Of a DNA stretch of 64,000 bases, positions 1-64,000 are shown in pieces. The position numbers and the translations under genes are program-made. This DNA comes from Marinobacterium lutimaris (GTDB lineage: Bacteria > Pseudomonadota > Gammaproteobacteria > Pseudomonadales > Balneatricaceae), in NCBI RefSeq assembly GCF_900108065.1, contig NZ_FNVQ01000001.1, positions 682,001 to 746,000 of the forward strand, written 5' to 3'. Each line of letters opens with the position of its first letter. The first letter of the stretch is position 1. Below the pieces are notes generated by a model. It was given only the letters and a program-made list of their open reading frames with translations. It was not told where the DNA came from and searched no databases.

Positions 1-176
1 CTGCGCATTCCTCGGCGTGTCTGTTCCTGGCTGATATTTTCGTTTTCGCTGAGCGCTGCTGTATCGGTGTATTCCGTGGTGGGTGCCAGGCTGACTCCGA
101 TATAAAAAATCAGAGCGCTGGCCAGCGCTATGCCTTCGATTGCGTGCCAGTGTCCGTGAAATGTCATCGTGTTCAT
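1..176 (-). CDS. Small membrane-anchored hypothetical protein (3' part outside window)
   Basis: An open reading frame starts at an ATG ending at 176 and runs off the left edge without a stop, so only about 58 codons are visible. A GGAGAA ribosome binding site sits 7 nt upstream. The visible protein has a short His-rich start, one hydrophobic segment (about residues 17-31, likely a single membrane span or signal anchor), then a polar tail rich in Thr, Glu and Asn. I do not recognise the family. It is the nearest gene to the palindrome at 240-255 and to the response regulator on the same strand, so it may be a target of that regulator; this is inference. Confidence 0.5.
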   Translation of the reverse strand, partial: MNTMTFHGHWHAIEGIALASALIFYIGVSLAPTTEYTDTAALSENENISQEQTRRGMR

Positions 177-239
177 AGCCGTTCTCCAATCGCTGACTGA
201 GTGTATTTAAAGGCTAGAAGACGGGCGAAACCGCGCTAT

Positions 240-255
240 CCCCCATATAGGGGGG
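240..255. promoter_or_regulatory. GC-armed palindrome, candidate operator
   Basis: CCCCC-ATATA-GGGGGG forms a short inverted repeat, itself flanked by a direct repeat of GCGCTAT at 233-239 and 255-261. It lies in the gap between the small gene starting at 176 and the response regulator gene ending at 348, about 65-80 bp upstream of the small gene's start. Position and symmetry suggest a binding site for a dimeric regulator, possibly the neighbouring LuxR-type one. No direct proof. Confidence 0.4.
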
Positions 256-347
256 CGCTATGTTTATCTGATATGAGCAGGTGAATAACCCGCGCTGGTC
301 GCGGTCGGTTGCGGCTGGCTCAGTGCTAATGGGGAAAGGCTTGAGGT

Positions 348-986
348 TTAGCTGGCCAGACCGCTATCAAGGGCGATGCGTGTTGCCTCTACACGGGATC
401 TGATGTTCAGCTTCTTGTAGATCGACTTTACATGGTCGTTGGCCGTGTAGGTCGATATATCCAACTCCCGAGCGATCTGCTTGCGTGATGCGCCCCTGGC
501 GATCAGTTTTAAAACCTCCCGCTCTCTCACCGTAAGCAGTTCGTTAAGCGCCCCATTGGGCCGGGGTGGTTCACTGAAGTGGGCGATAATACGGCTGGCC
601 ATGGCCGGTGATAGCGGAGGCTGGCCGGACAGCATTCCTTTAAGGTGTTCGGCCAGCATCTGTGGCGGCTCTGACTTGAGCAGATAGCCGCTGGCACCGG
701 CGCGCAATGAATTAAACAGGCTTTCGTCGTCATCGGCGACGGTGGCCACGACGCAGTGGGTGCTGGGTTGCTCCCTGGTGATTCGATTCAGGGTTTCGAT
801 GCCGCAGCCGTCGGGCAGGTTAAGGTCAAGAATCGCCAGGTCAAAACGATGCCGGTCGAGTAGGGAGGCCGCTCCTTTGATGCTGGTGGCCAGGTGAATC
901 TGAACGGGACCGAAGGCGAGCTTGATGGCGTGCTCAATCAGAACGGACCATTCCACATAATCCTCAAGTAGCAGGACGTTTTTCAT
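348..986 (-). CDS. LuxR/NarL-type response regulator
   Basis: A two-domain response regulator of 212 aa. The N-terminal receiver starts with KNVLLLED (acidic pocket) and has the phospho-acceptor Asp in LAILDLNLPDG. The C-terminal LuxR helix-turn-helix shows LTVREREVLKLIARG and KQIARELDISTYTANDHVKSIYKKL. An upstream in-frame extension to 1094 exists, but the ATG at 986 has an AGGA site and gives a normal receiver start, so I chose it. The gene overlaps the end of the sensor kinase gene by 23 bp, so the two are surely co-transcribed and form a cognate pair. The input is probably ammonium availability, inferred from the kinase. Confidence 0.9.
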   Translation of the reverse strand: MKNVLLLEDYVEWSVLIEHAIKLAFGPVQIHLATSIKGAASLLDRHRFDLAILDLNLPDGCGIETLNRITREQPSTHCVVATVADDDESLFNSLRAGASGYLLKSEPPQMLAEHLKGMLSGQPPLSPAMASRIIAHFSEPPRPNGALNELLTVREREVLKLIARGASRKQIARELDISTYTANDHVKSIYKKLNIRSRVEATRIALDSGLAS

Positions 987-3072
987 GGTTGTTTCCTGGG
1001 TCAAATTGTCGTGAGGTAGGTGCAGGCTTGAAGGCGAGGGTAAAGCAGGTGCCTTCGCCTGGAGTGGAGCGAACGCTGATTGTCGCTCCAGCACTGCTGA
1101 GCAACTTCTTTGCGCTGAACAGGCCTATGCCATAGCCGCTACTACCGGATTTGGCATGCAGGCGCTGGTGGTTGTTGAACAGATGCTCGCACTGCTCCGC
1201 CGCGATACCTATGCCATGATCTTCCACTTCAACAAGGTCCTGTCCGTTAGCGGAGAATGAACGCAGGGTGATCGACGGAGGCTGGCCCGCCGGTGTGTAT
1301 TTGATAGCGTTGCTGATCAGGTTGACCAGCACCTGGTGCAGGGCGAATTCATTGAAATAGACCGTTTTAACCTGGCAGTCGCTGCTGATCTGGGCGCGGC
1401 TTTCTTCAATCAGTGGCGTCAGATGGATGCGCACGTTGTACAGCACCTCTTCGAGTTCAACCGGCTGCAGTGTTTCCAGCTCATGGGAAGCGCGGGAGAA
1501 GTTGAGCAGTTCGCGAATGATCTTCAGCGCGTCATCTGAGGAGCGGCGAATCCTCTCGACATACTCGCGATGGTTACTCTGGGCTTCGGGATCCTCCTGC
1601 AGCATCGCCGCGTAGGAGCTGATCACCGTGAGAGGGTTGCGCAGGTCGTGGGCGACCAGCTGGTCGTAGTTACGCAGGCTCTCGTTAGCGATCTCCAGCT
1701 GGGAGTTGCTGGTTTTCAGCTTTTCCTCCTTCAAGCGTACCGTATTGAGCACATGGTTATAGGCCATACCGACGATGCCAAGCTCGGTAAATTGGTCCGT
1801 AGGCGCCGGGCGATTGAGGTTACCGGTATCGGACTGGTACTGCATAAAAGCGATCAGTTCATATAGCTCAGACGAGGCACGGTGCTCGCTGATATTAAGA
1901 CCGACACTCTCATCCTGAGGCGAGACGCGAAACGGGTGGTAGGTGTTGATCAGGCGGAAGATCAGGTAAGCAGAACCAAACGCCCAGACAGCGGTGACCA
2001 GAATGCCCAGCAGCTGCACGCCTATCTGTTCAAGCCTGCCTAGTTCTGACCCCAGGCCGCCAAGATCGCAGAAGATACCGGCTGCGAGGGTGCCCCAGAT
2101 ACCGGCGCCGAGGTGAACCGGCACCGCACCTACCGCATCGTCCAGCCGGTATTTGAGCAGCAGTTTGGCGGTAAACAGCACGCTTACCGCCGAGCCTGCG
2201 CCTATAACAACGGCTGCTGGTGAGGTGACACAGTCGGCAGAGGCGGTGATGCCGACAAGCCCGCCCAGGGCGCCGTTGAACAGGTCCTCAGGGGCCGGAG
2301 ACTCGCCGCGACGGTGGATCAGGATCAGTGTGAACACCAGGGAGGCGGAGCCGGCGATCAGCGTATTACTGAGGATAATGCCGATATCGGAGCTGAAGTT
2401 ATAAGCGCTACCGCCGTTGAAGCCCATCCAGCCGAACCAGAGAATCAGCACGCCCAGCGCCGACAGCGTCAGGTTACTGCCTTGAATGGTATGAGCCTTG
2501 CCATCGGCGTCAAAGCGACCAAGGCGGGGGCCGATGATGATCACCAATGCCAGGGCCACCCAGCCACCGGTGGAGTGGACGACAGTGGAACCGGCAAAGT
2601 CATGAAAGCCCAGTTTCAGTAACAGTCCCTCACCGTTAGTGATCAGGCTGCCGCTCCAGCTTAGATTGACCGCCACCGGGTAGATCAGCCCGGCAATGAT
2701 CGCTACCAGAATCGGATACATGATAAAGCGGAGCCTTTCTGCGGCTGCGCCGGACACAATGGTGCAGCAGGTGCTGCAGAATACCGCCTGAAACACGAAG
2801 AAGGCGTTGAGGGTGTTTTCCTGCGAATGGAACAGATAGTAGTTGCCCTCGTCCAGAGGGTTGCTGAACGGCATGCCGAAGGCGATGGAAAATCCGATCA
2901 GCCAGAACAGGAAGATCGATGTGGCGTTATCGCAGATGTTTTTCAGCGCCACGTTGATGTTGTTTTTGGAACGGGTCATACCCGATTCCAGGCATAGAAA
3001 GCCGGCCTGCATGATCCACACGAGGCAGGCACACAGCAGAACCCAGAACACATCGATATCTTCTAGAGTCAT
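964..3072 (-). CDS. Ammonium transporter-histidine kinase fusion (Amt sensor kinase)
   Basis: This 702-aa protein fuses an Amt/Rh channel domain (about residues 1-380, some 11 membrane spans) to a cytoplasmic histidine kinase. The pore twin histidines typical of Amt proteins appear conserved (H166 in FAGSTVVHS, H320 in VPVHLGAG). A short coiled linker (about 440-470) leads to the HisKA helix with phospho-acceptor H475 (LVAHDLRNPLTV), then a HATPase domain with NLISNAIKYTP, DHGIGIA and SGYGIGLF. There is no PAS domain. Such fusions are known as ammonium sensors/transporters (Amt-HK of Kuenenia). It pairs with the overlapping LuxR-type regulator. Its position beside genes that release ammonia from purines fits an ammonium-sensing role, which is inference. 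Confidence 0.92.
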   Translation of the reverse strand: MTLEDIDVFWVLLCACLVWIMQAGFLCLESGMTRSKNNINVALKNICDNATSIFLFWLIGFSIAFGMPFSNPLDEGNYYLFHSQENTLNAFFVFQAVFCSTCCTIVSGAAAERLRFIMYPILVAIIAGLIYPVAVNLSWSGSLITNGEGLLLKLGFHDFAGSTVVHSTGGWVALALVIIIGPRLGRFDADGKAHTIQGSNLTLSALGVLILWFGWMGFNGGSAYNFSSDIGIILSNTLIAGSASLVFTLILIHRRGESPAPEDLFNGALGGLVGITASADCVTSPAAVVIGAGSAVSVLFTAKLLLKYRLDDAVGAVPVHLGAGIWGTLAAGIFCDLGGLGSELGRLEQIGVQLLGILVTAVWAFGSAYLIFRLINTYHPFRVSPQDESVGLNISEHRASSELYELIAFMQYQSDTGNLNRPAPTDQFTELGIVGMAYNHVLNTVRLKEEKLKTSNSQLEIANESLRNYDQLVAHDLRNPLTVISSYAAMLQEDPEAQSNHREYVERIRRSSDDALKIIRELLNFSRASHELETLQPVELEEVLYNVRIHLTPLIEESRAQISSDCQVKTVYFNEFALHQVLVNLISNAIKYTPAGQPPSITLRSFSANGQDLVEVEDHGIGIAAEQCEHLFNNHQRLHAKSGSSGYGIGLFSAKKLLSSAGATISVRSTPGEGTCFTLAFKPAPTSRQFDPGNNHEKRPAT

Positions 3073-3267
3073 TTCCCTGTCCGTAAGACTTCAGCCGTTT
3101 TCAGGCTTGAGCGGTGAACAGAAGTGTAGACTTAGGGGGACTTAAAACCGCAGGAAGCATGCGTATTTATATTGATGCGCTGGCCATGCGGGTGAATCTG
3201 ATTCATGCAGCCTCATGGCTGCGCGCCTTTTTTAGCGGCAGCACGAGGGCAATAGGGGCGTAACGGC

Positions 3268-3303
3268 AAAAGAAAAGGGCCGGTGGTTTGCACCACCGGC
3301 CCT
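3268..3303 (-). terminator. Rho-independent terminator after the BMP substrate-binding protein gene
   Basis: AGGGCCGGTGG and CCACCGGCCCT form a near-perfect stem with a short loop. On the minus strand it is followed by a run of mainly T (TTTTCTTTTG). It ends the transcript of the gene that stops at 3324. Confidence 0.85.
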
Positions 3304-3323
3304 GATCTCAAGCCTGGAGACTG

Positions 3324-4421
3324 TTACTTCGGCAGCTCGGCGTCGATGCCCTGGATGTACCAGTTCATCTTCTCGAGCTCTTCCCAGCTCAATACTTCAC
3401 CTTCCGGCACCATCACTTCGCCCGCCTGGTTAACTACCGGGCCTGCGAAAGGATGGATGCTGCCGTCCTGGATACCGGCGACCAGACGCTCGGCTTCCGC
3501 TTTCACATCAGCAGGGATGGAGTCAGCGAAGCTCGGGATCACGATGGCGCCTTCGGTCATGCCTTCAACCATGGCGTGGCTTTCCCAGGTACCGTCCATC
3601 ACTTTTTGAGCCTGGGCGATGTAGTGCGGGCCCCACTCGTCAACGACAGACAGCAGGTGTGCGTTCGGGCCAAAGCTGGACATATCTGAAGCCTGGCCTA
3701 CGGCGTATTTTCCGCGACGCTCTGCGGCCTGCATCGCTGCCGGGCTGTCGGTATGCTGCAGGATGACGTCTACACCCTGATCCATCATGGCGTTGGCTGC
3801 GTCAGCTTCCTTACCCGGATCGAACCAGCTGTTGACCCAGATGATCTTCAGCTCAGCATCCGGGTTGTATTTGTTGAGCGCCATCTGCACGGAGTTGATA
3901 TCGCGGATAACCTCCGGGATCGGGAAGGAGGCGATGTAACCGATCTTGTTGGATTTGGTCATCTGGGAGGCAACGTAGCCCGCTACATAACGACCCTCGT
4001 AGGTCTTGGAGATGTAGGTGCCCAGGTTGTCGGCCAGTTTGTAGCCGGTGGCGTGCTCGAACTTAACGTCGGGGTAGCGCTTGGCAACCTTGACGGTGGC
4101 GTTCATGAAGCCGAATGAGGTGGTGAAGATCAGCTTGTGGCCGCTCTGCGCCAGGTTACGGATTACGCGCTCGGCATCGGCACCCTCAGGCACGTTTTCA
4201 ACGTAGGTGGTTTCCACCTTGTCGCCGAAGTGCTCTTCCAGTGCAAGACGACCCTGGTCGTGCTGGTAAGACCAGCCGTGGTCACCGATCGGACCAACAT
4301 AAACAAAGCCGACTTTCAGCGGGTCGTCCGCTGCCATCGCCTGGCCGGACATCAGGGCCGTGCTCAGACCAATACCGGCTGCAACGCCGGTGAGCAGCTT
4401 ATTAAATTGACGACGTTTCAT
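3324..4421 (-). CDS. BMP-family ABC transporter substrate-binding protein (purine/nucleoside type)
   Basis: A periplasmic solute-binding protein of 365 aa of the Bmp/Med family (PF02608), which binds nucleosides and purine bases. The first 30 residues are a signal peptide with a twin-arginine-like start (MKRRQFNKLL) and an AMA cleavage region; there is no lipobox Cys. The mature part begins LKVGFVYVGPIGDHGWSYQHD, a family hallmark. The start at 4421 is chosen because AAGGAG lies 9 nt upstream; a 10-residue extension is possible but lacks a binding site. It has its own promoter/operator (4524-4549), apart from the permease operon, which would let the binding protein be made in excess. The importer genes are at 6667-10257. 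Confidence 0.9.
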   Translation of the reverse strand: MKRRQFNKLLTGVAAGIGLSTALMSGQAMAADDPLKVGFVYVGPIGDHGWSYQHDQGRLALEEHFGDKVETTYVENVPEGADAERVIRNLAQSGHKLIFTTSFGFMNATVKVAKRYPDVKFEHATGYKLADNLGTYISKTYEGRYVAGYVASQMTKSNKIGYIASFPIPEVIRDINSVQMALNKYNPDAELKIIWVNSWFDPGKEADAANAMMDQGVDVILQHTDSPAAMQAAERRGKYAVGQASDMSSFGPNAHLLSVVDEWGPHYIAQAQKVMDGTWESHAMVEGMTEGAIVIPSFADSIPADVKAEAERLVAGIQDGSIHPFAGPVVNQAGEVMVPEGEVLSWEELEKMNWYIQGIDAELPK

Positions 4422-4461
4422 GCAGTGTTCTCCTTGTGTAGTGCCGAGCACCAGGAAAAGG

Positions 4462-4491
4462 TGCGATCTTGTAAGTTGCGATCTTGTAAGT
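4462..4491. repeat. Tandem 15-bp duplication in an untranslated leader
   Basis: TGCGATCTTGTAAGT occurs twice head to tail (4462-4476 and 4477-4491). It lies between the predicted promoter at 4524-4540 and the start codon at 4421, so it is in the 5' untranslated leader of the substrate-binding protein mRNA. Confidence 0.8.
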
Positions 4492-4523
4492 TGCTAAGAC
4501 TCAGTTTTTCTATCTTTTCGATT

Positions 4524-4549
4524 ATGCAAAAAACTGACCACTTGTTCAG
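4524..4549 (-). promoter_or_regulatory. Sigma-54-like promoter overlapping a RutR-type palindrome
   Basis: On the minus strand TGGTCAGTTTTTTGCAT has GG and GC separated by exactly 10 bp, the -24/-12 spacing of sigma-54 promoters. The -24 part is the right arm of the palindrome CTGACCACTTGTTCAG (4534-4549, plus strand). The start of transcription would be near 4515, about 95 nt before the ATG at 4421. The same block recurs at 10327-10352 and 42048-42073. Confidence 0.6.
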
Positions 4550-4574
4550 GTTTGACCGGTGGCCGTGATTACAA

Positions 4575-4652
4575 GCCTTGGCGCCCATTCCCAAGGCGCT
4601 TTTCGCACTCTCCGGGCTCACTGTTGAGCCCGGTGCCCTGTTTTGGACAGGG
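4575..4652. other. Cluster of three stem-loops between gpt and the substrate-binding protein gene
   Basis: Three hairpins follow each other: GCCTTGG/CCAAGGC (4575-4597), the perfect CCGGGCTCA/TGAGCCCGG (4612-4633) and CCCTGT/ACAGGG (4636-4652). None has a long U-run on the minus strand, so they may act as weak terminators or as mRNA 3'-end stabilisers for gpt. They separate gpt from the separately promoted substrate-binding protein gene. Confidence 0.55.
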
Positions 4653-4689
4653 TTGAATACTCTTAACTCTCTACGTTTAACTATCTACT

Positions 4690-5187
4690 TTAATTCTCTC
4701 GGTCTGCGAGCGGTGTGGCAAAGGTGTATGCCATATCCCAGGGGAAGCGGATCCAGGTATCCTGGCTGACTTCGGTGATAAAGGTATCGACCAACGGCTT
4801 GCCTGCCGGTTTGGCGTACAGGGTAGCGAAGTGCGCCTTGGGCAGCATTTCGCGCACGTACTTGGCCGTTTTGCCGGTATCGACCAGGTCGTCGATCAGC
4901 AGCATGCCTTCGCCGTCGCCCTCAACCCCTTTCAATACGTTCAGTTCACCCTGCTGCGCCTGAGTACCGCTTTTATCGCTCTTGCCGTAGCTCACCACAC
5001 AGAGCGTGTCGATCAACCGGATATCCATCTCACGCGCCAGAATGGCTGCAGGCACCAGGCCACCGCGAGTGATGGCGATGATCCCTTTCCACGGTCCCTT
5101 ATCGAGCAATCGCAACGAGAGTGTACGGGCGTTGCGGTGCAGCTCGTCCCAGGAAACGGGGAAATCCATATGGTATGGATTGGACAT
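4690..5187 (-). CDS. gpt: Xanthine-guanine phosphoribosyltransferase
   Basis: A 165-aa salvage enzyme that joins guanine, xanthine or hypoxanthine to PRPP, giving the nucleotide. The PRPP-binding loop is clear ([13 protein letters not shown], about residues 96-108), and the start ([13 protein letters not shown], then [20 protein letters not shown]) is typical of Gpt. Its length is close to the roughly 150 aa of E. coli Gpt. It stands 102 bp after the 8-oxoguanine deaminase gene, and an operator-like palindrome sits in that gap. Here it would rescue imported bases that are not degraded. Confidence 0.93.
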
Positions 5188-5255
5188 CGTGTTGTTCTCC
5201 TCATCATGTAAGGCAGGGGCTGTACACAGCGCTAAAAAATAAATAGCGACAAAGT

Positions 5256-5271
5256 TTAACCGCTTGGTCAG
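5256..5271. promoter_or_regulatory. RutR-type palindrome upstream of gpt
   Basis: TTAACCGCTTGGTCAG matches the pattern TGACCAnnTGGTCA with two changes in the left arm. It lies 69-84 bp upstream of the gpt start. Unlike the other clusters it has no sigma-54 element at the right spacing on the minus strand. Confidence 0.5.
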
Positions 5272-5289
5272 GTTTTTCCAGTATCTGGA

Positions 5290-6654
5290 TCAACCGACCT
5301 TCGCAGCAAGACGCTGTGCCGCCGCCTGATGTTTTTCAATCAGTGCAGGAATATCGATATTCAGTGGCTGGCCATCCATCACTCGCCAGCGACCGCCGAC
5401 CATCACTGCATCGGCTTGGTGTGCGCCGCATAGCAGCAACGCCGCCAGTGGATCGTGTGCACCGCTGAAGCGTAGCTCATCAAGCCCGAACAGGGCGATA
5501 TCAGCCTGTTTGCCGACGGCGAGTTCACCCACATCATCACGGCCCAGCACCGCCGCGGAACCGCGCGTACCCCAGCGCAGCGCATGCTGGTGGTGCACCT
5601 TGGAAGAACCGTAGCGCAGCCGCTGCAGATACATCGCCTGGCGCACTTCCTGAATCATGTTGGAGCAATCGTTGGAGGCGGAGCCATCCACGGCGATACC
5701 GACCGGACAGCCCGCGTCTTCCAGCGCCTGTACCTGGCAGATTCCGGAGGCGAGCATCATGTTGGAGCTCGGGCAGTGTGCGATGCCCACGCCAGCGCTG
5801 CCAAGGCGTGCGATCTCTTCGTCATTGAAGTGGATGCCGTGGGCGAGCCAGCTGCGCTCGTTCAGCCAGCCGACGCTTTCGAGATAGTCTACGGTACGCA
5901 GACCAAACTGCTGCTCACAGAACGCTTCTTCATCCAGTGTCTCTGCCAGATGGGTGTGGGTGCGTACGTTGTATTGCTTGGCCAGCGTTGCCGTGTCGCG
6001 CATCAGTTCGGTGGTCACCGAAAACGGTGAGCAGGGCGCCAGGGCGATCTGCACCATGGAGCCTTCGCTGGCATCGTGATAACGCTGCACCAGGCGTTCG
6101 CTGTCGGCGAGGATAGCTTCTTCAGTCTGAACCACACTCTGCGGTGGCAGGCCGCCCTGATCTTCGCCGAGACTCATGGAGCCGCGGGTCAGCGTGACGC
6201 GCATGCCAACCTTGGCAGCAGCCTCAACCTGAATATCCACTGCTTCTTCCAGCGCGGCCGGGAACAGGTAGTGGTGATCGGCTGCCGTGGTGCAGCCGGA
6301 CATCAGCAGCTCGGTCAGAGCGAGTTCGGTCGCGGCGCTGAGCATATCCGGCTCAAGACCGGCCCAGACCGGGTAGAGCGTCTTCAGCCAGGGGAACAGC
6401 TCCTTGTTCAGGGCTGCCGGCAGGGCGCGGGTCAGCGTCTGATAGAAGTGGTGATGGGTGTTGATCAACCCCGGAATCAGCACCTGACGGGAGGCGTCGT
6501 AGCGTTCATCCCAGCCACCGGCCGGTTCCTGGTCCTTGGCGACCAGCTCCAGAATTTTCCTGCCCTGGATCACAAGACCGCCACGGGCGTCCTCTGCGTT
6601 ACCGGTGAAAATAGCCAGAGGGTTGGCGATCCAGAGGCGTGTACTTTCAGCCAT
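5290..6654 (-). CDS. 8-oxoguanine deaminase (amidohydrolase family)
   Basis: A 454-aa metal-dependent amidohydrolase. The metal-site motifs are in order: GLINTHHHFYQTLTRA (about residue 60), THTHLAET, AHGIHFNDEE and VDGSASND. The HHHFYQTLTRA start and the VDGSASND block are those of 8-oxoguanine deaminases such as Pseudomonas PA0142, which convert 8-oxoguanine to urate and ammonia; other members of the family act on related amino-heterocycles. It is the last gene of the ABC transporter operon (12 bp after the upstream permease gene). Its product urate would feed straight into PuuD. Substrate assignment is from family motifs and context. Confidence 0.85.
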   Translation of the reverse strand: MAESTRLWIANPLAIFTGNAEDARGGLVIQGRKILELVAKDQEPAGGWDERYDASRQVLIPGLINTHHHFYQTLTRALPAALNKELFPWLKTLYPVWAGLEPDMLSAATELALTELLMSGCTTAADHHYLFPAALEEAVDIQVEAAAKVGMRVTLTRGSMSLGEDQGGLPPQSVVQTEEAILADSERLVQRYHDASEGSMVQIALAPCSPFSVTTELMRDTATLAKQYNVRTHTHLAETLDEEAFCEQQFGLRTVDYLESVGWLNERSWLAHGIHFNDEEIARLGSAGVGIAHCPSSNMMLASGICQVQALEDAGCPVGIAVDGSASNDCSNMIQEVRQAMYLQRLRYGSSKVHHQHALRWGTRGSAAVLGRDDVGELAVGKQADIALFGLDELRFSGAHDPLAALLLCGAHQADAVMVGGRWRVMDGQPLNIDIPALIEKHQAAAQRLAAKVG

Positions 6655-6666
6655 TAATTATTGTCC

Positions 6667-7593
6667 TTAGCTGCTTGCGTGGAAGGGTTTGCCCAGTGAC
6701 ATGGGGGCCAGCAGGCGAGCGCGCACCTGGTTACGCGACAGCAGTACCAGTACCAGAATAGTCGCCACGTAGGGCAGCGTTGCGAGCAGGTTGGATGAGA
6801 TCGAGAAGCCCAGCCCCTGGAACACCAGGTGAAGAATGCTGGCCAGACCAAACAGCCAGGCACCCAGCAGCACGCGCTCAACTTTCCAGCTGGCAAACAC
6901 CACCAGTGCCAGTGCGATCCAGCCGCGGCCCGCGCTCATGTTCTCCGCCCAGAGCGGGGTGTAGGCGATAGACAGGTAACCACCGGCGAGACCCGCCATG
7001 GCGCCGCCGAACATGACCGCCAGGTAGCGGGTACGTATCACCGGCAGGCCGATGGCGTTGGCTGCATGCGGGTTCTCGCCCACCGCCTTGACGATCAATC
7101 CCGGGCGTGAGGAACGGAAGAACCAGTAAACGGCTGCAAAGAGGAAGAAAGAGAGGTAAACGATCATATCCTGGGAGAACAGCATCTTGCCAAGCAGCGG
7201 AATTTCGCTCAGCAACGGCAGGGCAAAGGGTTCGAGCCCGGTGATCGGCTTGCCGACAAAATCGGAGCCGATAAACGCCGACAGCCCCGTACCGAAAATC
7301 GTCAGTGCGAGGCCCGTCGCCACCTGGTTGGCGTTTAGCCCCAAGGCGATAAAACCGAACAGCAATGACATGGCGATACCCGCAGCGATTGCCAGCAGGA
7401 AACCGAGCATCAGGCTGCCGGTGAGCAGGGCGGCCACAAAGCCGGCCACAGCGCCCATGAGTACCATCCCTTCCTGACCGAGGTTGAGCACGCCGCTTTT
7501 TTCACACACCAGCTCACCCAGCGCGATCAGCAACAGCGGCGTACCGGTGCGCACCATCGCATAGAGAATGTTTGAGATCAGATCGATATCCAT
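6667..7593 (-). CDS. ABC transporter permease, BMP/nucleoside type (second permease)
   Basis: A 308-aa integral membrane protein of the branched-chain/BMP permease family (YufQ-like), with about eight to nine hydrophobic segments and the family blocks LNLGQEGMVLMGAVAGF and LGLNANQVATGLALTIFG. Its ATG shares one base with the stop of the preceding permease gene, so translation is coupled. It works with the permease at 7593-8699, the ATPase at 8719-10257 and the binding protein at 3324-4421 as an importer of nucleosides or purine bases. Confidence 0.9.
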   Translation of the reverse strand: MDIDLISNILYAMVRTGTPLLLIALGELVCEKSGVLNLGQEGMVLMGAVAGFVAALLTGSLMLGFLLAIAAGIAMSLLFGFIALGLNANQVATGLALTIFGTGLSAFIGSDFVGKPITGLEPFALPLLSEIPLLGKMLFSQDMIVYLSFFLFAAVYWFFRSSRPGLIVKAVGENPHAANAIGLPVIRTRYLAVMFGGAMAGLAGGYLSIAYTPLWAENMSAGRGWIALALVVFASWKVERVLLGAWLFGLASILHLVFQGLGFSISSNLLATLPYVATILVLVLLSRNQVRARLLAPMSLGKPFHASS

Positions 7594-8699
7594 CAGTTTG
7601 CAGCCTCTTGGTTGGCGGCCAGCTTGTCGGTGGCGGGGGTGGACAGGGCGGGAATGCGGATGCGGAAGTTGATCAGCACATCACATGCGAGCAGGTAGAA
7701 GAGCAACATACCCTGGAACAGACCGGTCAGCGCAACCGGCAGGCCCAGGTTGATCTGTGCCATCTCGCCGCCCATATAGATCAGTGCCATCAGCAGCGTG
7801 GCAAGCAGGATGCCCACCGGATGGAGGCGGCCCAAGAAGGCGACAATGATCGCCGCGTAGCCGTATCCAGGAGAAATAGAGGGCACCAGCTGCCCCAAGG
7901 GACCTGCGACTTCGCCGACACCGGCAAGGCCAGCCAGCGCGCCACTGATCAGCAGGGCGATCCAGACCAGACGTTTCTCGCGGAAGCCAGCCAGGCGAGC
8001 GGCGCTGGCATCCAGCCCCAGTACCTTGATCTGAAAACCGAGGAAGGAGCGGCTCAGCAGCACCCAGACAACCACCACGGCCAGCAGCGCGAACAGCATG
8101 CCGAAGTGGATGCGGGTGCCGTCGATCAGGGTGGGTATCAGCGCCGAATCTGAGAACATGGCGGATTCCGGGAAGTTGAAACCGTCCGGGTCTTTGAGCG
8201 GACCGTGAACCGCCCAGATCAGCAGGTTCAGGGCGATATAGTTGAGCATGATGGTGGTGAGAATCTCGTTGGCGTTGAACGAGGTCTTCAGCCAGGCCGC
8301 GAGTCCCGCCCAGAGCGCACCGCCGACCATGCCTGCGAGCAGCACTGCGGGTAGCACCCAGAAGCCTTCCGCATCGATCAGTGCCAACGCACAGGCGCTG
8401 CCGATCAGGCCTCCCATCAGCAACTGACCTTCGGCGCCGATGTTCCAGACCTTGGCTTTGAACACGACTGAAAGGCCGATGGCGCAGAGAAGAATCGGCG
8501 CCGCTTTTACGCAGAGTTCAGCGAGTCCATAAATGTCTGAGACCGGCATGATAAGCAGGGTATGCAGTGCTTCCAGCGGGTCCTGGCCGAGCAGGGCGAA
8601 CAGAATGGCGCCACTGATCAGCGTCAGCACGCCGGCAAACACCGGCGACAACCAGGCCATGAGCTTGGAGTGTTGGCCACGGGGTTCCAGTTTAATCAT
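7593..8699 (-). CDS. ABC transporter permease, BMP/nucleoside type (first permease)
   Basis: A 368-aa membrane protein of the YufP-like permease family. Family blocks include VWNIGAEGQLLMGGLIGS, FNANEILTTIMLNYIALNLLIW and LGLDASAARLAGF. It has about ten hydrophobic segments. It follows the ATPase gene by 19 bp and overlaps the next permease by one base. The two permeases would form the heterodimeric membrane channel of the importer. Confidence 0.9.
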   Translation of the reverse strand: MIKLEPRGQHSKLMAWLSPVFAGVLTLISGAILFALLGQDPLEALHTLLIMPVSDIYGLAELCVKAAPILLCAIGLSVVFKAKVWNIGAEGQLLMGGLIGSACALALIDAEGFWVLPAVLLAGMVGGALWAGLAAWLKTSFNANEILTTIMLNYIALNLLIWAVHGPLKDPDGFNFPESAMFSDSALIPTLIDGTRIHFGMLFALLAVVVVWVLLSRSFLGFQIKVLGLDASAARLAGFREKRLVWIALLISGALAGLAGVGEVAGPLGQLVPSISPGYGYAAIIVAFLGRLHPVGILLATLLMALIYMGGEMAQINLGLPVALTGLFQGMLLFYLLACDVLINFRIRIPALSTPATDKLAANQEAAN

Positions 8700-8718
8700 C
8701 GTTAATCCTCGGGCTTAA

Positions 8719-10257
8719 TCAGGCTTTGATTTCGACTTCGGCGAAATCACCGGCCATCCAGCGGCCTACTTCGTTGATCGTTGTGTCAGGTGTGGGTTTG
8801 ATGGGCGAGATGCGACCGTGGCAGATGGCGCCGATGCGGTCGGATATCTGGAACAGCTCATCGATATCTTCGGACACCACCAGAATCGCGGCGCCCTTGT
8901 CGCGCAGTTCGATGAGTGCTTTGTGAATCGCCGTCGCGGCGCCGATATCAACGCCCCAGGTTGGGTGTGCAGCGATCAGCAGTTTCGGGTTCTGCATGAT
9001 CTCTCGGCCGATTATGAACTTCTGCAGGTTGCCGCCGGAGAGGCTTTCGGCGTGGGCTTCGGTACCGGATGTTTTGACCTTGTAGCGCTCGATAATCTGT
9101 TTGGCGAAATCGCGGGTTTTACCGTGTGCGATCATGCCGCGATTCACAAGGCCGGTAAGAAACCCGGTCAGCAGGGCGTTGTCTTTAAGGCTCATATCGG
9201 GCACCGCGCCGCGACCGAGGCGCTCTTCTGGAACAAACGCCATGCCGGCAGCGCGGCGCTCCCGCGGCGACAGATGACCTACCGCGCCATGGGGAAAGTG
9301 GATCGCATCATGGTTTTCCACCTGGTCTTCGCCACTCAGGGCGCCAAGCAGCTCCTCCTGGCCGTTACCGGCCACGCCGGCGATACCAAGAATCTCACCG
9401 GCGTTTACCGAGAAACTGATGTTGTGCAGGTCGGTGCCAAAGGGGTCGTCACTGACTCGGTTCAATCCGCTGACTTGAAGGAAAGGCTCTTCACGCAGCA
9501 CCTTCGGATAGTCGGTGCTGATCGGCGTATCGTCGCCCACCATCATGCGGGCGATGCTCTGTGAGCTTTCATCAGCGGGCTTGCATTCCCCCGATACCTT
9601 TCCGGCACGAAGAATGGTGGCGTTGTGGCAGAGCGCGCGGACTTCATCAAGCTTGTGGCTGATAAAGAGGATGGAGCAACCTTCCTCGGCTAGCTTTCTG
9701 AGCGTTACGAACAGGGTTTCCACCTCCTGGGGGGTGAGCACCGAGGTAGGTTCGTCGAGAATCAGCAGCTTGATCGGCTGTACCAGGCAGCGAACGATCT
9801 CGACGCGCTGGCGCTCGCCCACGGAAAGGGTGTGAATCTCGCGATCCGGGTTCAGCGCCATGCCGTATTTTTCGGAGACTTCACGGATTCGCTTGGCAAG
9901 AGAAGGCAGGTCACCCGCATCGTCGCCCAGAGCCAGAGCGATATTCTCGGTAACGGTCAGTGTCTCGAACAGGGAAAAGTGCTGGAACACCATGCCGATC
10001 CCCAGCTTGCGCGCCTGTGCTGGGTCCTTGATCTCCACCGGCATCCCGTCCCAGAGCACTTCACCCTGGTCCGGTTTAACCAGACCGTAGATCACCTTCA
10101 TCAAGGTACTTTTACCGGCGCCGTTCTCGCCGAGCAGGGCGTGAATCTCTGCAGGTTCTATATTGAGATCAATAGAATCGTTGGCGACGCAGCCGGGGTA
10201 GATCTTGGTGATTCTCCGCAACGTCAGGCGCGGGGGCGTGATATGTGCTTCGGCCAT
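8719..10257 (-). CDS. ABC transporter ATP-binding protein, double-domain, nucleoside/purine type
   Basis: A 512-aa protein with two tandem ABC domains, the arrangement of YufO, NupO and ribose-type transporters. Domain 1 has Walker A GENGAGKST, signature LSVGERQRVEIVR and Walker B LLILDEPTSVLT. Domain 2 has a degenerate Walker A (GVAGNGQEEL), signature LSGGNLQKFIIGRE and LLIAAHPTWGVDIGA, so only the first site is likely to be a full ATPase. It is the first gene of the minus-strand operon. Its upstream gap (10258-10592) is shared with xdhA and carries three palindromes and a sigma-54-like promoter. Confidence 0.92.
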   Translation of the reverse strand: MAEAHITPPRLTLRRITKIYPGCVANDSIDLNIEPAEIHALLGENGAGKSTLMKVIYGLVKPDQGEVLWDGMPVEIKDPAQARKLGIGMVFQHFSLFETLTVTENIALALGDDAGDLPSLAKRIREVSEKYGMALNPDREIHTLSVGERQRVEIVRCLVQPIKLLILDEPTSVLTPQEVETLFVTLRKLAEEGCSILFISHKLDEVRALCHNATILRAGKVSGECKPADESSQSIARMMVGDDTPISTDYPKVLREEPFLQVSGLNRVSDDPFGTDLHNISFSVNAGEILGIAGVAGNGQEELLGALSGEDQVENHDAIHFPHGAVGHLSPRERRAAGMAFVPEERLGRGAVPDMSLKDNALLTGFLTGLVNRGMIAHGKTRDFAKQIIERYKVKTSGTEAHAESLSGGNLQKFIIGREIMQNPKLLIAAHPTWGVDIGAATAIHKALIELRDKGAAILVVSEDIDELFQISDRIGAICHGRISPIKPTPDTTINEVGRWMAGDFAEVEIKA

Positions 10258-10326
10258 GGGTCTGCTCTGTGTTGTTGAACGTCATGCCGCTTTTGGCGGC
10301 TACGAATAAAACTGCCGGAAAAAAGA

Positions 10327-10352
10327 ATGCAAAAACCTGACCACTTGGTTAG
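10327..10352 (-). promoter_or_regulatory. Sigma-54-like promoter overlapping a RutR-type palindrome (ABC operon)
   Basis: On the minus strand TGGTCAGGTTTTTGCATT shows GG-N10-GC, with the -24 box formed by one arm of the palindrome CTGACCACTTGGTTAG (10337-10352). A start of transcription near 10318 would leave about 60 nt of leader before the ATPase gene. It is nearly identical to the block at 4524-4549. Confidence 0.6.
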
Positions 10353-10365
10353 TTTTGATTTGAAG

Positions 10366-10381
10366 TTGACTAATCGGTCAG
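10366..10381. promoter_or_regulatory. RutR-type palindrome between ABC operon and xdhA (second)
   Basis: TTGACTAATCGGTCAG follows the TGACCAnnTGGTCA pattern with one change in each arm. Its centre is 29 bp from that of the palindrome at 10337-10352. No sigma-54 element at the right spacing on either strand. Confidence 0.55.
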
Positions 10382-10415
10382 TTTTGGCAGGATTCATGCA
10401 GCCTGTAAGTAATAA

Positions 10416-10431
10416 CTGACTGAACGGCCAG
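10416..10431. promoter_or_regulatory. RutR-type palindrome between ABC operon and xdhA (third)
   Basis: CTGACTGAACGGCCAG is a weaker copy of the same palindrome, centred 50 bp from the second copy and about 160 bp upstream of the xdhA start. The three copies could serve both the divergent ABC and xdh operons. Confidence 0.45.
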
Positions 10432-10592
10432 ATTCGAGGGGCGGCATTATAACTGCCCTGAAAAAGTTTTCCCTCCATAAATTGGGGGCGCCGTACACAG
10501 GAAGAACGCCCTAAAATAACGTATAAACAGTAGTTTAGAGCGAATTCTCGGTTTTGAAAGTCGATTTCTTATAACAGTGGGGCCGTGTTGGG

Positions 10593-12038
10593 ATGATCCG
10601 TTTTCTTCTGAACGATGAGTTAGTCAGTCTCGAAGACTGCTCCCCGGAGTTGACCGTTTTGGAGTTCTTGCGCACCAACAAGGGGCGCACCGGCACCAAA
10701 GAGGGGTGTGCATCGGGTGACTGTGGAGCATGTACTGTGGTCGTTGCCGAACCCGCAGGCGGTCAGCTGCGCTACACCAGCCTGAACAGCTGCATCACTT
10801 TTGTGGGCACGCTGCACGGCAAGCAACTCCTTACCGTTGAACATCTTGAACAGAGTGGCGCTTTGCATCCGGTGCAGCAGGCGATGGTGGATCTGCATGG
10901 TTCCCAGTGCGGTTACTGTACGCCCGGCTTTATCATGTCGATGTTTGCACTCTATAAGAGCTGCGATACGCCTTCACGTTCCGATGTGGAAAGAGCCCTG
11001 GCTGGAAACCTCTGCCGTTGCACCGGCTACCGTCCGATTATCGACGCGGCATTAAGCCTGGCGGGCAGGGGGGCAAAAGATCAGTTTTCCGATGCGGAAA
11101 CTCGGGTGCGCGAGCAGTTAACCCAGATCCTTAAAGACGCACCCAGCGCATCGCTTACCCAGGACGATCATCGCTTCTATATTCCCTCGACCAGCGACGA
11201 GCTGGCATCCCTGTTACAGGCCTATCCACGGGCGAAGCTGGTTGCCGGTGGTACCGATCTGGCGCTCAGCGTTACTCAGCAGCTGCAACAGCCCGAGGTG
11301 CTTATCTATACCGGTCGCGTCGCCGAGATGGCTGAGATCAGGAAATCAGAAGATGCCCTGCTGATCGGTGGCGGTGTCAGCTATAGCGTCGCCGAGCCGT
11401 TGCTGCATAAGCACTTTCCGGCCTTTGCCGATCTGCTGGAGCGCCTGGGGTCTCTACAGATCCGCAACCAGGGTACGATCGGCGGCAACATCGCCAACGC
11501 ATCGCCAATAGGTGATACACCGCCGGTGCTGCTGGCGCTGAACGCTAAAATCCATGCCCGCAGCGGTAACCACTGTGAAGCGATTCCGGTGGACCAGTTC
11601 TTTACCGGCTATCGCGAGACCGCGCTACCGGAGCAGGGCTTTATCGAACAGATTGAGATTCCCCTGCAGCCGGAACGTGAGCTTTACGTCTTCAAAATTT
11701 CGAAACGTCTGGATGATGATATCTCCGCCGTCTGTGCGGCTTTTTCCCTCAGTATCGATGACTGCGGTGCAGTGACCGATGCGCGCCTCGGCTTTGGCGG
11801 CATGGCGGCGACACCGGCGCGGGCGATCAACGCCGAGCAGGCACTGATCGGCAAGCCTTTTACCGAAGAAGGCATTAAGGCGGCTCAAACCGCTCTAGCC
11901 AGTGATTTCAGCCCCATCGATGATGTCCGCGCCAGTGGCGAGTACCGGCTGATGGTGGCGCAGAACCTGTTGCTGCGTGCCGTGCTGGAGCAGAACAACC
12001 CGACCCAAGAGCCGCTGGAGGTGGTGCAGTATGCGTAA
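10593..12038 (+). CDS. xdhA: Xanthine dehydrogenase small subunit (2Fe-2S and FAD)
   Basis: A 481-aa subunit that passes electrons from the molybdenum centre to FAD and NAD+. The plant-type 2Fe-2S cluster is bound by C39, C44, C47 and C67; the second cluster by C106, C109, C141 and C143 (QCGYCTPGF, NLCRCTGYRP). The FAD domain follows, with KLVAGGTDLALSV and QIRNQGTIGGNIANASPIGD, then the C-terminal CO-dehydrogenase flavoprotein domain. It is the first gene of an eight-gene purine degradation operon and overlaps xdhB by 8 bp. The ribosome binding site is weak (GGG in GTTGGG). Confidence 0.95.
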   Translation: MIRFLLNDELVSLEDCSPELTVLEFLRTNKGRTGTKEGCASGDCGACTVVVAEPAGGQLRYTSLNSCITFVGTLHGKQLLTVEHLEQSGALHPVQQAMVDLHGSQCGYCTPGFIMSMFALYKSCDTPSRSDVERALAGNLCRCTGYRPIIDAALSLAGRGAKDQFSDAETRVREQLTQILKDAPSASLTQDDHRFYIPSTSDELASLLQAYPRAKLVAGGTDLALSVTQQLQQPEVLIYTGRVAEMAEIRKSEDALLIGGGVSYSVAEPLLHKHFPAFADLLERLGSLQIRNQGTIGGNIANASPIGDTPPVLLALNAKIHARSGNHCEAIPVDQFFTGYRETALPEQGFIEQIEIPLQPERELYVFKISKRLDDDISAVCAAFSLSIDDCGAVTDARLGFGGMAATPARAINAEQALIGKPFTEEGIKAAQTALASDFSPIDDVRASGEYRLMVAQNLLLRAVLEQNNPTQEPLEVVQYA

Positions 12039-14394
12039 TCTGAATCCAGTGGCTGATCAGGCCAAACCCGCTGGCGCCACCGGGGTAGCCCGTGCCCATG
12101 AAAGTGCCAGCAAGCATGTCTCCGGTGCCGCCACCTATGTAGACGATATCGTCACTCCTCAGGGCACACTGCATGCCGCGGTGGGCTACAGCCGTATTGC
12201 CCGCGGACATATCCGCAGCCTGGATCTCAGCGGTGTACGTGGCAGCGAGGGAGTGATCGCGGTGTTGGAAGTTGCCGATATCCCCGGACACACCGATATC
12301 GGTCCGGTATTCCCCGGTGATCCGCTACTCACTTCGGACGAGATCAAATACGCCGGCCAGCCGATCTTTGTCGTGGCTGCTGAGACTGAGCTGCAGGCGC
12401 GTCGTGCGGTGACAAAAGCCAAAATCGATTACGAATCCCGCGAACCACTGCTGGATGTCACCAGGGCTCTGAAGGAGCAGACCTTTGTGCGTCCATCGCA
12501 CCATCTGCAGCGTGGCGATGAGGGAACCGCCATTGAGGATGCGCCGCTCAAGCTCAGTGCAGAGCAGCATGTCGGCGGCCAGGAGCACTTCTATCTCGAG
12601 GGGCAGGCGTCCCTGGCAGTGCCGGGCGAAGATGGCGGCATGCTGGTGTACAGCTCTACCCAGCACCCCAGCGAAGTACAGAAACTGGTGGCCGAAGTAT
12701 TGGATGTGCCGGTCAACCGAATCACTGTGGATATGCGTCGCATGGGCGGTGGTTTTGGTGGCAAGGAGACTCAGGGCGCACCCTGGGCCTGTATGGCTGC
12801 GCTGCTGGCGCGCAAGACCGGTAAAGCCGTGAAGCTGCGCCTGCCGCGTTGTGACGATATGCCGATGACCGGAAAGCGCCATCCGTTCTATAACAGCTAT
12901 GAGATCGGCTTCGATCTGCAGGGCCGTCTCCAGGGCGCGAAGATCGTGGTCGCCGGTAACTGCGGTCATTCCCCGGATCTGTCGGACGCCATTGTCGATC
13001 GCGCCATGTTCCATGCCGATAACGCCTATTTCATTCCCCATGTCAGCGTCGATGGCCATCGCTGCATGACCAACACCGTCTCCCACACCGCGTTTCGTGG
13101 TTTTGGTGGTCCCCAGGGGATGATGATTATTGAGCGCGCCATGGACGATATCGCCCGCGCCGTGGGTCGTGATCCTCTTGATGTGCGCAAGCTGAATCTC
13201 TACGGCGGGGAGGGGCGCAATCTCACTCCCTATCATCAGACCGTTGAGCATAACGCACTGCCGGAGTTGATCGACCGGCTCGAAGAGAGCAGTGACTACC
13301 GCGAGCGTCGCGCAGAGATCACCGAATGGAACAAAACCAGCAGAGTACTTAAACGCGGGCTGGCACTGACGCCAGTTAAGTTCGGTATCTCCTTCACCAT
13401 GCCACACCTGAACCAGGCCGGCGCTCTGGTGCATATCTACACCGATGGCAGCATCCAGGTGAATCACGGTGGTACCGAGATGGGCCAGGGGTTGCATACC
13501 AAGGTGGTGCAGATCGTTGCCGAGGCGCTGTCGGTCAGTGTCGATGAGATTCAGATCACCGCGACCCGCACCGACAAGGTACCGAATACCTCGCCGACCG
13601 CTGCATCCAGCGGCACAGATCTGAATGGTCAGGCCGCGCGCAATGCAGCGCTGGAGCTGAAGAAACGAATCAGTGAATGTATCGCCGAGCAGAAAGGCTG
13701 CGCGCTGGAGAGCGTGCGCTTTGAATCCGGACGTATTTACTGGGCCGCAGACGATGCCTCCGAAGAGGAGAGTATGAGCTTCCCGGAAGCCGCCCAGTTT
13801 GCCTATTTTCACCGTATTTCCCTGTCGGCCACCGGTTACTACCGCACGCCGAAGATCTGGTACGACCGCGAGCAGGCCAAGGGGCGGCCATTCTTCTATT
13901 TTGCCAATGGTGCCGCCGTATCTGAGGTGGTGATCGATACGCTGACCGGCGAATACCGGGTGCTTGGCGTGGATATTCTCCACGATGTGGGTCGCAGCCT
14001 GAACCCGGCCGTGGATCTGGGCCAGATCGAAGGCGGCTTTATCCAGGGTATGGGCTGGCTCACCACCGAAGAGCTGCAGTGGAACGCAGAGGGCTTGCTG
14101 ACCAGTAATAGCCCGGCCAACTACAAGATCCCGGCGATCAGCGATACGCCGCCACGCTTCAACGTGGCGCTGTTTGAGCGCGATAACGAAGAGGAGACCG
14201 TCTACCACTCCAAGGCGGTGGGCGAACCGCCGTTTATGCTGGCGATCTCGGTCTGGTCGGCTCTGCGCGACGCCATCGCCAGTCTTGCCGATTACCATGT
14301 CAGTCCCGCACTGGATACACCGGCCACGCCAGAGCGCGTACTCAAAGCGGTGATGGAAACACGGAAGTCTGCGCAGGTGGGAGGTAAGGCATGA
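12031..14394 (+). CDS. xdhB: Xanthine dehydrogenase molybdopterin-binding (large) subunit
   Basis: A 787-aa catalytic subunit that hydroxylates hypoxanthine to xanthine and xanthine to urate at a molybdenum cofactor. Visible hallmarks are MGGGFGGKETQ (cofactor loop), FRGFGGPQGM, GGTEMGQGLHTKVVQ and near the C-terminus VGEPPFML, which carries the catalytic Glu. I start at the ATG at 12031; a longer frame from 11977 begins inside xdhA and its extra residues look like out-of-frame coding. The start overlaps xdhA by 8 bp and the stop overlaps xdhC by 4 bp (ATGA). Confidence 0.95.
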   Translation: MRNLNPVADQAKPAGATGVARAHESASKHVSGAATYVDDIVTPQGTLHAAVGYSRIARGHIRSLDLSGVRGSEGVIAVLEVADIPGHTDIGPVFPGDPLLTSDEIKYAGQPIFVVAAETELQARRAVTKAKIDYESREPLLDVTRALKEQTFVRPSHHLQRGDEGTAIEDAPLKLSAEQHVGGQEHFYLEGQASLAVPGEDGGMLVYSSTQHPSEVQKLVAEVLDVPVNRITVDMRRMGGGFGGKETQGAPWACMAALLARKTGKAVKLRLPRCDDMPMTGKRHPFYNSYEIGFDLQGRLQGAKIVVAGNCGHSPDLSDAIVDRAMFHADNAYFIPHVSVDGHRCMTNTVSHTAFRGFGGPQGMMIIERAMDDIARAVGRDPLDVRKLNLYGGEGRNLTPYHQTVEHNALPELIDRLEESSDYRERRAEITEWNKTSRVLKRGLALTPVKFGISFTMPHLNQAGALVHIYTDGSIQVNHGGTEMGQGLHTKVVQIVAEALSVSVDEIQITATRTDKVPNTSPTAASSGTDLNGQAARNAALELKKRISECIAEQKGCALESVRFESGRIYWAADDASEEESMSFPEAAQFAYFHRISLSATGYYRTPKIWYDREQAKGRPFFYFANGAAVSEVVIDTLTGEYRVLGVDILHDVGRSLNPAVDLGQIEGGFIQGMGWLTTEELQWNAEGLLTSNSPANYKIPAISDTPPRFNVALFERDNEEETVYHSKAVGEPPFMLAISVWSALRDAIASLADYHVSPALDTPATPERVLKAVMETRKSAQVGGKA

Positions 14395-15278
14395 ACATCT
14401 GGGGCGAGGCGCTGGCCGAACTCCAGCGTCGCGGTGAAGCCTATGTCATCGTCACGCTGATCGGCACCCGTGGCTCCACGCCGCGGGAATCCGGTAGCAA
14501 AATGCTGGTCACCGCCGAGCAGAGCTACGACACCATCGGCGGAGGCCATCTGGAGTTCAAGGCGATTCAACGCGCCCGCGAACTGCTGCTTGGTCAGCAG
14601 GATGCCCAGGTTCTGGAACAGTACCCGCTGGGTGCAACCCTGGGGCAGTGCTGCGGCGGTCAGGTCTCGGTACTGTTTGAGTTTTTCGCACCAAGGGGCA
14701 AAGAGCTGCTGGTGTTCGGTGCAGGCCATGTGGCCAAGGCGCTGATCCCGGTGCTGGCCGGTTTGCCGCTGCGGGTGCGCTGGATCGATAACCGCGACGA
14801 CATGCTGCCGCAACAGGTGCCCGCCAATATCTCTACCTGCATGACCGATGATCCGGTGGCAGAGGTCGAAACCGCGGCGCCCGGCGCGTATATGCTGATT
14901 CTGACCCACAACCACCAGCTTGATTTTGAGCTGGCCGAAGCAGCCCTGAAGCGCGGGGACATTGGCTTTCTTGGCGTCATTGGTTCGGCCACCAAGGCAC
15001 GACGTTTCCGCCAGCGGATGGAGCATCGCGGTTTTAACCAGGCGCAGATCGAGCAGATGATCTGCCCGGTGGGCTTGCCAGAGGTGAGCGGCAAACGCCC
15101 CATGGAGGTGGCGGTTTCCATCGCTGCGCAGATTATCGGTCTGTATCAGAATGAACTGCCTGAAAAGACAGTCTCCACCGGCATCGACTGGCGAACCCTG
15201 AAGCAGGCGTTCAGCGTCGAAGAGATCAACGAACGCAATATCGACGACCAGGATAGAGATGTAAAACATGAAGCTTGA
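14391..15278 (+). CDS. xdhC: Xanthine dehydrogenase accessory protein XdhC
   Basis: A 295-aa molybdenum cofactor chaperone that binds and sulfurates the cofactor and inserts it into XdhB. The N-terminal domain carries GTRGSTPRESGSKMLV and the conserved LGQCCGGQVSVLFEF Cys pair; the C-terminal Rossmann domain has LLVFGAGHVAKALIPVL and FLGVIGSATKARRF. It overlaps xdhB by ATGA and uraD by 11 bp, so it is translated as part of the operon. Confidence 0.95.
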   Translation: MNIWGEALAELQRRGEAYVIVTLIGTRGSTPRESGSKMLVTAEQSYDTIGGGHLEFKAIQRARELLLGQQDAQVLEQYPLGATLGQCCGGQVSVLFEFFAPRGKELLVFGAGHVAKALIPVLAGLPLRVRWIDNRDDMLPQQVPANISTCMTDDPVAEVETAAPGAYMLILTHNHQLDFELAEAALKRGDIGFLGVIGSATKARRFRQRMEHRGFNQAQIEQMICPVGLPEVSGKRPMEVAVSIAAQIIGLYQNELPEKTVSTGIDWRTLKQAFSVEEINERNIDDQDRDVKHEA

Positions 15279-15780
15279 AACCTTCAACAAGCTACCGGCT
15301 GCGGAGTGTGAAAACGCGCTGAACCAGTGCTGTGTTGCCACGCGCTGGATCGAGCAGATGCTTCAGGCGCGGCCCTTTGCGGATGCTGAGGCGCTGTTTG
15401 AAACGGCAGAGCGAGTTTGGGCAGGATTGTCCATGCCCGATTATCTGGAAGCCTTTGAGGGCCACCCGAAGATCGGCGATGTCAGTTCGCTGAAGAAAAA
15501 ATATGCCAGCACCAAGCAGCTGGCAGCGGGGGAACAGTCCGGCGCCTCGGTCGCCAGTGATGAGGTGCTGCGGGCGCTGGCCGAGGGTAATGACGAATAT
15601 GAGCAGCGCTTCGGCTTTATCTTTATTGTCTGTGCCACCGGTAAAAGTGCCGAGGAGATGCTGGCGCTGCTGCAGGCCCGTCTTGGCAACGACTTAATGA
15701 CCGAGCTGAATATCGCCGCAGGGGAGCAGGCCAAGATTACCCGACTGCGTCTGGAAAAAATGTTAGCGGAGCAGGAGTGA
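15268..15780 (+). CDS. uraD: OHCU decarboxylase
   Basis: A 170-aa enzyme that decarboxylates 2-oxo-4-hydroxy-4-carboxy-5-ureidoimidazoline to S-allantoin. The conserved catalytic His lies in EGHPKIGDV (about residue 70), and the typical RFGFIFIVCATGKSAEEMLALL block follows. The length is normal for the family. The start overlaps the end of xdhC by 11 bp. It acts directly after UraH, encoded by the next gene. Confidence 0.95.
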   Translation: MKLETFNKLPAAECENALNQCCVATRWIEQMLQARPFADAEALFETAERVWAGLSMPDYLEAFEGHPKIGDVSSLKKKYASTKQLAAGEQSGASVASDEVLRALAEGNDEYEQRFGFIFIVCATGKSAEEMLALLQARLGNDLMTELNIAAGEQAKITRLRLEKMLAEQE

Positions 15781-15782
15781 AC

Positions 15783-16124
15783 ATGAGCCAGATCACCACC
15801 CATATTCTCGATACCGCCAGGGGTTGCCCGGCGGAAGGCGTTTCTTTAGCCCTGGCAGTGATGAAGGGCGATAGCTGGGAAACCCTGGCTGAAGGTGAAA
15901 CCGACCACGACGGTCGCGTGGCGGATCTTCTGCCGGCGGATGAAGACCTGCCGGCGGGTCGTTACCGCATGCGCTTTGAGCTTGAACCCTATTTTGTCGC
16001 CCAGGGCGGCGCGATGTTCTATCCCCGCGCGGATATCGAATTTATGATTGCCGCCGGCGGCGAGCATTACCACATACCGTTGCTGCTAAGCCCCTTCGGG
16101 TATTCCACCTATCGTGGCAGCTGA
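15783..16124 (+). CDS. uraH: 5-hydroxyisourate hydrolase (transthyretin-like)
   Basis: A 113-aa transthyretin-related enzyme that opens 5-hydroxyisourate to OHCU. The hallmarks are the N-terminal HILDTARGCPAEGVSLAL and the C-terminal HIPLLLSPFGYSTYRGS, ending in the diagnostic YRGS. The ATG at 15783 has a GGAG site 9-12 nt upstream; an in-frame GTG at 15777 is less likely. It follows uraD by 2 bp. Confidence 0.95.
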   Translation: MSQITTHILDTARGCPAEGVSLALAVMKGDSWETLAEGETDHDGRVADLLPADEDLPAGRYRMRFELEPYFVAQGGAMFYPRADIEFMIAAGGEHYHIPLLLSPFGYSTYRGS

Positions 16125-16157
16125 TAAAAACCCAACATTAGATTCAACGAGATACAG

Positions 16158-16667
16158 ATGATACTTAAACCGATGCCGCTGACGGCGGAAGCGTTCGCAC
16201 CCTATGGTGACCTGATTGAAACGGGCGCTGATCCGATGATCATCAACTACGGCAACACCGAACGTCATCACGATCTGGCCGACCTCGACCTGAGCGAGAA
16301 AGAGGGCAAGGCGATCGTGAGCATCTTCCGCTCCAAACCTCTGCCGCTGCCGTTGAGCCTTAAAATCATGGAACGTCATCCGCTGTCGTCCCAGGCGTTT
16401 ATCCCGATGGGCGCTGAGCCTTATCTCGTGGTTGTGGCGCCTGCCGGTGAATTTGATGCCAGCAAGCTGCAGGCCTTCATAGCCCGCCCGGACCAGGGGG
16501 TTAACTATGCGCGAGGCACCTGGCATCACTTCTGCCTGGCGCTGAACGACGTCAGCGACTTTATCGTGATCGACCGCGGCGGCGAAGGCCCCAACTGCGA
16601 CGAAGCGGAACTGCCAGAACAGGTGGACGTTGACCTCTCCGGCATGGCGGAGATTCTTGCCGGATGA
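16158..16667 (+). CDS. allA: Ureidoglycolate lyase
   Basis: A 169-aa enzyme that splits S-ureidoglycolate into glyoxylate and urea, the last step of the route. The AllA fold is shown by MPLTAEAFAPYGDLIE, IFRSKPLPLPLSLKIMERHP, SQAFIPM and GTWHHFCLAL, which carry the usual His ligands. It is close to the family length (about 160-170 aa). The enzymes between allantoin and ureidoglycolate are not in this window, so they must be encoded elsewhere. The stop overlaps the guaD start by 4 bp. Confidence 0.94.
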   Translation: MILKPMPLTAEAFAPYGDLIETGADPMIINYGNTERHHDLADLDLSEKEGKAIVSIFRSKPLPLPLSLKIMERHPLSSQAFIPMGAEPYLVVVAPAGEFDASKLQAFIARPDQGVNYARGTWHHFCLALNDVSDFIVIDRGGEGPNCDEAELPEQVDVDLSGMAEILAG

Positions 16668-17971
16668 GTCTGCAGCAGAGAGCGATCCGGGGCGCGATCC
16701 TCGACTTCGTAGATGATCCGGCCCTGAGCGGCGATGACGCCTGGCGTTATATCGAGGATGGGATTCTCTGGATCGAGGACGGCCGGGTTAAAAAAACTGG
16801 CAGTTATGAAGAGCTGTCAGCCGAGCTGCCCGAGTCTATCGAACTTCACGAGTACGCTCATCACCTGATTCTGCCCGGATTTATCGATACCCATATCCAC
16901 TACCCGCAGACCGAGATGATCGCCGCCTACGGCGAGCGTCTGCTGGAGTGGCTCGAAACCTACACCTTTCCGGTGGAGAGCAAGTTCAGCGATGAAGCCT
17001 ACGGTCGCGAGATCGCCTCGGTGTTCCTCGATGAACTGCTGAAGAACGGCACCACCACGGCCCTGGTGTTTGGCACCGTGCATCCCGAGTCGGTGGATGC
17101 CTTCTTCACCGAAGCACAGCAACGCCGCCTGCGGATGATCGCCGGCAAGGTGATGATGGACCGCAATGCCCCCGACTTTATCTGCGATGAAGCGGATGAG
17201 AGCTACGCGGACTCCAAGGCGCTGATCGAGCGCTGGCACGGCGTGGATCGTCTGCAATACGCGGTAACGCCGCGCTTTGCGCCTACCAGCACCGACAGGC
17301 AACTAGAGCTGGCCGGCAAGTTGCTGAAGGAGTATCCCAGCGTCTACATGCACACGCATCTGGCGGAAAACGTGGAGGAGTGCGCCTGGGTGGCGGAACT
17401 GTTCCCGCAGTCGAAGCACTACCTGGATGTATACGACCAGGCGGGCCTGCTATCCGAGCGTAGCGTTTTTGCCCACGGTATCCATCTCTGTGATGACGCC
17501 TGTGAACGTCTCAGTGAGACCGGTTCTGCCATCGCTCACTGCCCCACGTCGAACCTGTTCCTGGGTTCTGGACTGATCGAGCTGGAGCGCCTGGCGGAAA
17601 AGGGCGTTCAGGTGGGTGTGGGCACCGATGTGGGTGGTGGTACCAGTTTCTCCATGTTCCAGACCCTGGCTGACGCCTACAAGGTGCAGGCGATGCGGAA
17701 CAGGAAGCTGGATCCATTTCGTGCGCTCTATCTGGCGACGCTGGGCGGCGCCCGCGCGCTGGATCTGGAAGGCTACATCGGCAACTTCGAGCCAGGCTGC
17801 GAGGCTGATTTCATTACCATCGACCTGCACGCCACGCCGTTCCTTAAATTCCGCACCGAACGCTGCCGTTCGCTGTTTGAAACACTGTTTGTACTCAACA
17901 CCCTGGGCGACGATCGGCTTATCGATACCACCTGGGTTATGGGAGAGATCGCCCACAGGAGGGACTCATAA
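16664..17971 (+). CDS. guaD: Guanine deaminase
   Basis: A 435-aa zinc amidohydrolase turning guanine into xanthine and ammonia. Motifs in order are PGFIDTHIHYPQTEMIAAYGERLLEW (residues about 69-95), MHTHLAEN, AHGIHLCDD and GVGTDVGGGTSFSMFQTL, the classical guanine deaminase set. It overlaps allA by ATGA and puuD follows at once. It supplies xanthine to XdhAB. Confidence 0.95.
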   Translation: MSLQQRAIRGAILDFVDDPALSGDDAWRYIEDGILWIEDGRVKKTGSYEELSAELPESIELHEYAHHLILPGFIDTHIHYPQTEMIAAYGERLLEWLETYTFPVESKFSDEAYGREIASVFLDELLKNGTTTALVFGTVHPESVDAFFTEAQQRRLRMIAGKVMMDRNAPDFICDEADESYADSKALIERWHGVDRLQYAVTPRFAPTSTDRQLELAGKLLKEYPSVYMHTHLAENVEECAWVAELFPQSKHYLDVYDQAGLLSERSVFAHGIHLCDDACERLSETGSAIAHCPTSNLFLGSGLIELERLAEKGVQVGVGTDVGGGTSFSMFQTLADAYKVQAMRNRKLDPFRALYLATLGGARALDLEGYIGNFEPGCEADFITIDLHATPFLKFRTERCRSLFETLFVLNTLGDDRLIDTTWVMGEIAHRRDS

Positions 17972-19183
17972 GTGATTGACGCTCAACTTACCGCCTATCT
18001 TTACGATTGGCTGCATCTGCTGCTGCGTTTTCTGCACGTGGTCACGGCCATCGCCTGGATCGGTGCGTCCTTCTACTTCGTCTGGCTGGATAACTCACTG
18101 GAAGAGCCGCCGAAGTGGAAGAAGGACAAGGGCATAAAAGGGGATCTCTGGTCGATTCACGGTGGTGGTTTCTACGAGATCGCCAAGTACCAGCTGGCGC
18201 CGGAATCGATGCCCAAACATCTGCACTGGTTCAAGTGGGAGGCGTACTCAACCTGGATCACCGGCGCGCTGCTGATGAGCCTGCTCTACTACGTGGGAGC
18301 CAGCAGCTACCTGATCGATCCGGGCAAGGCGGATCTGACCGAGTGGCAGGCGATCGGTATCAGCGTCGCGACGCTGCTGGGCGGTTTTATCATTTATGAG
18401 GCGGCGTGCCGCTCTCCGCTGGTGAATCATGGTCTGGTGTTTGGCGTGGTGATGCTGGTGATCATTACCGCCATCGCCTGGGGCCTGAGCCAGGTATTCG
18501 GTGATCGCGCTGCCTATATCCACGTCGGGGCGCTGATCGGCACCTGCATGGCCGGTAACGTCTTCTTTGGCATCATGCCGGCCCAGCGAGGCCTGGTGGA
18601 TGCGGTTAAGCGAGGCGTTACGCCCGACCCCAAACCGGCGCTGATGGCGAAGCTGCGTTCTACGCACAATAACTACGCTACCTTGCCGGTGCTGTTCATC
18701 ATGCTCAGCAACCATTATCCGATGACCTATGGGCATGATTATGGCTGGCTGATCCTGGGTGCGCTGGCTCTGATCGGTGCCTGGGCGCGTCACTTCTTCA
18801 ACCTGCGTCACCAGGGGATATTCAAGCCCTGGATCCTGATCTCGGCGTTTCTGGCGTTTTGCGTACTGATTTTGGTAGTGCGTCCGGCGCCGCGCGTAAT
18901 GGCCGAGCATAGTGGCGCGGTGATGAGCGATGCTGAAGCGGTGGCACTGGTGCAGACCCGCTGCAGCGTTTGCCACAGCGCCACACCGAGCGACGATGTC
19001 TTTACCGTGGCACCCTCAGGTGTGATGTTCGATACCGCCGACCAGGTCAGACGCTGGATGGATCGTATCGAGGCGCGTGCGGTGCTGACCCACGATATGC
19101 CGTTCCTCAATAAAACCGGCATGACCGATGAGGAAAGGGCGCAGCTCGGCGCCTGGATCGCGGAGCAGCGCAAAGCTAATTAA
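17972..19183 (+). CDS. puuD: Urate hydroxylase PuuD with C-terminal cytochrome c domain
   Basis: A 403-aa membrane-bound urate oxidase giving 5-hydroxyisourate. The N-terminal part (about residues 1-305) has eight or so membrane spans and family blocks RFLHVVTAIAWIGASFYFVWLD and HWFKWEAYSTWITGALLM. The C-terminal part carries one CSVCH haem c motif (about residue 333), so electrons go to a c-type cytochrome chain rather than to oxygen as in soluble uricase. The start codon is GTG, preceded by a strong AGGAGGG site. It is the last gene of the operon. Confidence 0.93.
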   Translation: MIDAQLTAYLYDWLHLLLRFLHVVTAIAWIGASFYFVWLDNSLEEPPKWKKDKGIKGDLWSIHGGGFYEIAKYQLAPESMPKHLHWFKWEAYSTWITGALLMSLLYYVGASSYLIDPGKADLTEWQAIGISVATLLGGFIIYEAACRSPLVNHGLVFGVVMLVIITAIAWGLSQVFGDRAAYIHVGALIGTCMAGNVFFGIMPAQRGLVDAVKRGVTPDPKPALMAKLRSTHNNYATLPVLFIMLSNHYPMTYGHDYGWLILGALALIGAWARHFFNLRHQGIFKPWILISAFLAFCVLILVVRPAPRVMAEHSGAVMSDAEAVALVQTRCSVCHSATPSDDVFTVAPSGVMFDTADQVRRWMDRIEARAVLTHDMPFLNKTGMTDEERAQLGAWIAEQRKAN

Positions 19184-19205
19184 GATCTTCGGCGACTGAA
19201 CGACC

Positions 19206-19241
19206 AACGCGGGGTGAGGGTTCTCAGCCCCGCGTTCTCCC
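19206..19241 (+). terminator. Strong stem-loop ending the purine operon
   Basis: AACGCGGGG pairs with CCCCGCGTT, with additional TGAG/CTCA pairing inside. It begins 23 bp after the puuD stop. The sequence after it is pyrimidine-rich but has no clean T-run, so termination efficiency is uncertain. Confidence 0.55.
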
Positions 19242-19350
19242 TCACTATTTCCCCAGTTTTACCTTCCCCTGCGAAACCAGGCTAAAACGCCGGTTTCGTC
19301 TTTTTTTACCTGAATAGCGGCGAGTCGTATTTGTGCCCGGTTATTAAGCA

Positions 19351-20193
19351 ATGGCCGATATGGCGTCGATAACTGTATCCTCTGCCTGGAGAGAGCAATT
19401 GCCATTAATGGAGTGGCAGGAACCCATGGAATGCCCTAACTGCGGATATGAACGTCAGCACCAAGACAGCCATGTGATGGAGGGTGTCTGTCCGAACTGC
19501 GGTATCGCCTATGTAAAGTGGAAGGCGCGTCAGGAAGAGCTAGGTACCGCGGAGAATCAAGCGACGCCGCAGGACGAACTCGACAGTTTCGTCATCGAGC
19601 CGCTCCTTCCGATCTGGAAGCGGGTGCTGAAAAGGCTGGCGGCAGAGCCAGAAAAGGTGGACTCTGTCAGTTTAGCCGGTCAGGCGCTGATCTATGTGGC
19701 GTTCTTTTTCTGGGGCTGGTCGTTCATTCTCGGTGGTATCGATTGGCAGGGCATCGGTGGCTCTTTTCTGCACAGCGTTAACCTGCCGTTTCACGAATTT
19801 GGCCATGTGCTGTTCAGCCCCTTTGGCCGTTTCATGATGTTTCTCGGTGGCAGCCTTTTCCAGGTGCTGATGCCGCTGGGGCTGATGCTCGCTTTTATCC
19901 TGCAGCGCCGTGACAACTTCGCTGCGTCAATCATGCTCTGGTGGTCGGGGCAGAACTTTATCGATGTCTCTCCCTATATCGCCGATGCGAAGTATCGATC
20001 CCTGCCGCTGATTATGGGCATGGGTGAAGAGTCCCATGACTGGGGTAATCTGCTGCGCATGAGCGGCACGCTGGACAAGGCGCAGAGCTACGCTCAGCAG
20101 TGGTTCGCCATTGGCGTGATTTTGATGCTGATCAGCTTCTGCTGGGGTGGCTGGCTGTTGTATCGCCAGTTTCGACGGCTAAGAGAAGAGTAG
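19351..20193 (+). CDS. Zinc-ribbon membrane protein with HEFGH metalloprotease-like motif
   Basis: Up to 280 aa. The N-terminal part holds a rubredoxin-like zinc ribbon (CPNCG...CPNCG, 17 residues between the pairs). Three to four membrane segments follow (about 110-265), the second carrying HEFGHVLFSPFGRFMMFLGG, an HExxH zinc-protease signature inside a hydrophobic stretch as in M50 site-2 proteases. QNFIDVSPYIADA, further on, may supply the third zinc ligand. The true start is uncertain: ATG at 19426 (giving MECPNC) has AGGAA just upstream, while 19351 has no clear site. A role in intramembrane proteolysis is inferred. It sits alone between two terminators. Confidence 0.75.
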   Translation: MADMASITVSSAWREQLPLMEWQEPMECPNCGYERQHQDSHVMEGVCPNCGIAYVKWKARQEELGTAENQATPQDELDSFVIEPLLPIWKRVLKRLAAEPEKVDSVSLAGQALIYVAFFFWGWSFILGGIDWQGIGGSFLHSVNLPFHEFGHVLFSPFGRFMMFLGGSLFQVLMPLGLMLAFILQRRDNFAASIMLWWSGQNFIDVSPYIADAKYRSLPLIMGMGEESHDWGNLLRMSGTLDKAQSYAQQWFAIGVILMLISFCWGGWLLYRQFRRLREE

Positions 20194-20203
20194 GCTGATG
20201 AGT

Positions 20204-20240
20204 AAAAAGGGCCGGCGCTCAGAGAACGCCGGCCCTTTTT
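20204..20240. terminator. Bidirectional terminator between convergent genes
   Basis: AAAAAGGGCCGGCG and CGCCGGCCCTTTTT form a perfect 14-bp stem with a 9-nt loop. With an A-run on one side and a T-run on the other it can stop transcription from both the gene ending at 20193 and the one ending at 20276. Confidence 0.92.
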
Positions 20241-20275
20241 CTATCCGTTTTTTTCTATGCGTGTGTCAGTGTCTA

Positions 20276-21739
20276 TCAGTGCTGAAACGCGCTCAACAGT
20301 GGCGGAATACCCGGGAACATCCCGATACCGGTCATCACCGCGCAAAGGATACCGAAGGTCAGCCCCGGAATTATCCAGCGGCCGGTATGACCCAGAGTCT
20401 TGCCACGCTCCTTGCAGCCGATCAGGCCCAGGTTGTCCAGCAGCACCGTCAGTGACCAGCCAAATACCGGGTTTACCAGCGCGGAGGAGAAGATAACGAT
20501 AGCCGCCGACTGGGTGGTTTTGCCTTCACGCGTCATCTGCATACCGGCTTCCAGCAGCGGCAGGAACACGCCGACCACCAGTGCCACGCTAAGCACCGGC
20601 TGCCAGATCGCCAGATCCATCGGATAGCCCCAGATCGCTGCAATCACGCACAGGAGGCCCGTGAGCACCGCACCCGCGGCAATCGGACGACGCGCAATCG
20701 CTGCAGGGACGATGTAGGTTCCCCAGGACGATGACAGGTTACCGCCGCCCAGCAGGCTTCCCACAGTCTGACGTGCAGCGGTGGAGACCATGGTGTCATC
20801 GATATTCATCAGCACGCGTTCGGTCTTCGGCGGGTAGCTCAGCTCCTGGAAAACCCGGTGTCCCAGAAAGTCCGGTGACCACATCGCCACCGCCAGGACC
20901 GCGAACGGCGCCACCGCCACAAAGTGCTCAAAAGAGGGAAGACCCAGCTGCCAGCCCGTATCCTCGCCCCACCAGTAGGCGGGATTCATGTTCGGAATAC
21001 CCGGTTCGGTGCTGAATTCGAACGGCGCGCCCAGCGCATAGGCGATCACGCCGGCCAGCACGGAACCCAGTGGAATCGCCAGCCAGCGCAGTTTCATGTG
21101 TTCCAGCCAGGCGTACATCAGGATGGTGCTGATAATGATCACGAAGGCGATATAGGCCATATCGAAGCTTTCCGCCCAGGCGAACAGCTTGCTGATCTGG
21201 CTGGTGATGCCGATAAAACCCAGGTACAGCAGTAATCCGCCGCAAACCCCGTTACTGGTCAGTTTCGCCAGCAGACTGCCGCCCTTGGTGATACCGAGAA
21301 TAAAACCGAACACGCCGATCAAAACACCCAGCGCCATCGGGTGGCCGCCGGAAGCAACGATCAGCGGAATCAGCGGGATCAGTGGGCCATGTGTACCCGC
21401 CAGGTTGGCAGTGGGGTTCAGGAATCCGGAGACGAGCACCACAAACAGCAGCGCGGCGATCAGCAGCTCGAAGCGGGAGTTTTCCACCACGAACTCTGGC
21501 GACAGCCCCAGCGGTGCGGCAAAGGCGCCGACCACGGCGGCAACCATCACGATCTTGCCGATGGTAGCGGCCATGGCTGGTACCCAGTCTTCAAACTCAA
21601 AGCGGTAATCGCGGAACGGAAGGTTAGGCCGCCAGCGCCTGGGCGCCATCACCTGCAGTTCATGCTCCAGGTATTCGGTACGGGTGTTGAATGCGGAACG
21701 CGGCTTGTGCTGTTTTTTATATGTATCGGTACTGCTCAT
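20276..21739 (-). CDS. DUF3360-type permease
   Basis: A 487-aa membrane protein with about 12 hydrophobic segments. I recognise it as a DUF3360 family member from the long conserved stretches PRRWRPNLPFRDYRFEFEDW, NLAGTHGPLIPLIPLI and MTREGKTTQSAAIVIF. The family is distantly like NCS2/sulfate-type permeases, but its substrate is not established. I chose ATG 21739, which has AAAGGA upstream; a frame extended by 14 residues lacks a site. Being next to purine genes suggests, but does not show, a nucleobase-like substrate. Confidence 0.82.
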   Translation of the reverse strand: MSSTDTYKKQHKPRSAFNTRTEYLEHELQVMAPRRWRPNLPFRDYRFEFEDWVPAMAATIGKIVMVAAVVGAFAAPLGLSPEFVVENSRFELLIAALLFVVLVSGFLNPTANLAGTHGPLIPLIPLIVASGGHPMALGVLIGVFGFILGITKGGSLLAKLTSNGVCGGLLLYLGFIGITSQISKLFAWAESFDMAYIAFVIIISTILMYAWLEHMKLRWLAIPLGSVLAGVIAYALGAPFEFSTEPGIPNMNPAYWWGEDTGWQLGLPSFEHFVAVAPFAVLAVAMWSPDFLGHRVFQELSYPPKTERVLMNIDDTMVSTAARQTVGSLLGGGNLSSSWGTYIVPAAIARRPIAAGAVLTGLLCVIAAIWGYPMDLAIWQPVLSVALVVGVFLPLLEAGMQMTREGKTTQSAAIVIFSSALVNPVFGWSLTVLLDNLGLIGCKERGKTLGHTGRWIIPGLTFGILCAVMTGIGMFPGIPPLLSAFQH

Positions 21740-21993
21740 GTCGGCTCTGATCCTTTGGGTCGACCTATCGCGAACGAGCAAGTCTAGGTAGCAGCAACAG
21801 GTGCCACAATTGATCCTTAGGCTAAGACCTCGTCTTTCGACAACCGATATGGGAACGCGGGGCCGTGAATGATCCTCGCAGCGCCCGAGTAGAAAAGCCG
21901 CTATTTACAGCCTTCAAACGGGATAAAGCTCGGTTTTCAGGAGGGTAAAGTGCCCATCCGTATAGATGGGCTAGGGTTAAATGACGACCAGGC

Positions 21994-22554
21994 TTAACGC
22001 TGGGCTTCCATGTTCAGAAGTTCCTCTATGCTGATCACTTCGCCAAAAGCAAAAGCCAGTGCGGCCATAAAGGCGGCGTGCACCTGTACCGCGGGGACTT
22101 TGACACCGTTGAATTCCAGAGCCAGCGTGGCGCAGGCATCGTGCACCAGTGTGTTCGCATAGCCCAGGTCAGCGGCGGCTCGGGTGACGGCGTCGATACA
22201 CATATGACTCATCGCACCGACGATCACCAGATTGGTAATACCTTCCCGCTGCAGCAATGTCTGGAGTTCGGTGTCCTTAAAGCTGTTCACGCCGTGCTTC
22301 AGAATCTGGAACTCTCCCTCGGCTGGCAGCAGGCTTTCGTGGATCTTTGCGCCCTCGCTGCCGGGGGCGAAAAATGGAGCCTCGCTGGAGGTAAATTCAT
22401 GGCGGACATGAATCACCGGTAATCCGCGCTCGCGGAAGTCGGCCAGAACCCGGGCGGCATTGGCGGCTGCCGACTCGATGCCTTCCAGCGGCCATTTACC
22501 CTTGGCAAAGTAGTCGTTCTGCATATCGATGATGATCAGGGCGGTTTTGCTCAT
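21994..22554 (-). CDS. Isochorismatase-family cysteine hydrolase
   Basis: A 186-aa hydrolase with the family's catalytic triad: Asp in IIIDMQNDYF (residue 10), Lys in ILKHGVNSFKDT and Cys in GAMSHMCIDAVTRAA (about residue 119, with the usual cis-peptide context). Relatives include nicotinamidases, ureidoacrylate and N-carbamoylsarcosine hydrolases; the exact substrate cannot be read here. It is transcribed away from the AraC-type regulator at 22675, which is a likely controller. Confidence 0.88.
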   Translation of the reverse strand: MSKTALIIIDMQNDYFAKGKWPLEGIESAAANAARVLADFRERGLPVIHVRHEFTSSEAPFFAPGSEGAKIHESLLPAEGEFQILKHGVNSFKDTELQTLLQREGITNLVIVGAMSHMCIDAVTRAAADLGYANTLVHDACATLALEFNGVKVPAVQVHAAFMAALAFAFGEVISIEELLNMEAQR

Positions 22555-22556
22555 GG

Positions 22557-22594
22557 TGCTCTCCTCATAGTGCTCTCCTTATAGTGTTCTCCGG
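22557..22594 (-). repeat. Three 14-bp repeats of a Shine-Dalgarno-like unit
   Basis: Read on the minus strand, units of the form GGAGAgCACTAT are repeated in a 14-bp period just before the cysteine hydrolase ATG, so the gene has two or three successive AGGAGAG-type ribosome binding sites. The middle unit also creates a tiny frame (ATG, 5 codons) whose TGA overlaps the hydrolase ATG. Confidence 0.7.
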
Positions 22595-22674
22595 TTGAGT
22601 TATGTCGCTAATGCTATCCGTAGCTGTTAGCCTGCATCGATGGCAGAACTGACAATAAGAGTGCAAATACTGAC

Positions 22675-23643
22675 ATGAGCCAAAGTATCCAGGTTGCGGT
22701 GCTGATGATCCCCGGCACCGCTCAGTCGGCGGTGTATGGACTGATCGATCTTTTTCAGAGTGCTAACCGCATACTGGAGCAGATGCAGCAGGGTTCAGAG
22801 CTCAGCTTCGAGGTATCTCGCTGGCAGTTGGAAGCAGGGGAGCTCACGGCTCTGGATACTCATGCGGGTTCCCCGTCGTTGGTGATAGTGCCGCCAATGC
22901 TGGCGGGCCAGGCTTATCTTGAGCCGCAGCCTGAGCTTTGTGCGCAGCTGACAGGCTGGCATCAGAGAGGCGCGGTTGTCAGTTCTGCCTGTGCAGGCTC
23001 TTTTCTGTTGGCCCAGGCGGGGCTGCTCGAGGGGCGCACAGCAACCACCCATTGGCAGCTTGAAGGAGCTTTCCGCAAACACTATCCAGACGTAGAGCTG
23101 GATACCGATTCTCTTTTATTGGTCGATTCAGACCTGGTCACCGCGGGTGGTGTTATGGCCTGGATGGATCTGGGGCTGCATCTTATTGGGCGCTACGTTC
23201 CGCCGACGGTGGTGCAGGCGCTGGCACGTTTCCTTCTGGTCGATACCGGCACGCGACAGCAAAGCTACTATCGCGGCTTCATCCCTGTGCTTGATCACAG
23301 TGACAAGGCGATATTGATGGTTCAGCACCATATTCACCGGGAGTATGGGCAGCCGCTCAGTGTTGGGGATATGGCTCAGGTCGCTAACCTGAGCGAGCGT
23401 ACTTTTATCCGCCGCTTTCAAAAGGCGACCGGTATGCGGCCTGCTGAATACCTGCAGCATCAGCGCGTACAAAAGGCCCGTGAAATGCTGGAAAACACCG
23501 CAACGACGGTGGAGCGGGTGGGCTGGCAGGTAGGGTATGAGGATGTCAGTGCGTTTCGGCGGATGTTTCAGAAACACACTGGGCTCACGCCTGGGCAGCA
23601 TCGGGAACGTTTCTGCGGCCACTCACCTGAAAACCCTAAATAG
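22675..23643 (+). CDS. GlxA-type AraC-family regulator with DJ-1/PfpI-like domain
   Basis: A 322-aa regulator. The N-terminal DJ-1/PfpI-like domain (about 1-190) includes the elbow SSACAGSFLLAQAGLLEGRTATTHW; it is usually a sensor without enzyme activity in this family. The C-terminal AraC double helix-turn-helix (about 220-315) shows VGDMAQVANLSERTFIRRFQKATGMRPAEYLQHQRVQKAREML. It is divergent from the cysteine hydrolase gene, with 120 bp between starts, and probably regulates it. Confidence 0.9.
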   Translation: MSQSIQVAVLMIPGTAQSAVYGLIDLFQSANRILEQMQQGSELSFEVSRWQLEAGELTALDTHAGSPSLVIVPPMLAGQAYLEPQPELCAQLTGWHQRGAVVSSACAGSFLLAQAGLLEGRTATTHWQLEGAFRKHYPDVELDTDSLLLVDSDLVTAGGVMAWMDLGLHLIGRYVPPTVVQALARFLLVDTGTRQQSYYRGFIPVLDHSDKAILMVQHHIHREYGQPLSVGDMAQVANLSERTFIRRFQKATGMRPAEYLQHQRVQKAREMLENTATTVERVGWQVGYEDVSAFRRMFQKHTGLTPGQHRERFCGHSPENPK

Positions 23644-23925
23644 AACTTCTTTCTCCTGGCATCGCTCAGGTCGCCTTGCTACTGAATAAACTCAGCTTTA
23701 ACAGCCCTTTCTTACCGGTGCTGCAAGACCCCAGATTGTCAAAAGCCAGGTAGACCTATGAGGCTTGCGAACAGATTTATACGCTAGCTGTGGCGGTAGT
23801 AAGTTATCTCTTTATTAGTAAGTATTCATAAATAAGAGAAAGCCTGACGCAGGGCACAGCTCCCCCTCAGCGTGGGCTCTATCATTGCTACCAGAGCAAA
23901 GGAACCCGCCTGTAGTGGAGGCGTT

Positions 23926-25260
23926 ATGAAGAATGTTCAGCGTGTATTTTGGCTGGTGTTACTGGGCCTGAGTGGCGTCTGGCTGTTGGCAGATACCCTG
24001 TCACCTTACCCTTTTACCTACTTCTCGTTCCGCACTGTGTTCGTACAGTATACGGGCGTAGTTGGCATGGGCATGATGAGCCTGGCGATGATGCTGGCGT
24101 TAAGGCCCAAGTGGGTGGAGCCTCCACTTGATGGATTGGACAAAATGTACCGGCTGCATAAGTGGCTGGGTATCGGTGGTCTGGTTTTCTCGACCCTGCA
24201 TTGGTGGTGGGGAAAAGGGACCAAGTGGATGGTCGGCTGGGGTTGGCTAAGCCGTCCCGAGCATAACGCCATTGGTGAGCAGTCCCTTTCGGCCCTTGAA
24301 CAGTGGCTGAACACACAGCGGGGGCTTGCGGAAACTATCGGTGAATGGGTGTTTTACGCGGCGGCGATTTTAATCATTCTGGCGTTGGTTAACTCCTTTC
24401 CCTACCACTGGTTCAGGAAAACGCACAAACTGCTGGCCCTGGCGTATCTGGCGTTGGTTTATCACAGCCTGGTTCTGCTCACCTTTGACTACTGGCTCCA
24501 GCCGGTGGGTGTGGTGATGGCACTCTTGATGCTGGGCGGCAGTGTCGCCGCTGTTACTGTACTCGCTGGTCGGGTGGGCCATTCGCGCAAAGTCGCGGGT
24601 ATTCTTGAGCACCTCGAATATTATCCCGCCCTTAAAATGAACGAGGGTTTCATCAAGCTCGAAAAGGGCTGGCCTGGCCATAAGCCGGGGCAGTTTGCCT
24701 TTGTAACCTCCGAAAACAATGAAGGGGCTCACCCTTACACTATCGCCTCCGTCTGGAACCCGGAGGCGCCGGGTCTGCGGTTTATCGTCAAGGAACTGGG
24801 TGACTGGACAGGGCAACTGAGAACCCGCTTACGGGTGGGTCAGCCGGTCTCCGTAGAGGGGCCTTATGGTTGCTTTGATTTCAGTGATCGGCCTGAGCGC
24901 CAGATCTGGGTAGGCGCGGGAATCGGCATTACCCCGTTTATCGCGAAACTGGAACAGCTGGCGCAGTCAGGCGAGCGACGCGAGGTGGATCTGTTTCATG
25001 TCAGTGCTGAATATGAGCAGGCGGCTTTCGACAAGCTGACTGCGGCGGCAGAGGCCGCGCAGGTCCGGCTACATATTCGGATGACTCCCAGCGAAGGGCG
25101 CCTGACACCGGAACAGATTCGGGCCGCGGTGCCAGAGTGGCGTGAGGCGAGCCTCTGGTTCTGTGGACCGGCAGCCTTTGGTAACTTCCTGCGCGAGGAC
25201 TTCGCCCGGCATGGGTTGCCGAGCAAGCATGTCCATCAAGAGCTTTTCGCTATGCGTTGA
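23926..25260 (+). CDS. Ferric-reductase-like transmembrane flavoprotein
   Basis: A 444-aa membrane oxidoreductase. The N-terminal half has about six membrane spans with haem-type histidines (LHKWLGIGGLVFSTLHWWWG and FRKTHKLLALAYLALVYHS), as in the ferric reductase/NADPH oxidase fold. The C-terminal half is an FAD/NAD(P)H reductase with HPYTIAS, GPYGCFDF, GAGIGITPFIAKL and WFCGPAAFGNFL. The start at 23926 has a TGGAGG site; the 18 extra in-frame residues upstream are unlikely. It would carry electrons from NAD(P)H across the membrane, perhaps to ferric iron. It stands alone. Confidence 0.87.
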   Translation: MKNVQRVFWLVLLGLSGVWLLADTLSPYPFTYFSFRTVFVQYTGVVGMGMMSLAMMLALRPKWVEPPLDGLDKMYRLHKWLGIGGLVFSTLHWWWGKGTKWMVGWGWLSRPEHNAIGEQSLSALEQWLNTQRGLAETIGEWVFYAAAILIILALVNSFPYHWFRKTHKLLALAYLALVYHSLVLLTFDYWLQPVGVVMALLMLGGSVAAVTVLAGRVGHSRKVAGILEHLEYYPALKMNEGFIKLEKGWPGHKPGQFAFVTSENNEGAHPYTIASVWNPEAPGLRFIVKELGDWTGQLRTRLRVGQPVSVEGPYGCFDFSDRPERQIWVGAGIGITPFIAKLEQLAQSGERREVDLFHVSAEYEQAAFDKLTAAAEAAQVRLHIRMTPSEGRLTPEQIRAAVPEWREASLWFCGPAAFGNFLREDFARHGLPSKHVHQELFAMR

Positions 25261-25303
25261 ACATGGTGCATGAAGTAGAGATAAGTCGCGGGTAACGGCG
25301 GTT

Positions 25304-27316
25304 TCAGTACCTTGCCTGGATGACCAGCAGGGTGCGGTCGACGCCGGGACCACTGGTGTATTGCTCCAGGTCCCGGCGTATCTGTGTGATCATATCCTCT
25401 GCTGCGCCTGCACCCAGCTCCTCCAGTGCCCGCTCAAGCCCCGCCAGGCCGTATTGCCGTCGAGTATCGTCGAGCGCATCGATAATGCCGTCCAGGCCGA
25501 TGACCAGGGTATCGCCCGGACTTAGCTTCAAAGACACCGGTTGTGGGGTATCCATCGAAATCCCAAGTGACAGAGGGCCCGTAGCAGCAGGTATCTTTTC
25601 TGTTGTCTGGCCATGGCGCAGCAGCAATGGGTCCATACCCGCACCAAGGGCGCGGATCGATCGACCGCCTTTTTCGATTCTTAGCAACCAGATACCCAGC
25701 GGGCCGAACCCGGTCAGGTCTTTGCGGGCGAATGATTCGAGGTGGGAGGCCAGCGCGGGCAGATCCAGGCCTTCGTGCACGCCAGAGCGCAGGGCAGCGC
25801 GCAGTTGAGCCCCCTGTATCGCCGCAGTCACGCCATTGCCGGGAAATTTAAACAGGGCGAAAAGGACAGCTTCCGGCTCATCGTTTCCGTCCAGTGGAAT
25901 AGCGTCGTAGAACTCGCCACCCACCGCTTCTGACGGCTCATGCCATACCCGGATATCGAGCCCAGAAACCTCTGGAAGGGGGCTGGGCATTAACATTTTA
26001 TGGATCGATAGAGCCACGCGCAGGTCTTCACGGGCTGCCGAGAAGGTTTGCAGCGCGGCGCGCATTCGCTCCAGCGTAGCAGAAAGGTGGCGGATCTCCT
26101 GGATGTTGGATTTGACCGGCTTCACCGGTTCGAAATTCAGCCGCTGCATGCGGTTGCCGTTATCGGTGAGCTGCTGCAAGGGTACGGCATAACGGCGCGA
26201 CAGCCAGAGCGCGCGCAGCATTGCCAGCAGCAGCACAGCGCCGGTGGTAATAATGATGATCAGCCCCGAGTCCGGCAGCGCCTCCAGCAGTTGTTCTTCG
26301 GGGACCAGCGCACCGATCCAGATATCGTCAGAGGTACGCAGCCTGGAGCGGGTGATCTCACCCCACCAGGATTCACTCTGGTGCACGAATTCCACGGGAG
26401 AACCCGGCAGAGTGGGGTGGGTTTCAAGGGCATCACTGACAAAGCTCGCCAAGGGGCCACCTAGCTCAGCCGGTCGACTCAGGACGTAATTGATCATGGT
26501 TGCTTCGTCGGTGAAGCGCTCATCGGCGGGCACTCCGACTACAAGCATTCCCTGGGGGCTGTCCGGCTTGCCTCGCAGTACAAACACCTTGCCGTCCCGA
26601 CCCTCTTCGAGGTTTGAGGTGAAACGGCTGATGTCTGCCAGCAGGATATCAAAGCCAAGCACCATTACCTGTCCGGAACGGGTTCGTTGCGCAAGGCTCA
26701 GCGTCAGGCCAGGTTCCTGGGTGGTGAAGAATTTGTAAGGGCGGGTCCAATAAATGCGCTCGCGGATCGGCGCGTCTTCGCCTAACTCCGCCAATAACTG
26801 CAGTGCGCCCTGATGCCAGGGACGTTGTCTGGCGTCGTAGCTCAACTCACGTTGCTGGATCGGCCTGGGGTCATCTTTTGCGCTCCATTCACGCCAGTCT
26901 TCGCGCGCGCCCCAGTCCTCGGGGCGGGTAAGCCGGCTCTGCCAGCGACCCGCTGATTTGAGCAGCATGTATTCGTCGCCGTTTTCATGGGCATACATCA
27001 CTGAGGAGAGTTGCGGCAGCCGTTCAATAAGCGGAGTGAAGTAGCGGTCGAGATCTTGGAGGGGGAATTGCTCGAATTCACCATTAATAGCGCGTTCGGC
27101 GGAGATTTCGATCGCGGCCTGAACTGGCCCAAAGAAGCCCATGATTCGCGCGTCGGTGGTAGCGATTACCTGATTGGTCAGTGCGCCTGACAGCCTTTTG
27201 ACCGTCCTCTCTGTCACGATGAGGGAGGTCACCAGCAAGATAATGCCGAGGAGCAGCACTCCCGAGGTCAGGTTGAAGAGCAAGCTTTTCTGGAACGGAA
27301 CAGTCCTGTTTCTCAT
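25304..27316 (-). CDS. Membrane PP2C/SpoIIE-type phosphatase with extracytoplasmic sensor
   Basis: A 670-aa signalling protein. A membrane span (about 11-32) is followed by a periplasmic Cache-like sensor (about 35-340), a second span (about 345-370), a HAMP-like linker (RYAVPLQQLTDNGNRMQRL) and a C-terminal SpoIIE/PP2C phosphatase domain (about 440-670). The metal-binding residues appear as GGEFYDAI and VIGLDGIIDALDD, with Asp/Glu mostly kept but the usual TDG read as LDG. Such proteins dephosphorylate anti-anti-sigma factors or similar; no partner gene is adjacent. Confidence 0.85.
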   Translation of the reverse strand: MRNRTVPFQKSLLFNLTSGVLLLGIILLVTSLIVTERTVKRLSGALTNQVIATTDARIMGFFGPVQAAIEISAERAINGEFEQFPLQDLDRYFTPLIERLPQLSSVMYAHENGDEYMLLKSAGRWQSRLTRPEDWGAREDWREWSAKDDPRPIQQRELSYDARQRPWHQGALQLLAELGEDAPIRERIYWTRPYKFFTTQEPGLTLSLAQRTRSGQVMVLGFDILLADISRFTSNLEEGRDGKVFVLRGKPDSPQGMLVVGVPADERFTDEATMINYVLSRPAELGGPLASFVSDALETHPTLPGSPVEFVHQSESWWGEITRSRLRTSDDIWIGALVPEEQLLEALPDSGLIIIITTGAVLLLAMLRALWLSRRYAVPLQQLTDNGNRMQRLNFEPVKPVKSNIQEIRHLSATLERMRAALQTFSAAREDLRVALSIHKMLMPSPLPEVSGLDIRVWHEPSEAVGGEFYDAIPLDGNDEPEAVLFALFKFPGNGVTAAIQGAQLRAALRSGVHEGLDLPALASHLESFARKDLTGFGPLGIWLLRIEKGGRSIRALGAGMDPLLLRHGQTTEKIPAATGPLSLGISMDTPQPVSLKLSPGDTLVIGLDGIIDALDDTRRQYGLAGLERALEELGAGAAEDMITQIRRDLEQYTSGPGVDRTLLVIQARY

Positions 27317-27397
27317 CTACCCGCCCTCAGGTGGTTCACACGACGATTGCAGATCAGATTACTATACTCATTCGAATCTGGTTAGCCGGGCTTAGCC

Positions 27398-28720
27398 ATG
27401 TTTTCACCCACGCGTTTTCCTGAACCATCAGCAGATCACCTGACGCGCACGCGCAACGCGGCTCAGGATGGAACTCCGCCCAATCCGGTGATCGTGATAC
27501 CGGGTGTACTGGGTTCAAAGCTTGTGTCTGATTCAGACGCTCAGTCGGTCTGGGGAGAGTGGGTGCCCGGATTTACCGATCCGACCTCGAACGAGGCGGC
27601 ACAACTGTTCGGCCTGCCGATGGCGATTGGAACGCCGCTGGATCAGCTGCACAGCGCCAGCCAGGTTGATGGCGTACTCGGGATTGTGCGCGGGTCCGTG
27701 GTTGGAGTGCCCTTAAAGGTCACCGCCTACGGTGATGTGATGAGCGCCATGGGGGTAGAGAGCTTTTCCGATACCTTCGTTGAGAGCCGAAGCGAGGCGC
27801 TCAGCAGCGGCGCCGAGGCTTTCGAGTTCAGTTACGACTGGCGTCGCAGCCTGGATGAGAGCGCCATCGCGCTGCAGGCATTCATTCATCGGGCGACGCG
27901 GTTTATGCAGGTGCAGCGCAACAGCAGCGAGCCTATCCGGTTCAATGTTGTGGCGCATTCCATGGGCGGGTTGCTGTTACGTTACTTTCTGCAGTTCGGC
28001 GGCCAGTTGCTTCCGTATGACGGATCAGGCCCTCGCCTGAATTGGGGCGGTGCAGCGTACGTCGACAAGGCGGTCATCATCGGTACGCCCAATGCAGGTG
28101 CCGTGCAGATGCTCGATCGGCTGGTGCAGGGAATTCCCGGTAACCCTATGCATCCTGCGTACGGGCCGGTGCTGGTGGGTACCTTTCCTTCGGGTTATCA
28201 GCTGCTGCCGCGGCCGAGACATAAGCCGCACGGTGATGGCGACAACAACATCCTGGATGCGGATTTCTGGCTATCACACGACTGGGGTATCACCGCATCC
28301 TGGCTGGTTGAGGAGCGCGCGCGGCAGTTGTCGGGGCTCTCTTCACCGGGGCAGCGTCTTGAGGTCGCTGAGGATCATCTTCGCAAGTGCCTGCACAATG
28401 CCCGGGTGTTCCATCACGCCATGGATCAGCCCCTGGAAGCGGTGCCGGATCATCTGGAGTTTCATCTCTTTGTCGGCGATGCGCATCGCACTCCGATGCA
28501 TTTCAGCGGTGAGCGTGGCGACCGTCAGCTCAGGTGGACCGCCTTCGGACCCGGCGACGGCACCGTATTGGCGAACAGTGTCAGGCTGGATGAGACCGAC
28601 CGCAGTTCACCGATCCCCTGGAACAGCATCACCGTGCTTAAGAGTAACCACATGGGGTTGGTTAAAGACCGCCAATTGCTTGGTCAGGTGCTTGAGCTTC
28701 TCGGCAGGGCGGGCCGCTAG
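27398..28720 (+). CDS. LCAT-like alpha/beta hydrolase (lipase/acyltransferase)
   Basis: A 440-aa hydrolase of the lecithin:cholesterol acyltransferase family. It opens with VIVIPGVLGSKLVSD (lid/oxyanion region) and has the nucleophile elbow VAHSMGGLLLRYF (Ser about residue 188), an Asp in GDGTVLANS and a His in SNHMGLVKD, a full triad. No signal peptide is seen, so it is probably cytoplasmic, unlike secreted LCAT proteins. It diverges from the SpoIIE-type gene. The substrate is unknown but an ester lipid is likely. Confidence 0.83.
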   Translation: MFSPTRFPEPSADHLTRTRNAAQDGTPPNPVIVIPGVLGSKLVSDSDAQSVWGEWVPGFTDPTSNEAAQLFGLPMAIGTPLDQLHSASQVDGVLGIVRGSVVGVPLKVTAYGDVMSAMGVESFSDTFVESRSEALSSGAEAFEFSYDWRRSLDESAIALQAFIHRATRFMQVQRNSSEPIRFNVVAHSMGGLLLRYFLQFGGQLLPYDGSGPRLNWGGAAYVDKAVIIGTPNAGAVQMLDRLVQGIPGNPMHPAYGPVLVGTFPSGYQLLPRPRHKPHGDGDNNILDADFWLSHDWGITASWLVEERARQLSGLSSPGQRLEVAEDHLRKCLHNARVFHHAMDQPLEAVPDHLEFHLFVGDAHRTPMHFSGERGDRQLRWTAFGPGDGTVLANSVRLDETDRSSPIPWNSITVLKSNHMGLVKDRQLLGQVLELLGRAGR

Positions 28721-28787
28721 GCCAGCATCCGAGCAGCGCCCAGATCCTGAGCCGATCACTGTTCGACGTGCGAAGATCTGAAGCTTC

Positions 28788-29066
28788 TCAGCTGCGATAC
28801 AGCGTCTTGATCAGGTGATAGCCGAAGCGGGTTTTCACCGGGCCGTGGACTTTGAGCAGCGGGCGCTTGAACACCACGTCATCGAACGCTTTAACCATAT
28901 CGCCACGATGAAACTCGCCCAGATCACCACCACGCTTGCCGGAGGGGCAGATGGAGTGGCGTTTCGCCAGTTCGCCAAAGTTTTTACCTTTCTTCAGCTG
29001 TTCAAGAATTTCTTCAGCTTCTTTTCGTGTCTTTACCAGAATGTGCAGTGCCGCCGCTGTAGCCAT
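28788..29066 (-). CDS. ppiC: Parvulin-type peptidyl-prolyl cis-trans isomerase
   Basis: A 92-aa stand-alone parvulin. It begins [20 protein letters not shown] and holds the full domain, with [23 protein letters not shown] and [18 protein letters not shown]. The size and layout equal those of E. coli PpiC (93 aa). The ATG at 29066 has a GGGAGG site 5 nt upstream, so it is preferred over the ATG five codons earlier. It is cytoplasmic (no signal peptide). Confidence 0.93.
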
Positions 29067-29290
29067 AACGCCTCCCATCAATTGAGGCGAATACTAACCT
29101 AAATCGGCAGCCTGTGGGACTTGTTGGACGAGGCTTTAGTCCGGTCTTGATGCATGGTTCTGGCCCAAAGCGGTCTCTGCAGCTTGGATTGCCGCTCTGT
29201 GCTTGAGGTATAGATGTGTCTGGTCGAGTAGGGGCGCTTCAGTTGGATTACCTCTCGGTGGAATCGAGCTGAACGGCATAGTTGCACTAT

Positions 29291-30016
29291 TCAGTGTGTG
29301 CTAGGTTGCACGAGGCCCTTTCTGGAGATCGACGGTATTCCGGCCAAACCTTCTGCGATTTTCACTGCCGCCAATATCGCATCAATCACAGGGATGCCGA
29401 ATTTTTTGGCGAGCATTGGCGCACTGCCAGTTAGTCCACCTGAGCCCAGAATGATCGCCTCAGCTTTGTCGAGTTCGGTGGCGTCTGTGATTGCCTGCTC
29501 GATAAGTGCCTGGGTGGCTTCTCCCCCTAGGGCTGCCTGCGCAACACCTATGCCTGCAGCCCTCACGGTGCAAATATCGCTGACACCGTAATGTCTGATG
29601 AGCTCATTAATGCCCGGTACGGCGGAGTGAACGGTGGTAACAATGGTAAAGCGCTTAGCGACAGAGCGTGCAGCAGTGATGCTTGCCTCAAAAGGGCCGA
29701 TCACGGGCACGCCTGCGAAACTTCGTATCTCGTGAAGTCCAATGTCATCGAAGCAAGCTAGTGCGCAGGCGTCATAGTTCTGATCCAGGGAGGCCTGCGC
29801 CAAAGCGATCGTTTTTGGAACAGCTTCATTCCGGTGTTCAAGTGTTTCTATTGATAGCGGGCCAGTATCCGGGTTCATAACCGTTATGCGGGTATTTGCT
29901 CCCAGGATCTTTTCCGACTCTTTTTGCACCCGTGCACTGATGCGGTAGTTGGTATTAGGGTTGATAACCAAAATACGTTTTAGTGAGGGAGCGTTGGTTG
30001 TTGATCGGTCTTTCAT
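29291..30016 (-). CDS. Asp/Glu/hydantoin racemase-family protein lacking the second Cys
   Basis: A 241-aa member of the Asp/Glu/hydantoin racemase superfamily, closest in style to hydantoin/allantoin racemases: ILVINPNTNYRISARVQ at the start and ACALACFDDIGLHEI with the first catalytic Cys. At the second site, where these racemases read LGCAG, it has ILGSGGLTG, so that Cys is missing. It could be a one-Cys enzyme, as arylmalonate decarboxylases are, or a different activity. It overlaps the TRAP large permease gene by one base (TAATG), so it likely processes the transported compound. Confidence 0.8.
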   Translation of the reverse strand: MKDRSTTNAPSLKRILVINPNTNYRISARVQKESEKILGANTRITVMNPDTGPLSIETLEHRNEAVPKTIALAQASLDQNYDACALACFDDIGLHEIRSFAGVPVIGPFEASITAARSVAKRFTIVTTVHSAVPGINELIRHYGVSDICTVRAAGIGVAQAALGGEATQALIEQAITDATELDKAEAIILGSGGLTGSAPMLAKKFGIPVIDAILAAVKIAEGLAGIPSISRKGLVQPSTH

Positions 30017-31320
30017 TATTGTCCAGCCAGCAGGTTGGGTAGCCACATGACGATGTCAGGGAAGATCATCAGCAGGATCGTGAACAGCATCATGATAAGC
30101 ACATAGGGAATTGCCCCACGGGTTACATCGCTATAGGGCCCCTTATCGACACGCACTCCGTGTACCACAAAGAGGTTCATACCGATGGGGGGCGTGATTA
30201 GAGCGACCTCACACATGATCACGATGAAGATGCCGAACCAGATCGGGTCGATCCCGGCCGCTACGACAATCGGAATCACGATAGGCACGGTCAACACCAG
30301 CATCGACATGGCGTCCATGAAGGTACCGAGCAGGATATAAAACAGCAGCAGGACCAGAAGCAGGGACAGCTGGTGTAATTCGAATGAGGCGATCCACTGG
30401 GTCACGGCCTGTGCCGCGCCTGTCATTGAGATGGTTACATTCAGTAGCAGGGCGCAGACCAGTACGATCATCACCATGCCGCTGGTCTTCGCCGCCTGGA
30501 TAGAGCATTCGATTAGCAGCTCGATGCTCAGACGACGGTTCAGCGCAACGAAGACCAATGCGATCATCACACCGATAGCGGCGGACTCTGTGGGCGTAGC
30601 CAGTCCACCGTAGATGGAGCCCATAACGACACCAAAGATCACGAAAGGCGGTATCAGGTGCTTTGCCAGCCGCATTTTTTCTGCCCTTGGCATATCAACC
30701 AATGCTGTGGCCTTGCCTCCTGCTTTGCCGTGGGCGATGAATATGTAGAGTGAAAAGCTCAGTGCCATCAGTAAGCCCGGTACAACGCCCGCCGCAAACA
30801 GCTGACCCACCGATGTGCTGGCAAGCGATCCATAGACCAGCAGGTTGATACTCGGGGGGATCAGTATTCCCAGCGTGCCGCCCGCTGCTAGCGATCCCAA
30901 GGAGGGACGGGTGTCGTAGTTGTATTGCTTCAGCGCGGGCAGAGCGATAGTGCCCACCGTCGCCGCTGTTGCGACCGATGACCCGGAGGTGGCAGAGAAC
31001 AGCGTGCAGGTGGCCACGTTAGTATGCAGCAGTCCGCCCGGCAGACGTGCCAGCCATACCGCCATGGCATCGTACATCCTGTCTGCGATGCCGCCGCGGA
31101 GCAGGAGTTCGCCAAGCATCATGAACAGCGGGATCGCCAGCATGGATGGGCTATTAAGGCTGGACCAGATAACTCCGCCCATCATGTCTACCAGCGGCAT
31201 GCCGTACATCAGGTAACCACCGATAGCGCCGACTGCGATGATGGCTACGGCCACGGGTATGCTCAGCAGCATCAACGCGAGCATGGTGGCAAAACCGAGT
31301 CCGACGATGAGAATACTCAT
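30016..31320 (-). CDS. TRAP transporter large permease (DctM type)
   Basis: A 434-aa membrane protein with about 12 spans, the ion-coupled transport subunit of a tripartite ATP-independent periplasmic transporter. Typical blocks are IPLFMMLGELLLRGGIADRMYDA, NVATCTLFSATSGSSVATAATVG, GTLGILIPPSINLLVYG and PTESAAIGV. It overlaps the small permease gene by 4 bp and the downstream racemase-family gene by one. The substrate is not readable; TRAP systems mostly carry organic acids. Confidence 0.93.
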   Translation of the reverse strand: MSILIVGLGFATMLALMLLSIPVAVAIIAVGAIGGYLMYGMPLVDMMGGVIWSSLNSPSMLAIPLFMMLGELLLRGGIADRMYDAMAVWLARLPGGLLHTNVATCTLFSATSGSSVATAATVGTIALPALKQYNYDTRPSLGSLAAGGTLGILIPPSINLLVYGSLASTSVGQLFAAGVVPGLLMALSFSLYIFIAHGKAGGKATALVDMPRAEKMRLAKHLIPPFVIFGVVMGSIYGGLATPTESAAIGVMIALVFVALNRRLSIELLIECSIQAAKTSGMVMIVLVCALLLNVTISMTGAAQAVTQWIASFELHQLSLLLVLLLFYILLGTFMDAMSMLVLTVPIVIPIVVAAGIDPIWFGIFIVIMCEVALITPPIGMNLFVVHGVRVDKGPYSDVTRGAIPYVLIMMLFTILLMIFPDIVMWLPNLLAGQ

Positions 31321-31892
31321 TGTTTGAAACTCTCCCGTTTTTTCAGGTCATCCAGTTCCGCCTGCAGCTCTTCCTGAACGGAAACCGTTCCAAACTGCGT
31401 TAGCAGTGTGGGCCAGTCGCGTTTGATCAAGCGTATAAGTGCGCGTACGGCGAAAATAAGGGCGGTTGCGGGGAAGGTAAGCATGGCGATCAACCAGATC
31501 GATTGCGGGTAGATGAGCGGTGTTGCCCAGGGGGTCTGTGCAATCGATTTGTAAGTCCGGGTATCGATAACGGTTTCCACCGTGAAGTAGAGGAAAAACA
31601 GCGAAAGCATCGCGATGGATAGCATGGCGATAACATTCAGCACGGCCTGGGCCTTGATCGGCATCCGACCGCTGAGCTGGTTGATACGAATATGGGACTT
31701 GTCGATAAGCGCCAGGGTAAATGCGAGCGGTGCGGCTACAGCGATAGCGTAGCCGCCCAGCTCATCGATACCGCCGAGGGAGAATGAAAACAGCTTTCGC
31801 AGTAGTGTTTCCAGCGTGATGATTGCAGACAGCAGGAACATCATCACGCCGAATGCGATGCCGAGTATTCGCGCGTAGGTATTCATTTTCAT
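31317..31892 (-). CDS. TRAP transporter small permease (DctQ type)
   Basis: A 191-aa protein with four hydrophobic segments, matching the small TRAP membrane subunit. It shows the usual second-helix block (LFSFSLGGIDELGGYAIAVAAPLAFTLAL) followed by ALIDKSHIRINQL. It lies between the binding protein gene (18 bp away) and the large permease gene (4 bp overlap). The last 25 residues form a charged cytoplasmic tail. Confidence 0.9.
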   Translation of the reverse strand: MKMNTYARILGIAFGVMMFLLSAIITLETLLRKLFSFSLGGIDELGGYAIAVAAPLAFTLALIDKSHIRINQLSGRMPIKAQAVLNVIAMLSIAMLSLFFLYFTVETVIDTRTYKSIAQTPWATPLIYPQSIWLIAMLTFPATALIFAVRALIRLIKRDWPTLLTQFGTVSVQEELQAELDDLKKRESFKQ

Positions 31893-31910
31893 CTCCTTTC
31901 GGCTTATTCG

Positions 31911-32942
31911 TTACAGACCCAGCTGGGTACCTACAGTTTTGCGCCAGGTTTCTTCACAGTCTGCCGCAACCGCATTGCACTGCTTGGCCCAGATCGGCAG
32001 TGATACTTCTCCCACCGCCTGGGCGACGGTCGCCAAATCGGACTCGGCTACAGTGGCTTCGGTCAGTGAGTAGGGTTTACCGCGCTTACAGTCCGGGCTG
32101 CCGGTGTTGCAGTGCATGGCATCCTGGTAGAGCTCTTCAGAGAATGCCCAGATATCGTCATTCAACTCACTGATGGCTGAGGCCAGCTTTTCCTGCTGTT
32201 CCGGGGTGAACTTTGCCCAGGTGTTGCTGTTGATCGCGTATCCGTTGACGGCCAGCTGAAGCGCTACCGGCAGAACGGTGGTGGTGGCTTCCGGCCAACC
32301 GCCAGAGTTGGCCGACGCAGGGCCTGTGATGGCGCAATCCACGACTCCGCGAGCCAAAGACTGCTGAACTTCGCCAAAAGGCATTGATATCCCGGTGGCG
32401 CCGAGCTTATCGACAAAGTTGGCAGCGCTTTGATCGCCGACGCGGACCTTCAGACCCTGCAGGTCAGCAAGACCCTGAATAGACGGTTTACAGAAGACGA
32501 CCTGAGGTCCTGCAGGCCATACGCCGAGAAGCTTGGCGTTAAACTGGCTGTCGATACGCTCGCCAACATAGCCGCTGAATGCATCCATGTGTTTCTTACC
32601 GGCTGCATAGCTGGTGTTGAGGCCGACCAGGTCCAAACCAAGAATTGAGGGCTCATCCCGGCTTACCTGGGGGCCGCGGAGGGAGACGATGTCGAACAGT
32701 CCAGATCTGAGTACTCGTAGACCGTCGGTATCGGGAATCCCCGCCACATCGACGGGGAGATATTCCACCTTGATATCCAAACCGGTTTTCTCTGCCAATT
32801 GTTCGAAGAACGGTTGTTCTTTCTGTTGAGCAATCAGACCAGAACCCGAAGGCTGACCGAGTACGCGCAGGTTAATGGTGTCTGCCTGTGCAGCACAGGA
32901 GAGACCGGTGATTACCAGGGGAAGCAGAACTTTTTTCAGCAT
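31911..32942 (-). CDS. TRAP transporter periplasmic substrate-binding protein (DctP type)
   Basis: A 343-aa binding protein. The signal peptide (about 1-20, ending CAAQA) precedes a DctP domain with LKVRVGDQSAANFVDKLGATGISMPFGEVQQSLARGVVDCAITG; the Arg in KVRV is the usual carboxylate clamp, which supports an organic acid ligand. Four or more Cys near residues 280-335 could form disulfides. It is the first gene of the TRAP operon; an RpiR operator candidate is about 90 bp upstream. Confidence 0.9.
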   Translation of the reverse strand: MLKKVLLPLVITGLSCAAQADTINLRVLGQPSGSGLIAQQKEQPFFEQLAEKTGLDIKVEYLPVDVAGIPDTDGLRVLRSGLFDIVSLRGPQVSRDEPSILGLDLVGLNTSYAAGKKHMDAFSGYVGERIDSQFNAKLLGVWPAGPQVVFCKPSIQGLADLQGLKVRVGDQSAANFVDKLGATGISMPFGEVQQSLARGVVDCAITGPASANSGGWPEATTTVLPVALQLAVNGYAINSNTWAKFTPEQQEKLASAISELNDDIWAFSEELYQDAMHCNTGSPDCKRGKPYSLTEATVAESDLATVAQAVGEVSLPIWAKQCNAVAADCEETWRKTVGTQLGL

Positions 32943-33028
32943 GACATGTTCCTTTCATCGACCAAGGGGGACTGGTGGTTATTCGTAGTTACTGGCTGTA
33001 AGGAATACAGGTTTCATGCCATAACACA

Positions 33029-33044
33029 TGAAAATTTATTTTCA
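33029..33044. promoter_or_regulatory. Inverted repeat upstream of the TRAP operon (RpiR operator candidate)
   Basis: TGAAAATTTATTTTCA has perfect 7-bp arms around TT. It lies between the TRAP binding-protein gene (start 32942) and the RpiR regulator gene (stop 33155). A similar sequence precedes the regulator gene itself at 34009-34024, which suggests one protein reads both. Confidence 0.6.
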
Positions 33045-33154
33045 CGTTTGGGTACAAATGGTTAGTGTCACATAGCACTGATCGCGCGTTATGTAACTAT
33101 AGTTTCTTGTGCATCATTATGAGTCTTTGGTTTCGCGTTCTGCACCGGAATTGG

Positions 33155-33997
33155 TCACAGCTCATCCAATTCGTCGTTTAATGACTCGATGTTGCGCAGT
33201 CGTGATCGACCGCTCGATCCAGCGTTTTCGATGCAACGGGTGATGATCAGGTGGCAGAGTGCCATTACTGAAACATGATTAAACAGTGGTCCTGGCGCCA
33301 AGGTCTGGCAACGGAGATGCCACTCGGCGTTTTTCTGAAAAGATACGCTTTCATCCGTGATGTAGAGGAGGCGGGCCTTCTGTTTGATCACCTGGGTAAG
33401 CAGCCGGTCCATCATGCTGACTCTACGACGCAAACCAAACACTATCACTACGTCTTCGGGAGAAATACTAACGAGGTGTTCTCCGAGAGTTTGTCCGGCA
33501 GCAGGAATCGCAACGACGTGCTCAACGACTTGGGTGAGTTGCCACTGAAGGTAAGTGGCGAAGGCGGAGCTTGCCCTGAACCCAACAACCCACACCTTGC
33601 GGGCTCCGAGAATGGCACTGGCTATCGAGCTAACCTGTGTTTCTCCGATAGAAACGAACGTACCCTCCAGATTTTGAATGCTTTGTGCGACGTGAGAGCC
33701 TACCGACTGTTCGTTTTCTGCGTCAGCTGCAGCCGCCAAAAAAAGACGTGACCCCGTTTGCCTCTCCGCTCTCGCGTGGCGACGTGCTTCTTCATAGTTT
33801 TCATACCCGAGCCGTTGGACAAAGCGAGATACTGTCGCTTTGGACACATTGGCAAGGGCTGCAAGTTCTTGAGCAGAGTAGCTGGCTACTTCCCCCGGGA
33901 AATCACAGACAAAGTCCCCTAACCGCCGTTCTGCAGGATGAAGGTTGGGTAGAATTGCTTGAACACGTGAAAGAAAGGATTGCTCTTTTGGACTCAT
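33155..33997 (-). CDS. MurR/RpiR-family transcriptional regulator with SIS domain
   Basis: A 280-aa regulator. The N-terminal HTH_6 domain (about 15-90) shows SYSAQELAALANVSKATVSRFVQRLGYENYEEA. The C-terminal SIS domain (about 125-260) shows VWVVGFRASSAFATYLQWQL and VIVFGLRRRVSMMDRLL, a fold that usually binds phosphosugars but also other ligands in this family. It is on the same strand as the TRAP operon and just upstream of it, and similar inverted repeats precede both, so it likely controls the TRAP genes and itself. Confidence 0.92.
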   Translation of the reverse strand: MSPKEQSFLSRVQAILPNLHPAERRLGDFVCDFPGEVASYSAQELAALANVSKATVSRFVQRLGYENYEEARRHARAERQTGSRLFLAAAADAENEQSVGSHVAQSIQNLEGTFVSIGETQVSSIASAILGARKVWVVGFRASSAFATYLQWQLTQVVEHVVAIPAAGQTLGEHLVSISPEDVVIVFGLRRRVSMMDRLLTQVIKQKARLLYITDESVSFQKNAEWHLRCQTLAPGPLFNHVSVMALCHLIITRCIENAGSSGRSRLRNIESLNDELDEL

Positions 33998-34008
33998 AAA
34001 CTATCTCA

Positions 34009-34024
34009 AGAAACTGAAGTTTCA
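34009..34024. promoter_or_regulatory. Inverted repeat upstream of the RpiR regulator gene
   Basis: AGAAACTGAAGTTTCA contains GAAACT-GA-AGTTTC and ends 12-27 bp before the regulator start. Read on the other strand it is TGAAACTTCAGTTTCT, agreeing with the site at 33029-33044 at the outer TGAAA and TTTC positions. Confidence 0.5.
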
Positions 34025-34507
34025 TCGAGTATGTCCATGTTTCGTTTGGAATCGCAACGGTTATAACTTTTCCCTGCCTTGAAGAAGTGCTCAAAATTTT
34101 GGGTTTACATAGTCCGCAGGATGCTCGGGTCGTTTATAAAGCTTTTACAAACTTCTCAAATCAGCGGGACCGATTCGAAAGCGCCTTCTCCTAAGAAATG
34201 ACGAATTAGCCTCTCTATATAAGGTGGTTAGTGATCTGGCCCCCAACTCTCCTTGCTCACCGCGCAAGTCGGAAGCAGGACTCCTGAAACAAACGGATTG
34301 AATAGACCATGCTTTTATAGACCGATTGTAGGCATAGGTCCGGTCATTCGTATGAGTCACGATGGCCGCTTTGTGCCGTTATCGGCGGTTGGGACTCTCC
34401 CAGACATTTAGCAGGTCTAGTGGCCGCTGCGGTGAAATCCAGGCGAGTACCCGATAACCATCCTAGCCAGACAACTCGGTGACTGAACTTTACCCGCGTG
34501 AATGAAC
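34025..34507. other. Intergenic stretch without a recognisable gene
   Basis: No frame here has family motifs or a convincing ribosome binding site. A 71-codon frame at 34145-34360 (minus strand) has an unbalanced, Arg/Ser-rich composition and I do not accept it. Together with 34814-35127 this looks like decaying DNA around a gene remnant. Confidence 0.5.
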
Positions 34508-34813
34508 CTACCAAAGCGAAATAGGCAGGTAGAACGTCAGATCAAAGCGCTCATCTGGAGCTAGAAAATGGTTGTTTCGATAGTGTGTAAAAGCCGGTGT
34601 GGTTTTCGCCCTGAAGCCGGAGGAGGGCAGCCAATGATCGAGTATTTTGCTCAGGTAAGGCAGTAACTCCCCATATACACCGGTCAAGTCAAACGCCGCG
34701 TGCAGCCCGCCTGGTATGCGCATGCTGCTCACTCTACCTTTCCTGAGAATGGGTTTATCAATGGCCAGGCAGGCAACGTAACGGTATTGGTTCAGTGGTA
34801 CCCAGGCGGGGTG
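34508..34813 (-). pseudogene. Remnant of a GyrI-like/AraC effector-binding domain protein
   Basis: A 101-codon open stretch ends at a stop at 34508 and begins just after an in-frame TGA at 34814-34816. The translated part reads like the C-terminal two thirds of a GyrI-like small-molecule-binding domain: YRYVACLAIDKP, then MRIPGGLHAAFDLTGVYGEL, WLPSSGF, FTHYRNN and FDLTFYLPI. The first strand-helix of the domain and any AraC helix-turn-helix are missing, and no start codon with a ribosome binding site is present. I read it as a truncated, dead gene. Confidence 0.6.
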
Positions 34814-35127
34814 TCAACGGAGTTGGTATAGCGCCTGAATTTCAGTCACGAAGCGCCAGATACGCTCGGATAGGCCATCGTCGTTTGGCCGGGGTGCTGT
34901 TATAACCTTTGAAAATCTGGAGTCCAATTCGGCGAGTCGGCGATCGGCATGAGGCGGCGATCCTGGCCGATAACGAGGGGTTCGTGCTCCATCATTTCAA
35001 GATATGAGTCATCTGGTATGTTCCTGTAAAGCCGGGACTTGGCATAGATTCTTGTAGAATATTTGTTATCGTGATTAACAATGTGCACAAGAAGCAATTG
35101 TTTTCAGGTTATTCCCAGAGACCCTTT
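34814..35127. other. Intergenic stretch upstream of the MFS transporter gene
   Basis: About 310 bp with no accepted gene. A minus-strand open frame over part of this stretch ends in the TGA at 34814-34816, but I cannot assign it to a family. A competing 65-codon frame at 34900-35097 also lacks recognisable motifs. The AT-rich end (from about 35045) probably contains the promoter of the MFS gene. Confidence 0.4.
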
Positions 35128-36345
35128 ATGAGCAAATCGAGTATTCCCGTTGAATTCCTACTCCTGATGGCAACGATGATGTGCTTGACGGCACTGTTTG
35201 TGGATTCGATGTTGCCTGCATTGCATCAGATAGGCTCGGATCTGGATGCGTTGGATAACAACCGCTACCAGATGGTCCTTACCTCGATCATGGTTGGGCT
35301 GGGAGTTGGGCAGCTGTTTTATGGGCCGATAGCCGATGCCTTTGGGCGCAAGCCTGCGGTTTATCTGGGGCTGGCACTGATGCTGGTCGGTACCGCAATC
35401 AGCACCTTCGCGCAGAGTTTCGAGGCGATGTTATTCGGCCGTGTACTCCAGGGGGTAGGGGCGGCAGGGCCGCGCGTCATGGTGGTAACTATTATTCGTG
35501 ACCAGTATTCCGGTGCTGAAATGGCGCGGGTGTTGTCTTTGGTGATGACCATATTTATTTTCAGCCCCGTTGTCGCACCGTTAGTCGGTCAGGTGGTGCT
35601 CCTGTTCGCAGGATGGCGCGCCATTTTTGGTTTGCTCGGTGTCATCTGTCTCGCACTGCTGGCCTGGTTTGCCATGCGTCAGGTGGAAACGCTGAAGCCA
35701 GAACATCAGCGGCCCCTTTCGTTAAAACCGGTGATGCAGGGGATGAAGGAGGTTGTATCACATCGCGTAGCCTTGGCTTATATCCTGGTTGCGGGGCTTT
35801 CTCACTCTTCAATCATCGCCTTTTTGACCTCGGTGCAGGGGATCATGCAGGGGATCTATGACGCTGGCGCCATGTTCCCCGTTTATTTCGCGATAATCGC
35901 GCTTGGGGTTGGCTTCTCCTCCTTTATAAACAGTCGTCTGGTTTACCGGTTTGAAATTCGTACCTTGGTTACCCGGGTGCTGATGTTTTTGGGTACGCTT
36001 TCACTGATTGAAGCTGCATTGGTGACCTCGGGTGTCGTCGAGGTTTCCTTGGCTGGATTCATTATGATGATGACGGTGAGTACCTTCTGTTTGGGGTTAC
36101 TTTTCGGCAATATCAACGCGCTCGCCATGGAGCCTTTTGGGCATATGGCCGGGATAGCTTCAGGCGTTATAGGTGCCTCGACGATGCTGATCGGGGTGTT
36201 GGTCGGTGGAGCGGTTGGAATGAGCTTTAATGGCACGATTATTCCTTTGCTGTTGGGTTTCGGATTAACCTCAGTGACCTCGGTAGCGCTGATACTTTTC
36301 GGAACACCCAAACAGGTTACAAAAGCAGCGGCGGTAAAAGACTAA
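35128..36345 (+). CDS. Bcr/CflA-type MFS drug-resistance transporter
   Basis: A 405-aa exporter of the major facilitator superfamily with 12 predicted spans. The start SIPVEFLLLMATMMCLTALFVDSMLPALHQIG and motif A (GPIADAFGRKPAVYLG) followed by LFGRVLQGVGAAGPRVMVVTIIRD are typical of Bcr/CflA proton antiporters. I prefer ATG 35128 (AGAGA upstream) to a start 19 codons earlier with no site. It is monocistronic. The exported compound is unknown. Confidence 0.87.
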   Translation: MSKSSIPVEFLLLMATMMCLTALFVDSMLPALHQIGSDLDALDNNRYQMVLTSIMVGLGVGQLFYGPIADAFGRKPAVYLGLALMLVGTAISTFAQSFEAMLFGRVLQGVGAAGPRVMVVTIIRDQYSGAEMARVLSLVMTIFIFSPVVAPLVGQVVLLFAGWRAIFGLLGVICLALLAWFAMRQVETLKPEHQRPLSLKPVMQGMKEVVSHRVALAYILVAGLSHSSIIAFLTSVQGIMQGIYDAGAMFPVYFAIIALGVGFSSFINSRLVYRFEIRTLVTRVLMFLGTLSLIEAALVTSGVVEVSLAGFIMMMTVSTFCLGLLFGNINALAMEPFGHMAGIASGVIGASTMLIGVLVGGAVGMSFNGTIIPLLLGFGLTSVTSVALILFGTPKQVTKAAAVKD

Positions 36346-36399
36346 AGACAGATAAACTAACCTTTGGATTACCTCACTACGGAAACGGCATGTCCTGTC

Positions 36400-36960
36400 A
36401 TGAGTCTTTCTGATCTAAACAAGCTAAGTCATAGCGTTGAAACTAACAGCCAAGGGATTCCGCCACTGGATCTTTGGAACCCGGATTTCTGCGGCGACAT
36501 GGATCTTCGCATTGCACAGGACGGCACCTGGTTTCACGAAGGTGCGCCGATCACTCGCCAAGAGATGGTCAAGATGTTTTCGCGGATTTTGTGGCTGGAG
36601 AACGACGCCTATTTTTTGAAGACTCCGGTTGAGAAGGTAGGTATCCAGGTCGATGACTTGCCCTTTCTGTTTATCTCGCTGAAGGTCATGGAAGGGCCTC
36701 TTGGGCAGGAGTTGCACTTTTTGAGCAGTACGGGCGACGCAATTGTTGCCGGGCAAGAGCATCCGCTGGTTGTCACCGAAAACGAGCGCAACGGCGAACC
36801 CCAGCCAGCCCTGGCTGTGCGCTTCGGTATGTGGGGCAGGCTCCACCGCAATGTGTTTTATCAACTGGTCGAACTGGGTACAGCTGAACCCTGTGCTGAT
36901 GGCGGCGAAGAGCTGGTTGTGTACAGCTGCGGTGAGCGCTTCTCGCTGGGTTATTTGTAG
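36400..36960 (+). CDS. DUF1285 family protein
   Basis: A 186-aa cytosolic protein. I recognise the DUF1285 layout from PPLDLWNPDFCGDMDLRIAQDGTWFHEGAPITRQEMVKMFSRILW, then YFLKTPVEKVGIQVDDLPFLF. The family is widespread in proteobacteria and of unknown function. The start is placed at the ATG at 36400; the frame stays open to 36364 through a non-ATG start, but the extra residues are not conserved-looking. Confidence 0.85.
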   Translation: MSLSDLNKLSHSVETNSQGIPPLDLWNPDFCGDMDLRIAQDGTWFHEGAPITRQEMVKMFSRILWLENDAYFLKTPVEKVGIQVDDLPFLFISLKVMEGPLGQELHFLSSTGDAIVAGQEHPLVVTENERNGEPQPALAVRFGMWGRLHRNVFYQLVELGTAEPCADGGEELVVYSCGERFSLGYL

Positions 36961-37287
36961 GGCGCTTTAAGGGCGCTTGTGCAGAGAGCGCTCCCATCTG
37001 TACTTAGCAGATCACCTCAGTTCGAGGGAGGGTCGACATATTTGCGCCTCAGCTGGGTGTTGTGCATCTTGCGATGCCGATCAGCTTAAGCATGTTCTCT
37101 TAGCGCCCGAAGCTGGCAACCTCAATCTCGTTCTGCCGTAGTTTGAATAGCCCCGGTTTCGCTAGACAGCTCTCTATCCACTGCACACTAGAACGGACTT
37201 GGTTTTCGGGTTGCTGACTCTCTCTAAATGGGATCTGAAATCTCTTTGGTCAGTATCATCGATAGATGATATTAGCGCTGTCTCCTT
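36961..37287. other. Intergenic stretch with no gene
   Basis: No coding frame or hairpin of note. It separates the DUF1285 gene from the toxin-antitoxin operon and likely carries the end of one transcript and the upstream promoter part of the other. Confidence 0.5.
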
Positions 37288-37313
37288 AGGGATTATTATT
37301 GAATATAATCCCT
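37288..37313 (+). promoter_or_regulatory. Toxin-antitoxin promoter with overlapping operator
   Basis: AGGGATTAT (37288-37296) and ATAATCCCT (37305-37313) are perfect 9-bp arms separated by 8 bp. The right arm contains most of a consensus -10 box (TATAAT, 37304-37309). A repressor bound here would block transcription of the antitoxin-toxin pair that starts about 45 bp downstream, the usual autoregulation of such operons. Confidence 0.7.
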
Positions 37314-37359
37314 GTGAGGACTATTCTCTGTCTATATTAACCAATTCAGGGTGTCCAGG

Positions 37360-37749
37360 ATGATCGCCAATCCCGAAGGCGCAACGCAGGCGGATGATCG
37401 CCGCAGGTCCGATGTGGCGCTGAAAACCTTTTTCCGTATTACCGATGGCTGGGGCTTGAGCAGCCAGCAGCAGAAGGTGCTGCTGGGCGATCCGCCGCGT
37501 ACGACCTTCTACAAATGGCGCAACGGAGAAGGCCCCACAGTGACTCGCGATACGCTGGAGCGTATCTCCTACGTGCTGGGCATCTACAAGGCGCTGCGGA
37601 TTCTGTTCCCGACCGAGGAGCAGGCCAATACCTGGCCGAAAAAGCCAAACCGGGATTTCGACGGGGATTCTGCGCTGGATGTGATGCTCAAGGGCAGCGT
37701 AATCAATCTGGCGGATGTCAGGCGTTATCTTGATTACATGCGGGGCTAA
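37360..37749 (+). CDS. Xre/MbcA/ParS-type antitoxin
   Basis: A 129-aa antitoxin of the RES-Xre class. An N-terminal Xre-like helix-turn-helix (about 20-75; LKTFFRITDGWGLSSQQQKVLLGDPPRTTFYKWRN) is followed by the DUF2384 toxin-binding domain (TLERISYVLGIYKALRILFP, then DGDSALDVMLKGSVINLADVRRYLDYMRG, which caps the toxin). The ATG at 37360 is chosen; an in-frame GTG three codons upstream is possible. The toxin gene follows after 3 bp. Confidence 0.92.
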   Translation: MIANPEGATQADDRRRSDVALKTFFRITDGWGLSSQQQKVLLGDPPRTTFYKWRNGEGPTVTRDTLERISYVLGIYKALRILFPTEEQANTWPKKPNRDFDGDSALDVMLKGSVINLADVRRYLDYMRG

Positions 37750-37752
37750 GGG

Positions 37753-38424
37753 ATGCGGCAGCTGATACCTGATTGGGAGCGGGCGCATCGACTGGTTCCG
37801 AGTCACTTTCCACCGATCAATCTGTTTGAAACCGTCGCCGATCCGGAGGATCTGGAGATCCTCTTTGAAATAGAGAGCCTGACCAACGATCGGCTGCGGG
37901 ATGAAGCCGGCGATCTGCGGCTGGTGCCAGCATCGGAGCGGATCTCGGGCCCGGGCTCTACGCCGGTTATGGCGGCATTTACCCATATCGGTCAGGCCAG
38001 TCGTTTTACCGATGGTCGCTATGGCGTCTATTACGCTGCTAATTCGCTGCAGGTGGCAATAGCTGAAACCCGCTATCATCGGGAGCGCTTTCTCTCGGCG
38101 ACGCAGGAGCCGGATACCGAGGTGACGCTGCGTGAATATATCAGCGTGATTCAGCTGCCACTGGAGGATATTCGTAGCGATAACTACGCTGAACTGCACC
38201 ATCCGAGCGATTACGCGCCTTCTCAGCGTTTCGCGCTGGAGCAGCGCAATTCGGGTGCCTCGGGCCTGCTGTATAACAGCGTGAGACAGGAGCAGGGGGA
38301 GTGTGTGGCGCTGTTCACGCCTAAGGCGACGTCAATTCCTGCGCAGGGCGGTCACTATCGCTATGTCTGGAGTGGTGCGGCGCAGCGGATTATCTCGGTG
38401 CTGGCGGTTAGCCTGATTCAATGA
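37753..38424 (+). CDS. RES-domain toxin (NAD+-degrading)
   Basis: A 223-aa toxin of the RES family, whose studied members break down NAD+. The name-giving residues are visible: Arg in FTDGRYGVYYAA, Glu in VAIAETRYHRE and Ser in GLLYNSVR. The length is typical. It is downstream of its antitoxin and appears intact, and a hairpin at 38428-38447 follows the stop. Confidence 0.92.
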   Translation: MRQLIPDWERAHRLVPSHFPPINLFETVADPEDLEILFEIESLTNDRLRDEAGDLRLVPASERISGPGSTPVMAAFTHIGQASRFTDGRYGVYYAANSLQVAIAETRYHRERFLSATQEPDTEVTLREYISVIQLPLEDIRSDNYAELHHPSDYAPSQRFALEQRNSGASGLLYNSVRQEQGECVALFTPKATSIPAQGGHYRYVWSGAAQRIISVLAVSLIQ

Positions 38425-38427
38425 AAA

Positions 38428-38447
38428 AAGCCCGCAATCGCGGGCTT
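38428..38447. terminator. Terminator between the RES toxin and deoxyribosyltransferase genes
   Basis: AAGCCCGC and GCGGGCTT form a stem with an AATC loop. The A-run before it is a T-run on the minus strand, so it is best for the gene ending at 38454, and weaker for the toxin gene on the plus strand. Confidence 0.75.
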
Positions 38448-38453
38448 CCAGCT

Positions 38454-38999
38454 TTATCCTTTTTGGCTTGCAGCCAGCTTCTCGATCACCTTGCGGAAGG
38501 CGTTAAGGTGATGCTGAGGCTCGGCCGGGTCGCCGGCTTCGCGTAACAGTTCTCCGCCGCTTGCTGCGATGGAGCCGACCAGCATCAGGTTGTCGGCCAT
38601 GCCGAACGCTTCCACATGCTGTTTCTGAACATCCCAACCCGGTTCGGGTTGTTCGACGCGCTCGCCATAATCCCGTGCATCCAGGGTGTAGCCCCAAACG
38701 GGTTTGCCCTGGGCGCGCATATAGCCCATCTCGAATGCGGTGCCGCCATCCAGTCCCGGGCCGCGAAATGGCGTCATGTTGGCGACGATCAGGTCGCAGC
38801 GATCCATCAGCTCGATATCCGCGCCGTAGATCGCAAGGCCTGACTCAAAGGGTGTCAGGTTGCTCAGGTCCACATTGGCGTCCAGCGGAAACAGGCCTTC
38901 AAAGCCGTATTCGGCGCAGATTTTCGCCTTGGCTTCGCCGAGCTCCTTGGCGTCGGCGCGGAATACATCGGGTCCAGCGAGGTAGATCTTCAGACTCAT
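38454..38999 (-). CDS. Nucleoside 2-deoxyribosyltransferase
   Basis: A 181-aa enzyme that moves deoxyribose between nucleobases or hydrolyses deoxynucleosides. Hallmarks are KIYLAGPDVF at the start and DLIVANMTPFRGPGLDGGTAFEMGYMRAQGKPVWGYT, which includes the catalytic Glu (GTAFEMGYM). I use the ATG at 38999 (GGGA upstream) rather than a 22-codon extension into the gap. It follows the TetR gene by 13 bp on the same strand, tying it to nucleobase metabolism. Confidence 0.92.
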   Translation of the reverse strand: MSLKIYLAGPDVFRADAKELGEAKAKICAEYGFEGLFPLDANVDLSNLTPFESGLAIYGADIELMDRCDLIVANMTPFRGPGLDGGTAFEMGYMRAQGKPVWGYTLDARDYGERVEQPEPGWDVQKQHVEAFGMADNLMLVGSIAASGGELLREAGDPAEPQHHLNAFRKVIEKLAASQKG

Positions 39000-39012
39000 T
39001 GGGAGAGATCCC

Positions 39013-39663
39013 TTATTTGATGCCGCAGCCTTTGAGAATGATATGCAGGAGGGTGCTGGCTGCATCCTGGTAGTCTGCTTCCTCCAGTTGATCCTTACCC
39101 AATGCCGCTTCGATCTGGGTGGAGAAATCGGCGTAGTGCTGGGTGGCGGACCAGAGCAGGAAGATCAGATGCTCGGGGCTGACTTCGGGATCGATTTTGC
39201 CCTGTGCGGCCCAGGCGCGAAAAATATCTGCGCGGCCCTTGAACCAGAGTGCGTAGTCGTCGCGGAAATACTCCTTCATATTGGGAGCGCCGCTGATCAG
39301 TTCCTTGGCGAAGATACGTGAGGCCAGAGGGTTCTGGGCGGAGAATTCGATCTTGCGCTGAACGTAGGTGATCAGCACATCCCGTGGGTTGTCCTCGGGG
39401 GTTATAGCGTTCAGTGTGCTGTCCCAGAGTTCGATGATGTCACTCAGGACGGCTATATACAGGCCCAGCTTGTTCTTGAAGTAGTAGTGGATATTGGCCT
39501 TGGGCAGGTCTGCCCGCTGGGCAATATCGTTCATGCTCGCGCCCTTGAAACCCGAGTTGGCGAATTCGATCTCGGCTGCGCGCAGGATGATCGATTCGTT
39601 CTTCTGGCGGATTCGGCCGCCCACAGGCCTGGCTTTGGTATCGGGATCTAATTTAAACAGCAT
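39013..39663 (-). CDS. RutR-like TetR-family regulator
   Basis: A 216-aa regulator. The N-terminal TetR helix-turn-helix is clear (IILRAAEIEFANSGFKGASMNDIAQRADLPKANIHYYFKNKLGLYIAVL), preceded by a basic arm (about residues 1-20). The C-terminal ligand domain has the feature DYALWFKGRADIFRAWAAQGKIDP seen in RutR, the E. coli regulator of pyrimidine and purine genes that responds to uracil. In the window, seven copies of a RutR-like operator occur near nucleobase genes. Half of one (CTGACCACT) lies at 39667-39675, right before its own start, so it may also be autoregulated. Confidence 0.87.
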   Translation of the reverse strand: MLFKLDPDTKARPVGGRIRQKNESIILRAAEIEFANSGFKGASMNDIAQRADLPKANIHYYFKNKLGLYIAVLSDIIELWDSTLNAITPEDNPRDVLITYVQRKIEFSAQNPLASRIFAKELISGAPNMKEYFRDDYALWFKGRADIFRAWAAQGKIDPEVSPEHLIFLLWSATQHYADFSTQIEAALGKDQLEEADYQDAASTLLHIILKGCGIK

Positions 39664-39752
39664 GGACTGACCACTCCAACGTACCCATCTTGCATTCCAT
39701 TTGGCAGGAGGCGTCTCTGCACTCTCCTGACCGCTCTCGGCGCATTATACGC

Positions 39753-39776
39753 AAAATGGCCGCCTCGAGGGCGGCC
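39753..39776 (-). terminator. Terminator after the NCS2 permease gene
   Basis: GGCCGCC and GGCGGCC (39758-39764 and 39770-39776) form a stem with a 5-nt loop, followed on the minus strand by ATTTTGC. It separates the permease from the TetR gene. Confidence 0.75.
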
Positions 39777-39791
39777 CTTGTTTACTCGTTG

Positions 39792-41177
39792 TTATAAGGC
39801 TTCTTTCGTTTTGCCTTCCGGCGCTGAAGCCACGGCTGTGGTAGCTGTCTTGTTATCCGGTATCAGCCAGGTGAGCAGTATGGCGACCAGGCCGCCGCTG
39901 GTGATGGCGGAACCGAACACGTTCTGTACCAGTTTAGGCATCTGCTCCAGCAGGTTGGGGACCAGGGTGACCCCCAAGCCGATACCAAACGCGGCTGCCA
40001 TGATCAGCATTTTGCGACGGTCCAGCTCCTCGGTGGAGAGGATCTTCACACCCGCCGCGGCGACTGTACCGAACATCACCAGCGTGGCGCCGCCGAGTAC
40101 AGGCTTTGGAATCTGCTGCAGTACCGCACCGATGATTGGGAACAGGCCAAGAATGACCAGAATCACCGCGATGTAGTAACCGATATAGCGGCTGGCTACG
40201 CCGGTCAGCTGAATAACGCCGTTATTCTGGCTGAATGTAGTGTTGGGGAAGGTGTTGAACACCGCCGCCAGCGCCGAGTTGAAACCGTCGGCCAGAACGC
40301 CGCCACGTATGCGCGAGATGTAAACCGGACCTTTAAGCGGCTGTTTCGACACCATGGAGTTGGCGGTCAGGTCGCCGGTGGATTCGATGGCGGTGATCAG
40401 GTAGATCAGTGCAATTGGAATGAACGCGCCGAAGTCGAAGTCAAAACCGTACTTGAAGGGCACGGGGATGCTGAACAGCGGAGCACTGATATTATCGAAG
40501 CTGATTTTGCCCATGAAGAATGCGGCGATATAGCCCACTACCAGGCCGATAATGATCGATGACAAGCGAATCCAGGAGTTGCTGGACTGGTTTAGGATAA
40601 TGATCAACGCCAGCACGCCGCCGCCCAGGGCCAGGTTCTGGACGCTACCGAAATCGGGGGCGTTAAAGCCGCCGGCCAGGTCGGTCATGCCTACCTTGAT
40701 CAGGCTGATGCCGATAATGGTGATGACAATACCGGTCACCAGTGGAGTGACGACACGCTGCAGTTTATGGATGAACTGGCTGAGTACGATCTCGATAAAC
40801 GCGCCAAAAAAGCAGACGCCGTAAATCAATGCGAGTATCTCTTCCGGGCCGCCGCCCTTGGCCTTGGCGATAAAGCCGGCTGCCAGCACGGAACTGAGGA
40901 ATGCAAAGCTGGTGCCCTGGACGCAGATCATCCCGGCGCCCAGACCCATGGGGCGACGTGCCTGGATAAAGGTACCCACGCCGGATACGACCAGGGCCAT
41001 GCTGATCAAGTAGGGGACTTCGGAGCCGAGGCCAAGCACGCCGCCGATAATCAGAGTGGGGGTGATAATACCGACGAAACTGGCCAATACATGCTGTAGG
41101 GCTGCGAAAACAGACTCCAGCGGGCCTGGTCTGGCGTCGAGCGGGTATAGTAGTTCGCTGTCCTGCGATTGAGCCAT
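39792..41177 (-). CDS. NCS2 nucleobase permease (xanthine/urate type)
   Basis: A 461-aa nucleobase:cation symporter with about 14 spans. The NAT/NCS2 signature is QNNGVIQLTGVASR and the neighbouring substrate-site blocks AIESTGDLTANS and LGAGMICVQGTSFAFL are those of xanthine/uric acid permeases rather than uracil carriers. It is 62 bp downstream of the Tsx-like porin gene and shares its promoter. Together the two move nucleosides or bases across the outer and inner membranes for the purine operon. Confidence 0.92.
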   Translation of the reverse strand: MAQSQDSELLYPLDARPGPLESVFAALQHVLASFVGIITPTLIIGGVLGLGSEVPYLISMALVVSGVGTFIQARRPMGLGAGMICVQGTSFAFLSSVLAAGFIAKAKGGGPEEILALIYGVCFFGAFIEIVLSQFIHKLQRVVTPLVTGIVITIIGISLIKVGMTDLAGGFNAPDFGSVQNLALGGGVLALIIILNQSSNSWIRLSSIIIGLVVGYIAAFFMGKISFDNISAPLFSIPVPFKYGFDFDFGAFIPIALIYLITAIESTGDLTANSMVSKQPLKGPVYISRIRGGVLADGFNSALAAVFNTFPNTTFSQNNGVIQLTGVASRYIGYYIAVILVILGLFPIIGAVLQQIPKPVLGGATLVMFGTVAAAGVKILSTEELDRRKMLIMAAAFGIGLGVTLVPNLLEQMPKLVQNVFGSAITSGGLVAILLTWLIPDNKTATTAVASAPEGKTKEAL

Positions 41178-41191
41178 AACTAAACCTCCTG

Positions 41192-41219
41192 TTCAGGGCG
41201 CCCCCGTGGGCACCCTGAA
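41192..41219 (-). other. Intercistronic stem-loop between porin and permease genes
   Basis: TTCAGGGCGCCC and GGGCACCCTGAA pair over 12 bp with one mismatch and a 4-nt loop. There is no U-run after it; AGGAGG of the permease follows a few bases on. It may protect the porin mRNA or partly attenuate transcription so the porin is made in excess. Confidence 0.55.
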
Positions 41220-41239
41220 TTCGCTAAATAGAGCCGTTA

Positions 41240-41956
41240 TCAGTAGTGCCACTTGAGCAGGAACGCAGGGTTGCGCTCGTCGGCGCCTTTGATACCGAAC
41301 TTGTTGTTCCAGTAGGCATATTCGGTACCGATATACAGCTTAGACTTCATTCCGAAGTACTTGCCAATGTTCCACTTCAGCTGAGAGGTCCAGTTCATTT
41401 CGGAAGCGTTGGTATCGGAAGCGGATGACCAGTCAAGGAAGCCGTCATACAGGAAGTCCGCGTTACCCAGGGAGAACGGCAGGCCCCAGGTCAGAGTCAG
41501 CTGTTCGTCATCGTCGCTCAGGTCGTTTTCGGCCTTGTAGATGTTGGCGTTGAAGTAGTTGAAGCCGGGTACATCGAAGGAGAAGCCAACACCATAGAGC
41601 AGGTTGTCGAAGTTTTCGCCGGATTCCCAGGTGGTTGAGATGAGCACATCCTTGATTGGACCAAAGGAGAGATCAGAACCGGTAACGCCGCCGAGGCTGA
41701 GGCGGGGAGAGAACTCCATGTAGTTTTCGGTGGTGCCGTCGTCCCATTTCAGACGGTCCATGAAGAAGAAGGTGTCGCCCCAGGAATGACCACTTGCGTG
41801 TTCGACAGTTATAACCTGACGGTCTTCGTCACCAACTTCGTAATCGCTACCGTTAAGGTAGGTCAGGCTGAAGTCCTGCCAGATCAGTTCGGCAGAAGCG
41901 TTAGAGGCTGAGGCAAGTCCGATAGCAAGGGCAGCGGCAGCGTGTATGGGTTTCAT
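41240..41956 (-). CDS. Tsx-like nucleoside-specific outer membrane channel
   Basis: A 238-aa outer membrane beta-barrel. A signal peptide (about 1-22, ASNASA cut) is followed by a Tsx/OmpK-type sequence rich in alternating aromatic residues (GDTFFFMDRLKWDD, TENYMEFSPRLSLGG, GVGFSFDVPGFNYFNANIY) and closing in FLLKWHY, a typical barrel end. It would admit nucleosides through the outer membrane. Two RutR-type palindromes, one merged with a sigma-54-like promoter, precede it. Confidence 0.88.
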   Translation of the reverse strand: MKPIHAAAALAIGLASASNASAELIWQDFSLTYLNGSDYEVGDEDRQVITVEHASGHSWGDTFFFMDRLKWDDGTTENYMEFSPRLSLGGVTGSDLSFGPIKDVLISTTWESGENFDNLLYGVGFSFDVPGFNYFNANIYKAENDLSDDDEQLTLTWGLPFSLGNADFLYDGFLDWSSASDTNASEMNWTSQLKWNIGKYFGMKSKLYIGTEYAYWNNKFGIKGADERNPAFLLKWHY

Positions 41957-42013
41957 CTAGTCGAGTTCCTGCATTGGTTAGTTACGGATTGGTTATTTAC
42001 GGATAGAAATAAA

Positions 42014-42029
42014 CTGACCGTTTAGTCAG
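42014..42029. promoter_or_regulatory. RutR-type palindrome upstream of the porin gene (near copy)
   Basis: CTGACCGTTTAGTCAG follows TGACCAnnTGGTCA with one change per arm. It lies 58-73 bp from the porin start and just downstream of the transcription start predicted from the promoter at 42048-42064, where a repressor could block elongation. Confidence 0.6.
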
Positions 42030-42047
42030 ATTGACTGCGCATACTCA

Positions 42048-42073
42048 AAGCAAAAAACTGACCAAGTGGTCAT
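42048..42073 (-). promoter_or_regulatory. Sigma-54-like promoter overlapping the best RutR-type palindrome
   Basis: CTGACCAAGTGGTCAT (42058-42073) is an exact TGACCAnnTGGTCA palindrome. Its arm also forms the -24 box of TGGTCAGTTTTTTGCTT on the minus strand, with GG-N10-GC spacing. Transcription would start near 42040, about 85 nt before the porin start codon. Confidence 0.65.
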
Positions 42074-42120
42074 GAAAGCGTAAATATATTTTTATGCTTA
42101 TAAATATCAATTACATATCG

Positions 42121-42180
42121 AAAGTTCATAAAGTAAATAATAGTTAAAGGCAGGATGAACTTTGTGCTCTTTTTGTGCTC
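42121..42180. repeat. Inverted and direct repeats in an AT-rich gap
   Basis: AAAGTTCAT (42121-42129) and ATGAACTTT (42155-42163) are perfect 9-bp arms 25 bp apart. TTTGTGCTC follows twice (42161-42169 and 42172-42180). They lie in the gap (41957-42356) between the divergent porin and NifX-like genes; function unknown, possibly regulatory. Confidence 0.55.
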
Positions 42181-42305
42181 CCTTGCGTTTCTCGCCCGTT
42201 TGTGTGCACGAATCGAGGCGAAATAATTCCCGGTAGATATTAATAATACATTGTACGTATTGAGTAACTTGTTAGGTGTCCGGGTTTTAGGTCTGGGGTG
42301 CTATC

Positions 42306-42321
42306 TGGAGTGTTTTTCGCA
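42306..42321 (+). promoter_or_regulatory. Candidate sigma-54 promoter for the NifX-like gene
   Basis: TGGAGTGTTTTTCGCA has the GG-N10-GC spacing and keeps T, GG, G7 and GCA of the consensus. A start near 42333 would leave about 24 nt before the ATG at 42357. It is a weaker match than the three minus-strand copies. Confidence 0.4.
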
Positions 42322-42356
42322 TAGGGCTTGCAAAGTCTTTATGGGGAGTTCCAGTT

Positions 42357-42710
42357 ATGTCGTATCGGGTAGCGGTTGCCTCGAAAGAGGGTGTGGCGGT
42401 CGATGAGCACTTTGGTCACGCCAAGCACTTCAGTATCTATAGCGTGGGTGAGGCGGGTTGCTCGCTGATCGAAAAGCGGGAAGTGGATCACTACTGCCTT
42501 GGCGGTCACGGTGATCGATCCGCATTGGAAAAAATCCTCGATACCATTGAAGACTGCGATGCCGTGCTCGTCGCTCGCGTTGGTGATGGCCCGGCGGAAA
42601 AACTGCGTAAGCGCGGTGTTGAGCCGGTGGCAGATTATCCCTGGGAAGAGGTGGAACCAGCGCTGATCGCCTGGTTCTCCTCCCTGGTCGCCGGTGAGGG
42701 GGTTGCCTGA
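42357..42710 (+). CDS. NifX/NifB-type iron-molybdenum cofactor-binding domain protein
   Basis: A 117-aa stand-alone Di-Nase/FeMo-co domain protein (PF02579): RVAVASKEGVAVDEHFGHAKHFSIYSV at the start and DAVLVARVGDGPAEKLRKRGVEPV later. Such proteins bind iron-sulfur or FeMo precursor clusters in nitrogen-fixing bacteria, but stand-alone copies occur in many non-fixers. No other nif gene is in the window. It overlaps the GST gene by one base (TGATG). Confidence 0.85.
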   Translation: MSYRVAVASKEGVAVDEHFGHAKHFSIYSVGEAGCSLIEKREVDHYCLGGHGDRSALEKILDTIEDCDAVLVARVGDGPAEKLRKRGVEPVADYPWEEVEPALIAWFSSLVAGEGVA

Positions 42711-43330
42711 TGCTGACCTTTTATATGACGCCCGGCTCCTGCACCACCGGTGTCCATATTCTGCTGGAAGAGTGTGAAGCGCTGTTTTCGGTGGAACTCG
42801 TTAACCTGATGACGGGGGACCAGAACTCGGAATCTTTCCGCGCGCTGAACCCCAAGGGTTCGATCCCTATGCTGAAGCTTGATAGCGGCGAGATTCTCAC
42901 CGAGTTTGAAGCGATCGCCTGCTGGCTGGCCTGGAGTCATCCGCGAGCACGGCTTATATCGGAAAAGCCGCTGGCCGCTGCCAGGACCGTTGAGTTGATG
43001 GCGTATGCGGTGAACAACCTGCATATGCAGGCATTTGCGCGAATATTTACGCCGGAGCGGTTTGTGGCCGGCTCTTCAGATTTGGAGTCGGTGAAAGCAG
43101 AGGGGCGGCGGCGTGTCGTTGAAGCCTTTGATCTGCTGGCGCTTCAGCTACCAGGCAGCGGTTATGCCTGCGGCGACTTTTCCATCGCGGATGCAGCGCT
43201 GTTCTACGTCGAGTTCTGGGCAGATCGCAGCGATATTCCGCTACCGGCGGTTGTGCGTTCCCACTTTGAGCTGATGCTGCAGAGGCCCTGCGTCAGGCAG
43301 GTGCTGATGGAAGAGGGCTATCGGCTCTGA
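42710..43330 (+). CDS. Glutathione S-transferase family protein
   Basis: A 206-aa GST-fold protein. The thioredoxin-like N-terminal domain shows FYMTPGSCTTGVHILLEE (active-site Ser/Cys region, beta-class style) and NPKGSIPMLKLDSGEILTEFEAIACWLA; the helical C-terminal domain includes YACGDFSIADAALFYVEFWAD. The substrate is unknown. GST-like proteins are often found next to nif-related genes. Translation is coupled to the NifX-like gene. Confidence 0.87.
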   Translation: MLTFYMTPGSCTTGVHILLEECEALFSVELVNLMTGDQNSESFRALNPKGSIPMLKLDSGEILTEFEAIACWLAWSHPRARLISEKPLAAARTVELMAYAVNNLHMQAFARIFTPERFVAGSSDLESVKAEGRRRVVEAFDLLALQLPGSGYACGDFSIADAALFYVEFWADRSDIPLPAVVRSHFELMLQRPCVRQVLMEEGYRL

Positions 43331-43570
43331 GCTTCGGATTCAAGGCTGTCAGCAAGTGGCTGTTCGATTGCGGTTCGGGTTTTGCAAAAGCGTTAGTGCC
43401 GCCAGACCTTAATCCCTGTTCTGCACTGTTCGGGGCGCGATTGCGCTTCGGGCTTTGTCGGCTAGTCGACAGGCAATGTGAGAGTTCCTACAGGGAGGCC
43501 CTGCAAGGGTGGGCTGGTGGCGCCGTTTTACTCAAATCCCGCAATCACAAAAACCGTAAGAGCTGTCATC

Positions 43571-43867
43571 ATGAGTTCAAACGAACAGTACGATAAATAC
43601 TTTCTTACCTACACCGGCATTACTCTCCCTCTGCAGCTGGTCAATCCCCTTGATCCCTCCGAAACCCAGAACCGCAACACCTACTTTGGCGCCAACCTGG
43701 ATGCGGAAGGTCGCCTGGAGCGTGTCCATAAGGTGGTTTATGGCGAGGTTGAGCTCGAGCATCGCTATGGCTATAACGCTAATGGTGCGCTGCAGTGGGC
43801 CGAGATCCGCGACGATGATGACGAGGTTCAGCGCCTGGAGTTCAATAACGCGGGGCAGCGTATCTGA
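43571..43867 (+). CDS. DUF6156-like small protein
   Basis: A 98-aa protein starting at ATG 43571. The sequence YFLTYTGITLPLQLVNPLDPSETQNRNTYFGANLDAEG, then HKVVYGEVELEHRYGYNANGALQWAEI, resembles DUF6156 proteins as I remember them. Strand-like repeats of the form YG-x-NGALQWAEI suggest a small beta-sheet fold. No function is known. It lies about 240 bp after the GST gene. Confidence 0.65.
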   Translation: MSSNEQYDKYFLTYTGITLPLQLVNPLDPSETQNRNTYFGANLDAEGRLERVHKVVYGEVELEHRYGYNANGALQWAEIRDDDDEVQRLEFNNAGQRI

Positions 43868-43978
43868 TCGACTCCTGTTGAAAGGGGCTTGTTGGCTATC
43901 TATCTCGGCGCTGACAGTGTCGTTGGCGCGCCAAGTGAACTATCATCGTGCCTGATCCATCTGTCAGGGATGTTATTG

Positions 43979-45574
43979 ATGCCAAACGAGTTCCTACTTC
44001 CTTCCGCTGTTGCTGCCTCCTTTCTTATTGCGTTTGTTATCGCCTGGTTGGTCGCCGGTAGTCGTGCTCAGAAACGTCTGCAGGAGGAATTGCTGCGTGC
44101 CGATCGTGCCGAGTCCGAGCAGGAGCGACTGCAGGATCTGCTTGATATGCAGCGGGATGAATATGAAGGTGCTCGCGCGCGCCTGGCGCAGATCGATGTC
44201 GAAAAAGGGCGCCTGGAAACCCGCCTGGATCACTACGCCGAGCAGCTGGATGCGGCGGAATCGCAGCGCGATCTGGCGCATCGGCAGCTGGAAAATAGGG
44301 GCGTCGAGTTGCATCAGGCGCAGACCGAATTGGCCACGGCGGTAGAGCGGCGCGATCAACTCGTCGAGCGTCTCCATGAGCGTCAGCAGCGCCTGCTTCG
44401 TGCCGAGGAACAGGTTGAGCGCTTGCGCGAGACCCATTCTGCATTGGAATCTGAACACACCGAGCTGCGCACCACGCTGGCACAGAAGCAGGAGCATTTC
44501 GAAGAGCAGCTCAAGCAGCTTGAGCGTAGCCGCGAGATGCTGAAGAAAGAGTTTGAGGTGCTGGCCAGCGAAATCTTCGAGCGTAAAGGTAAGGCATTCA
44601 CCGAGCTTAACCAGACCAGCCTCAGCGCGCTTCTGAATCCAATTCATAGTGAAATGAAGGGGTTCAAGGAGAAAGTTGAACGTATACATGAACAAGAAAC
44701 GGCGCAGCGGATTCAGCTGAAGACAGAGCTTGAACACCTGCAGAAGCTGAACCGGGATATCACCGATCAGGCCCACAAGCTGACCACTGCGCTGCAGGGG
44801 CAGAAGAAGATGCAGGGTAACTGGGGTGAGTTGATGCTGGAAAACGTGCTGGAAAAGTCGGGCCTCAGGCTTGGCGAAGATTACCAGCGAGAGGTCAGCA
44901 TCAATACCGAGGATGGTCGCCTGCGTCCGGACGCGGTGGTCTACCTGCCGCAGCATAAGCATCTGATCATTGATGCCAAAACCTCGCTGATGGCCTACAC
45001 GCGCTACGTGAACTCGGAGGATGAAACCGAGCGCCTCACCGCACTGGCGGAGCATACCCAGGCGGTGCGCGACCGTATCAATGAGCTGGCCGACAAGGAC
45101 TACTATCGCCTGCCGGGGCTCAATTCACCGGAGATCGTGGTGATGTTTATTCCGATCGAATCCGCCTATGTCGAGGCACTGAAGTACGACGATACGCTGT
45201 ACCAGCGCGCTATCGAACGCAACGTGCTTGTCGCTACGCCGACCACGCTGCTGACGAGCCTCAATATCGTGCGTCAGCTCTGGCGTTTTGAGGATCAGAG
45301 CAAGCACACCGCGGAGCTCGCCGACCGGGCCGACAAGTTCTATCGCAAGCTCAACGCCTTCCTGAACAGCATGCTTGATGTGGGCAAGAAGCTGGATCAG
45401 GCCAAGGGTAGCTACGACAGGGCGCTGGGGCAGCTGACCGATGGTCGTGGCAACCTGATCAAGCAGGCGTCAGAGTTCAAGGATCTGGGTGTCGCGGTGC
45501 AGAAGGAGCTGCCGCCGGAACTGGTTGAGCGTGCTCATCTCGAGCTGGAGCGGCCGCCTTCAGAACCGGAGTAA
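43979..45574 (+). CDS. rmuC: DNA recombination protein RmuC
   Basis: A 531-aa protein. A single N-terminal membrane anchor (about 7-25) is followed by a long coiled coil (about 30-220) and the RmuC nuclease-like domain (about 270-490) with NWGELMLENVLEKSGLRLGEDYQREVS, RLRPDAVVYLPQHKHLIIDAKTSL and MFIPIESAYVEAL. RmuC limits inversions at short repeats. I choose the ATG at 43979 (AGGGA 8 nt upstream) over longer in-frame starts. Confidence 0.93.
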   Translation: MPNEFLLPSAVAASFLIAFVIAWLVAGSRAQKRLQEELLRADRAESEQERLQDLLDMQRDEYEGARARLAQIDVEKGRLETRLDHYAEQLDAAESQRDLAHRQLENRGVELHQAQTELATAVERRDQLVERLHERQQRLLRAEEQVERLRETHSALESEHTELRTTLAQKQEHFEEQLKQLERSREMLKKEFEVLASEIFERKGKAFTELNQTSLSALLNPIHSEMKGFKEKVERIHEQETAQRIQLKTELEHLQKLNRDITDQAHKLTTALQGQKKMQGNWGELMLENVLEKSGLRLGEDYQREVSINTEDGRLRPDAVVYLPQHKHLIIDAKTSLMAYTRYVNSEDETERLTALAEHTQAVRDRINELADKDYYRLPGLNSPEIVVMFIPIESAYVEALKYDDTLYQRAIERNVLVATPTTLLTSLNIVRQLWRFEDQSKHTAELADRADKFYRKLNAFLNSMLDVGKKLDQAKGSYDRALGQLTDGRGNLIKQASEFKDLGVAVQKELPPELVERAHLELERPPSEPE

Positions 45575-45635
45575 ACCAGATGAACGATGCATCAACCGAT
45601 AGACCCTCACCGACTGAGCGCGTATTCTCGAGACT

Positions 45636-46145
45636 ATGATCAATATCGCTTCCTTTACTTTTCAGTTCGACCTGGTGGAAGACCGTATCCGTCTGGTCGG
45701 CAACCTGGACAATGGCGAGCCGCGCGTGGATTTCTGGCTCACCCGTCGACTGGCGCTGCGTATCCTCGGTGCGTCCGATGAACTGGTGCAGCACACCTCC
45801 AAGCGGGTCAGTGAAAGCCCACCAGAGTTTCGCGATGCAACGGCGCAGTTTGAGCATGAGCAGGCGCGTGAACGGATGGAGGTGACCAACCAACCGATTC
45901 CGGCGACCGACTCCAAGGGGCCGGAGCTGCTGCACCGTATCGATATCAGTCATCGTAACGGCCGCTATCAGTTGCGTCTGTTTGGTCAGGATGATCCGGA
46001 TGAGGTGGCGGCCAGCGGGGTACTTACCTACGACGAACTGCACCAGGTACTGCACCTGATCCATACCGGCGCCGATCGTCTGGGCTGGGATGCGCCGCCG
46101 CTGTTTACCGCCTTTGGCCGCGAAGTCAGCCCCACGCTTCAGTAA
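45636..46145 (+). CDS. Uncharacterised conserved-looking protein
   Basis: A 169-aa soluble protein I do not recognise. It starts MINIASFTFQFDLVEDRIRLVG and has no signal peptide or membrane segment. The N-terminal half (to about 70) looks beta-rich and ends in a helix (TRRLALRILGASDELVQH); the C-terminal half contains HRIDISHRNGRYQLRLFG and a helical end (TYDELHQVLHLIH). Codon use matches its neighbours. It is 61 bp after rmuC and convergent with the CofD-like gene, 17 bp away. Confidence 0.7.
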   Translation: MINIASFTFQFDLVEDRIRLVGNLDNGEPRVDFWLTRRLALRILGASDELVQHTSKRVSESPPEFRDATAQFEHEQARERMEVTNQPIPATDSKGPELLHRIDISHRNGRYQLRLFGQDDPDEVAASGVLTYDELHQVLHLIHTGADRLGWDAPPLFTAFGREVSPTLQ

Positions 46146-46162
46146 GAAATAAGCTCGGGGCT

Positions 46163-47344
46163 TTAGCTGAGTGACAGCAGGGCCTCGACCAGAGGCTCGT
46201 TGTCGTAGTAGCCGGTTTGCGGGTTTATTACCGGCAGGTCGATGATCTCAATACCCAGTTCCGCCAGTCGTTTTTCCGGTATGCCTCCCTCGTAGCGGCC
46301 GTTCCTGCTGTCGATCAAGATAAAGTTGATCAGGTCGCTGGCTTCAAGCTCCTCACCATCACGCTGCAGGTGTTCCAGCAGCAGATTGAGGCTCTTCTCC
46401 AGTGTCATTCCCAGCTGTTCCGGATCCTTGCCCTGATTGGGAATAAACACCTTCGGGGTGCGGTTGCGGGCGATGGCGCGACCTACGCCCTCTGGCAGCA
46501 GGTTTGCCAGCAAGCTGGAGTAGAAGCTGCCCGGCGGGTAGCAGATCAGTTCCGCCTGCTGGATCAGTTTGCGGTTGCGCTTGCGAAGCTGAGTGGTGGC
46601 GATCTCCGGCTGCTGCAGGGATTCGCAGAGCCGCAGCGACCGTATCGGCGAAGCGAGCGGGTCACACTCCTTGCCGGTCATACGGTGCTGGCCGATCACT
46701 TCCGAACCGTCCTCAAGCTCCGCATGCAGGTGCAGATCGTCATCGACGATGGCACGCACCGTGCCCTGAACGTTCACCAGCTTCGAAAACAGAAACAGGA
46801 TAGGTTCCAGGTCGCGGCGGTTGTTGAGATAGCCGCCGGCCAGAATCAGGTTGCCAATGCTGGCGCCCGCCAGGTCGAAATCCTCTGGCATGGCATCAAT
46901 AAAAAACATCAGATGGTTGCAGATCAGGCTGCGCATCGGGTTCAGGATCGCATCCATCAGAGGGTCTCTGCCGCGCACCAGCGCCTTGAGCTGCTTGCGA
47001 AGCTCCTCCTGACTCTCATCCTTGGGAAGACGATAGTTAAACAGGCGGTAAACGTCCGGGTGACCTAGCACGGTCTCATCGGCCAGTGCCATCAGGCGGC
47101 TGCGCAGATCGCCGATAGCGGGCATATCGAACGCCTGGCGCAGGATCGCGGAACTGCCGCCGGAGTCGAACGGCGTGACCAGGTGGATGGAGTTATGGGT
47201 GTAGTGTTTGAGCGTACGTGACAGGCCGTTCAGCGCCGAACCGCCGCTGAAGAACAGAATGCGCGGCCCCAGCTCCGGAATCTTGCGATAGCGACTGACC
47301 TTGAGCGGGTCGGGCAGGCACACCTCCCGGGTAACGCTGACCAT
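46163..47344 (-). CDS. CofD/YvcK-like protein of a GAK-type cassette
   Basis: A 393-aa CofD-fold protein. ILFFSGGSALNGLSRTL near the start, LVTPFDSGGSSAIL, IGDLRSRLMALAD, DFDLAGASIGNLILAGGYLNN and ICYPPGSFYSSLLANLLPEGVGRAI follow the pattern of CofD (2-phospho-L-lactate transferase) and GlmR/YvcK proteins, which bind nucleotide sugars or a phosphate donor. I recall this branch as the CofD-related member of the so-called GAK system. The start at 47344 is chosen over 47416, but no strong ribosome site decides it. It diverges from the kinase operon with about 190 bp between starts. Confidence 0.82.
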   Translation of the reverse strand: MVSVTREVCLPDPLKVSRYRKIPELGPRILFFSGGSALNGLSRTLKHYTHNSIHLVTPFDSGGSSAILRQAFDMPAIGDLRSRLMALADETVLGHPDVYRLFNYRLPKDESQEELRKQLKALVRGRDPLMDAILNPMRSLICNHLMFFIDAMPEDFDLAGASIGNLILAGGYLNNRRDLEPILFLFSKLVNVQGTVRAIVDDDLHLHAELEDGSEVIGQHRMTGKECDPLASPIRSLRLCESLQQPEIATTQLRKRNRKLIQQAELICYPPGSFYSSLLANLLPEGVGRAIARNRTPKVFIPNQGKDPEQLGMTLEKSLNLLLEHLQRDGEELEASDLINFILIDSRNGRYEGGIPEKRLAELGIEIIDLPVINPQTGYYDNEPLVEALLSLS

Positions 47345-47533
47345 GTCCGTTTCTGCACTCCCTGTTATCGATTGGCGAAGTCTACCGGCAGTGATCTGTG
47401 GGCCACAATAGCGCAAAGGGCGAAATTACGCGCCTTTCAACGGGTTATGTTAGCCTTCATGAAACTGAAATGTTGAAACCGTCGCCGGTTAAGTATGCTA
47501 CGCCGGTATTTCCCGAGTGAAGCCGTGGCCAGC

Positions 47534-49174
47534 ATGATCAAACTGCCGAAGCCGTTGAGAGATAACCTCCACTTTTTGTGTGTTGAGGTGGACTCTCAGG
47601 TCGCCAGTCTACAAAGCTATTTCGAAACACCGGCCGCCGCCGTTGCGCGTCGTATCGTTGACCGGGCGGGGTATGCCTATAACCTCAAGGTCCGCATCCA
47701 CAGCGCCACGGTGCAGAAGCTGCGCAGCAGCAAACGCCAGGCGCAGCGAGACCTGATGCTGCGCAGTATCGAATTTATCGCCACTGACCTTGAACGCCTT
47801 GCTGAGATCAGCCGCAACTGCGTCCGGCAGCTGGAATATATCGAAGCGTTCGAGCTGCTCGGCGCTAAACGCTATATCGGTATGCTGAAGCGCGTGCGCA
47901 AGGCGATAGCTCAGATCGAGCCCGCGCTGCAGGCGGACGATTCCACCCGCGCTATCGAGATGGGCAAGGGGCTCGGCCGCATGGCCAGCGACTACGACAA
48001 ACTGCTCAAACGCTATCGCTTGGCATTGAAAGAAGTGCCGGAGCATACCGATGACCTGACCCGGGCCCTGTTTGTGGCCTACGAGGTGCGCCAGATGGGC
48101 GAAGCCCTGGTGCATATCAGCGAATCGATCATCTCCGCGAACCTGGGGCAGCCGGTTAACTTCGAACGTTTCTTCTCGCTGCGCTCGCTGGTGTCCGACC
48201 TGGAAGCCGATGAGGAGGATCTCCAGATCTCCGCCATCGCGCAGACACGCTCCGGCAGTTCGATCTCCGGTATATCCGCCGGTGATGAGGGCGAAAACGG
48301 CTACCTGGCGATCTTCAAGGATGGCGAGAAGCGCAAGGTGAAAGAGGAGCGTGCCGGAGTACGTAGCTGGCACGAGATCTATCCGGGGCTGGCGCCGAAG
48401 ATTCTTTCTTACGAAAAACGCGGCCAGTCCGCAGCGCTGCTGATCGAGCATCTGCCGGGGCACACCTTTGAGCAGATTGTGCTGAATGAGTCGGACGAAC
48501 TGGTGGATGAGGCGTTCAAGCGCCTGGCTAAAACCCTGAAGTCGATCTGGAAGGCGACTCGCAGCCAGGAGCCTGCCCAGGCCGGCTTTATGCAGCAGCT
48601 GCAGAAACGGATGAACGAGGTGTACCGCATCCATCCGGAATTCGCCCGCACCGACAGCCAGATCTGCGGTCTGCCGGTACCATCCTTCGATACCCTGGTA
48701 GCGGCCGTTACCAAGCGGGAAAAACGCTGGCCGGCGCCGTTCTCGGTCTATATCCACGGCGATTTCAACGTCGACAACATCATCTATGATCCGATGGAGC
48801 GGCGTATCAACTTTATCGATCTGCATCGCTCCCGCTACATGGACTACGTGCAGGATCTGTCGGTCTTCATGGTGTCGAATTATCGTCTGCAGGTGCTCGA
48901 CAGCGACACCCGCTCCCGCATCAATGACCTGGCGCTGAGGCTTTATGATGTGGCCCGGCGCGAGGCGAAAAAACAGAATGACGAGCTGTTTGAAGTACGC
49001 CTGGCCCTTGGGCTGGTGCGCTCTTTTGCCAGCTCCACCCGCTTTATTCTTGATAAATCCCTTGCCCGTCGCATGTTTATGCGGGCCCGTTATCTGCTGG
49101 AGCAGGTGCTGGCCATAGAGCCGGGCAAGGAGACGAAGTACCGTATTCCAATGAAGGAGATTTTCGTTGACTGA
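47534..49174 (+). CDS. PhoU-like domain fused to APH-type kinase
   Basis: A protein of 546 aa (start at 47534; an alternative is 47495). The N-terminal half (about 1-230) is all-helical and PhoU-like, with repeats such as MLRSIEFIATDLERLAEISR. A variable acidic/Ser/Gly stretch follows (about 230-275). The C-terminal half is an aminoglycoside/choline-kinase fold: the catalytic loop HGDFNVDNIIYD (about residue 407) and INFIDLHRSRYMDYVQDLS carry the catalytic Asp and the metal Asp. So it likely phosphorylates a small molecule or protein under control of the PhoU-like part. It overlaps the next gene by 8 bp. Confidence 0.8.
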   Translation: MIKLPKPLRDNLHFLCVEVDSQVASLQSYFETPAAAVARRIVDRAGYAYNLKVRIHSATVQKLRSSKRQAQRDLMLRSIEFIATDLERLAEISRNCVRQLEYIEAFELLGAKRYIGMLKRVRKAIAQIEPALQADDSTRAIEMGKGLGRMASDYDKLLKRYRLALKEVPEHTDDLTRALFVAYEVRQMGEALVHISESIISANLGQPVNFERFFSLRSLVSDLEADEEDLQISAIAQTRSGSSISGISAGDEGENGYLAIFKDGEKRKVKEERAGVRSWHEIYPGLAPKILSYEKRGQSAALLIEHLPGHTFEQIVLNESDELVDEAFKRLAKTLKSIWKATRSQEPAQAGFMQQLQKRMNEVYRIHPEFARTDSQICGLPVPSFDTLVAAVTKREKRWPAPFSVYIHGDFNVDNIIYDPMERRINFIDLHRSRYMDYVQDLSVFMVSNYRLQVLDSDTRSRINDLALRLYDVARREAKKQNDELFEVRLALGLVRSFASSTRFILDKSLARRMFMRARYLLEQVLAIEPGKETKYRIPMKEIFVD

Positions 49175-50057
49175 GCCCCGCGTAGCCGTGATCGGTATTC
49201 CCGGCAAGTGGTCCACTGAAGTACTGGCGGATGCGCTGGAACAGCGCACCGGTTTCCGCCAGGTGGTCGATATGGCAGACGTATCCCTGGATCTCACCGA
49301 CAACAGCCTGCGCTGCGGTGCGTTGAATCTGTGCGAGCTTGATGGCCTGGCGGTTAAGAAGATCAGTGCTGAATACAACCCCAACACCCTGGATCGCCTG
49401 GAGATGCTGCGTACGGCAGAACAGCAGGGCGTGCGCGTGTTCAGCGGCGCGGAGAAGATCTTGCGCCTGGTAGACCGGCTCAGCTGCACCGTGACCCTGC
49501 GTAACGCCGGTGTCCCAATGCCGGACACAGTCGTTACCGAGGATCTTCAGGCCGCCTTCGATACCGTTAAACGTTTCGGCGAAGCGGTGTTCAAGCCGCT
49601 GTTCTCTACCAAGGCGCGGGGTATGTGTGTGCTCGGTGGCGAGCAGAGCGATGCAGAGCTGCGCGACGCCATTGCCGCCTTCAAGGCTGACAACCCGATG
49701 CTCTATATCCAGCGCAAGATCGAGCTCTCTGGCCGTGACCTTGGCATGGTGTTCCTTGGTGGTCAGTACCAGGGTACATATGCTCGCGTATCCCAGAGCG
49801 ATACCTGGAACACCACTATCAATAGCGGCGGCCGTTACGAAGCGTTCGAGCCCGATGCCGAGCTGATCGAGCTGGCGCGCAGGGCGCAGGAGCCGTTCGG
49901 ACTGGATTTTACCACCGTGGACGTGGCGCTGACCGACAACGGGCCGATTGTGTTTGAGGTCTCTGCGTTTGGCGGCTTCCGTGGAGCCCTGGAAGGCGCG
50001 GGCATCGATGCGGCTGGCCTTTACGCGGATCATATTCTGCAGCAGGTACGTCGATGA
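49167..50057 (+). CDS. ATP-grasp enzyme of a GAK-type cassette (RimK-like)
   Basis: A 296-aa ATP-grasp ligase of the RimK/MptN style. It has a short Rossmann-like start (VAVIGIPGKWSTEVLADALE), the ATP-grasp core with AVFKPLFSTKARGMCVLGG and MLYIQRKIEL, and the metal-binding end LTDNGPIVFEVSAFGGF. Such enzymes join a carboxylate to an amine (often Glu residues) with ATP. The start codon is TTG, supported by AAGGAGA 8 nt upstream, and it overlaps the kinase gene by 8 bp. The next gene overlaps by ATGA. Confidence 0.88.
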   Translation: MTEPRVAVIGIPGKWSTEVLADALEQRTGFRQVVDMADVSLDLTDNSLRCGALNLCELDGLAVKKISAEYNPNTLDRLEMLRTAEQQGVRVFSGAEKILRLVDRLSCTVTLRNAGVPMPDTVVTEDLQAAFDTVKRFGEAVFKPLFSTKARGMCVLGGEQSDAELRDAIAAFKADNPMLYIQRKIELSGRDLGMVFLGGQYQGTYARVSQSDTWNTTINSGGRYEAFEPDAELIELARRAQEPFGLDFTTVDVALTDNGPIVFEVSAFGGFRGALEGAGIDAAGLYADHILQQVRR

Positions 50058-51136
50058 ATATTATGCCGCAAGAGATTGCCGATCAGCTGATCGAGGGACG
50101 GGAGTTTCTCGATACGAGCCTTTTACTGGCACTGGATGGGCAGCAGATCCAGGTGCGTTCAAACTCTGAAGAGTTGCTGGCGCGTCTGCGAGAATACTTC
50201 GCCCATATCGTCGTTGAGAGCGGCGAGCCGGATATCACCGTGCTGGCGGTTGAGCGCAATGCGCCCCAGCTCGACTTCCCCTACGAGGACTGGCCCCGTG
50301 AACCTGGCAAAACCGGGCGCAAGGACGCCTGTCAGGATCTGCCGGGTGCCAGGGTAATCCATAAGGTGCGCACCGGCATGACCTTTCTGCAGAGTGAGTC
50401 CCTGCGTATCGCCGCCGGTCCCTGTGTCGAGAATGACAACCAGGTCATCAACTTCATCAACAACCAGTATATGACCTGGCTGCAGCGTAACGGCTGGCGC
50501 AACTGCCATGCGGCCGCGCTGAGTATCAATGGTGGTGGCTTGGCCATGGCTGGCTTCTCCGGTGGCGGTAAATCCACACTGATGCTGCATATGCTGGAGC
50601 ATCCGGAGACGGCGTTTATCAGTAATGACCGTCTGTTTATACGCCGCAACGAGGATGGCGTGGAATGCGTAGGCATCCCCAAACTGCCGCGCATTAACCC
50701 GGGTACCATTCTGAATAACCCGAGGCTCGCACCGATGCTGAGCGCCGAGGAGCAGCAACAGCTGCAGGCGATGCCCAGGGCTGAACTCTGGGACCTGGAG
50801 CAGAAGTACGATGCGGATATCGACAGGCTCTATGGCAAGGGGAGAATAGAGACTCAATCCTGCTCGCTGCGCGCCTTCATGGTGCTCAACTGGGAGCGGG
50901 ACAGCGACGAGCCGCTCAGCGTGGAACGTGTGGACCTGAGTCAGAGAAAAGACCTGCTGGCTGCTATCATGAAATCACCGGGGCCTTTCTATCAGGACGC
51001 CGATGGGGCCTTCCATCAGGGTCGCGCACCCTTCGATGAGCAGGCGTACCTGGCGGTTCTGGAGAGCGTTCCGGTCTATGAAGCGCGCGGCGGCGTTGAT
51101 TTCGATGCCCTCGCAGAGCGCTACCTCAACCTCTGA
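50054..51136 (+). CDS. HprK-related kinase
   Basis: A 360-aa protein whose C-terminal half resembles the HPr kinase/phosphorylase: Walker A AGFSGGGKSTLM (about residue 166-177) and TAFISNDRLFIR, where the Asp of the HprK-like catalytic loop is placed. The N-terminal part (1-140) has no clear family. I recall it as the HprK-related kinase B of the GAK system. No HPr or PTS gene is nearby, so its substrate must be something else. It follows the ATP-grasp gene with an ATGA overlap. Confidence 0.85.
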   Translation: MNIMPQEIADQLIEGREFLDTSLLLALDGQQIQVRSNSEELLARLREYFAHIVVESGEPDITVLAVERNAPQLDFPYEDWPREPGKTGRKDACQDLPGARVIHKVRTGMTFLQSESLRIAAGPCVENDNQVINFINNQYMTWLQRNGWRNCHAAALSINGGGLAMAGFSGGGKSTLMLHMLEHPETAFISNDRLFIRRNEDGVECVGIPKLPRINPGTILNNPRLAPMLSAEEQQQLQAMPRAELWDLEQKYDADIDRLYGKGRIETQSCSLRAFMVLNWERDSDEPLSVERVDLSQRKDLLAAIMKSPGPFYQDADGAFHQGRAPFDEQAYLAVLESVPVYEARGGVDFDALAERYLNL

Positions 51137-51163
51137 TTCCGTTCAGCAAGTCGCGAGCCCTCC

Positions 51164-52150
51164 ATGTTCGAACTGATGCTGCTCCGGCACGGCCGGGCGA
51201 AAAAGGCCGATATGGATTATTCCGATCGGGATCGGCCGCTCAAGAATAGCGGCAAGCGCTCGGCCCAGCGGCTGGGCGTGCAGCTGCAGTTTCAGGGTGA
51301 TCAGCCGGACCTGGTGCTCAGCTCGCCGGCAAAGCGTGCGCTGGAAACCGCTGAAAAGTGCGTCAAGGCGATGGGGCTGCCGGCCTCAATGATCGAAACC
51401 GATGAACGCCTCTACGAAGGCGACGCCGAAGCATTGATGGCAGCCATCGCAGAGCGAAGCTCCAGGGGGCATCGCCTGCTGCTGGTGGGGCACAACCCGG
51501 CGCTGGAGCAGTTGATCAAACAGTTGGTGCCGGAGCCCCGGTTACCGGGGCAGAGCGATTTTCGTTTGCGCAAGGGGATGCTGGTGCAACTGCGCCTGCC
51601 GGCAACCGGTGCGCTGCCGCTGAACGGTGAGGGCGAGTTGATCGGTTCTATCTCGCCGGATCAGTTGCCCGAACTCTTTCCCTGGCCCGGTCCTGGTGGC
51701 GCCGAACAGCGTGAACGCCCCGCCTATTACTACACCCAGTCCGGTGTGATTCCCTACCGTTTCAGCAGTGGTGGACGGCTTGAACTTCTGCTGATCACTT
51801 CCAGCAGCGGGCGCTCCTGGGGCGTCCCCAAGGGGATTGTCGAGCCGGGACTTACGCCGCAGGAATCCGCCGCCAAGGAGGCGTTGGAGGAGGCGGGCGT
51901 CCAGGGCAAGGTACATCCCGAGCTGCTCGGTTGTTACCGTCAGCCCAAGTGGGGCGCGGAGTGCGATGTGGAGTTGTTCGCGATGCGTGTCGATAGTCTG
52001 ATCGAAGATGCGGACTGGGATGAGGATCACCGCTGCCGGCGCTGGTGCGATATCGGTGGGTTAGATGGCGCCCAGCTCAAGCCGGCGCTTAGAACCTTGA
52101 TCGATCTCTTACCAGAACGGCTGAAGGAGTCTGGTTTATGGCCCGTTTGA
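51164..52150 (+). CDS. SixA-type histidine phosphatase fused to a Nudix hydrolase
   Basis: A 328-aa two-domain enzyme. The N-terminal histidine phosphatase (about 1-160) has LMLLRHGRAKK (catalytic His 8), LVLSSPAKRALETAE and LLLVGHNPALEQL, the SixA arrangement. The C-terminal Nudix domain (about 185-325) has the box GIVEPGLTPQESAAKEALEEAGV, with Lys in place of the usual Arg before EAxEE. Fused SixA-Nudix proteins usually act on phosphorylated nucleotides or inositol-type phosphates. It is 27 bp after the kinase gene and overlaps the next phosphatase gene by 13 bp. Confidence 0.88.
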   Translation: MFELMLLRHGRAKKADMDYSDRDRPLKNSGKRSAQRLGVQLQFQGDQPDLVLSSPAKRALETAEKCVKAMGLPASMIETDERLYEGDAEALMAAIAERSSRGHRLLLVGHNPALEQLIKQLVPEPRLPGQSDFRLRKGMLVQLRLPATGALPLNGEGELIGSISPDQLPELFPWPGPGGAEQRERPAYYYTQSGVIPYRFSSGGRLELLLITSSSGRSWGVPKGIVEPGLTPQESAAKEALEEAGVQGKVHPELLGCYRQPKWGAECDVELFAMRVDSLIEDADWDEDHRCRRWCDIGGLDGAQLKPALRTLIDLLPERLKESGLWPV

Positions 52151-52839
52151 TCGCCGCCCTGATTCGTCATGGCGACTACCATCAGCTGCCCAATACGCCG
52201 AGCGCTCACCAGCCTTTTCCGCTGACCGAGCGCGGCTTTGAGCAGGCCGACCTTGCAGCGGCTAATATGGCCAGGGTGTTGGCAGAGCAGGGCTGGGTTC
52301 CCGATTACCGGGTGGATTCATCACGGCTGTTGCGCGCCTGGCAGACCGCAGAGCGTTTCTGTGCCGCGCTGGAACCGATGTTCGAGCGCACGCCGGAACA
52401 GCAGGGCCATTCCGCGCTGGCGGAGCGGGGCGTCGGCAGTGCAGCCAACCTGACTGTCGCGCAGATTGAGTCGATTCTGCAGCAGGACCCGCGTTTTGAT
52501 GCGCCGCCTGCGGACTGGAAATCCAACAGCCACTACCGTTTACCGCTCCAGGGGGCGGAATCGCTGATGGATGCAGGTGAGCGGGTGGCGCAACATATCG
52601 AGCTTCAGATGTTGATGATGGAACCCAGCGATACCGATCGGGTAAGGCTGTTCGTGGGTCATGGCGCAGCGTTTCGTCATGCAGCACATAGACTTGGTGT
52701 ATTGGAGTTTGAGCAGATCGCGGCGCTGAGCATGTACCATGCGGAGCCTGTTTATATCGAGATGCTGGAAGGTGGCCGGTGGCGACATGTGGCCGGTGAC
52801 TGGAAGGTGCGCGGCAAGCGCGAGTCATACGCTGATTAG
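52138..52839 (+). CDS. Histidine phosphatase family protein
   Basis: A 233-aa phosphoglycerate-mutase-like phosphatase with LIAALIRHGDYHQLP (catalytic RHG), TERGFEQADLAAANMARVL, VDSSRLLRAWQTAERF and VRLFVGHGAAFRHAAH. It is a second, separate histidine phosphatase straight after the SixA-Nudix gene (13-bp overlap). The presence of two phosphatases next to two kinases suggests a phosphorylation-dephosphorylation cycle. The substrate is unknown. Confidence 0.88.
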   Translation: MARLIAALIRHGDYHQLPNTPSAHQPFPLTERGFEQADLAAANMARVLAEQGWVPDYRVDSSRLLRAWQTAERFCAALEPMFERTPEQQGHSALAERGVGSAANLTVAQIESILQQDPRFDAPPADWKSNSHYRLPLQGAESLMDAGERVAQHIELQMLMMEPSDTDRVRLFVGHGAAFRHAAHRLGVLEFEQIAALSMYHAEPVYIEMLEGGRWRHVAGDWKVRGKRESYAD

Positions 52840-52941
52840 AACTGCATGCTGAAGTGCTCAGGCAGATTTCAGGGTTTTAACATTTCGATCACATCTGCCG
52901 GTTAGGGTGGAAGCTTTTATCAAGTCTGCGTCTGGGTTCTC

Positions 52942-54270
52942 ATGGTATTCGAAAGAAATATAATTCCTGAAATCAAAAGCTTGAAACGCTTTCCTGAAGC
53001 TCAGGGTGCGATGCCAACCATCGCCGAGCCCTGGGCGCTGGATGATACCCGCTCGGCCAACAAGGCGATGATCCATAGCCGCAGCAAGGAATCAAACCCG
53101 CTATTGGATAATCCCGAACACTGGTCCTGGCCCAAGCGACCGATCTGTTTTATTGCTGATCCGCACGCCGATTACCAGGCCTTTGTCGCCTCGCTGGTGG
53201 CAAGCGGGGGTGTTGTCACCCAGGGGCATGGACCGCGCGACTTCAGCCTTACCAAGGCCGGTCGCAAGATGCTGTTTATCATCGGTGGTGACTGCCTGGA
53301 CAAGGGCCCGAGTAACCTGGAGCTGCTGCGGGCTATTCGTCATCTCTTCGATCTGGGAGCACGGGTCAAACTGCTCGCCGGTAACCATGATGTGCGTTTG
53401 CTGATGGGTATCCGCGCCATGGGGCTTGAGCGTCACCCAACCACCGAGCACCTGTTTGTGCGCATGGGTGACAAGGTGATCCCGCTGTTTAAAGAGGTGC
53501 AGGCCTACTGCAAGGGCAAGGAACTGAAAAAAGCGCCGGATGAAGCCGAATGCAAACGCCGGCTGTTTCCCTCGGATGACTGGTTCGAGCGTTTCCCCGA
53601 GGCGGCCGCCGACTATATGAATGCCGCGGCCATCGAGCGTGAACTCAAGCGGATGCACGGTAAATTCGATAAGTTTGAATCTGCGTGCGCCGATGCGGGG
53701 CTCAGCATGCGTGATGTCTACGCTATCGCCCAGGAGTGCCGAAAGCTGTTTCTCAAGCCCAAGGGCGAGTTCGCCTGGTTCTTCCGCGATATGCAGCTGA
53801 CCTACCGCAGTGGCTCGTTTTTGTTCCTGCATGCCGGTCTTGATGACAGTATTACTGAGGTGGTGGAGCGAAAAGGGGTGAAAAAGCTCAATCGCGATTT
53901 TCGCAAGCAGATCGAGCACGACCTGTTCCGCTTTTACTTCGGCCCGCTGGCGAATACCATGCGCACCAAGTACCGCACCGCGGATCGACCGCTAACCGAA
54001 GCGGGCGTCGCCAGAATCGGTGCGCTGGGGATCCATACCCTGGTGCATGGCCATATCAACCGTACCCACGGCCAGCGTCTGGCGTTGAAGCACGGCTTGC
54101 TGCATCTCGAGGGCGATATCACACTGGATCGCAACTCGCGTCACAAAGAGGGGCTCAAGGGCGTGGGCGCCGGTATCACGATGATCCGGCCCGATGGCCA
54201 TATCGTTGGTATCAGTAATGATTATCCCGCTGCCAAGGTCTTTCGCCCGGGTATGTACTCGCAGATCTAA
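52942..54270 (+). CDS. Calcineurin-like metallophosphoesterase
   Basis: A 442-aa phosphoesterase. The metal-binding motifs are in order: FIADPHADYQAF (D, H), FIIGGDCLDKGPSN (GD), LLAGNHDVRL (GNHD) and LGIHTLVHGHINR (GHxH-like). A long helical insert (about residues 190-290) distinguishes it from simple Ser/Thr phosphatases such as PrpE or diadenosine tetraphosphatase. The first 20 residues and start are uncertain, as no strong ribosome site precedes the ATG. It is 102 bp after the histidine phosphatase gene. Confidence 0.82.
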   Translation: MVFERNIIPEIKSLKRFPEAQGAMPTIAEPWALDDTRSANKAMIHSRSKESNPLLDNPEHWSWPKRPICFIADPHADYQAFVASLVASGGVVTQGHGPRDFSLTKAGRKMLFIIGGDCLDKGPSNLELLRAIRHLFDLGARVKLLAGNHDVRLLMGIRAMGLERHPTTEHLFVRMGDKVIPLFKEVQAYCKGKELKKAPDEAECKRRLFPSDDWFERFPEAAADYMNAAAIERELKRMHGKFDKFESACADAGLSMRDVYAIAQECRKLFLKPKGEFAWFFRDMQLTYRSGSFLFLHAGLDDSITEVVERKGVKKLNRDFRKQIEHDLFRFYFGPLANTMRTKYRTADRPLTEAGVARIGALGIHTLVHGHINRTHGQRLALKHGLLHLEGDITLDRNSRHKEGLKGVGAGITMIRPDGHIVGISNDYPAAKVFRPGMYSQI

Positions 54271-54293
54271 TGTTTTAATGAACGGATGACACC

Positions 54294-54560
54294 ATGCTAG
54301 AGAACAAACAGCGCTTCCGACATCAGTCGCTGCAAGATTGCCAGAGCATTCAGGAGATGCTGGACGCCATCGCCAAGGGCATCGCGAAAGGGGAGCTCTC
54401 GTTCAGCGACGAGGATGGCGAGATCCGTATGAATCCCCGCGGGCTGCTGGATCTGAAAGTAACCGCCAGCGAAGAGGACTCGCGCCACCGTCTGGAGATC
54501 CGCATCGCCTGGCAGGCCGACGAGCCGCTACAGGCGAAAGAACCGCTGAAGGTGGGCTAA
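54294..54560 (+). CDS. Small amphi-Trp domain protein of a GAK-type cassette
   Basis: An 88-aa protein. It begins with a charged helix (MLENKQRFRHQSLQDCQSIQEMLDAIAKGIAKGEL), then DEDGEIRMNPRGLLDLKVTA, then strand LEIRIAWQADEP with the conserved Trp. This fits the amphi-Trp domain, which I recall as a small family that occurs with HprK-like kinases and ATP-grasp enzymes. It could be the carrier or substrate of the enzymes encoded upstream. It follows the metallophosphoesterase gene by 23 bp. Confidence 0.75.
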   Translation: MLENKQRFRHQSLQDCQSIQEMLDAIAKGIAKGELSFSDEDGEIRMNPRGLLDLKVTASEEDSRHRLEIRIAWQADEPLQAKEPLKVG

Positions 54561-54585
54561 GCCTTACCACGGTCTTCTCTAAGTC

Positions 54586-55476
54586 TTACCAGGGATTATC
54601 CCTAAACCAGGCTTCCAGGTAGTCGATCAGCGCGCGCACGGCGGGCAACTGGTGCTTGCGCGAGGCATAGAGAATATAGATTTTCAGATCTTCCGGTTTG
54701 TAATCCGTTAACACCTGCTGCAGTTCGCCGCTTTCGAGGTATCGCTGCGTCATATAAGTGGGCAGCATCGCGATCCCCATCCCCTGCAAGGCCGCGCTCA
54801 TCAGCGCGGTGACCTCGTTGGCGGTCAGTCGACAGCGAATTTCCGCCTCGTTAATCTCCCCGGCCTTATCGCGTAAATGCCAGACATGGCGGCCAAAATT
54901 GCGATAACCCAGGCAATCCTGCTGCGCCAGCGCCTGCGGCGTTTCCGGTGCGCCGCGACGGGCCAGATAGTCGGGCGAAGCAACCAGTACAGACTCGCAC
55001 AGGGCGATCGGCTTGCCGATCAGCGCAGGGTCCGGATTAGCGGCGAAGCGCAAAGCGAGATCGATTCGCTGTGCGGTGAGGTCGGTGACGGAATCCTGCA
55101 GCTCCAGCTCTACGGTGACCCGCGGATACTGCTCCATGAATCCCTTGAGCGCCGGCACCAGCTGGGAATGGCCGAACGACATGCTGGTGGCCAGGCGCAG
55201 GTGGCCGCCCGGTTCCTGTTCCTGAACGCCAAGCAACGGCAGTGCTTCTGCCTGTTCCAGCCAGGCCTCTACTTCCGGCAGATACTGCTCACCGGCGCTG
55301 GTCAGGGAGATTTTTCGTGTGGTGCGGTGAAACAGCCGCGCCTGCAACCAGCTCTCCATCGCCTCCAGGTGGCGGCTCACCATGGGGCGGGACATCTCGA
55401 GTCGATCTGCCGTGCGCGTAAAACTGCCGGAATAGGCCAGATCAACAAACACCTTTGCAGCGGTCACCCTGTCCAT
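54586..55476 (-). CDS. LysR-family transcriptional regulator
   Basis: A 296-aa LysR protein. The winged helix-turn-helix is AKVFVDLAYSGSFTRTADRLEMSRPMVSRHLEAMESWLQARLFHRTTRKISLT, then the effector-binding domain with GHLRLATSMSFGHSQLVPAL. It diverges from the metallo-hydrolase gene at 55613 with 136 bp between starts, in which AATCA/TGATT arms (55559-55578) may form part of its operator. The ligand is unknown. Confidence 0.93.
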   Translation of the reverse strand: MDRVTAAKVFVDLAYSGSFTRTADRLEMSRPMVSRHLEAMESWLQARLFHRTTRKISLTSAGEQYLPEVEAWLEQAEALPLLGVQEQEPGGHLRLATSMSFGHSQLVPALKGFMEQYPRVTVELELQDSVTDLTAQRIDLALRFAANPDPALIGKPIALCESVLVASPDYLARRGAPETPQALAQQDCLGYRNFGRHVWHLRDKAGEINEAEIRCRLTANEVTALMSAALQGMGIAMLPTYMTQRYLESGELQQVLTDYKPEDLKIYILYASRKHQLPAVRALIDYLEAWFRDNPW

Positions 55477-55612
55477 CGATTAATCCCAGTGATTTGCTCG
55501 TAATTTGAAATAATGATGAACGTTATTAGATATTTTTAACAGTCCAATTAAACGCCAGAATCACCCCCATCATTGATTAAAAGATCGTCATTAGCGATTA
55601 GGGGAGTTCACC

Positions 55613-56518
55613 ATGAAATTCACGCTGACCAGTAATCCGCTTTTCAAAACCGCTGCAACCCTGATGATGACCGGTGCAGTGCTTGCCTCCGCTACAGCGG
55701 GTGCTGCCGAGCGCCTGGAACTGGATGTCTACAATGCCGGTCCAGGCAGCTTTCATGTAAATGCCACCCTGGTGACCGGTGAGACCGAAGCGCTGTTGAT
55801 CGATACCGGCTTCACCAAGGCGGATGCGCTGCGTATCGCCGCCAAGGTGCTGGATGCCGGTAAACCGCTGAAAACCATTTTTATCAGCCAGGCAGACCCG
55901 GATTTCTACTTCGGCGCCGAAGTTCTGAAGCAGCAGTTTCCGGAAGCGCGGATCATTACAACCGCTGCTGTGGCTGAGGCGATCGAGAAAAAAATGCAGG
56001 GCAAGGTCGGCTACTGGGGGCCTAAACTGGGTGCCAACGCGCCGGTATCGCCGGTATCGCCGGTGTTACCCGAGGTGTATGAGGGCGACACACTGACCCT
56101 GGACGGCCATGTGATCGAGATTCGTGGTACCGAGGGGATTTTGGCGCATCGTCCTTACCTCTGGATTCCTGATAACCAGGCGATCCTGGGCGATTTGGCG
56201 GTGTTCTCCAACCTGCATCTCTGGACCGCCGATACTCAGACCGATGCGGAACTGGATGCCTGGACCGAACAGCTGGAATCTATGCTGGCGCTTAACCCGG
56301 AGACCGTGATCCCCGGTCATATGGCTGCGGGCTCTGATCTGACGGCTGGCAGCATTGAGTACTCCAAGGAGTACTTGGCCAATTTCCGCCGGGCCATTGC
56401 AGAAAGTGAGACCAGTGAGCAGGTTAAAGACGCCATGACCGGACAATATCCAGAAGCCGGGCTTGGTATTGCGCTGGATATCGGTGCTAAGGTCCACACC
56501 GGTGAAATGCAGTGGTAA
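55613..56518 (+). CDS. MBL-fold protein with degenerate metal-binding motif
   Basis: A 301-aa metallo-beta-lactamase-fold protein with a signal peptide (about 1-32, cut after ASATAGAA). The usual HxHxDH motif is replaced: the segment reads FISQADPDFYFGAEVL, so the two metal-1 His and the last His are lost while the Asp pair stays. LLIDTGFTKADA, GILAHRPYLWIP, AILGDLAVF and VIPGHM align with the other parts of the fold. It may bind one metal in an altered way or be inactive. It is divergent from a LysR gene that likely controls it. Confidence 0.85.
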   Translation: MKFTLTSNPLFKTAATLMMTGAVLASATAGAAERLELDVYNAGPGSFHVNATLVTGETEALLIDTGFTKADALRIAAKVLDAGKPLKTIFISQADPDFYFGAEVLKQQFPEARIITTAAVAEAIEKKMQGKVGYWGPKLGANAPVSPVSPVLPEVYEGDTLTLDGHVIEIRGTEGILAHRPYLWIPDNQAILGDLAVFSNLHLWTADTQTDAELDAWTEQLESMLALNPETVIPGHMAAGSDLTAGSIEYSKEYLANFRRAIAESETSEQVKDAMTGQYPEAGLGIALDIGAKVHTGEMQW

Positions 56519-56579
56519 ATGCTTCAACGCTAACGTTAGTGGTAAACGCGGTGAATACGCTAAACACAGGAGAACCCAT

Positions 56580-57212
56580 ATGCTGACAGTGCACTATATT
56601 TTCGACCCCATGTGCGGCTGGTGTTACGGCGCGACCGAACTGGTCGCGCAGCTGCAGCAGAGAGCTTGGCAGGGTGAGCTGGCGCTAATGCTGCACCCCG
56701 GTGGCATGATGCCGCGCCGTGCTATCGACCCCAGCTTTCGTCAGCATATTCTGCAGGCCGACCAGCGTATCGCTGAGCTTACCGGCGCTGAGTTTGGTGA
56801 AGCCTACCAGCAGCGCGTCGCCAGTAACGGCCCGCTGGTGCTTGATTCGCTGATCACCGCGCAGGCGATTATTGCGGGCCAGACCCTGGGAATTGATGGG
56901 GTGGATCTGCTGAAATCGATTCAGCAGGCGCACTATCAGCACGGTCTTGATGTGGCCGATGAAGCAACCCTGGCAGAACTGGCAAAAGACTTGGGTGCAG
57001 ACGCCACGAAGTGGAAGGATGCGATGGCCGCAGCGGCGCCAAAGCTTGACGGCGCAGTGCAACAGACCCGTGAGCTGATGGGGCGTTTCGGTGCCCAGGG
57101 TTTTCCGACGCTGCTGGTTGAGAGCGATGCCGGCTGGCAGAGCCTGGCGCACCAGTCTTACTACGGAAACCCCGCGGGCTGGTCCCGTGTGCTGGACGAA
57201 CTGATCGACTAA
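56580..57212 (+). CDS. DsbA-family (FrnE-like) thioredoxin-fold protein
   Basis: A 210-aa protein of the DsbA superfamily without a signal peptide, so it is a cytoplasmic FrnE-type protein. The active site C12-G-W-C15 follows the first strand (LTVHYIFDP), and a helical insert covers about 60-160. The C-terminal part has QGFPTLLVE, with the cis-Pro typical of thioredoxins. The ATG at 56580 has AGGAG 8 nt upstream. It follows the MBL-fold gene by about 60 bp and may be co-transcribed with it. Confidence 0.88.
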   Translation: MLTVHYIFDPMCGWCYGATELVAQLQQRAWQGELALMLHPGGMMPRRAIDPSFRQHILQADQRIAELTGAEFGEAYQQRVASNGPLVLDSLITAQAIIAGQTLGIDGVDLLKSIQQAHYQHGLDVADEATLAELAKDLGADATKWKDAMAAAAPKLDGAVQQTRELMGRFGAQGFPTLLVESDAGWQSLAHQSYYGNPAGWSRVLDELID

Positions 57213-57303
57213 GCCACGCTGGGCGTTTGCGGTCATACCGGCGCTTTGTAGCTAGCAACCGCGCTCAACGCGATATTTCCCCCAATACGTTGACGCTTTT
57301 TTC

Positions 57304-57346
57304 GCCTTTCCGGCCCCACACAGGGCTGGAAGGGCTTTTTTGTTTT
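57304..57346 (+). terminator. Terminator after the DsbA-family gene
   Basis: GCCTTTCCGGCCC pairs with GGGCTGGAAGGGC over 13 bp with two G-U pairs, followed by TTTTTTGTTTT. It is about 90 bp after the stop at 57212. Confidence 0.85.
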
Positions 57347-57781
57347 CGCGTCTGGCAAGTCGCCTATCGGCAGTTGCCTCACTGCCTGAAGATCGATTTA
57401 TGAATATTCCCCGGGGGCGGATCCGGCGATTCATGAATAAGAGAGATAGTCTTAATGAATCCCTGCCTCTTAATGCCTGTAAGCCGAATCTTTTATAGTT
57501 TCGCGTTCAGCGTGACGCGGCCGTTTACATAACGCTTGGATCCGGCGCGCCGAACCCACCGCCGGAAGGGTGGATTCCGGCGGTGGGCGCTGACCTGTCA
57601 AAACCGGCCTGGCGTATACGGCGTCGAAAGCGGCCCCCATCAGGGTGGCTATACTTTCTGGACCTGTCCGCCTGGCCGAACCGCATACCGCTGATGTCAA
57701 TGGCGAAAGCCCGCTGCGGGAAAAACTATAACGGCGCTCTGTGAGCCGAGGGCGCCTCGATATCTCATCTGGAGGTAAGTC
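57347..57781. other. Non-coding stretch upstream of the molybdenum hydroxylase genes
   Basis: About 435 bp without a gene. The notable part is a perfect 12-bp inverted repeat, CCCACCGCCGGA (57555-57566) and TCCGGCGGTGGG (57576-57587), with a 9-nt loop and no U-run, so not a usual terminator. The last 190 bp before the start codon are GC-rich and could form further RNA structure. The ribosome binding site GGAGG at about 57771 belongs to the 2Fe-2S gene. Confidence 0.5.
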
Positions 57782-58240
57782 ATGTCCGTGACACTTAACG
57801 TCAACGGGGTCGATCACACGATCGATGCGACGCCCGATACACCGCTACTCTGGGCGATCAGGGACTATCTGAATATGACCGGCACCAAGTTCGGTTGTGG
57901 CATGGCGATGTGTGGGGCCTGCACCGTACATATGGATGGTTCGCCGATTCGCTCCTGCTCGACACCGATCCAGATGGCCGAAGGCAAAAAGATCACCACC
58001 ATCGAAGGGGTGGAGTCTCCGGCAGCCGTCGCGGTTAAAGAAGCCTGGACCGAGATTCAGGTGCCGCAGTGTGGCTACTGCCAGTCTGGTCAGGTGATGT
58101 CAGCGGTGGCACTGCTGGAGGGCAACCCCAACCCCAGCGATGAAGAGATCGATGCCGCCATGTCCGGCAACATCTGCCGTTGCGCCACCTACGTGCGCAT
58201 TCGTTCAGCGATCAAGAGTGCGGCCAAGCAGCTTGGTTAA
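57782..58240 (+). CDS. iorA: Molybdenum hydroxylase small (2Fe-2S) subunit, isoquinoline oxidoreductase type
   Basis: A 152-aa small subunit with two 2Fe-2S clusters. Plant-type cluster ligands lie in [15 protein letters not shown] and SCSTPIQ; the second cluster in [14 protein letters not shown] and [12 protein letters not shown]. There is no FAD domain or signal peptide, as is usual in the isoquinoline 1-oxidoreductase/aldehyde dehydrogenase group, where this subunit is carried out of the cell by the Tat signal of its partner. It precedes the large subunit by 34 bp. The symbol follows the Ior naming; the substrate is not certain. Confidence 0.88.
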
Positions 58241-58274
58241 CCCCTAACCCTACAGATTAAAAGGAGGCTGTCTC

Positions 58275-60491
58275 ATGCGTTTCATGTCTGAACTTACGTC
58301 GAAGCTTGTTTCAGAACAACAGCCACAGGGCGGCACCAGTCGTCGCGGATTCTTAAAACTGATGGGTGGGGCCGGTGTCGGTCTGACTCTCGCGATCAAC
58401 ACACCTTTCTCCCTGGCAAACGCCAGCGAGTCCCCGGAGGCGCTCAACGCCGACGGCGACTTTGCGCCTAATGCGTTTGTGCGCATCGCTCCGGATAACA
58501 GCGTATCGGTGGTGATCAAGCATATCGAGATGGGCCAGGGCACCTTTACTGGCCTGTCGACCATCGTCGCGGATGAGCTGGATGCGGCCTGGAGCCAGGT
58601 GGTACCGGTTCCGGCACCGGCCGATGCCAGCCGCTACAACAACCTGGCGTTTGGCCCGATGCAGGGCACGGGCGGCAGTACCGCCATCGCCAACTCTTGG
58701 GAACAGCTGCGCTTCGCCGGCGCTACTGCGAAGGCGATGCTCGTTGCAGCAGCGGCCCAGGCGTGGAACGTGCCTGCTTCAGAGATCCGAGTTTCCGAAG
58801 GCGTACTGAGCCACGCCTCAGGTCGTGAAGCGACCTTTGGGGAAATGGCTGACCGCGCTGCCCAGCTGCCGGTGCCAGAGCCCAAGAGCATCACTCTGAA
58901 AACGCCGGATCAGTTCGTGCTTATCGGCAAGTCCGTCAGCCGTAAAGACGTGGGCAAGAACGATGGCACCGCGATCTTCACCCAGGATTTCAAACTCGAT
59001 GGCATGCTAACCGCTCTGGTGCTGCATCCGCCACGCTTTGGCGCCACGCTGGTCAGCTTTGACGACAGCGAGACCCGCGCCTCCAACGGCGTTGTCGATG
59101 TGGTGCAGATCCCCAGCGGTATCGCCGTGCTGGCGAAGGATTACTGGAGCGCCCATGTGGGTCGCGGCAAGCTGAAGGCACAGTGGGACGAGTCCGGCGC
59201 CATCAGCCAGAGCAGCGACGAGATGATGGCGGAATACCGCGAGCTGTCTCAGAAAGAAGGTCTGCCCGCGCGTAACGATGGCGATGCGGCGGCTGCGATC
59301 AGCGATGCGGCCACCGTGGTTGAAGCCACCTACGAGTTTCCGTACCTGTCCCATGCACCCATGGAGCCGATGAACTGTGTCGCCCTGGTCAAACCGGACG
59401 GTTGCGAAATCTGGAACGGCGAGCAGTTTCAGACCGTGGATCAGAACAACATCGCCGCTGTACTCGGTATCAAGCCGGAGCAGGTGAAAATCAACATGCT
59501 CTACGCCGGTGGCAGCTTTGGTCGTCGTGCCAACCCGCACTCCGACTACCTGGTCGAAACGGTGCATATCGCCAAGGCGAAACCCGGTGTGCCAGTCAAA
59601 CTGGTCTGGAGCCGTGAGGACGATGTTCATGCCGGCTATTACCGTCCGGCCTACGTGCACCGTCTGCGTGGCGGCTTGGATGCCGAGGGCAACATCACCG
59701 GCTGGCAGCAGCATATCGTTGGCCAGTCCATCGCCCAGGGCACCCTGTTCGAAGGCGGCATGATCAAGGACGGTGTTGATGACACCTCCGTGGAAGGTGC
59801 CTCTAACCTGCCGTATGCGATCCCGAACCTGAACGTGTCGCTGACCACCACACAGAAACAGGTGCCGGTGGTCTGGTGGCGCTCGGTAGGCAGCACCCAC
59901 ACTGCTTATGCCACCGAAGCGTTTCTGGATGAACTGGCGGCAAAAGCGGGCAAGGATCCAGTGGAGCTGCGTATGCAGTTGCTCAAGGGTGAACCGCGCT
60001 GGCAGGGTGTACTGAAACTGGCCGCTGAAAAAGCAGGCTGGGGCAGCGAAGTGCCGGAAGGTCGCGGACGTGGCGTTGCCGTGCACAAATCCTTCGGGAC
60101 CTACGTCGCTCAGGTCGCGGAAGTATCACTGACCGATTCCGGTCAGCTCAAGGTGGAAAAGGTAGTCTGCGCCGTGGATTGCGGTGTGGCGATCAACCCG
60201 GACGTGATCCGCGCCCAGATGGAAGGCGGCATCGGTTTTGGTCTGTCACCGGCGATGATGTCTGCCATCACCCTGGACAAGGGCAAGGTAGTGGAATCCA
60301 ACTTCCATAACTATCAGGTGCTGCGTATCAACCAGATGCCGGAGATCGAGGTGCATATCGTACCCTCCGCTGAAGCGCCCACCGGCGTTGGTGAACCGGG
60401 CGTACCGCCGATCGCACCGGCCGTGGCCAATGCACTGGCTGCACTGACCGGCAAGCGCTATCACCAGCTGCCGATCAAGCTGGATGCTTGA
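58275..60491 (+). CDS. iorB: Molybdenum hydroxylase large subunit with Tat signal, isoquinoline oxidoreductase type
   Basis: A 738-aa molybdopterin subunit of the xanthine dehydrogenase superfamily. A twin-arginine signal ([19 protein letters not shown], about residues 22-40) marks periplasmic export. The cofactor motifs are [30 protein letters not shown] and near the end [21 protein letters not shown] with the catalytic Glu. The ATG at 58275 has AAGGAGG upstream. A cytochrome c third subunit, frequent in such enzymes, is absent nearby, so the electron acceptor is unknown. The oxidised substrate is probably an aldehyde or N-heterocycle. Confidence 0.9.
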
Positions 60492-60518
60492 TCCGATCAG
60501 CTGAAAAGTAAGCCTGGA

Positions 60519-60552
60519 AACGGCGGTCTCCTTCGGGAGCCGCCGTTTTTTA
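60519..60552 (+). terminator. Terminator after the molybdenum hydroxylase genes
   Basis: CGGCGG-T-CTCC pairs with GGAGCCGCCG around a short loop, one bulged base, followed by TTTTTTATT. It lies 28 bp after the stop at 60491. Confidence 0.9.
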
Positions 60553-60624
60553 TTGGGCTGCACTATCCTTGCAAGGGAAGCGCTTGAGAAGGAAACGGCT
60601 TACTAATGGAAAGGAGAACCACCC

Positions 60625-61257
60625 ATGCCGATTCACCTGCACACGCTGATGTTGACGTTTTGCCTGTTTATTCTACTCCCGGCTCAGGTCCTGGCCGATG
60701 AGATAGGCAGGGTAGTGGCCGTGCTTGGAAGTGCGTTGGCGGAACGTGGAGAGCAGAGGATTAATCTCAGCCGCGACGACAGGCTATACGAGGGCGATCG
60801 GCTGGTGACCCTGGAAGGCAGTCGATTGAAAATCCTGTTGCGCGATGAAACCACACTCGCACTGGGCCAGAATACCGTGCTTGAGCTATCGAAGTATCAG
60901 TTTGATGCGCAGCAGTCAGACGTGAGTCTGAGCTTTTTGCAGGGCGCCTTTCGCTGCAATACGGGGCAGATCGGCCAGCAAAAGCATCCCAATTTCAGGA
61001 TCGAAACCCGCTCCGCGCTTATCGGTGTCAGAGGTACCGACTTTTGGGGCGGATTTATCTTTGACGATGACCTGGGTGTCGCCATGCTGGAGGGGAAGGG
61101 CGTCTATGTCGAGAACGAGTATGGGCGTGTGGAGCTAACCCAGGCGGGCGAAGGCACAACGGTAGTTCAGGGCCGGTCACCCTCTAACCCTGTTCAATGG
61201 AAGCCCGCAAAAATTGAGCGGGCGATTGCAGAGACCGAGGTACCGGAGCAGCTCTAA
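60625..61257 (+). CDS. Secreted FecR-domain protein
   Basis: A 210-aa exported protein. A signal peptide (about 1-24, ending VLADE) precedes a FecR-type domain: IGRVVAVLGSALAERGEQRINLSRDDRLYEGDRLVTLEGSRLKILLRDETTLALGQNTVLEL, then FRCNTGQIGQQKHPNFRIETRSALIGVRGTDF. There is no transmembrane anchor or sigma-interaction segment as in FecR itself, so it is one of the stand-alone FecR-domain proteins. Function unknown. The ribosome binding site AGGAG is 8 nt upstream of the start. Confidence 0.85.
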   Translation: MPIHLHTLMLTFCLFILLPAQVLADEIGRVVAVLGSALAERGEQRINLSRDDRLYEGDRLVTLEGSRLKILLRDETTLALGQNTVLELSKYQFDAQQSDVSLSFLQGAFRCNTGQIGQQKHPNFRIETRSALIGVRGTDFWGGFIFDDDLGVAMLEGKGVYVENEYGRVELTQAGEGTTVVQGRSPSNPVQWKPAKIERAIAETEVPEQL

Positions 61258-61553
61258 ACCGGGCTTCTGCTTGGCGCACATAGCGGACGTTATAAGGGGT
61301 GTATGGCCCACGATAACTTTCGACACAAAGTCGCCTTTCACGAAATTAATCATGAAACTGTATTCCCAGAAACACATGCGGTCACCATGTTACTCTGGAG
61401 AATCTCATTGCAACTCGACAACACGCCGCGTTTTCAGACAGCCTGGTCCCTTAGCGGACCATAGGTATATGGCGCTCTGCACGGGCTGCGCTTAGCGTCC
61501 TTGTCAGGATGTAGGTTAAAGATAGCTTCTCGAAAGATAACTTCGGTGAGGCG

Positions 61554-62465
61554 CTACCAATAATCACTGGTTGTTGTTTTTGTTAGAAATGACGCTTCCA
61601 GGTAGTCAAGGAATAGTGATACCCGGGTTGCGAGCCGAGCTTTCTGCAAATATACCGCGTAGATATCGGCTGGTGGTGTTTCGTATTCCGGCAGTACTAG
61701 CTCCAACTCGCCGCTCCTCAAATGTTTAGCGAGATCCCACTGAGCTCTCATCAACAGTCCGTGGCCTTCGATCGCCCACTGGAGTGCAACATGTCCATCG
61801 TTCGTGCTTAGCTTAACCGGCACGCGTACAGCCTGGGTCTGATTGTCTTTAGTTAGTCGCCAGAGATTGGCGGTTTCATCATTCTGGCGTAGTGCTATCG
61901 CCTTGTGACTACTTAGGTCCTGTGGCGCGGCAGGGCGCCCCATCTTATCCAGGTAGCGGGGACTGGCGCTGATAAAGCGCCGGTTTGGTGCGATCTTGCG
62001 GGCAATTAAGCGTGAGTCCGGTACGTCGCCGAAGCGAATCAGGATATCCACGGCATCATCTGGTGGCGAGACATGCCTGTCGCTCAGGGTGAGTCGCACA
62101 ACCAGATCTGGGTGTTCTGAAACAAACTCGGATACCAGCGGCGCAATGTATTTTCTACCGAAGCCCAGCGGTGCGTGAATGTTCAGTTGACCGGTCGGGC
62201 TTTCCGACTGGTTGCGAATCACATCCTGCATCTCCTCCATCTGGGCGAGGATGTTCTGGGCATATTCAAGATAGATCTCACCTTCAGGCGTCAGTGAAAT
62301 ATGCCGGGTTGTCCGGTTAACCAGCTTTACTCCAATCCTATCTTCTATCTGTGCTAGGCGTTTTGTCGCAGCGGACGGGGACAGGTCCAGCTCTTGCGCG
62401 GCGCCCGACAGGGATCGCTTTTGGGCCAGACTGACAAAGAATCGCATCGAATCTTCGGCATCCAT
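61554..62465 (-). CDS. LysR-family regulator, likely of the tartrate dehydratase operon
   Basis: A 303-aa LysR protein with the helix-turn-helix FVSLAQKRSLSGAAQELDLSPSAATKRLAQIEDRIGVKLVNRTTRHISLT and a standard effector domain. It diverges from ttdA, with 136 bp between starts, the same arrangement as E. coli ttdR and ttdAB, so it is probably the tartrate-responsive activator. The gap contains AATGCAC/GTGCATT arms. The 296 bp downstream of it hold no gene I can support. Confidence 0.9.
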   Translation of the reverse strand: MDAEDSMRFFVSLAQKRSLSGAAQELDLSPSAATKRLAQIEDRIGVKLVNRTTRHISLTPEGEIYLEYAQNILAQMEEMQDVIRNQSESPTGQLNIHAPLGFGRKYIAPLVSEFVSEHPDLVVRLTLSDRHVSPPDDAVDILIRFGDVPDSRLIARKIAPNRRFISASPRYLDKMGRPAAPQDLSSHKAIALRQNDETANLWRLTKDNQTQAVRVPVKLSTNDGHVALQWAIEGHGLLMRAQWDLAKHLRSGELELVLPEYETPPADIYAVYLQKARLATRVSLFLDYLEASFLTKTTTSDYW

Positions 62466-62506
62466 AATGCACCTTTAGGAAATTGTATATTTACTTTTAG
62501 TGCATT
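62466..62506. promoter_or_regulatory. Inverted repeat in the LysR-ttdA divergent promoter
   Basis: AATGCAC (62466-62472) and GTGCATT (62500-62506) are perfect 7-bp arms separated by 27 bp, directly at the start of the LysR gene. The AT-rich spacer probably contains a promoter. It may be an operator of the LysR regulator. Confidence 0.45.
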
Positions 62507-62601
62507 TTTACACGCTTTCTACCCCCTATGATAGCCACACGTTCCATCCGGTTTGTTCCTTTAAGGGGCAATCCGGGACACTAAAAGAAGAGGATACAAG
62601 C

Positions 62602-63501
62602 GTGGAGAAAGAAGCCGCAGTTCAGTCCCTGACTGACACTCTCGCGAAATTCACTGCCTATATCGGAAAACGTCTTCCAACGGACGTTAAAGAGAAACAG
62701 GCGGAGTTGCGTGCCAAAGAAACCAACCCCATGGCGATCGAGATCTTTGACGTGATGGCGGAAAACCAGGACGCGGCCGACAAGCTGGATCGTCCTAGCT
62801 GCCAGGATACCGGTGTCATTCAGTATTTCATCCAGGCAGGCTCATCCTTTCCGTTGCTGGGTGAACTGGAGTCGATTCTGGAAGGGGCGACCCGGGGTGC
62901 AACCGAAATTGGGCCTCTGCGCCACAACGCCGTTGAGTCGTTTGTCGAGAAGAATACCGGTACCAATACCGGCTCCAAGATCCCCTGGCTCGATTGGGAA
63001 ATTCTTCCTGGCGAAGACTATGCGATCATCGATGTCTACATGGCCGGTGGCGGATGTACTCTGCCGGGCGCATCGACTGTATTGATGCCGGGACAGGGCT
63101 ACGAGGGTGTGGCGGAGTTCGTTCTCGATGTAATGACCTCGCGCGGCCTCAACGCCTGCCCGCCGCTGCTGGTTGGCGTGGGTGTCTCCACCTCGGCGGA
63201 GACCGCTGCACGGCTTTCCAAGAAGGCGATTCTTAAACCGGTCAACGCCCGCAATGCTAATGAACAGGCCGCTCTGCTCGAAGATCTGTTGACTGACGGT
63301 ATTAACGATCTGGGTATAGGCCCACAGGGACTCACCGGCGACAACACCGTGATGGGAGTGAATATCGAATCATCTGCGCGCCATCCTTCTACTATCGGCG
63401 TGGCCGTTTCCACCGGTTGCTGGGCGCACCGTCGTGGCCAAATCAAGGTCAATGCAGACCTCTCCTACGAAATTATCTCCCATCAGGATGTACAGCTATG
63501 A
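62602..63501 (+). CDS. ttdA: L(+)-tartrate dehydratase alpha subunit
   Basis: A 299-aa iron-sulfur dehydratase alpha subunit of the class I fumarase family (E. coli TtdA is 303 aa). Cluster Cys are in [21 protein letters not shown] and [11 protein letters not shown]. With TtdB it converts L-tartrate to oxaloacetate; a two-subunit fumarase is the other possibility. The GTG at 62602 with AGAGGA upstream is chosen, as the earlier frame from 62500 reads through non-conserved residues. It overlaps ttdB by ATGA. Confidence 0.88.
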
Positions 63502-64000
63502 AGAAGGTACTGAAGACACCGATTTCAGCCCAGGACCTGGAAGACCTTAAAGTCGGCGACGTTGTTTACCTCGATGGAACCCTGGTGACCTGCCGGGACG
63601 TGGCGCACCGCCGTTTGATCGAATATGGCCAGGAGTTGCCCGTTGATATTGCCGGCGGCGCCATCTTTCATGCGGGCCCGATCGTGCGGGAAAAGGATGA
63701 TGGCAGCTATGAGATGGTCTCCATCGGACCAACCACCAGCATGCGTATGGAAAAATTTGAGCGTGAGTTTATCGAAAAAACCGGCGTCAGACTGATCATC
63801 GGCAAGGGCGGCATGGGCCCGGAAACAGCTGCCGGCTGTCAGGAACACAAGGCAGTTCATGCAGTGTTCCCAGGCGGATGCGCTGTTGTGGCGGCCACTA
63901 AGGTGGAAGCGATAGAGGGAGCTGAGTGGAAAGATCTGGGTATGCCGGAAACGCTCTGGATAAACCGAGTAAAAGGCTTTGGTCCGTTGATAATTTCCAT
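63498..64000 (+). CDS. ttdB: L(+)-tartrate dehydratase beta subunit (3' end outside window)
   Basis: The first 167 codons of the beta subunit are visible; TtdB has about 200 residues. The sequence begins [27 protein letters not shown], then [19 protein letters not shown] and [16 protein letters not shown], and IIGKGGMG with PGGCAVV, all typical of the class I fumarase beta domain. The ATG overlaps the ttdA stop. The gene continues past the right edge. Confidence 0.92.

Follow-up and report, generated by a model that had tools for sequence, protein, structure and literature searches.

A GAK gene cassette with a PhoU-domain kinase in Marinobacterium lutimaris and its possible place in phosphate homeostasis

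The window, a 64,000-nucleotide stretch of Marinobacterium lutimaris DNA, contains an intact GAK cassette at positions 46163-54560, with all eight ORFs lying where a preliminary description had placed them (Table 1). The gene order, the overlaps of 4-13 bp and the gaps of 23-102 bp which that description reported agree with the ORFs and with the spacings measured between the seven plus-strand genes (-8, -4, +27, -13, +102 and +23 bp); the CofD gene is divergent, 78 bp upstream of these genes when the longest ORFs are taken. Two true starts are probably further in than in the listed ORFs, at 47344 (Met25) for CofD and at 47534 (Met14) for the PhoU-APH kinase. The identification as GAK also stands: all four NCBIfam GAK families (TIGR04354-TIGR04357) are present above cut-off and clustered, with no structural difference from the named system, and plasmid-borne relatives are annotated 'GAK system ATP-grasp enzyme', 'GAK system CofD-like protein' and 'HprK-related kinase B'. 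Pfam families above cut-off were CofD, APH, RimK, His_Phos_1 with NUDIX, His_Phos_1, Metallophos and Amphi-Trp, while HprK-B matched no Pfam family at E 0.01. A search of 50,697 phage records gave no match at E 1e-20 that would indicate phage origin. The cassette is a named system so far without an explained function, and none was found described in the PMC papers searched for the GAK families, amphi-Trp or the HprK-related kinase.

Table 1. Genes and promoter site of the GAK cassette in the window (longest ORFs).
Feature	Position	Strand	Evidence
GAK CofD-like protein (YvcK/GlmR-CofD superfamily)	46163..47416	-	TIGR04357 (CofD_rel_GAK) 560 bits, cut-off 340; PF01933
Degenerate Pho-box-like site CCTTCATGAAACTGAAAT	47454..47471	+	Score 17.9, weak in itself
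PhoU-domain / APH-fold kinase	47495..49174	+	PhoU 4q25 E=1.6e-10; HGDFN...D
GAK ATP-grasp ligase, RimK/LysX/MptN-like	49167..50057	+	TIGR04356 (grasp_GAK) 458 bits, cut-off 300
HprK-related kinase B	50054..51136	+	TIGR04355 (HprK_rel_B) 381 bits, cut-off 200; P-loop, catalytic-type residues kept
SixA-type histidine phosphatase-Nudix hydrolase fusion	51164..52150	+	His_Phos_1 and NUDIX
Histidine phosphatase	52138..52839	+	His_Phos_1 58 bits
PPP/ApaH-type metallophosphoesterase	52942..54270	+	PF00149
88-aa amphi-Trp protein, candidate substrate or adaptor	54294..54560	+	TIGR04354 (amphi-Trp) 73 bits, cut-off 31

The PhoU-APH architecture of the first plus-strand gene, already named in the preliminary description, is borne out by both a profile match and a predicted fold. 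Counting residues from 47537, one codon after the likely start, the PhoU domain spans residues ~18-219 and the kinase domain ~230-545. Pfam placed PhoU below its cut-off (19.6 bits against 23.5) and the phoU_full equivalog scored 21 bits with a cut-off of 130, but the family profile found PhoU in the PDB (Table 1) and the predicted fold superposed on PhoU in Foldseek with TMt 0.85 and rmsd 2.2. The N-terminal domain matches PhoU over its length, PhoU and the PhoU domains of Na/Pi cotransporters being its closest known counterparts; unlike in these, it is fused to an APH-fold kinase, in which H407 G408 D409 F410 N411 and D428 are invariant among 37 sequences. The earlier description had drawn nothing from the PhoU part.

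Outside GAK, the best sequence matches of the ATP-grasp protein are RimK, MptN and LysX ligases, with 148 bits to the MptN and 31 bits to the CofF model in NCBIfam and with RimK chains in the PDB (4iwx, E=4.2e-19; 5zct, E=7.7e-19), although it falls below the cut-off of every RimK, MptN or LysX model. RimK-type ligases usually carry an E-x-N motif, where this family has an invariant E264-V265-S266 (16 sequences). In HprK-B, H152, the SGGGKST motif at 169-175 and N191 D192 are invariant in 25 sequences, whereas the HPr kinase equivalog TIGR00679 scored 18 bits against a cut-off of 240. No HPr gene lies beside the cassette, as had been noted before; the single HPr match of the genome is on another contig (C10, the cassette being on C18). 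With HprK-B also far below the cut-off of the hpr-ser model, a role for this kinase in acting on HPr was rejected. The yvcI-yvcJ-yvcK-yvcL-crh region of Bacillus subtilis, together with HPr kinase, similarly brings together a Nudix protein, a YvcK/CofD-like protein, an HprK-type kinase and a small protein target; the present cassette differs in having no HPr found nearby, and an ATP-grasp ligase and a PhoU-kinase instead. The SixA-Nudix protein gave 63 bits with the sixA model (cut-off 74.5). The metallophosphoesterase matched ApaH chains in the PDB at E about 1e-3, with D73, H75, D117, D120, NHD 148-150, H297 and H371 invariant in 22 sequences.

The amphi-Trp protein is the likeliest target or scaffold because it is the only part with no recognisable enzyme domain and is kept even in a four-gene form of the cassette; as the substrate it is a candidate with less than even odds. 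An FxHxSxQ motif occurs in 72 of 77 copies; all five copies that have lost it come from loci bearing HprK-B. Phosphorylation of the conserved serine by HprK-B is disfavoured, as this residue is alanine in two loci with HprK-B (L039 and L040) and retained in two without any HprK (L037 and L038). Nor was a LysW-like carrier with a conserved C-terminal residue supported, the C-termini being variable. The structure model was unusably poor (pLDDT 50) and profile searches of the PDB gave weak matches only (best E 0.034).

In a comparison of ~130 copies, the cassette was found to recur mainly among marine Gamma- and Alphaproteobacteria (507 relatives were counted, the matches listed being 80 of these 507). 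Most of the 99 loci examined have the same gene set in the same order, which is therefore far above chance, and this survey, including the held-out loci, favours the co-occurrence elsewhere on which the preliminary description had made its reading depend. Of the 66 complete loci, those with flanking sequence at either end, all carry the PhoU-APH kinase and ATP-grasp (66/66); the phosphoesterase and amphi-Trp are each found in 65, HprK-B in 64 and the histidine phosphatase in 62, while SixA-Nudix (33/66) and CofD (30/66) are optional parts. The four-gene form comprises the kinase, ATP-grasp, phosphoesterase and amphi-Trp, and the three genomes tested for it lack HprK-B and GAK CofD altogether. 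The named GAK set includes CofD but none of the PhoU-APH kinase, SixA-Nudix, phosphoesterase or histidine phosphatase, each of which recurs no less constantly.

The best pointer to function is the PhoU part, taken together with the associations to Pho boxes and phosphate genes. Pho-box-like sites, defined by a score of 20 or more, were found at 16/91 loci compared with 20/622 background genes, which include operon-internal genes with partly coding upstream regions. As the weights were altered after a first look, the held-out loci are the sole clean test, and here the sites were again enriched (12/28 against 8/225, p=2e-8); the small sample of held-out loci unrelated to the first set gave 3/18 (p=0.04). 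Dereplicated and combined, 15/80 cassettes compare with 22/620 other genes (p=2.5e-6), the majority (65/80) being under the threshold. With the first weights, 23/91 upstream regions scored above the 95th percentile of shuffled versions of themselves. When 420 permuted half-sites were compared, CTGTTAC ranked first (10/62 against 8/395, p=1.9e-5) and CTGTCAT, the E. coli word, sixth (12/62 against 31/395, p=0.007). In nine loci of one genus the two half-sites of the Pho-box-like site are kept despite differing surroundings. An unbiased dyad search gave no useful promoter motif; we think that its top dyads are coding sequence common to related species.

In the genome of the window itself, sites scoring 22.2 and 22.4 upstream of pstS and phoU served as a positive control. 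The cassette's own site is weak, with 46 window positions (both strands) scoring as high. It is placed where the better Pho boxes of its relatives sit, has TTCAYGAAACTG in common with the site before phoU, and in two congeners is aligned with CTGTCACAATAGTGCAAT and ATGTCATAATCCTGCAAT.

Phosphate or polyphosphate genes were present in the fetched flanks of 18/97 loci and in 2/40 control stretches from nine genomes (p=0.03-0.05), and beside 3/30 held-out loci. They include pstCAB-phoU and phoBR (L055), ppk with CHAD (L066, L104, L118 and L124) and, among the held-out loci, pstCAB-phoU (L177) and pstS-pstC (L183). In two genomes of one genus GAK cofD is separated from the cassette and lies 2.5-7.5 kb away from genes for a glycerophosphodiesterase, ugpC, ugpA and ugpB; the window's CofD-like protein is 52% identical to a relative encoded near ugp genes. 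This ugp proximity is limited to one lineage. No phosphate gene was found around the window's cassette in the stretch searched (39167-60057), nor was one annotated within 14 kb of the three plasmid-borne cassettes inspected, out of five. CHAD was ruled out as an obligate partner by its genome-wide occurrence (6/13 GAK genomes, 170/336 others), and PPK1, found in 18/19 GAK genomes, is too common to count. The Streptomyces ppk-pptA(CHAD)-Nudix operon, described as controlled by PhoR/PhoP (PMC8003754), likewise groups a Nudix gene with phosphate-handling genes; the three genes described there do not include a GAK-type ligase or kinase.

Taken together, these observations suggest that the cassette may belong to the response to phosphate shortage. 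It probably functions in phosphate or polyphosphate homeostasis, and the best explanation as a whole, to which we give a probability of roughly one half, is a phosphate-responsive module of reversible phosphorylation and aminoacylation. The data support the gene set, the conservation of catalytic-type residues, the PhoU fold and a statistical association with Pho boxes and phosphate genes; that phosphate limitation induces the operon, which way each reaction runs and that amphi-Trp is the target are inferred. Low inorganic phosphate would lead PhoB or a relative to activate the operon through Pho boxes; the PhoU half would read a phosphate-status signal and the kinase half phosphorylate, while the RimK-like ATP-grasp enzyme would add an amino acid to a carboxylate and HprK-B, where present, would carry out a second phosphorylation. 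The PPP-type phosphoesterase, histidine phosphatases and Nudix enzyme may reverse these steps, and the thing modified, or the scaffold presenting it, would most likely be the amphi-Trp protein.

The preliminary description envisaged a cycle acting on either a small protein or a phosphorylated metabolite, which is possible. The latter is rather unlikely, though it draws on several observations: a small molecule in the style of polyphosphate, diadenosine-polyphosphate or inositol-polyphosphate would be built by the kinases and ATP-grasp and broken down by the ApaH-like enzyme, the Nudix protein and the histidine phosphatases, with the PhoU domain sensing phosphate status. The top kinase folds (APH, choline, ethanolamine and methylthioribose kinases) all act on small molecules; the chemistry of nucleotides and polyphosphate typically involves enzymes of the Nudix, histidine phosphatase and ApaH-like kinds; a stand-alone Nudix gene is found in 34/97 loci, directly 5' of the kinase in 33; and neighbours include ppk, CHAD and NptA. 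Genes for Nudix and histidine phosphatase often follow ppk, according to the report on the Streptomyces operon (PMC8003754). Such a pathway leaves the near-universal amphi-Trp protein with no job, the ATP-grasp protein is nearest to amino-acid ligases rather than inositol kinases, and NCBIfam and Pfam recognised no polyphosphate kinase and no inositol enzyme among the cassette's proteins.

It is improbable that the phosphate link reflects hitchhiking, with a cassette of unrelated function that in some lineages merely lies within or close to phosphate-regulated regions. The patchy strength of the signal, the lack of genome-wide CHAD enrichment and the plasmid copies without named phosphate genes are in keeping with this, but separate signals agree, namely the PhoU domain in the core kinase, the held-out Pho-box enrichment and the varied phosphate neighbours. 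An F420-like cofactor pathway, in which the CofD-like protein (CofD superfamily domain PF01933, 133 bits) would couple an acceptor to a phospho-acid and the ligase, from its MptN and CofF matches, would add glutamates, is very improbable and was rejected as the core, since GAK CofD is absent from 36/66 complete loci and 12/20 cassette genomes altogether and therefore cannot be a core step; the 'CofD-like' label is itself a weak hint at F420 because YvcK (TIGR01826, 116 bits, cut-off 196) was the sole NCBIfam model other than the GAK family that the protein matched at E 0.01, and GlmR (YvcK) is described as a uridyltransferase (PMC10128056).

Returning to the phosphate-responsive module, GAK could speculatively be an unrecognised arm of phosphate signalling, in which the PhoU kinase, ligase and phosphatases would write a reversible double mark of phosphate and amino acid on amphi-Trp, which would relay it to polyphosphate storage or phosphate uptake, although this full scheme is unlikely as it stands. 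In a 2015 review the mode of action of PhoU in phosphate signalling was described as unknown (PMC4415409); the cassette bears on this question, as in it a PhoU domain is joined to a kinase and enzymes of opposite action are encoded alongside. What is new here is the link of the GAK cassette to inorganic phosphate, which makes the GAK families, named with no function found, a testable system.

All eight genes described for the window's cassette from the sequence alone were found at the intervals and with the spacing claimed. The GAK assignment also held, with four of the eight proteins matching NCBIfam GAK families over the cut-off in a profile search. In the NCBIfam and Pfam searches, the PhoU-APH kinase, SixA-Nudix fusion, histidine phosphatase and metallophosphoesterase fell outside the GAK models. 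Annotations of plasmid-borne relatives use identical GAK names, and the ATP-grasp protein shares 96% identity with its M. mangrovicola counterpart. The cassette, carried in a genome of 5.57 Mb, is a true and typical representative of this named but functionally unexplained system.

Residues 1-219 of the kinase matched P. aeruginosa PhoU in a profile search (E=1.6e-10), and the N-terminal fold of its predicted model (pLDDT 82, pTM 0.54) resembles PhoU (TMt 0.85, rmsd 2.2). Alignments show three sets of residues of the type catalytic in these families to be invariant: in the APH part, D428 and the HGDFN loop (37 sequences); in HprK-B, H152, N191-D192 and the P-loop (25 sequences); and in the phosphoesterase, its metal ligands (22 sequences). 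The metal site of related ATP-grasp ligases is usually E-x-N; the window's ATP-grasp has E-V-S at this position, invariant in 16 sequences.

The preliminary description had proposed a neighbourhood survey for joint presence of these genes in other genomes, and such joint presence was observed. The survey covered 99 loci, the window included, with Roseibium over-represented and two duplicate pairs (L034 and L051; L035 and L113). Among the 66 loci with at least 2.5 kb on each side, to which gene-presence counts were restricted, the kinase and ATP-grasp occur in all 66, the phosphoesterase and amphi-Trp protein in 65, HprK-B in 64 and the histidine phosphatase in 62; SixA-Nudix (33/66) and CofD (30/66) are optional. 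A separate Nudix gene is present in 34 of 97 loci, immediately 5' of the kinase in 33 of them. Gene order is fixed in most loci and at times permuted or split (L036, L074, L105). Because content largely persists despite such rearrangement, the survey speaks for functional coupling of the cassette genes. A four-gene form in one genus (L037, L038, L177) comprises only the kinase, ATP-grasp, phosphoesterase and amphi-Trp genes, and HprK-B and GAK CofD are absent genome-wide from three genomes of that genus (G016, G029, G569). HprK-B is likewise absent from G004-G007, the four members of the window's genus that have no GAK ATP-grasp.

Of 97 loci, 18 have in their fetched flanks genes for Pst, PhoU, PhoB, PhoR, PPK, PPX, CHAD or Na/Pi transporter proteins (39 genes), compared with two of 40 control stretches (2 genes; p=0.03), these few controls coming from nine cassette-bearing genomes. 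Dereplication with the second set gave 15/81 (p=0.035), and the second set alone 3/30. CHAD domains are described as polyphosphate-binding in PMC6537752. In two genomes of one genus, GAK cofD lies outside the cassette, with a glycerophosphodiesterase gene, ugpC, ugpA and ugpB at distances of 2.5-7.5 kb; in the remaining six of the eight GAK-CofD genomes it lies within. No phosphate gene was found around the window's cassette (39167-60057), the pst cluster of this genome being on a different contig, and three inspected plasmid cassettes had no named phosphate neighbour. CHAD is not commoner in cassette genomes (6/13) than in others (170/336), and the presence of PPK1 in 18 of 19 cassette genomes says little. 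A CHAD protein with, by eye, a CYTH-like N-terminal region recurs next to a ParA-type ATPase in eight GAK flanks (L043, L045, L066, L074, L104, L118, L124, L129); such a pair could position polyphosphate granules.

In the PHO box, a 7-base repeat (CTGTCAT in E. coli) occurs twice with a spacing of four bases, according to PMC4415409. Predicted sites scoring at least 20 precede 16 of 91 cassettes in the first set compared with 20 of 622 other genes in these loci, background upstream regions being partly coding DNA. The weights were adjusted after a first look and fixed before new loci were fetched; these held-out loci gave 12/28 cassettes against 8/225 other genes, and 3/18 (p=0.04) among those unrelated to the first set. 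Combined and dereplicated, the counts are 15/80 against 22/620 (p=2.5e-6). Top-scoring background matches include phoB and a CHAD gene heading its cluster (first set) and a pstS-like gene (second set). Among 420 permuted half-sites, CTGTTAC ranks 1st and CTGTCAT 6th. In nine aligned loci of the twelve found in one genus, half-sites are conserved and flanks diverged. As a positive control, the same rule gave 22.2 before pstS and 22.4 before phoU in the window's genome. The window cassette's own site is weak (17.9, equalled or beaten at 46 positions of the window); it aligns with better-scoring congener sites and has TTCAYGAAACTG in common with the site before phoU. The three plasmid cassettes scored 20.1, 20.6 and 17.1. 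Pho-box-like sites also precede both dehydrogenase genes in the table.

Coordinates of individual features in the window and in other loci
Locus	Position	Feature	Remark
Window	49167-50057	GAK ATP-grasp	
Window	62500-63501	ORF like alpha part of class I fumarate hydratase, by eye	near window end
L220 (contig C15 of the window's genome)	9307-10914	535-aa protein, chemoreceptor- or sensor-like by eye	between pstB and phoU; Pho-box-like site before gene, 19.7
L177	15207-16220	glyceraldehyde-3-phosphate dehydrogenase, ArsJ-associated (arsenate) type (family tested)	near GAK cassette
L204	6196-7218	dehydrogenase, 59% identical to that of L177	near second GAK cassette

GAK ATP-grasp proteins over the cut-off were found in 7 of 57 close relatives (among them 4 of 8 of the window's genus) and, in samples that overlap these and one another, in 35/390 genomes of the order, 13/369 of the class and 12/349 of the phylum. 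A GTDB genome scan gave 507 relatives, the best 80 of which are nearly all from Gamma- and Alphaproteobacteria, for the most part marine, including Roseibium, Halomonas, Thalassospira, Magnetovibrio and tubeworm symbionts. A relative was found at E 1e-40 in five of 72,556 plasmid records, and at E 1e-20 in no phage record. Whole cassettes on Rhodobacterales plasmids of 111-449 kb (L216-L218; Tritonibacter, Qingshengfaniella, Pseudooceanicola) suggest that the cassette can be transferred intact. One proteobacterial-type cassette with CHAD and ParA neighbours (L129, JABDRC010000298.1) lies on a contig assigned by binning, perhaps wrongly, to a Halobacteria archaeon.

The chemistry predicted from the gene set comprises two phosphorylations and a single amino-acid ligation, together with several reverse steps. 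Since the smallest form retains amphi-Trp beside one kinase, the ligase and one phosphoesterase, amphi-Trp may be the modified target, or a scaffold. The main rival is that a phosphorylated metabolite is the substrate instead. The amphi-Trp motif FxHxSxQ is present in 72 of 77 copies and lost in some loci with HprK-B, so no modified residue is claimed; its fold prediction gave a poor model. No paper on the GAK system, amphi-Trp or the HprK-related kinase was found in the PMC library searched, most subscription papers and bioRxiv being outside its scope, and the 'XXXCH domain' appeared once, in a phage genome study. The phosphate association, while not proven for the window's genome, is statistically supported across its relatives and adds new content to the description of this system.
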